Of a DNA stretch of 16,275 nucleotides, positions 1-16,275 are shown piece by piece. The position numbers were made by a program, and so were the translations under genes. The DNA is taken from the NCBI GenBank assembly GCA_934376945.1, contig CAKRPI010000044.1, positions 1 through 16,275 of the forward strand, given 5' to 3'. Below the pieces are notes generated by a model, which was not told the DNA's origin, did not search any database, and saw only the letters and a list, made by a program, of their open reading frames with translations. Positions within the stretch are counted from its first letter, which is position 1. Each line of letters begins with the position of its first letter. The stretch is from an uncultured Lachnospiraceae bacterium (GTDB lineage Bacteria; Bacillota; Clostridia; Lachnospirales; Lachnospiraceae).

Positions 1-38
1 CCTGCCTCAAGTAACTGTTTCATTGAAATTACACTCAT
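1..38 (-). CDS. rpsB: 30S ribosomal protein S2, N-terminal fragment
   Basis: The first 12 codons, reading leftward off the window edge, encode MSVISMKQLLEA followed by the start of a Gly codon. This is the characteristic N-terminus of bacterial ribosomal protein S2 (uS2), which binds the 30S subunit late in assembly. The ATG at 36-38 has a good ribosome binding site, AAGGAG, seven bases upstream. It is preceded by its own promoter and a foldable leader, so it is probably transcribed separately from the exporter operon that ends at 294. Only the start is present; in most Firmicutes tsf follows, but that is outside the window. The identification rests on 12 residues plus the start context and is fairly secure because this N-terminus is highly conserved. 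Confidence 0.85.
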   Translation of the reverse strand, partial: MSVISMKQLLEA

Positions 39-66
39 GTCTTTTCTCCTTTTGGTTGTTTTCTTC

Positions 67-121
67 CGCATGTCTCACTTTCAGAGGAACCATCTGGCAC
101 CGTCTCCGAAATCCACATGCG
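67..121 (-). promoter_or_regulatory. candidate rpsB 5' leader RNA (two-stem structure)
   Basis: Read on the minus strand, the untranslated leader of rpsB can fold into two stacked helices. The outer 7-bp stem pairs CGCATGT (121-115) with ACATGCG (73-67). The inner 8-bp stem pairs TTTCGGAG (111-104) with CTCTGAAA (86-79) and includes one G-U pair. A 3/5-nt internal loop separates them, and a 17-nt apical loop (103-87) lies on top. The structure sits between the predicted promoter and the Shine-Dalgarno. Ribosomal-protein operons are commonly autoregulated by such leaders, so an S2-binding role is a reasonable inference. I cannot match it to a known family from memory. Confidence 0.5.
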
Positions 122-142
122 TGTTTAATCTGCAACTTTTGT

Positions 143-172
143 ATTATAACATAAGGGCCTGTCATCTGACAA
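143..172 (-). promoter_or_regulatory. predicted sigma-A promoter of rpsB
   Basis: On the minus strand a perfect -10 box TATAAT (148-143) lies 18 bp downstream of a -35-like TTGTCA (172-167). The start of transcription would fall near 136, giving a leader of about 98 nt. The -35 and most of the spacer lie inside the 151-180 dyad. Confidence 0.6.
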
Positions 173-180
173 GCCCCTAT
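151..180 (-). repeat. 30-bp dyad, hairpin overlapping the rpsB promoter
   Basis: Arms ATAAGGGCCTGTC (151-163) and GACAAGCCCCTAT (168-180) surround a 4-nt loop. As DNA, 11 of 13 positions are symmetric. In minus-strand RNA both exceptions become G-U pairs, giving a full 13-bp helix, whereas in plus-strand RNA they are A-C mismatches. This bias suggests an RNA hairpin made by read-through from the exporter operon. No U-run follows on the minus strand, so it is not a standard intrinsic terminator. It could instead be an operator over the -35. Confidence 0.5.
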
Positions 181-247
181 TTTGCAGAAAATTACGTTCT
201 TATTTTGCTGAAAATTACGTTCTGTTTTACAAAAAATTACATTCCGG
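178..247. repeat. three imperfect 22-23-bp A/T-tract tandem repeats
   Basis: Three units of the form TTTTGCWGAAAATTACGTTCT begin at about 180, 203 and 225, with periods of 23 and 22 bp; the third is diverged. Each has a T-tract and an A-tract, so the tracts recur about every two helical turns. They lie directly upstream of the predicted rpsB -35, the position of an UP element or curved activating DNA. They could also be protein binding sites. The rest of the permease-rpsB gap (248-293) is AT-rich, and I see no clear terminator in it. Confidence 0.6.
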
Positions 248-293
248 TAAAATATTCTGTAAGATAAAAGTTACTGTTTCGTGCAGACACACC

Positions 294-1550
294 CTATTCT
301 CTTCTCAGCGCATCGATCGGATTTAAATTCGCTGCTTTGATAGATGGCAGTAGTCCGAACACGATTCCGATCATCATAGAAAACAGCACTGCAATCACTG
401 CTGCCGGAATACTGATCGCCACCGTAACACCGGAGATTTTGCTAATCACCTGCGCCATCACAATTCCGGCGATCACCCCGAGAATTCCTCCCATACTGGT
501 CAGTACTGCTGCCTCGGTCAGGAACTGACCAAGGATCGTATTTTTCCGTGCACCGATTGCCTTCTTCAGACCAATCTCGCTTGTTCGCTCCGTAACGGAT
601 ACCAGCATGATATTCATAACACCGATTCCACCGACCAGAAGTGAGATACTTGCAATCCAGATCAGCTGATTATTCGTTGCGGCACTTAACTTCTGCATAT
701 TTCTTGCCTGCTCCAGAAGATTATCCGCTTTATACTTGGTGTTTGTCTGTGTGGAGGAGATTGTCGCATTTAAAATCTTCTCCGCACTTTGGCCTGCATC
801 CTCCATGTCATCCGTACTTTTCGCCTTTACGATCACATTTTCCGGCTCATCGTAGGAATAGCTGATCGGCCAGCTGGTTTTCGGCATAAATACGTAGCTA
901 ATCTTGCTGCTCGCGTAGCTGTCGTACTGTGTCAGGTTTGTGATGTTCGGTTCATACGTATTGGCCTGCGCAGCAACACCAACCACGGTATAAGGCTGCT
1001 TTCCGATCTCAATGACCTTTCCGATCGGCGATTCATCCTCAAATAATGCCTTTGCCGCATTTGTATCGATAATCAGCACCTTCCGGAATTCCGTATAATC
1101 CTCCTCCACAAAATTCCGTCCGGTCTTGATCACATAACCGGCTGTTCCAAAATAGCTGGAATCAATTCCCCGGACACAGCCGCTTGACATTGCCTTGTCC
1201 TGATAAAAAACGCTGTCCGGACTCTGACGCTCTTTGTAGCTTGTTACACTTTCCACACTGTCCAGATCAAGAATCGCCTGCTTCGTTTCATCCGTTACCT
1301 CCGGAATTCCATACGGAATATCCGATGCCGAATAAATCGTCAGCGCATAGCCCTGCTGATTAATCTGGATATTAACCGCATTGCTTCCGGCTCCGATCAG
1401 ACTGTTTTTGATTTCTTCGTTTGTTCCCTTGATCGTTGATACAATCGAAATGATTGCCGCAATACCGATAATAATACCCAGCATCGTAAGAAACGACCGC
1501 ATTTTGTGGGACCAGATGCCCTGAAAGGACAGTCTTACATTTTCTAACAA
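294..1550 (-). CDS. MacB/FtsX-family ABC transporter permease
   Basis: This 418-residue integral membrane protein should be the permease of a MacB-type (type VII) ABC exporter. There is one N-terminal membrane segment (about 19-41), an extracytoplasmic MacB-like core domain (about 42-290), and three C-terminal segments (about 295-317, 345-370, 380-402). The C-terminal segments contain the FtsX-domain signature region (VGGIGVMNIMLVSVTERTSE and the final LLPSIKAANLNPIDALRRE). In this family the permease transmits ATP-driven motion to a periplasmic or extracellular adaptor rather than forming a channel. The start codon is TTG (1550-1548), chosen because AAAGGGGG lies eight bases upstream and the family N-terminus begins there. 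It lies 15 nt after adaptor 2 and ends the exporter operon. The substrate is unknown; antimicrobial peptides or lipids are typical in relatives. Confidence 0.93.
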   Translation of the reverse strand: MLENVRLSFQGIWSHKMRSFLTMLGIIIGIAAIISIVSTIKGTNEEIKNSLIGAGSNAVNIQINQQGYALTIYSASDIPYGIPEVTDETKQAILDLDSVESVTSYKERQSPDSVFYQDKAMSSGCVRGIDSSYFGTAGYVIKTGRNFVEEDYTEFRKVLIIDTNAAKALFEDESPIGKVIEIGKQPYTVVGVAAQANTYEPNITNLTQYDSYASSKISYVFMPKTSWPISYSYDEPENVIVKAKSTDDMEDAGQSAEKILNATISSTQTNTKYKADNLLEQARNMQKLSAATNNQLIWIASISLLVGGIGVMNIMLVSVTERTSEIGLKKAIGARKNTILGQFLTEAAVLTSMGGILGVIAGIVMAQVISKISGVTVAISIPAAVIAVLFSMMIGIVFGLLPSIKAANLNPIDALRRE

Positions 1551-1565
1551 TTTTTGTTCCCCCTT

Positions 1566-4500
1566 TTATTCTGACAGTGCAGTAAGATTGTCTACTTCTT
1601 TCGTCTGTGCCCCTTCCACTACATCCGAACCATAAGGGAATGCAATCTTATCCTCCATGGAAAGACCGGAATTGATCTGAATCGCATAATCATAAACCGT
1701 CTTTCCGGTGGATACGTACTGTTTCTTCAATTTACCTTTTTCGTCCTTGTATACATAGGATCTTCCGTCGCTTTCCTCCCGTACGAGATACTTCGGAAGA
1801 TAAATATCACCGGAGGAATCTGCAGCCTTTGCAGTAAACTGGAACGTAGCCTGCCCTTCTTCGATTCCCTCCGCATCTTCAATCAGCGCATAGAACGGAT
1901 AGTACGCAACATTCGTATTCTGTGTTCCGCTGAAATACATCAGATTTTCCGCTCCGTTCGGATCCGGATAGCTGGAAACATCTTTGATCACAGCAGTAAA
2001 GGTCATTCCGTTTGCCGCAGTTCCGGTAACCGTGTCACCCTCATGCAGATTGCTGACAGATAGCTCGTCAATGGTTCCTTTCAGATAAAGTCCGGAAGTA
2101 TTTGCCACCTTCGCAAAATATCCGTCCGTATCGGCTGTTCCATCTGCATTTCCGATGCTGATTACGGTACCATCCATCGTACTTTTTACAACTTTTCCAT
2201 CTACAACCCGCTGACTCTGCTCTACCTTCAGCTCCTTTTCACGGATATCAAGATCACATGTCTTGATTTCCCGCTCTTTATCGGCAATCAGCTCTTTTAA
2301 CTCTTCCGGCGTATACGTCTGATCTCCTCCGCCGTCAAAATCACCACCGCCATCTGATATACCCGGATCCTCTGTCTGCGGCTCTTCCTCCCACAGTCCG
2401 TACTGTTTCAGAAGCATAATCAGCGCATCACTGTTCCATACAGCCAGCTTCTGTCCATCACTTAATGCCAGATAAGCCTCTTTCGCTTCTTTGAGCTTTT
2501 CGATCAGAAGCTCCTCCTGCATGGATGGATCAAGCTCCTGAATCATAAGAACAACCTCATACACTGCCAGCCGCTCTCCGTACGTCAAAACAGTCGGAAC
2601 CGGTGCTTCGGTTTCACTCTCTGCCGGATCACCGGTCTGATCCTCCCCCGGATCTGCATCGTCCTGAATCGGCGTTGTATCTCCGTTATGACTCCAGATA
2701 TCACCGGTCTGTTCTGTTTCATCACCGCTTCCGTCATATACGCTCTGATCCAGTTCCTCTCTCCAGGTATCTCCAAGGTTCGCATACGCATTTTTTGCTC
2801 TTGCAAGCGCTGCCCGCTTATTTTCCAGTGAAATCTGATCATTTTTTAAGGTTGCTTCCAGATCGTCTACCAGCGTCTTTACCAGCGTTACGCAAAGCTG
2901 CTTATATCGTTTCTGCAGATATGTGATCTGATCCTCTTTTCCTTCTTTTTTCAGATACTCCTGCACAATGCTTCCAAGTGCATACTGCTCCATCGCCGGT
3001 GTCTTTCCATCCACAATGTCATCCGTTGCCATTGCCAGATTTGCCTGATAATAAATAAGTGCCGTCTCCAGCGCATCTGCATCATAATGATCCAGTGTCA
3101 CACCGTCTGCTCCAAGCGCTGTCTCAGCCAGAGAAAGAAATGCAGTAATCCAGGATTCCACTTTTCCGGAAAAAAGTGCCTCAATTTCTACTGCCGATTC
3201 CGGCATCACGAATGTAGTTGTTTCTGCCGTCGGATCTGCCAGCTCTACGCCGGCCGGTATTACCTTCCAGCCCATAAAAGTCTGCTGGCTGTCCTCGGCT
3301 TCTGCCGTAATCGTCACCGTTTCGCCTGCTGCAATCTCAACCGTTTCTGATTCTTCCCCATTAATACGACCATTTATAATTGTCACCGGATACAGAAGTG
3401 GCGCCTCTGTCTCAGTTTCTGTCTCGGTTTGCGGCTCCGTCTCGGTCTCCGTACCTGTCTCAGTCTGCGGTTCCGTCTCGGTCTCCGTACCTGTCTCAGT
3501 CTGCGGCTCTGTCTCAGTCTCCGTGCCTGTCTCAGTCTGCGGCTCTGTCTCGGTCTCCGTGCCTGTCTCAGTCTGCGGCTCTGTCTCGGTCTCCGTGCCT
3601 GTCTCGGTCTGCGGCTCCGTCTCGGTCTCCGTACCCGTCTCAGCCTCCGTGCCTGTCTCGGTCTGCGGCTCTGTTTCGCTCTCACGATTGGAATCGTCTG
3701 TTGATTCTGTCTCTGTATCCGCTTCCGTTCCGCTTTCATCCTGCCAGTTGGATTCCGGCTCTGTACCATTCTGTTCCGGATTATCCACGCTGTCTTCTGT
3801 CTGATCCTCCGGGAATGTTTCCTGCGCCGCTGCTTTTTCTTCCATCTCCACCAGCCGGTCTTTATTTGAGACTGCAGCCTGTGCTGCCGTTGTCAGATCT
3901 TCATACTGTTTTCTTGCCTCTTTTACATCATTCACAAAATCGCCCGGATTTTCCGGATCAAGCTCGCGAATCAAGAGCTCCACGTAACGCACCTGATACT
4001 GCTCCATCAAAGCAGCACTTTCTTCCAGCACCTTTGTCCCTTCTTCACCCAGTGCCTCTTTCACACTGTCTTTTGGGACATAAAAAATCTGCTCTGCTCC
4101 GTTTTCCGATGCTGTTTTTTTATCTGCAAGATTTTTCCGGTAATAAGATACACATTCCGATATGGCATTGCCGATCTCCTCTGCAGTCAGTGAATCCCCA
4201 TGCGTCCGAAACAGAACATCAATCATGGATACAAGTGTTTCATAGCTGGAAACAGCATCTGCTACAGTCTTTTGCTGTGTATTCTCTGCACCATTTTTGG
4301 TCTCTGTTTTTCCCGCATTTTTCTGCGCATCAGCCTGTACATCCTCCGGTACTTCTTCAACTGCCTGCACATCCTCTACGGAAAGCCCTCCGTTTGCATC
4401 AGCAGACTCTGTCTGTTTTTCTCCATTTCCGGAGCCTGGTGTCATTTCCTGTCCTTCATCCACGATCAGATCATCCGATGAAGCCGTCTTTATCATAGAA

Positions 4501-4919
4501 TCCTGCTCCAGTGCCGCCGATGCCTTTGTTTTCTTCAGTTTATCCAAATCCTTTTCCAGCTTGATCTTTTCCAGTTCCTTTGCCTGCAGATCAAGCTCCG
4601 CCATTTCAAGCTCCAGCTCCGGAAGGGTCATGTCATAGGAAAAAAGAGGCGTACCCTCCTTTACCGTTTCTCCTGCCGAAACATAGATCTTGTCTATCTG
4701 ATACTCTTCATTTAACGTGATCGTCTGCGCAACCTGTGAAGTAACAGTACCATACACCATCTCATCGTCATCCCAGTATCCGGAATTCACGTTAATGACC
4801 GGTACCACCTCGATCGGGTCCTTTTTCCCCTGCATCGTATAGTATGCGCCGTATCCGACTCCTCCGACCAGAGCCGCTGTCACCACAAGGCTGATTACCA
4901 CCATTCCTGCCTTTTTCAT
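1566..4919 (-). CDS. giant split HlyD/MacA-type membrane-fusion adaptor with surface-protein insert
   Basis: At 1117 residues this is about three times the usual adaptor length. An N-terminal membrane anchor (5-28) is followed by the first half of a lipoyl-like domain (65-97) and a charged helix (100-135). The returning helix (871-905), second lipoyl half (908-945), beta-barrel and membrane-proximal regions (946-1095) come only at the C-terminus. About 735 residues separate the halves: an acidic linker, an alpha-helical module (222-365), a Thr/Glu/Pro/Gln stalk (415-505) and an InlB-B-repeat-like beta domain (508-585, ending VMPESAVEIEALF). A second helical module (586-725), an acidic linker and a third helical module (776-845) follow. 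The helical modules share an A+xxYxxL pattern (336-342, 707-714, 811-819) seen in cell-wall proteins. The ATG overlaps the ABC ATPase stop by 4 nt. The adaptor call is firm; the module names come from pattern recognition. Confidence 0.85.
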   Translation of the reverse strand: MKKAGMVVISLVVTAALVGGVGYGAYYTMQGKKDPIEVVPVINVNSGYWDDDEMVYGTVTSQVAQTITLNEEYQIDKIYVSAGETVKEGTPLFSYDMTLPELELEMAELDLQAKELEKIKLEKDLDKLKKTKASAALEQDSMIKTASSDDLIVDEGQEMTPGSGNGEKQTESADANGGLSVEDVQAVEEVPEDVQADAQKNAGKTETKNGAENTQQKTVADAVSSYETLVSMIDVLFRTHGDSLTAEEIGNAISECVSYYRKNLADKKTASENGAEQIFYVPKDSVKEALGEEGTKVLEESAALMEQYQVRYVELLIRELDPENPGDFVNDVKEARKQYEDLTTAAQAAVSNKDRLVEMEEKAAAQETFPEDQTEDSVDNPEQNGTEPESNWQDESGTEADTETESTDDSNRESETEPQTETGTEAETGTETETEPQTETGTETETEPQTETGTETETEPQTETGTETETEPQTETGTETETEPQTETGTETETEPQTETETETEAPLLYPVTIINGRINGEESETVEIAAGETVTITAEAEDSQQTFMGWKVIPAGVELADPTAETTTFVMPESAVEIEALFSGKVESWITAFLSLAETALGADGVTLDHYDADALETALIYYQANLAMATDDIVDGKTPAMEQYALGSIVQEYLKKEGKEDQITYLQKRYKQLCVTLVKTLVDDLEATLKNDQISLENKRAALARAKNAYANLGDTWREELDQSVYDGSGDETEQTGDIWSHNGDTTPIQDDADPGEDQTGDPAESETEAPVPTVLTYGERLAVYEVVLMIQELDPSMQEELLIEKLKEAKEAYLALSDGQKLAVWNSDALIMLLKQYGLWEEEPQTEDPGISDGGGDFDGGGDQTYTPEELKELIADKEREIKTCDLDIREKELKVEQSQRVVDGKVVKSTMDGTVISIGNADGTADTDGYFAKVANTSGLYLKGTIDELSVSNLHEGDTVTGTAANGMTFTAVIKDVSSYPDPNGAENLMYFSGTQNTNVAYYPFYALIEDAEGIEEGQATFQFTAKAADSSGDIYLPKYLVREESDGRSYVYKDEKGKLKKQYVSTGKTVYDYAIQINSGLSMEDKIAFPYGSDVVEGAQTKEVDNLTALSE
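3420..3635 (-). repeat. 36-bp minisatellite, six in-frame units
   Basis: Six 36-bp units encode the 12-residue repeat GTETETEPQTET (residues 429-500 of adaptor 2). Partial, diverged units flank it, so that Thr/Glu-rich sequence spans about 3405-3677. Adjacent units are almost identical in DNA, differing at a few third positions, which points to recent expansion or homogenisation. Because the unit length is a multiple of three, copy change would alter stalk length without a frameshift. Confidence 0.95.
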
Positions 4920-5599
4920 TGAACCGCCTCCCTGTGTTCTGAAATCTCTCCGTCAAAGATATCCACGATCCGCTTTGCATGATGTGCAATTCCCGGATCA
5001 TGCGTGATCATAACTACCGTTACCCCTTCCTCGTTCAGCTTCTGAAACAGCTCCATAACCTGCGCACTTGACTTGGAATCCAGTGCGCCGGTCGGCTCAT
5101 CCGCAAGAAGAATCTTTGGTTTGTTGACCATCGCACGCGCGATCGCCACGCGCTGCTTCTGGCCTCCTGAGAGCTGCGTCGGATTAAATGTCGTACGGTC
5201 TTCCAGACCGACCCGTATCAGAGCCTCTCTTGCCCGCTCTCTGCGGACCTTTTTGCGCACTCCTGCATAAACAAGCGGAAGGGCTACATTTTCCAGTGCC
5301 GACATACGCGGCAGAAGCTGAAAATTCTGAAAAACAAATCCAATTGTACCAAGCCGCAGATCTGCCAGTTTGTTCTCGTTCAAAGAAAGGACATTGCTTC
5401 CGGCCAGCTCATAACTGCCTGACGTCGGAAGATCCAGACATCCGATAATGTTCATCAGCGTAGATTTACCGGAACCGGACGGTCCCATGATTGCAACGTA
5501 TTCTCCCTCTTCCACATAAAGGCTGACATCTTTGAGTACCGGGACTGTCATTTTCCCCTGAATATAATCCTTATAAATATGCTCCAGTTTCAGGATCAC
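4916..5599 (-). CDS. MacB/LolD-type ABC transporter ATP-binding protein
   Basis: This 227-residue protein is a complete nucleotide-binding domain. It has Walker [10 protein letters not shown] (39-47), the Q-loop glutamine (Q91), the signature LSGGQKQR (143-150), Walker B ILLADE with catalytic E168, and the switch histidine H200. The sequence matches the MacB/LolD/FtsE-like exporter class. It should act as a cytoplasmic dimer driving the permease encoded at 294-1550. The start is GTG at 5599-5597, with GGGAGG nine bases upstream. It lies 20 nt after adaptor 1, and its stop overlaps the adaptor 2 start (ATGA), suggesting translational coupling. The ATPase and permease are separate polypeptides here, as in Gram-positive YknYZ-like systems, not fused as in proteobacterial MacB. 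Confidence 0.95.
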
Positions 5600-5619
5600 A
5601 ACTGTTTACCTCCCTGTAT

Positions 5620-7257
5620 TCATCCGACTGTTCCAAGCGAGTTTGCACCACTTAACAGTGGATTCGATGCTCCGTTAATATACGTACCGTCTTCCTGATC
5701 TGCATCGTATACATCATCTACTGAATCATTGTAGCTTCCCATGTCCGCTCCGTCCGCTGAATTTTCATCGTACGTACCAAAATCCTCTTCGCCTGCCGAA
5801 TTTTCATCGTACGTGCCAAAGTCCTCTTCGCCTGCCTGATTTTCATCGTACGTACCAAAGTCCTCTTCGCCTGCTGAATTTTCATCGTACGTACCAAAGT
5901 CCTCTCCGCCTGCCAGATTTTCATCGTACGTACCCATATCTGCACTGTCATCCCCATAATTATCGATTACATTCCCCTGGTTATCCAGCATCTCTCCATT
6001 GCCGTCCAGACCGCTCATATCCACACTGCCATCCGAGCTGTAATCATTATAAATAACCGGTGTGCCCTCGGTCAGACCATCCTGCACAACCGTAATATAA
6101 TCATCCTCTGACAGTCCGTCTTTGATTTCATACTCCATCAGATCCTGATCGTACTCTCCAAGCGTAACCGGATGCTTCTCCAATACATTATCCTTATTGG
6201 CCCTCCAGACGTAAGCCGTGCCGTCATCATCCTGCTCGATGTAATACTCTCCCAGCCACATGCCGGTCTTCGTTTCCTTCTGTCCCTCATCGGCTTCCAT
6301 ATAAACATGCTGTCCGAGAATCAGCCCTTCTGATGTATCCAGTTCCACGTAGAAGGTATAATTTGAACTGCCGGAATCAGAACTGCTTCCCCACATATAT
6401 GAATTGGAATCGCTGTTCTCCTCCGCTCTGTCCGTCTTAATCTCTGAAATCGTACCATTCCATGTCTTTGAAGCATCAACACGGGAATGCACAAGCACCG
6501 GAGTTGCCGAATCATAAAGTGCCTGCAAATTCTGCAGATTCTGCTCATTGACACTTCCTTTGATCCGATAATCCCCCGCTGCCAGAATTTTAATATATAC
6601 AGAAGAATCTCCTGATGAGGAGTAGGAACTTGCACTGCTGCTACTGTTCGGATCCGTAATGGACTGCACGATGCCAGCCATCTCCGCTGTCACCGTTGCA
6701 TTTGCGATTGTTTCCTTGAGATTTTTAATTTCCAGCTGCTTTGATTTAATTTCATATTCCTTCTGTTTGATCTCGTTCTGATCACTCAGAATCTGTGTGG
6801 TGTAAGACAGCTGATCATCTGCGCTTGCATTCTTTTTGTCCTTTTCATTCTGTGCAATGCTCTTATTCAGCAGTTCAATATCGCCCTCTGCACGTTCAAT
6901 ATCGATTTCCGCCTGCGCCAGCTTATCCTCATCATCCTTCGTATCATATACAAACAAACGCTGTCCTTCCTTGATCTCCTGCCCCTCTTTTACAAAACAC
7001 TGTTTCACAGTGCGATCATTTTCCAGCTTTACTTCCAGCGTTGCCTGCGGCTCCACTTCTCCGGCATAACGGTCTGCCACCGTACTTCCGGTGCTTCCGT
7101 AGCCTGTAATTACCGATACCTGATCAACATAAACTGCATCTTCACTCGTAGAAGAAACACGCTCCTGCGTTGTATTTTCAAAGAAATGATGATAGACACC
7201 GTAGCCGCCTGCTCCGACAATACCGATCACCAGAAACGCGATTACTGCTTTTTTCAT
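5620..7257 (-). CDS. HlyD/MacA-type membrane-fusion adaptor with acidic repeat tail
   Basis: This 545-residue protein is the first gene of the exporter operon. It has an N-terminal membrane anchor (4-24), lipoyl halves (about 70-105 and 187-225) and a coiled-coil hairpin between them (108-185). A beta-barrel (about 225-325, interrupted by Ser/Asn-rich loops at 203-218 and 280-300) and a membrane-proximal domain (330-400) follow. This is the usual MacA/YknX layout. Residues 405-545 are an extra acidic, Gly/Asp/Glu-rich tail with five 13-residue repeats (GTYDENxAGEEDF type). Such a tail is not part of the core family and is probably disordered outside the membrane. The ATG at 7257 has AAGGGG about ten bases upstream. 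A second adaptor in the same operon is unusual; the two could form a mixed assembly or serve alternative states. Confidence 0.9.
   Translation of the reverse strand: MKKAVIAFLVIGIVGAGGYGVYHHFFENTTQERVSSTSEDAVYVDQVSVITGYGSTGSTVADRYAGEVEPQATLEVKLENDRTVKQCFVKEGQEIKEGQRLFVYDTKDDEDKLAQAEIDIERAEGDIELLNKSIAQNEKDKKNASADDQLSYTTQILSDQNEIKQKEYEIKSKQLEIKNLKETIANATVTAEMAGIVQSITDPNSSSSASSYSSSGDSSVYIKILAAGDYRIKGSVNEQNLQNLQALYDSATPVLVHSRVDASKTWNGTISEIKTDRAEENSDSNSYMWGSSSDSGSSNYTFYVELDTSEGLILGQHVYMEADEGQKETKTGMWLGEYYIEQDDDGTAYVWRANKDNVLEKHPVTLGEYDQDLMEYEIKDGLSEDDYITVVQDGLTEGTPVIYNDYSSDGSVDMSGLDGNGEMLDNQGNVIDNYGDDSADMGTYDENLAGGEDFGTYDENSAGEEDFGTYDENQAGEEDFGTYDENSAGEEDFGTYDENSADGADMGSYNDSVDDVYDADQEDGTYINGASNPLLSGANSLGTVG
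5759..5953 (-). repeat. 39-bp tandem repeat, five in-frame units
   Basis: Five 39-bp units start at 5759, 5798, 5837, 5876 and 5915, each containing TTTTCATCGTACGTRCC on the plus strand. They encode the 13-residue acidic repeat in the tail of adaptor 1. The first four are nearly identical and the last decays at its 3' end. The unit length keeps the frame on copy-number change. Confidence 0.95.
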
Positions 7258-7309
7258 GAATCAATTCCCCTTCAATTCTAATCTTGTTTTTATCGTTTTA
7301 ACTTTTAAC

Positions 7310-7315
7310 ATGATA
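7310..7315 (-). promoter_or_regulatory. possible extended -10 promoter of the exporter operon
   Basis: On the minus strand TGGTATCAT fits an extended -10 (TGnTATCAT), with transcription starting about 45 nt before the adaptor 1 ATG. The -35 region is poor (TTTCTT or CTTTCT at 16-17 bp), as expected for an activator-dependent or weak promoter. No better candidate was found between 7258 and 7460. Confidence 0.35.
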
Positions 7316-7436
7316 CCACAACTTTTTGCAAAAGAAAGAGATTTTTTCTTAATACTTACAAAAGACATCGTTTTTTCACATTTCTTCGTCTGCCGGATCA
7401 AAGCAGATTTTCATAAGCCAGTACCTCGTTTCGTAA

Positions 7437-7456
7437 ATAACTATACCATAACTATA
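7437..7456. promoter_or_regulatory. 9-bp direct repeat with 11-bp period, candidate operator
   Basis: ATAACTATA occurs at 7437-7445 and again, identically, at 7448-7456. The 11-bp period is one helical turn, the geometry bound by OmpR/PhoB-type response regulators. It lies between the divergent exporter and DUF1294 genes, about 120 bp from each predicted promoter. No regulator gene is in the window. Confidence 0.4.
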
Positions 7457-7466
7457 GCATCACGCA

Positions 7467-7516
7467 GGATGCGGATTGCGCGGGATGTGGATTCGACTTT
7501 GCTCCGGCAAATGTCG
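7467..7516. repeat. GC-richer patch with short direct repeat and hairpin
   Basis: GGATGCGGATT (7467-7477) recurs as GGATGTGGATT (7483-7493). It is followed by a hairpin, CGACTTTGC / GCAAATGTCG with one bulge and a TCCG loop (7494-7516). The patch stands out in the AT-rich divergent intergenic region and does not code for a plausible protein. It could be an eroded dispersed element or a folded regulatory site. Confidence 0.35.
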
Positions 7517-7573
7517 TTTACTGTCATTTCTTACCGCACAAAACCTTATTTCATAGTCACATATTCCATTTTA

Positions 7574-7602
7574 TTGACATATTTCTGTTTTTCATGTACA
7601 AT
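7574..7602 (+). promoter_or_regulatory. sigma-A promoter of the DUF1294 fusion gene
   Basis: A perfect -35 TTGACA (7574-7579), a 17-bp spacer and -10 TACAAT (7597-7602) predict a start near 7609, about 34 nt before the chosen ATG. Overlapping the -10 end and start point is a dyad, ATCAGT-taaat-ACTGAT (7601-7617), which could be an operator. Confidence 0.8.
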
Positions 7603-7642
7603 CAGTTAAATACTGATTTTTAGAATGGAGTTCGGCTTTAAT

Positions 7643-8935
7643 ATGAAAACATTCCTTATCTTTTATATGATCCTGATCAATCTTTTCGGCTTTGCCATCA
7701 TGGGCATCGACAAACGCCGTGCGATCCGGCACAGATGGCGCATTCCGGAACGTGTCCTGTTCGGCACCGCTTTTTTCTTCGGCAGCATCGGCATTCTCAC
7801 CGGCATGTACGTTTTTCGCCATAAGACAAGACATTTGTCGTTCCGTCTTGGCATTCCCGCCATTTTAATTCTTCAGCTTCTGCTTGCCGGATTTCTTTTT
7901 TCCTGGAATCAGCGCCGTCTTGAAAGTCCATCGCTTGCCGTCGAACAGGAGCTGGACCGCATCCTGCAGCTCGATGACGCAACGATCCAATCCTTCGTTT
8001 CCTATGAAAATCTTACCAATTCTCACATTGCCTCCGGTTCGCCCGGTACCCTGGCTTCCAAGGCAGTGTCGCTCTTTTTTCAACATTTCCAGTACCATAT
8101 TCACAATGAAGACATAAACGGCGATACCGCCGAAGTCAGTGTCACGCTTACAAATATCGATATGCATGCGCTGGCACAGGATCTGTGCCGCGAAATTCTG
8201 AAACGATCCGTTTCTGTCGCAGATGATCCACAGCCAATGACCACTGACGATTATTATCAGCTTCTCTATCGTACCCTCTCCGAAAATAATTATGAAGAAG
8301 TCGTAACAACCGCCTGGTTTCATCTGCGCCGCGAAGAGCAGGGATGGACCATTCTCGTTGATGATGAGCTTGAAGATGCTCTTGTCGGAAACTTTATCTC
8401 CTATATAAAGGATCCCTATATCCTTTCTGCTAAAACCGTACTGGAACTTCATCTTGACGCTCTGTCTGACCTGGATGCAGATGGATGGAAAAAATACCTG
8501 AACCTGAATGATATATTTTCTACCGGCAACGCCACGTACGCTGCGCAGATTGATGATGCTTTTTCCGCTTTACTTGCAGATACATACGCATGGAAAATTC
8601 TGACCTGCATAGAAAACAACAATCAGGCTGAAGCTTCCATCCGCATCACCGGCCCGGATATGACCGGTATTCTGAATTCTTACAAAGATTCTCTGCTTGC
8701 ATATGCCGCTACCACCCAATCCATCCGCGACACGCCAGAAGCACAGTCCGACGAGACCTCCCGTCTGCTGCTTGCAGCGCTCCAATCCTCAGATGCTGCG
8801 TGTCCGACCAGCCTTGATCTGTCCTTTACGAATGACGGAAAAGCATGGCAAATCGCACTTGATCAATCCTTCACAAATGCACTCATGGGCGATATGGAGC
8901 AGGCTCTTCTTGTCTTTGATGATTCGAACGAGTAA
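7643..8935 (+). CDS. DUF1294 membrane domain fused to a duplicated extracytoplasmic domain
   Basis: The first part, up to about residue 90, matches DUF1294: an N-terminal membrane helix, then GIDKRRAIRHRWRIPE, a second hydrophobic segment with GSIG...GM and FRHKT, and a third membrane helix. DUF1294 proteins are usually only about 90-120 residues and of unknown function. Here about 330 more residues follow and contain two related halves. Compare GDTAEVSVTLTNIDM with NNQAEASIRITGPDM, and GWTILVDDELEDALVG with AWQIALDQSFTNALMG, both with Trp-Ile, Asp and Ala-Leu-x-Gly in register. Each half is about 160 residues and may be NTF2/DUF5105-like. I chose ATG 7643 over ATG 7625 because GGAG precedes only the former (12 nt away, rather far), and the family usually starts close to the first helix. 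It stands alone between divergent and convergent neighbours. Confidence 0.85.
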   Translation: MKTFLIFYMILINLFGFAIMGIDKRRAIRHRWRIPERVLFGTAFFFGSIGILTGMYVFRHKTRHLSFRLGIPAILILQLLLAGFLFSWNQRRLESPSLAVEQELDRILQLDDATIQSFVSYENLTNSHIASGSPGTLASKAVSLFFQHFQYHIHNEDINGDTAEVSVTLTNIDMHALAQDLCREILKRSVSVADDPQPMTTDDYYQLLYRTLSENNYEEVVTTAWFHLRREEQGWTILVDDELEDALVGNFISYIKDPYILSAKTVLELHLDALSDLDADGWKKYLNLNDIFSTGNATYAAQIDDAFSALLADTYAWKILTCIENNNQAEASIRITGPDMTGILNSYKDSLLAYAATTQSIRDTPEAQSDETSRLLLAALQSSDAACPTSLDLSFTNDGKAWQIALDQSFTNALMGDMEQALLVFDDSNE

Positions 8936-8960
8936 GGCTGTGCATGACAATTTTTATGAC

Positions 8961-8983
8961 ATGATATTAAGGTCAAAAGATGC
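8961..8983. repeat. 23-bp dispersed repeat, copy 1
   Basis: The sequence ATGATATTAAGGTCAAAA followed by GATGC differs at one of 23 positions from 15390-15412. It contains the imperfect dyad TGATATTAAGGTCA. It lies just after the DUF1294 fusion gene, in the convergent gap. See copy 2 for the more elaborate version. Confidence 0.75.
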
Positions 8984-9002
8984 TTTGCGACATCATAATA
9001 TA

Positions 9003-9035
9003 GAAAATGCGCTACGATAAACGCAGCGCATTTTC
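9003..9035. terminator. bidirectional terminator between convergent genes
   Basis: A perfect 10-bp inverted repeat, GAAAATGCGC (9003-9012) and GCGCATTTTC (9026-9035), with a 13-nt loop, ends in TTTTC on both strands. It would stop the rightward DUF1294 transcript and the leftward apt-to-HD-GYP transcript. On the minus strand the last codons of the HD-GYP gene lie within the hairpin. Confidence 0.65.
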
Positions 9036-9626
9036 CAGTTCTTCGTTATCCATCATATTTTCCAGGCCGTCCTCATGAACTACCTGCATAAATGCAAGAA
9101 ATACCTGAATATCATAATATCTTGACTCATCTATCATCAGTTCCATCGCCGCATCCACATCGAATGCCTTACGGTACGGACGGTCTGCCGTCAAAGCCGC
9201 AAACACATCGCAGACGCGGATGATCCTCGCACCAAGCGGAATTTCCTCTCTTGTGAGATTGTTCGGATATCCAGAACCGTCACAGTTCTCATGATGGTAC
9301 CGCACCATCTCCACAATCTCTTCAGAATACCCCATCCGCTGCAGAAAATCTGCACCAAGCCTGGAATGTCTTCTCACATATTTCATCTCCTCGATGATCA
9401 GTGTTTCATCTTCATGGCCTTTTACGTATTTGGCAAGCTCCAGCTTCCCGATATCATGCAGAAATCCGGCAATGGCAAGCTTGTGACACATTTCTTCACT
9501 GCAATTCATCCTTTTTCCTGTATGAAATGCCAGATTGCTCACACAGATTCCGTGTGCCAGTTCCTTGGTCACACTCGGACGGATGATCGGATACTGTTTC
9601 CGGTATTCATGTCCCGTTTCATTCAT
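9012..9626 (-). CDS. HD-GYP domain protein, probable cyclic-di-GMP phosphodiesterase
   Basis: This 204-residue protein is essentially one HD-GYP domain. Metal ligands and signature residues are intact: H57-D58 in LHDIGK, H87, H111-H112-E113 and D116-G117-x-G119-Y120-P121 (HHENCDGSGYP), D140, and the following ALTADRPYRKAF. These are the hallmarks of RpfG-class enzymes that hydrolyse cyclic di-GMP. There is no receiver, GAF or PAS domain, so any input must come from partners or expression. The ATG overlaps the hemZ stop by 8 nt (ATGAATGA), suggesting translational coupling; AGGA lies just upstream. It is the last gene of the apt-rel operon and ends inside a terminator hairpin. Other HD-GYP substrates such as cGAMP remain possible. 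Confidence 0.88.
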   Translation of the reverse strand: MNETGHEYRKQYPIIRPSVTKELAHGICVSNLAFHTGKRMNCSEEMCHKLAIAGFLHDIGKLELAKYVKGHEDETLIIEEMKYVRRHSRLGADFLQRMGYSEEIVEMVRYHHENCDGSGYPNNLTREEIPLGARIIRVCDVFAALTADRPYRKAFDVDAAMELMIDESRYYDIQVFLAFMQVVHEDGLENMMDNEELENALRLS

Positions 9627-11109
9627 GGATTCCTGACCTCTTCCTCTCGATCATCTCATCAATCCGGTCAATATAATTCCGGATATCCTTCACATTCTCA
9701 ATCCGTTCAATCCGATCCTGTGCCCAGACCATCTTCGTGGATGCGCCTGCACCAAGCGCCAGAATGCTCTGCACCTCTTCCATGATGAGAATGTTGTAAA
9801 TTCCCGCCTTGCCCTCTTTTGCATAGCCGACATTTTCAAAATTACCGGCCATGTTCTTCTGGCGGTACAGATAATACGGACTCTGTCCTGCTTTTGCAGC
9901 ATACTCTGCTGCCATGTCCATGATTTCCCGATTATTTGTAAACGTCATTTCCTTATATTCATCGTGGAACATTTTCAGGCGTGAAGCACGCTTTACCGCA
10001 AGCGAATGAACCGTGATGCTGTCCGGGTCAAGCGCTGTGACCTCCTTTAAGGTATGCTCCACATCTGCCTTTTCCTCTCCGGGAAGACCAACAATCAGGT
10101 CCATGTTTATATTATCAAAGCCCATTTCTCTTGCAAGGCAAAATGCTTCCTTCGTCTGCTCCACCGTATGACGGCGCCCGATCAGATCCAGGGTCTTTTG
10201 ATTCATGGTCTGCGGATTGATTGAAATTCTTGAAATACCGTGCCTGCGCAACACTGCAAGCTTTTCACGCGTAATGCTGTCCGGGCGGCCCGCCTCAACC
10301 GTAAATTCCAGCAGACGGCTGTAATCAAACCGTTCCTCCAGCTTCGAAAGCAGTCTCTCCAGCTGATCCGGCTCCAGCGTGGTCGGGGTGCCGCCTCCGA
10401 TATATACCGTATTCAGCTCTTTGCCCGAAAATGCATCTGCTGCATAATCAATCTCCCTGCACAGTGCATCCAGATAAGCATCCACCTGATTTTTCCAAAG
10501 CCCGATCGGACTGGAACTAAACGAACAGTACAGGCAGATACTTGGACAGAACGGAATGCCCACGTACAGACTGTATCCATTCTGATAATTGATATCCTTC
10601 AGCAGATGACGCTCCCGGTTTGCAATCGCAATTGAAAGCGCTGTTTTTTCATTGCTCGTATAATAGGTTTTCCGCATATAGTCTGCGATTTCCACATTCC
10701 GAAAGCCCTGCTCAAGCATTGCCATCGGAATCTTTGTCGGACGGATTCCTGTCAGATTGCCCCACGGAAGCTTCTGACCGGTATACGCCGAAAGCTGACG
10801 GTAAACGAGACGCTTCACTTCGTTTTTCAGCTCTTTTCGATTGTCCGGCTCGGTGCAGACGGCAGTCTCTTCTGACTGCAGCGCTCCGTCCTTTATAATC
10901 TGAAAATGAAGAACTGTGTCCTCTGATCCAGCAGTATTTCCGCCTTCGCCGTCCGTCTTCAAAAATTCCAGCAAAAACTCAAGCTGTGCTTCCTTCTTTT
11001 CCTCAGAGGTTTCATATACAATTTTTACGTCCTCCCCCGGGTAAAAGGATTTTACCAGAGAGTGGACGTCATATTCAAAAATCTGTCGGTTTAATTGTAC
11101 GATTATCAT
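9619..11109 (-). CDS. hemZ: HemZ-type radical SAM coproporphyrinogen III dehydrogenase
   Basis: This 496-residue protein has a roughly 170-residue N-terminal region with the HemZ-typical GNLTGIRPTK (117-126). A radical SAM core follows whose [4Fe-4S] ligands are C188, C192 and C195 in CPSICLYCSF. The conserved GGGTPT, the EAGRPDS-type motif and INPQTMN follow. HemZ is the oxygen-independent coproporphyrinogen III oxidase-like family of Firmicutes. The radical SAM assignment is certain; the exact substrate is less so, because related HemN/HemW proteins are sometimes heme chaperones. No other heme gene is in the window, and placement after rel and an MBL hydrolase is typical of Clostridia. The ATG at 11109 has AGGA seven bases upstream and lies 14 nt after the hydrolase stop. 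Confidence 0.92.
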   Translation of the reverse strand: MIIVQLNRQIFEYDVHSLVKSFYPGEDVKIVYETSEEKKEAQLEFLLEFLKTDGEGGNTAGSEDTVLHFQIIKDGALQSEETAVCTEPDNRKELKNEVKRLVYRQLSAYTGQKLPWGNLTGIRPTKIPMAMLEQGFRNVEIADYMRKTYYTSNEKTALSIAIANRERHLLKDINYQNGYSLYVGIPFCPSICLYCSFSSSPIGLWKNQVDAYLDALCREIDYAADAFSGKELNTVYIGGGTPTTLEPDQLERLLSKLEERFDYSRLLEFTVEAGRPDSITREKLAVLRRHGISRISINPQTMNQKTLDLIGRRHTVEQTKEAFCLAREMGFDNINMDLIVGLPGEEKADVEHTLKEVTALDPDSITVHSLAVKRASRLKMFHDEYKEMTFTNNREIMDMAAEYAAKAGQSPYYLYRQKNMAGNFENVGYAKEGKAGIYNILIMEEVQSILALGAGASTKMVWAQDRIERIENVKDIRNYIDRIDEMIERKRSGIHE

Positions 11110-11123
11110 ATTCTCATCCTGCT

Positions 11124-11750
11124 TCAGTACGGATTATACCGTTTTTCATATGCTATGTCAGTCGACGCATCGTGTCCCGGATATACCATGGTGTCATCTG
11201 GAAGCGCAAACAGCTTTTTGTGAAGAGACTCATGCAGCATCCCCATACTTCCGGTCGGGAAATCGGTTCTTCCGACATTTCCGTGAAACAGCGTATCTCC
11301 GGAAAAAACAAGCTTTTCCTCCGGGAAATAATAGCAGGCACCACCGATCGTATGTCCCGGAGTATGAAGCACCTCGATCTTAAACCCGGCAAGCCGCAAA
11401 CTCTCACCATCCTTCAGAAAATGATCTGCCTTTACTGTATAACCGCTTCCGTAAAATCCTGACAGATTATTCTGCGCATCCTCCAGAATCTCTTTTTCTT
11501 CTGCCATTGCATAGATTGGCGTATGATAACAGGCCTTCAACTCCTCTGCCGCACCAATGTGATCAAAATGGCCGTGCGTCAGCAAAATTGCCGCCGGTCT
11601 TCCACCCATTTTGGCAATTCGCTCCCTGATTCGCTGCGCATCATCAGCCGGATCCACGATCAGCATATCTCCGCTCTCCCTGTTCAGCACCAGATAGCAG
11701 TTTGTCTGTACCGGTCCGAGCACCATACTTTCCATTTTCAGCTTACTCAT
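11124..11750 (-). CDS. MBL-fold metallohydrolase, glyoxalase II-like
   Basis: This 208-residue cytoplasmic protein has a complete binuclear metal site: THGHFDH (H59, H61, D63, H64), PGHT (H133), GDTLF (D152) and PGHD (H193). The N-terminal VLGPVQTNCYLV and the domain length match the YcbL/GloB-like hydroxyacylglutathione hydrolase branch. The long C-terminal glutathione-binding helices of true glyoxalase II are absent, so the substrate is probably another thioester or is unknown. Clostridia generally lack glutathione. The ATG at 11750 has AAAGGAG six bases upstream and lies 11 nt after the rel stop, consistent with one transcript. Confidence 0.92.
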   Translation of the reverse strand: MSKLKMESMVLGPVQTNCYLVLNRESGDMLIVDPADDAQRIRERIAKMGGRPAAILLTHGHFDHIGAAEELKACYHTPIYAMAEEKEILEDAQNNLSGFYGSGYTVKADHFLKDGESLRLAGFKIEVLHTPGHTIGGACYYFPEEKLVFSGDTLFHGNVGRTDFPTGSMGMLHESLHKKLFALPDDTMVYPGHDASTDIAYEKRYNPY

Positions 11751-11761
11751 CGCTTCTCCTT

Positions 11762-14068
11762 TCAGCCTGTCGTACGTTCAATATCGATTACACTCTCTAC
11801 CTGGCGGATCTTCTCAATCAGAGAGTTCAGCACTGCCTTATCCGGCACTTCAAATGCCATGGCAATCGTGGCAAATCCCTGCTTGCTCGTACGTGAATTC
11901 ACGGAACTCACATCAATCTTCCGCTCCGTAAAAATTTTGGTGATATCCACCAGAAGACCGGTCCGGTTGTGGCCATAGATGATGATTTCAGCCATGTACA
12001 GGCCCTTTTCACCCTTCTGTGCCTCCTGCTGCCACTCCGCATCAATGATGCGCGCCCGTTCCTCCTCCGGAAGATTAATGATATTGATACAGTCCGTACG
12101 GTGCACCGTTACACCACGTCCGCGTGTCACAAATCCAACAATCTCATCACCCGGAATCGGACTGCAGCACTTTGCAAAACGAACACTGACATCATCCACT
12201 CCCTGCACGGTAATACCGCCCTTGGATTTTGCAATACGCACCGGCGTTGCCGAATCCTTTGATGCCTGGATCGTCTCAATGATCTGCTCGTCCGTAATCG
12301 CCTTTTTATGATCCAGTTCATAGCCTTCCAGCAGCTTGTTGACCACCTGGCCTTCCTTCAGGCCACCGTGTCCGATTGCAGCCAGTACAGAATCCCAGTC
12401 CCGAAATCCATACTTTATAAGCACACGCTCAACGTATTCCGGCTTTAAAATATCGCCCTGGACGATTCCCTTTGCCCTGCAGTAATTCGAAAGCATCTCT
12501 TTACCCTTGACGATATTATCCTCTTTGAGCTCCTGCTTAAACCACTGCGTTATCTTATTCTTCGCCTGAGAGCTCTTTACAATCTTCAGCCAGTCTCTGC
12601 TCGGTCCGCGGGAGTTCTGTGAAGTGATAATCTCGATCCGGTCACCATTTTGAATCACATAATCAATCGTTACCAGACGGCCGTTGACCCTTGCCCCGAT
12701 CATCCTGTTGCCGACTGCACTGTGGATACTATACGCAAAATCAATCGGTGTAGACCCAGCCGGAAGATTCTTGACATCACCCGCCGGTGTGAAACAGTAA
12801 ACACTTTCCGAAAACAGGTCAAAATCACTCTTTAAAAGACTCATGAACTCACGGTTATCCGACATCTGCCAGTCCAGAACCTGCCGCAGCCAGCTGAGCT
12901 TTTCTTCCTCGCTCTTCGTGCCACTCTTCTTTCCGTCCGCACTCTCCTTGTATTTCCAGTGCGCTGCGATACCATACTCAGCCGTTCGATGCATCTCGAA
13001 CGTACGAATCTGGATTTCAAATGGCTGTCCGTTCGGACCAATCAGTGTCGTATGCAGTGACTGATACATGTTCTGCTTCGGCATTGCAATATAATCCTTG
13101 AAGCGCCCCGGAATCGGCTTATACATTTCATGGATGACACCAAGTGCGGCATAGCAGTCCTTAACCGTATCCACAATGATCCGCACAGCAAAGAGGTCAT
13201 AAATCTGGTCAAGCGTCTTTTTCTGATTGACCATTTTTTTATAAATACTGAAGAAGTGCTTCGCACGACCGTCGATCTGCGCTTTGATTCCGGCAGCCTC
13301 AATGTGTTCGCTGACCTCTTTTACGATCTCATCGACAAACGCCTGCCTGGCCTCTTTTTTCAGCGCAATTTTTTCTACCAGATCATAATAGACATCCGGC
13401 TCCAGATATTTCAAAGAAAGATCGTCCAGTTCCACCTTGATCTTGGAAATACCGAGCCGGTGCGCGATCGGTGCGTAAATATCCATTGTCTCGCGTGCTT
13501 TTTCCTTCTGCTTTTCCGGCGACTGATATTTCAAGGTACGCATATTGTGGAGACGGTCGGCCAGTTTGATCAAAATGACACGGATGTCCTTTGCCATTGC
13601 CAGAAACATTTTCCGAAGATTTTCCGCCTGTACCTCCAGCTTATCTGCCGAATACGACAGCTGCGTCAGTTTCGTGACACCATCCACCAGAAGCGCCACC
13701 TCCGCCCCGAACTCTTCCTTTACCTGTTCGGTCGTCATCACAGTATCCTCGACTACATCGTGCAGAAGCCCTGCTGCAATCGTCTCCTTATCAAGCTCCA
13801 GATCTGCCAGGATAATCGCCACGCAAAGCGGATGAATGATGTACGGCTCTCCTGATTTCCGCTTCTGATCCTTATGTGCCTCATAAGCCGTCTTATAGGC
13901 TTTCTCGATCAGTGAGATATCATCCGACGGATGATACTTGCGAATCCCCGCAATCAGCTCCTGATACAATTTGTCCGGGCTTGTAAAATCCTCCATCGTT
14001 TTTACGCTGGCATCCGCCCGCCTGATTTCATCAATTTTTTCCTGTTTTGTCCTCGTATCCATCGGCAT
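11762..14068 (-). CDS. relA: bifunctional (p)ppGpp synthetase/hydrolase Rel
   Basis: This 768-residue protein has the full long-Rel architecture. The hydrolase HD domain has H79 and H103-D104 (LLHDVVEDT); the synthetase domain (about 265-375) contains RFKD (322-325) and EIQIRT. TGS (424-484), a helical linker, a Cys/His motif (C634-C635, H656, C660) and a C-terminal ACT domain (692-768) follow. The RFKD form and the intact HD indicate an enzyme that both makes and degrades the alarmone, as in Firmicutes Rel, rather than synthetase-only RelA. It responds to amino-acid starvation at the ribosome. Starts at ATG 14068 or ATG 14062 are both possible; GGTGAG lies 4 or 10 bases upstream respectively. 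The 126-nt gap to apt holds only a GAAAAGCTTTTC palindrome (14126-14137) and no good promoter. Confidence 0.97.
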   Translation of the reverse strand: MPMDTRTKQEKIDEIRRADASVKTMEDFTSPDKLYQELIAGIRKYHPSDDISLIEKAYKTAYEAHKDQKRKSGEPYIIHPLCVAIILADLELDKETIAAGLLHDVVEDTVMTTEQVKEEFGAEVALLVDGVTKLTQLSYSADKLEVQAENLRKMFLAMAKDIRVILIKLADRLHNMRTLKYQSPEKQKEKARETMDIYAPIAHRLGISKIKVELDDLSLKYLEPDVYYDLVEKIALKKEARQAFVDEIVKEVSEHIEAAGIKAQIDGRAKHFFSIYKKMVNQKKTLDQIYDLFAVRIIVDTVKDCYAALGVIHEMYKPIPGRFKDYIAMPKQNMYQSLHTTLIGPNGQPFEIQIRTFEMHRTAEYGIAAHWKYKESADGKKSGTKSEEEKLSWLRQVLDWQMSDNREFMSLLKSDFDLFSESVYCFTPAGDVKNLPAGSTPIDFAYSIHSAVGNRMIGARVNGRLVTIDYVIQNGDRIEIITSQNSRGPSRDWLKIVKSSQAKNKITQWFKQELKEDNIVKGKEMLSNYCRAKGIVQGDILKPEYVERVLIKYGFRDWDSVLAAIGHGGLKEGQVVNKLLEGYELDHKKAITDEQIIETIQASKDSATPVRIAKSKGGITVQGVDDVSVRFAKCCSPIPGDEIVGFVTRGRGVTVHRTDCINIINLPEEERARIIDAEWQQEAQKGEKGLYMAEIIIYGHNRTGLLVDITKIFTERKIDVSSVNSRTSKQGFATIAMAFEVPDKAVLNSLIEKIRQVESVIDIERTTG

Positions 14069-14194
14069 CTATCTCACCATCTCCGTAATTTCTGTACTTT
14101 ATGCGACATTTTCCGCCGTCCGTCAGAAAAGCTTTTCCTGCAGAAGCATTTTGTTGCTTACTTTACCTGTTTGGGGAACAGCCAGACCCGCTCA

Positions 14195-14719
14195 TTACTT
14201 GCCTTCGTAACAGATAACAGAATCCACATCGTAGTTGGCAAGCTTCTCACGGCCCTTCAGTCCGGCAAGCTCCATCAGAAATACTACCTTTACCACCACG
14301 CCACCAAGCTGCTCAATCAGCTTGATCGCTGCTTCGATCGTGCCGCCGGTTGCGATCAGATCATCGATCAGAACAACCCTCTGTCCAGGTTTGATCGAAT
14401 CCTTATGCATTTCAATGGCTGCCGTGCCATATTCCAGCTCATATTCCATAGAAACGGTCTCGCACGGAAGCTTTCCCTTTTTGCGCACCGGAACAAATGC
14501 CTTGTGCAGATTATAAGCCACCGGGACACCAAAAATAAATCCTCTTGACTCCGTTCCCGCAATCACATCAAACTCTACGCCTTCCAGTTTTTCCTGGATC
14601 AGATCGATCGAAAGCTTCAGTCCATCCGGATCCTGCAGAATGCTCGTTACATCCCTGAAAATAATCCCCGGCTCCGGAAAATCCGGAATACTTCTGACAT
14701 ACTCTTCAATCTTTTTCAT
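14195..14719 (-). CDS. apt: adenine phosphoribosyltransferase
   Basis: This 174-residue cytoplasmic enzyme converts adenine and PRPP to AMP. The N-terminal IPDFPEPGIIFRD, the AGTESRGFIFG loop and the PRPP-binding motif VVLIDDLIATGGT (115-127) are all typical, and the length is normal for Apt. The ATG at 14719 has AGGAG eight bases upstream. It is the first gene downstream of a strong promoter at 14818-14846, and rel follows after 126 nt in the same direction. The apt-rel order is common in Firmicutes and ties purine salvage to the alarmone enzyme, which uses purine nucleotides. Confidence 0.97.
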   Translation of the reverse strand: MKKIEEYVRSIPDFPEPGIIFRDVTSILQDPDGLKLSIDLIQEKLEGVEFDVIAGTESRGFIFGVPVAYNLHKAFVPVRKKGKLPCETVSMEYELEYGTAAIEMHKDSIKPGQRVVLIDDLIATGGTIEAAIKLIEQLGGVVVKVVFLMELAGLKGREKLANYDVDSVICYEGK

Positions 14720-14763
14720 TTTTCCCGCTCCTTTGCGAATTATTCTGTCCGTCCTGCCGAAGC

Positions 14764-14814
14764 AGATATTCCTAATCCACTTCGCTATTTGTAAGATGGG
14801 AACAGCAAATATCT
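14764..14814 (-). promoter_or_regulatory. inverted repeat in the apt leader
   Basis: AGATATT (14814-14808 on the minus strand) can pair with AATATCT (14770-14764). Inside this, TTTGCT can pair with AGCGAA through one G-U pair. The fold would occupy about half of the roughly 92-nt leader. It lacks the conserved core of the purine riboswitch. It may just be a stabilising stem. Confidence 0.3.
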
Positions 14815-14817
14815 TTT

Positions 14818-14846
14818 AGTATAGCATTTTCCGGCATATTTCGCAA
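14818..14846 (-). promoter_or_regulatory. sigma-A promoter of the apt-rel operon
   Basis: On the minus strand the -35 TTGCGA (14846-14841), a 17-bp spacer and -10 TATACT (14823-14818) occur, the latter preceded by TG-C as an extended -10. Transcription should start near 14811. It lies only about 50 nt after the DUF1700 stop, where I see no clear terminator, so some read-through into apt is possible. Confidence 0.75.
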
Positions 14847-14898
14847 GCTGCAAGTCGTTCATATCTTTGCTTCCTATTTCTCTTCGCTTTGTGAAATT

Positions 14899-15375
14899 TT
14901 ACCGTTCCGTAATCTTCCGGTAAATCCACAGCACCGCTGCAATCACAAGCAGCACCGGAAGCAGCTTCCACAAAATATGGAACACCATACCGAGTACAAT
15001 ACAAATGATCACAATCACCAGCACAATCTTAGCCCAGTCCCCAGCCGTCATCCGGTGTACCTCAACATGTGCACCGGTAAATGGATCGGTATATTCTCTC
15101 TCTGTCGAATCTTCCCGATACGTACCATCCTCTTCCGTATAAACAGTTGCCTCCTGATACGGTTCCTCCGCTTTTTTCTCATCCACCTGAAGAATTGTCC
15201 GCGCAATCAGTCTCGGATCTCCAAGCTCCTGCAGCACCTGCTCCTCTGTCTTTCCAGAAGCGATCTGCTGCTCTATATAATTCCAGTAATAATTAATGTT
15301 GTCTGCAACCTCGTTCTCTGACAGCTCACGAGCCAGCACCTTACGCAGCGTTTCCAAAAATTCCTGTTTTGACAT
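14899..15375 (-). CDS. DUF1700 (HAAS) domain membrane protein
   Basis: This 158-residue protein has an N-terminal helical domain (1-63) of the DUF1700/HAAS type: MSKQEFLETLRKVL, a YYWNYIEQQIASGKTEEQV core and ELGDPRLIARTI. A charged, acidic linker (64-112) follows, then two hydrophobic segments (about 115-133 and 136-152), with a basic C-terminal end. The HAAS domain is usually cytoplasmic and thought to mediate signalling or protein contacts; many family members are paired with a PadR repressor, but none is next to it here. The ATG at 15375 has AAGGAAG just upstream. Its own promoter and a structured leader precede it. The exact function is unknown. Confidence 0.88.
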   Translation of the reverse strand: MSKQEFLETLRKVLARELSENEVADNINYYWNYIEQQIASGKTEEQVLQELGDPRLIARTILQVDEKKAEEPYQEATVYTEEDGTYREDSTEREYTDPFTGAHVEVHRMTAGDWAKIVLVIVIICIVLGMVFHILWKLLPVLLVIAAVLWIYRKITER

Positions 15376-15389
15376 ATGCTTCCTTTCCT

Positions 15390-15412
15390 ATGATATTAAT
15401 GTCAAAAGATGC
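15390..15412. repeat. 23-bp dispersed repeat, copy 2
   Basis: ATGATATTAATGTCAAAA followed by GATGC matches 8961-8983 at 22 of 23 positions, in the same plus-strand orientation. The inner TGATATTAATGTCA is a 14-bp dyad with a single asymmetric pair. Similarity continues weakly for about five more bases (CTTACG against TTTGCG). Here it lies in the predicted leader of the DUF1700 mRNA. Confidence 0.75.
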
Positions 15413-15455
15413 CTTACGGATTGTTCCGTACTTCGTACTCCCACAATCCTGCATC
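15408..15455 (-). promoter_or_regulatory. leader structure with alternative hairpins
   Basis: GATGC (15408-15412) pairs with GCATC (15451-15455), and GGATTGT (15418-15424) pairs with ACAATCC (15443-15449), giving one long interrupted stem. A competing hairpin, TACGGA-ttgt-TCCGTA (15415-15430), uses part of the same bases; GTAC-ttc-GTAC (15428-15438) can form at the tip. It lies between the predicted DUF1700 promoter and its ATG, so switching between the folds could affect expression. It might equally be a terminal hairpin of a small dispersed element. Confidence 0.45.
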
Positions 15456-15503
15456 TTCCTATATATATCCTGTATTCGATTCGATATCATAACTTTTTTC
15501 CAT

Positions 15504-15532
15504 ACTATACTCTAATCTTGCCCAATCCGCAA
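15504..15532 (-). promoter_or_regulatory. predicted promoter of the DUF1700 gene
   Basis: On the minus strand TTGCGG (15532-15527), a 17-bp spacer and TATAGT (15509-15504) form an acceptable sigma-A promoter. A start near 15497 would give a leader of about 120 nt containing the alternative hairpins and repeat copy 2. Confidence 0.5.
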
Positions 15533-15589
15533 GTAGGTGTTTCTTTTTTCGTCTTCTGCAGTGTGATTCTTACGAAAGCTGTTTCCTAT

Positions 15590-15641
15590 AAAAAACAAGA
15601 GCCCTGAACTCCCGCCACAAGCATGGAAATCCGGACTCCTG
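15590..15641 (-). terminator. intrinsic terminator of cstA
   Basis: On the minus strand CAGGAGTCCGGA (15641-15630) pairs with TCAGGGCTCTTG (15607-15596) as a 12-bp stem with two G-U pairs and one mismatch. The hairpin is followed directly by TTTTTT (15595-15590). This is a good rho-independent terminator about 135 nt after the cstA stop. Confidence 0.8.
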
Positions 15642-15648
15642 TCTTATA

Positions 15649-15763
15649 TTTCTTATTGCATTACATTTTATGTTTCTTATTGCATTTTTATATTTCTTAT
15701 TACGCTTTTTTGCTTTCTATCACGTTTTTATATTTTCTTATTATATTTGTGATTTTTTCTTGC
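15649..15763. repeat. six degenerate 20-24-bp AT-rich repeats in the cstA 3' region
   Basis: The core TTTCTTATTRC recurs at 15649, 15673, 15693, 15714, 15734 and 15756, separated by T-runs and TATA, with spacing of 20-24 bp. Copies 1-3 are close and copies 4-6 are diverged. On the cstA transcript this is an almost unstructured purine-rich stretch with GYAATAAGAAATATAAAAA-like units, between the stop codon and the terminator. No gene is visible here. Confidence 0.65.
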
Positions 15764-15775
15764 TTTACCCTGCTT

Positions 15776-16275
15776 TTATTTTGCTGCTTTCTTCTTGCCT
15801 GCGATCGTCTGAACACCCTCAACAGCAAGTACGATTGCAAGAATTACAAGCAACGTACCGATACCTGCACGGATCCAGCACCACATCGTTTCGCCGGTGC
15901 CTGCCATTGCAGTGTTGAAGTTTGTCAGGATTGTCTGGCACAGAGATACGATAGTTACGATAAGCATGAATGCCATCGGGAACAGGAACATCTTATTGTT
16001 CTTGCCCATGGTTCCAAGCCATGCAGCGACAGCCAGAAGGCCAAGCGCTGCAAGCAGCTGGTTAGCTGCTCCGAACAGAGCCCAGATCTTTGCGTATCCG
16101 GTCATACCAAGTGCGATGCCAAGTACAACCGTGATGATCGTTGCAACATACGGATTCGTAACCACTTTCTTGAATCCGGTTGCATCCTTATAGGTCTGAC
16201 CCGGCTCAAGCCAGAACTCCTGGAACATGTAACGTGCAAGACGTGTTGCCGTATCCAGAGAAGTCAGGCAGAATG
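15776..16275 (-). CDS. cstA: CstA-family carbon starvation/peptide or pyruvate transporter, C-terminal part
   Basis: The frame is open to the right edge, so this is the last 165 or so residues of a longer gene whose start lies beyond 16275; the internal Met at 16228 is not the start. The visible FCLTSLDTATRLARYMFQEF is a strongly conserved CstA-family segment. It is followed by about four hydrophobic segments, including WALFGAANQLLAALGL, and a basic C-terminal AGKKKAAK. CstA/BtsT proteins are inner-membrane transporters for peptides or pyruvate, often induced on carbon limitation. The stop at 15776 is followed by an AT-rich repeat tract and a terminator. The substrate cannot be told from this part. 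Confidence 0.93.
   Translation of the reverse strand, partial: FCLTSLDTATRLARYMFQEFWLEPGQTYKDATGFKKVVTNPYVATIITVVLGIALGMTGYAKIWALFGAANQLLAALGLLAVAAWLGTMGKNNKMFLFPMAFMLIVTIVSLCQTILTNFNTAMAGTGETMWCWIRAGIGTLLVILAIVLAVEGVQTIAGKKKAAK

Follow-up and report, generated by a model that had tools for sequence, protein, structure and literature searches.

The protein encoded by adaptor2 (positions 1566-4919, reverse strand), a gene in a 16,275-nucleotide stretch of DNA from an uncultured Lachnospiraceae bacterium (hereafter the window), is a membrane fusion protein of the MacA/YknX type with a standard core and an interrupted hairpin tip. In the Lachnospiraceae, which are Gram-positive, the tip of this adaptor is a cassette site, and the partner adaptor from the same operon keeps a plain hairpin. 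The intact open reading frame specifies 1117 residues; profile boundaries place the end of the N-terminal adaptor half at residue 130 and the start of the C-terminal half at residue 868, leaving an insert of 737 residues, in agreement with the initial annotation, which had described an adaptor split by about 735 residues at the hairpin tip. Like the gene itself, all features given below lie on the reverse strand.

Two traits of the MacA/YknX type are found in this protein, namely a lipoyl domain split by a two-helix hairpin with halves that pair again (in both profile and model), and a gene encoded together with a MacB-type permease and an ATPase. Residues 1-130 (4530-4919; profile boundary and model) comprise the membrane anchor, the first half of the lipoyl and barrel core and the outgoing hairpin helix (residues 98-129 of the model; 4533-4628), and are 95.4% identical to those of L001, a 1144-residue orthologue, with a dN/dS of 0.029. 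Residues 869-1117 and the stop codon (1566-2315; alignments and model) supply the returning helix (residues 871-907 of the model; 2199-2309), the second lipoyl half, the beta barrel and the membrane-proximal part. When the A5 profile was run against the PDB, Spr0693 was the best sequence match (E 2.2e-29), and both Spr0693 and MacA (4dk0) were matched in two stretches separated by a gap that is the hairpin tip. Among the relatives, E952 (2064-2066) and Y1007 (1899-1901) are invariant in all 72 rows of alignment A4, with corresponding residues in 34/34 rows of A7. The Glu aligns with MacA E231 in the A5 profile alignment, a residue listed among the ring contacts in PMC8277102, and the Tyr is equated by motif with MacA Y276, a correspondence that may be off by one residue. 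Against the RND adaptor subfamily TIGR01730, adaptor2 and adaptor1 of the window score 39.4 and 56.4 bits, short of the curated cut-off of 94.9, and the protein is therefore not placed in that subfamily.

A structure model of the full-length protein has low overall confidence (mean pLDDT 64.4, pTM 0.33). It has strands from 36 to 95 and a helix at 98-129 on the N-terminal side; within the insert, a helical part (211-367), a low-confidence stretch (369-505), a beta domain (509-585), a second helical part (586-729), further low-confidence residues (731-774) and a third helical part (780-839); and, on the C-terminal side, a helix at 871-907 followed by beta structure. The hairpin helices 98-129 and 871-907 are paired again in the model, solved helical hairpins from unrelated proteins can be overlaid on it between residues 98 and 908 (76 residues, 1.8 Å), and solved adaptors superpose on residues 52-1032; thus, as the initial annotation had anticipated, the two halves rejoin as one hairpin unit. 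As a whole, the chain superposes poorly (Foldseek TM by target 0.18-0.31 among the best 50 matches). Spr0693 aligns over 222 of 231 residues with the window model (rmsd 13.4 Å) and over 222 of 227 with a second model, that of the naturally short relative L044 (pTM 0.41; rmsd 12.5 Å), deviations from which it follows that these alignments show domain order and not rigid shape.

Read from model and sequence, the insert runs in the order linker, M1, Thr/Glu stretch, beta domain, M2 and M3, so that the three helical modules, single beta domain and Thr/Glu stretch of the initial reading are all recovered. An acidic and mostly low-confidence linker (residues 131-210; 4290-4529; model and tether analysis) leads to M1 (residues 211-368; 3816-4289), a helical module delineated by the model, by its homology to M2 (hhalign E 1.7e-8) and by matches to modules of its type in five relatives (L001, L061, L071, L088 and L145). 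The ensuing Thr/Glu repeat stretch (residues 369-505; 3405-3815), recognized in the sequence and of low confidence in the model, has a net charge of -48 and is encoded by 18-base repeats (14.7 copies, 74% matches). The beta domain (residues 506-586; 3162-3404; delineated by the model) is probably a divergent version of the InlB B-repeat type: alignment A3 holds 35 rows (28 family rows and 7 C-terminal pieces), 26 of which match PF18998 (best 2.6e-11), the window's own copy lying below detection at E<=0.05. M2 (residues 587-730; 2730-3161; model and homology) is separated by a low-confidence acidic linker (residues 731-775; 2595-2729; model) from the short helical module M3 (residues 776-845; 2385-2594; model and homology), which resembles the second half of M1 (hhalign E 1.6e-6) and is barely like M2 (hhalign E 0.022). 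A short Gly/Asp-rich acidic linker (residues 846-868; 2316-2384; model) returns the chain to the hairpin. These modules are of a surface-protein type, which supports their earlier description as wall-protein-like. The label FIVAR-like for the helical modules did not survive, as Pfam gives it no support: FIVAR has no match in the window protein (P0001) at E<=1 and is absent from the 14 Pfam families found in the 35 A3 rows at E<=0.05. Relative to L001, dN/dS is 0.12-0.31 in the linkers and about 0.10 in the folded modules, a rough value with dS near saturation, by which the folded modules would appear to be under constraint.

That a sequencing or assembly error fused two genes here is vanishingly improbable. 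Nothing of the kind was found for the window gene, and the one apparent fusion elsewhere, of ATPase and adaptor2 in L129, was rejected because its reading frame runs across unknown bases. The window protein has a cluster of its own, with 8 sequences on 6 contigs; it is one of 242 matching proteins; L001 lies in full synteny; and the two halves together make one adaptor. The cluster, the many long relatives and the synteny of L001 thus rule out the artefact, which independent assemblies had already refuted.

The operon consists of adaptor1 (5620-7257; RND_mfp 2.2e-15, below the curated cut-off), which has an ordinary uninterrupted hairpin with an interval of 84 residues, an ATPase of the MacB/LolD type (4916-5599; ABC_tran 2.2e-35; best NCBIfam matches MacB, DarD and LolD, each below its cut-off), adaptor2 and a MacB-type permease (294-1550; MacB_PCD 1.4e-33, FtsX 4.7e-20). 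This order is complete in 68 of 78 loci, the two adaptors flanking the ATPase gene in the same number, and the exporter of these gut bacteria occurs in 69 of 250 family genomes searched, about a quarter. The operon is best explained as encoding a two-adaptor MacB-type exporter of the Lachnospiraceae, with adaptor2 as its second adaptor.

The survey of relatives that the initial annotation had proposed bore out an insertion at the same point nearly throughout the group: tip inserts span 0-764 residues, and all but one of the 106 adaptor2 relatives (105) have at least 40. These 106 comprise 72 loci kept from 77 with an adaptor2 match (L070, L091 and L111, fragments or split genes, and L008 and L078, lacking the N-terminal half, were left out; L112 has no adaptor2) and 34 further loci used out of 35 new matching genomes (G675, with a 152-residue frame, was left out). 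Near-duplicates were kept in the counts, namely L004/L005 in the first set (91.7%) and L119 among the further loci (96% identical to L049), the remaining further loci sharing no more than 77% identity with the first set. In 71 other loci, the corresponding hairpin interval of adaptor1 is constant (median 84 residues, sd 2.0, range 74-94). The variable inserts of adaptor2, their differing modules and the constancy of the adaptor1 hairpin together show the tip to be a cassette site, one occupied by foreign modules in almost all of the relatives examined.

The usual insert is a beta domain of about 95 residues, which has no Pfam match and is unrelated to the modules of the window protein; in L044 it occupies residues 155-252. 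It is present in 55 of the 72 loci (31 used for training and 24 of the 41 others) and in 28 of the 34 further loci, the first profile finding it lacking in 17 and 6, respectively; the profile had zero matches in 355 shuffled inserts and in adaptor cores. In the scan of 250 genomes, the domain was confined to adaptor2, all 40 matches lying at adaptor2 places with adaptor2 frame lengths. The clade of the window carries helical modules in its stead, and the inserts of other relatives add Cna_B, Big_2 and Listeria-Bacteroides repeats (Flg_new). Seven changes of insert state map on the permease tree, where the helical clade has an SH-aLRT of 99. Hence, the cassette first described stands as far as the presence of its modules is concerned, but the set of helical and B-repeat modules is special to the window's clade and not the usual content of the tip. 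L098 has no insert and several other relatives have disordered ones only, implying that the adaptor can do without a folded head. The top 50 matches from each structure search were taken up by adaptors, helical hairpins and barrels, and a known fold can therefore be neither named nor excluded for the tip domain. It is apparently undescribed so far; we recognized no work on adaptor tip inserts in the open-access literature, judged mostly by titles and abstracts. LysM, SH3b or similar peptidoglycan-binding families are absent from the 22 Pfam families listed for the 72 relatives and the 16 listed for the 34. Peptidase_M23 matches occur in 6/72 and 1/34 relatives, the one in L088 falling on its C-terminal lipoyl half; we take these as a resemblance to the fold of the lipoyl half and reject a wall hydrolase.

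In 47 inserts with a single domain, the shorter of the two tethers, which we define as everything outside the tip domain (some longer tethers thereby including folded parts), has a median of 33 residues (range 7-74), and the two do not grow jointly (Spearman 0.20, p 0.19). Matched two-way stalks were considered and rejected, the overall pattern being absent; arms of nearly equal length do occur in compact inserts (24/24, 30/30 and 33/33). The linkers abound in Pro, Thr, Glu, Asp and Ser and carry a net charge of -20.5 per 100 residues. The Thr/Glu stretch of the window protein connects two modules within the loop, away from its base, and the return path offers 23 + 45 flexible residues only.

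These features bear on what the tip modules do. We propose that, on the inward-facing side of the wall, they act as a putative docking head or receptor. The adaptor rings would be seated on the permease, with hairpins that would extend roughly as far as the inner surface of the peptidoglycan; in the pneumococcal study, the Spr0693 model rises to an apex 154 Å from the membrane, a height similar to that of the inner wall space (PMC5768738). There, the tip modules would form a flexible acidic head, usually the dedicated beta domain and, in the window's clade, the helical modules, B-repeat-type domain and Thr/Glu stretch, that may dock the mouth of the channel on the wall or on a wall-bound partner in TolC's place. 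Counting against this are the lack of peptidoglycan-binding families among the Pfam families listed for the relatives, the relatives with no folded insert or no tip domain, and the low overall confidence of the models. For this account as a whole, two-adaptor exporter and docking head together, our confidence is evenly balanced with our doubt. Only tentatively do we entertain its more specific form, in which the beta domain or swapped surface cassette caps the exporter as a functional replacement for TolC, binding peptidoglycan or a wall-bound partner, with a mixed ring of plain and headed adaptors making up a wall-docked monoderm channel.

The strong form of the initial proposal, in which the Thr/Glu stretch would be a spacer or anchor that lets the modules traverse the peptidoglycan and emerge at the surface, draws on inserts of up to 764 residues and on the linker composition. 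Wall-crossing stretches of surface proteins have a similar composition. However, both ends of the insert are fixed to the tip, and since the chain must come back to the hairpin and the shorter tether typically measures some 33 residues, without scaling with the longer, a through-wall stalk is not favoured; with the long stretch of the window protein placed between two modules and not at the base, we hold this reading to be improbable, and the evidence accords better with a head lying at the inner wall or within it.

Alternatively, the modules might bind the exported cargo, or assist its folding, as it emerges from the channel, the differences between species then being differences of cargo. 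A cargo-folding role has been suggested for Gram-positive hairpins in a treatment of these adaptors (PMC4446572). Module swapping and the restriction of the tip domain to adaptor2 in the 250-genome scan fit changing cargo, but an incidental and unsystematic look noticed no small precursor gene beside the recurring four-gene order. Further, structure or adhesion, and not chaperoning, is typical of Cna_B, Big_2 and B-repeat domains, and we consider a catcher or foldase unlikely. The tip might also merely tolerate insertions, exposed modules drifting or being exchanged as diversifying selection acts, with no role of their own in transport, as the range of insert lengths, the fast-evolving linkers and the insert-free L098 would allow. 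Against this, the folded modules appear constrained (with the above reservation on dS), a single tip domain is kept in most of the further loci, and the adaptor1 hairpin, presumably as exposed, has no comparable insert; on balance this explanation is improbable.

These findings bear on a recognized puzzle: the large hairpins of Gram-positive adaptors, with no outer-membrane channel to reach, have been called "difficult to rationalise" in one such treatment (PMC4446572). In the present case, the tip of one adaptor gains, swaps and loses extracellular modules while the hairpin of its same-operon partner stays constant, which provides an internal control and a small set of heads amenable to testing, among them the tip domain without a Pfam family match. 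The differing extra domains at one tip may mean refitting for work at the cell wall.

Among known systems, Spr0693 of Streptococcus pneumoniae (pump Spr0693-0694-0695; PDB 5xu0) is described as a MacA-like adaptor from a Gram-positive organism that has a hairpin, a lipoyl domain and a barrel and serves a MacB-like transporter made of separate chains, but the turn of its hairpin, Pro142-Gly163, is short and was left untraced (PMC5768738); it is the single adaptor of its operon and has no tip cassette. YknX of Bacillus is likewise characterized as a MacA-like adaptor for a MacB-type exporter, YknWXYZ, with conserved ring residues Glu227 and Tyr280 that should match the invariant Glu and Tyr of the window protein; in contrast, it is of overall MacA-like size, and its operon has an extra Yip1-family membrane protein, YknW, where that of the window has a second adaptor (PMC4887032). 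MacA of MacAB-TolC (PDB 5nik, 4dk0) shares the core fold and domain order; however, it is Gram-negative, its tip meets the outer-membrane channel TolC, and it has no insert. TriABC-OpmH is an RND transporter with an outer-membrane channel, for which we know of no tip cassette, unlike the window operon with its permease of the MacB/FtsX type. It resembles that operon in having two different adaptors per transporter, as reported in a discussion that also presents BesA (PDB 4kku) as having dispensed with the hairpin, the opposite extreme (PMC4446572). The barrel and lipoyl core of BesA aligns with the models of both the window protein and L044.

In this exporter family the tip of the adaptor hairpin is a cassette site, more general than first observed: its usual occupant is an unrelated beta domain of about 95 residues, the tip domain, which is seen in adaptor2 only, and the 737-residue cassette of the window's adaptor2 is the version of one clade. 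When homologues were surveyed for inserts at the same point, as the initial annotation had proposed, these ranged from 0 to 764 residues in 72 adaptor2 loci (fragments dropped) and from 59 to 750 in a further 34 loci, from genomes first met in the 397-genome draw described below; pooled, 105 of 106 carry at least 40 residues (median 241; at least 600 in seven). The adaptor2 of locus L098, 350 residues long, has no insert and represents the uninterrupted form. The same hairpin interval of adaptor1 is a built-in control, with a median of 84 residues (range 74-94, sd 2.0, 71 loci) against an adaptor2 insert sd of 149 in 70 paired loci.

The window's adaptor2 gene (1566-4919, reverse strand) is a 3354-base reading frame encoding 1117 residues, of which curated families cover little: Pfam gives weak lipoyl matches, and the NCBIfam RND adaptor model scores 39.4 bits over two stretches, the best at residues 890-1092, below its cut-off of 94.9. 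A profile from 39 shorter relatives matches the solved adaptors Spr0693 of Streptococcus pneumoniae (E 2.2e-29) and MacA (4dk0; 1.3e-14), each in two stretches, one N-terminal and one C-terminal of the hairpin tip. The structure model of the window protein (35 alignment rows) is of low confidence overall (pLDDT 64.4, pTM 0.33), yet has distinct elements. Its helices 98-129 and 871-907 pair as an antiparallel hairpin, confirming the initial reading of an adaptor split at the hairpin tip by about 735 residues, and solved helical hairpins from unrelated proteins can be laid over the span 98-908 with 76 residues at 1.8 Å. Solved adaptors align over 52-1032 (e.g., Spr0693, 222 of 231 residues, rmsd 13.4 Å), with low Foldseek whole-chain TM scores (0.18-0.31 by target among the matches listed); we read the model as predicting the domain order correctly, with uncertain angles. 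The model of the natural 517-residue relative from locus L044 (pLDDT 85.1, pTM 0.41) agrees with it, aligning with Spr0693 over 222 of 227 residues and with the adaptor LipC over model residues 63-346 (127 residues, 2.5 Å).

By profile boundaries the window's insert occupies residues 131-867, in the order acidic linker, helical module M1, a Thr/Glu stretch (net charge -48), beta domain B, helical module M2, acidic linker, the short helical module M3 and a short linker. Profile-profile comparisons, all with few effective sequences, show homology of M1 with M2 (E 1.7e-8) and relate M3 to the second half of M1 (1.6e-6) and barely to M2 (0.022), but do not relate M1 to B (0.68). The InlB-B-repeat-like domain of the initial annotation holds for the relatives, in which B is a divergent member of this type (PF18998 in 26 of 35 alignment rows, best 2.6e-11), but the window's own copy has no match at E<=0.05. 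Against the orthologue in locus L001, the folded insert modules show 77.7% identity and a dN/dS of 0.10, the core halves 0.03 and 0.06, and the linkers 0.12-0.31, all rough values with dS near saturation and none available for the Thr/Glu stretch or B. A 372-residue open frame antisense to the Thr/Glu repeats (3380-4498, forward strand) is probably a mere reflection of repeat composition.

The tip domain is present in most inserts. Its consensus, G-x-G-T-x-E-x-P-Y-R-F-L-C, is followed by a Gly-x-Phe-x-Asn element and then by Glu-Ile-Arg-Glu-Gly; the L044 model shows it as a compact beta domain (pLDDT about 95), and no family in the Pfam listing for the 72 relatives covers it by name. A profile built on 31 copies detects it in 55 of the 72 loci, namely all 31 used for training and 24 of the remaining 41, always within the insert and in one to three copies, and in 28 of the 34 further loci, one being a near-copy of a first-set locus. 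Upon iteration the profile matches 57 of 71 inserts (weakly in the last two), with no match in 355 shuffled inserts or in adaptor cores. At a threshold of 1e-6, a scan of 250 genomes of the family, whose sensitivity is below that of the profile on fetched loci, gave 40 matches in 33 genomes, all in adaptor2 by place and frame length. The window's clade is without the tip domain and has the helical modules in its place (loci L001, L061, L071 and L088, and L145 among the further loci). Other inserts hold, above cut-off, Big_2 (L104, 442-497 within 175-508), Cna_B (L054, 248-315 within 131-477) or a Listeria-Bacteroides repeat (L136, 182-257 within 131-411), and some consist of disordered-looking Pro/Thr/Glu or Ser/Asp stretches alone. 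We assigned insert states (55 tip domain, six disordered, five helical, three other, one none, one Ig-like) to the 71 rows of a quickly built permease tree. A branch with a support of 99 separates the helical rows from all others, and seven changes of state suffice to explain the distribution; we infer the direction of these changes, since the tree is midpoint-rooted and stars mark 21 of its 68 inner branches. By eye, the inserts of L090 and L143 have repeats like the tip domain; the iterated profile accepts a single L090 repeat, and the first profile accepts no repeat of L143. The 1181-residue adaptor2 of L133 has a 750-residue insert with long Glu/Ser repeats and a stretch resembling a pilin-type domain by eye, with no such Pfam match.

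An assembly artefact fusing two genes is ruled against by the window protein representing a cluster of eight sequences on six contigs, by the 242 proteins, itself included, that match it (the best 120 of 242 being listed), and by the 1144-residue L001 orthologue in the same gene order. Elsewhere, a seeming ATPase-adaptor2 fusion in L129 (1866-4529) is probably an assembly gap because its frame passes through unknown bases, and the adaptor2 of L091 is broken into two frames (282 and 301 residues), the first of which holds the tip domain.

The initial annotation proposed that the tip may be extended into or through the peptidoglycan. Residues E231, Y276 and T293 are among the ring contacts described for MacA (PMC8277102), and Glu227 and Tyr280 among those named for YknX of Bacillus (PMC4887032). 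The ring Glu, which aligns with MacA E231 by profile, is invariant in the 72 + 34 adaptor2 and 72 adaptor1 rows, and the ring Tyr is kept in all these adaptor2 rows and 71 of 72 adaptor1 rows; because both adaptors keep these residues, the formation of rings, mixed or separate, is likely. The assembly model of Spr0693 has its apex about 154 Å from the membrane, a distance similar to that of the inner wall space (PMC5768738), and tip modules at this height would be located at the inner surface of the peptidoglycan. Their reach is limited by the shorter of the two tethers, with a median of 33 residues in 47 single-domain inserts, in which the length of one tether does not rise with that of the other (Spearman 0.20, p 0.19). 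Both observations favour a head close to the tip over a rod through the wall. To return from B, the chain of the window protein passes M2, a 45-residue linker, M3 and a further 23 residues of linker. We infer that at the wall the tip modules may act as a docking or receptor head. Peptidase_M23 matches aside, no known peptidoglycan-binding family is among the Pfam families listed for the 72 + 34 relatives; rather than a wall hydrolase, we take these matches as a fold resemblance of the lipoyl half.

The operon order adaptor1, ATPase, adaptor2, permease is complete in 68 of the 78 loci examined (nine initial ones and 69 fetched afterwards); of the others, six run into the end of a contig or of the fetched region (L008, L070, L078, L110, L111, L112), three are without a labelled ATPase (L069, L079, L108) and one is L091 with its split adaptor2. 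A search with the C-terminal half of adaptor2 hit 69 of 250 genomes from the family of L001 at 1e-15, and 101 of 397 from an overlapping draw at 1e-35. When genomes were drawn from the whole class, only 3 of 291 were hit; two of these had been among the family matches already, and the third gave one weak match (1.7e-16). Within this sampling, the two-adaptor system is therefore a Lachnospiraceae trait. The window's adaptor1 (5620-7257, reverse strand) ends in acidic repeats (a 39-base unit, 4.5 copies at 5759-5934), and its relative in locus L002 has different acidic repeats inside its C-terminal part. A divergent neighbour gene (7625-8935, forward strand), which carries DUF1294 (9.6e-24) plus a weak DUF5105-like part, has relatives adjoining the operon in L001, L003, L006 and L007, and is a possible partner.
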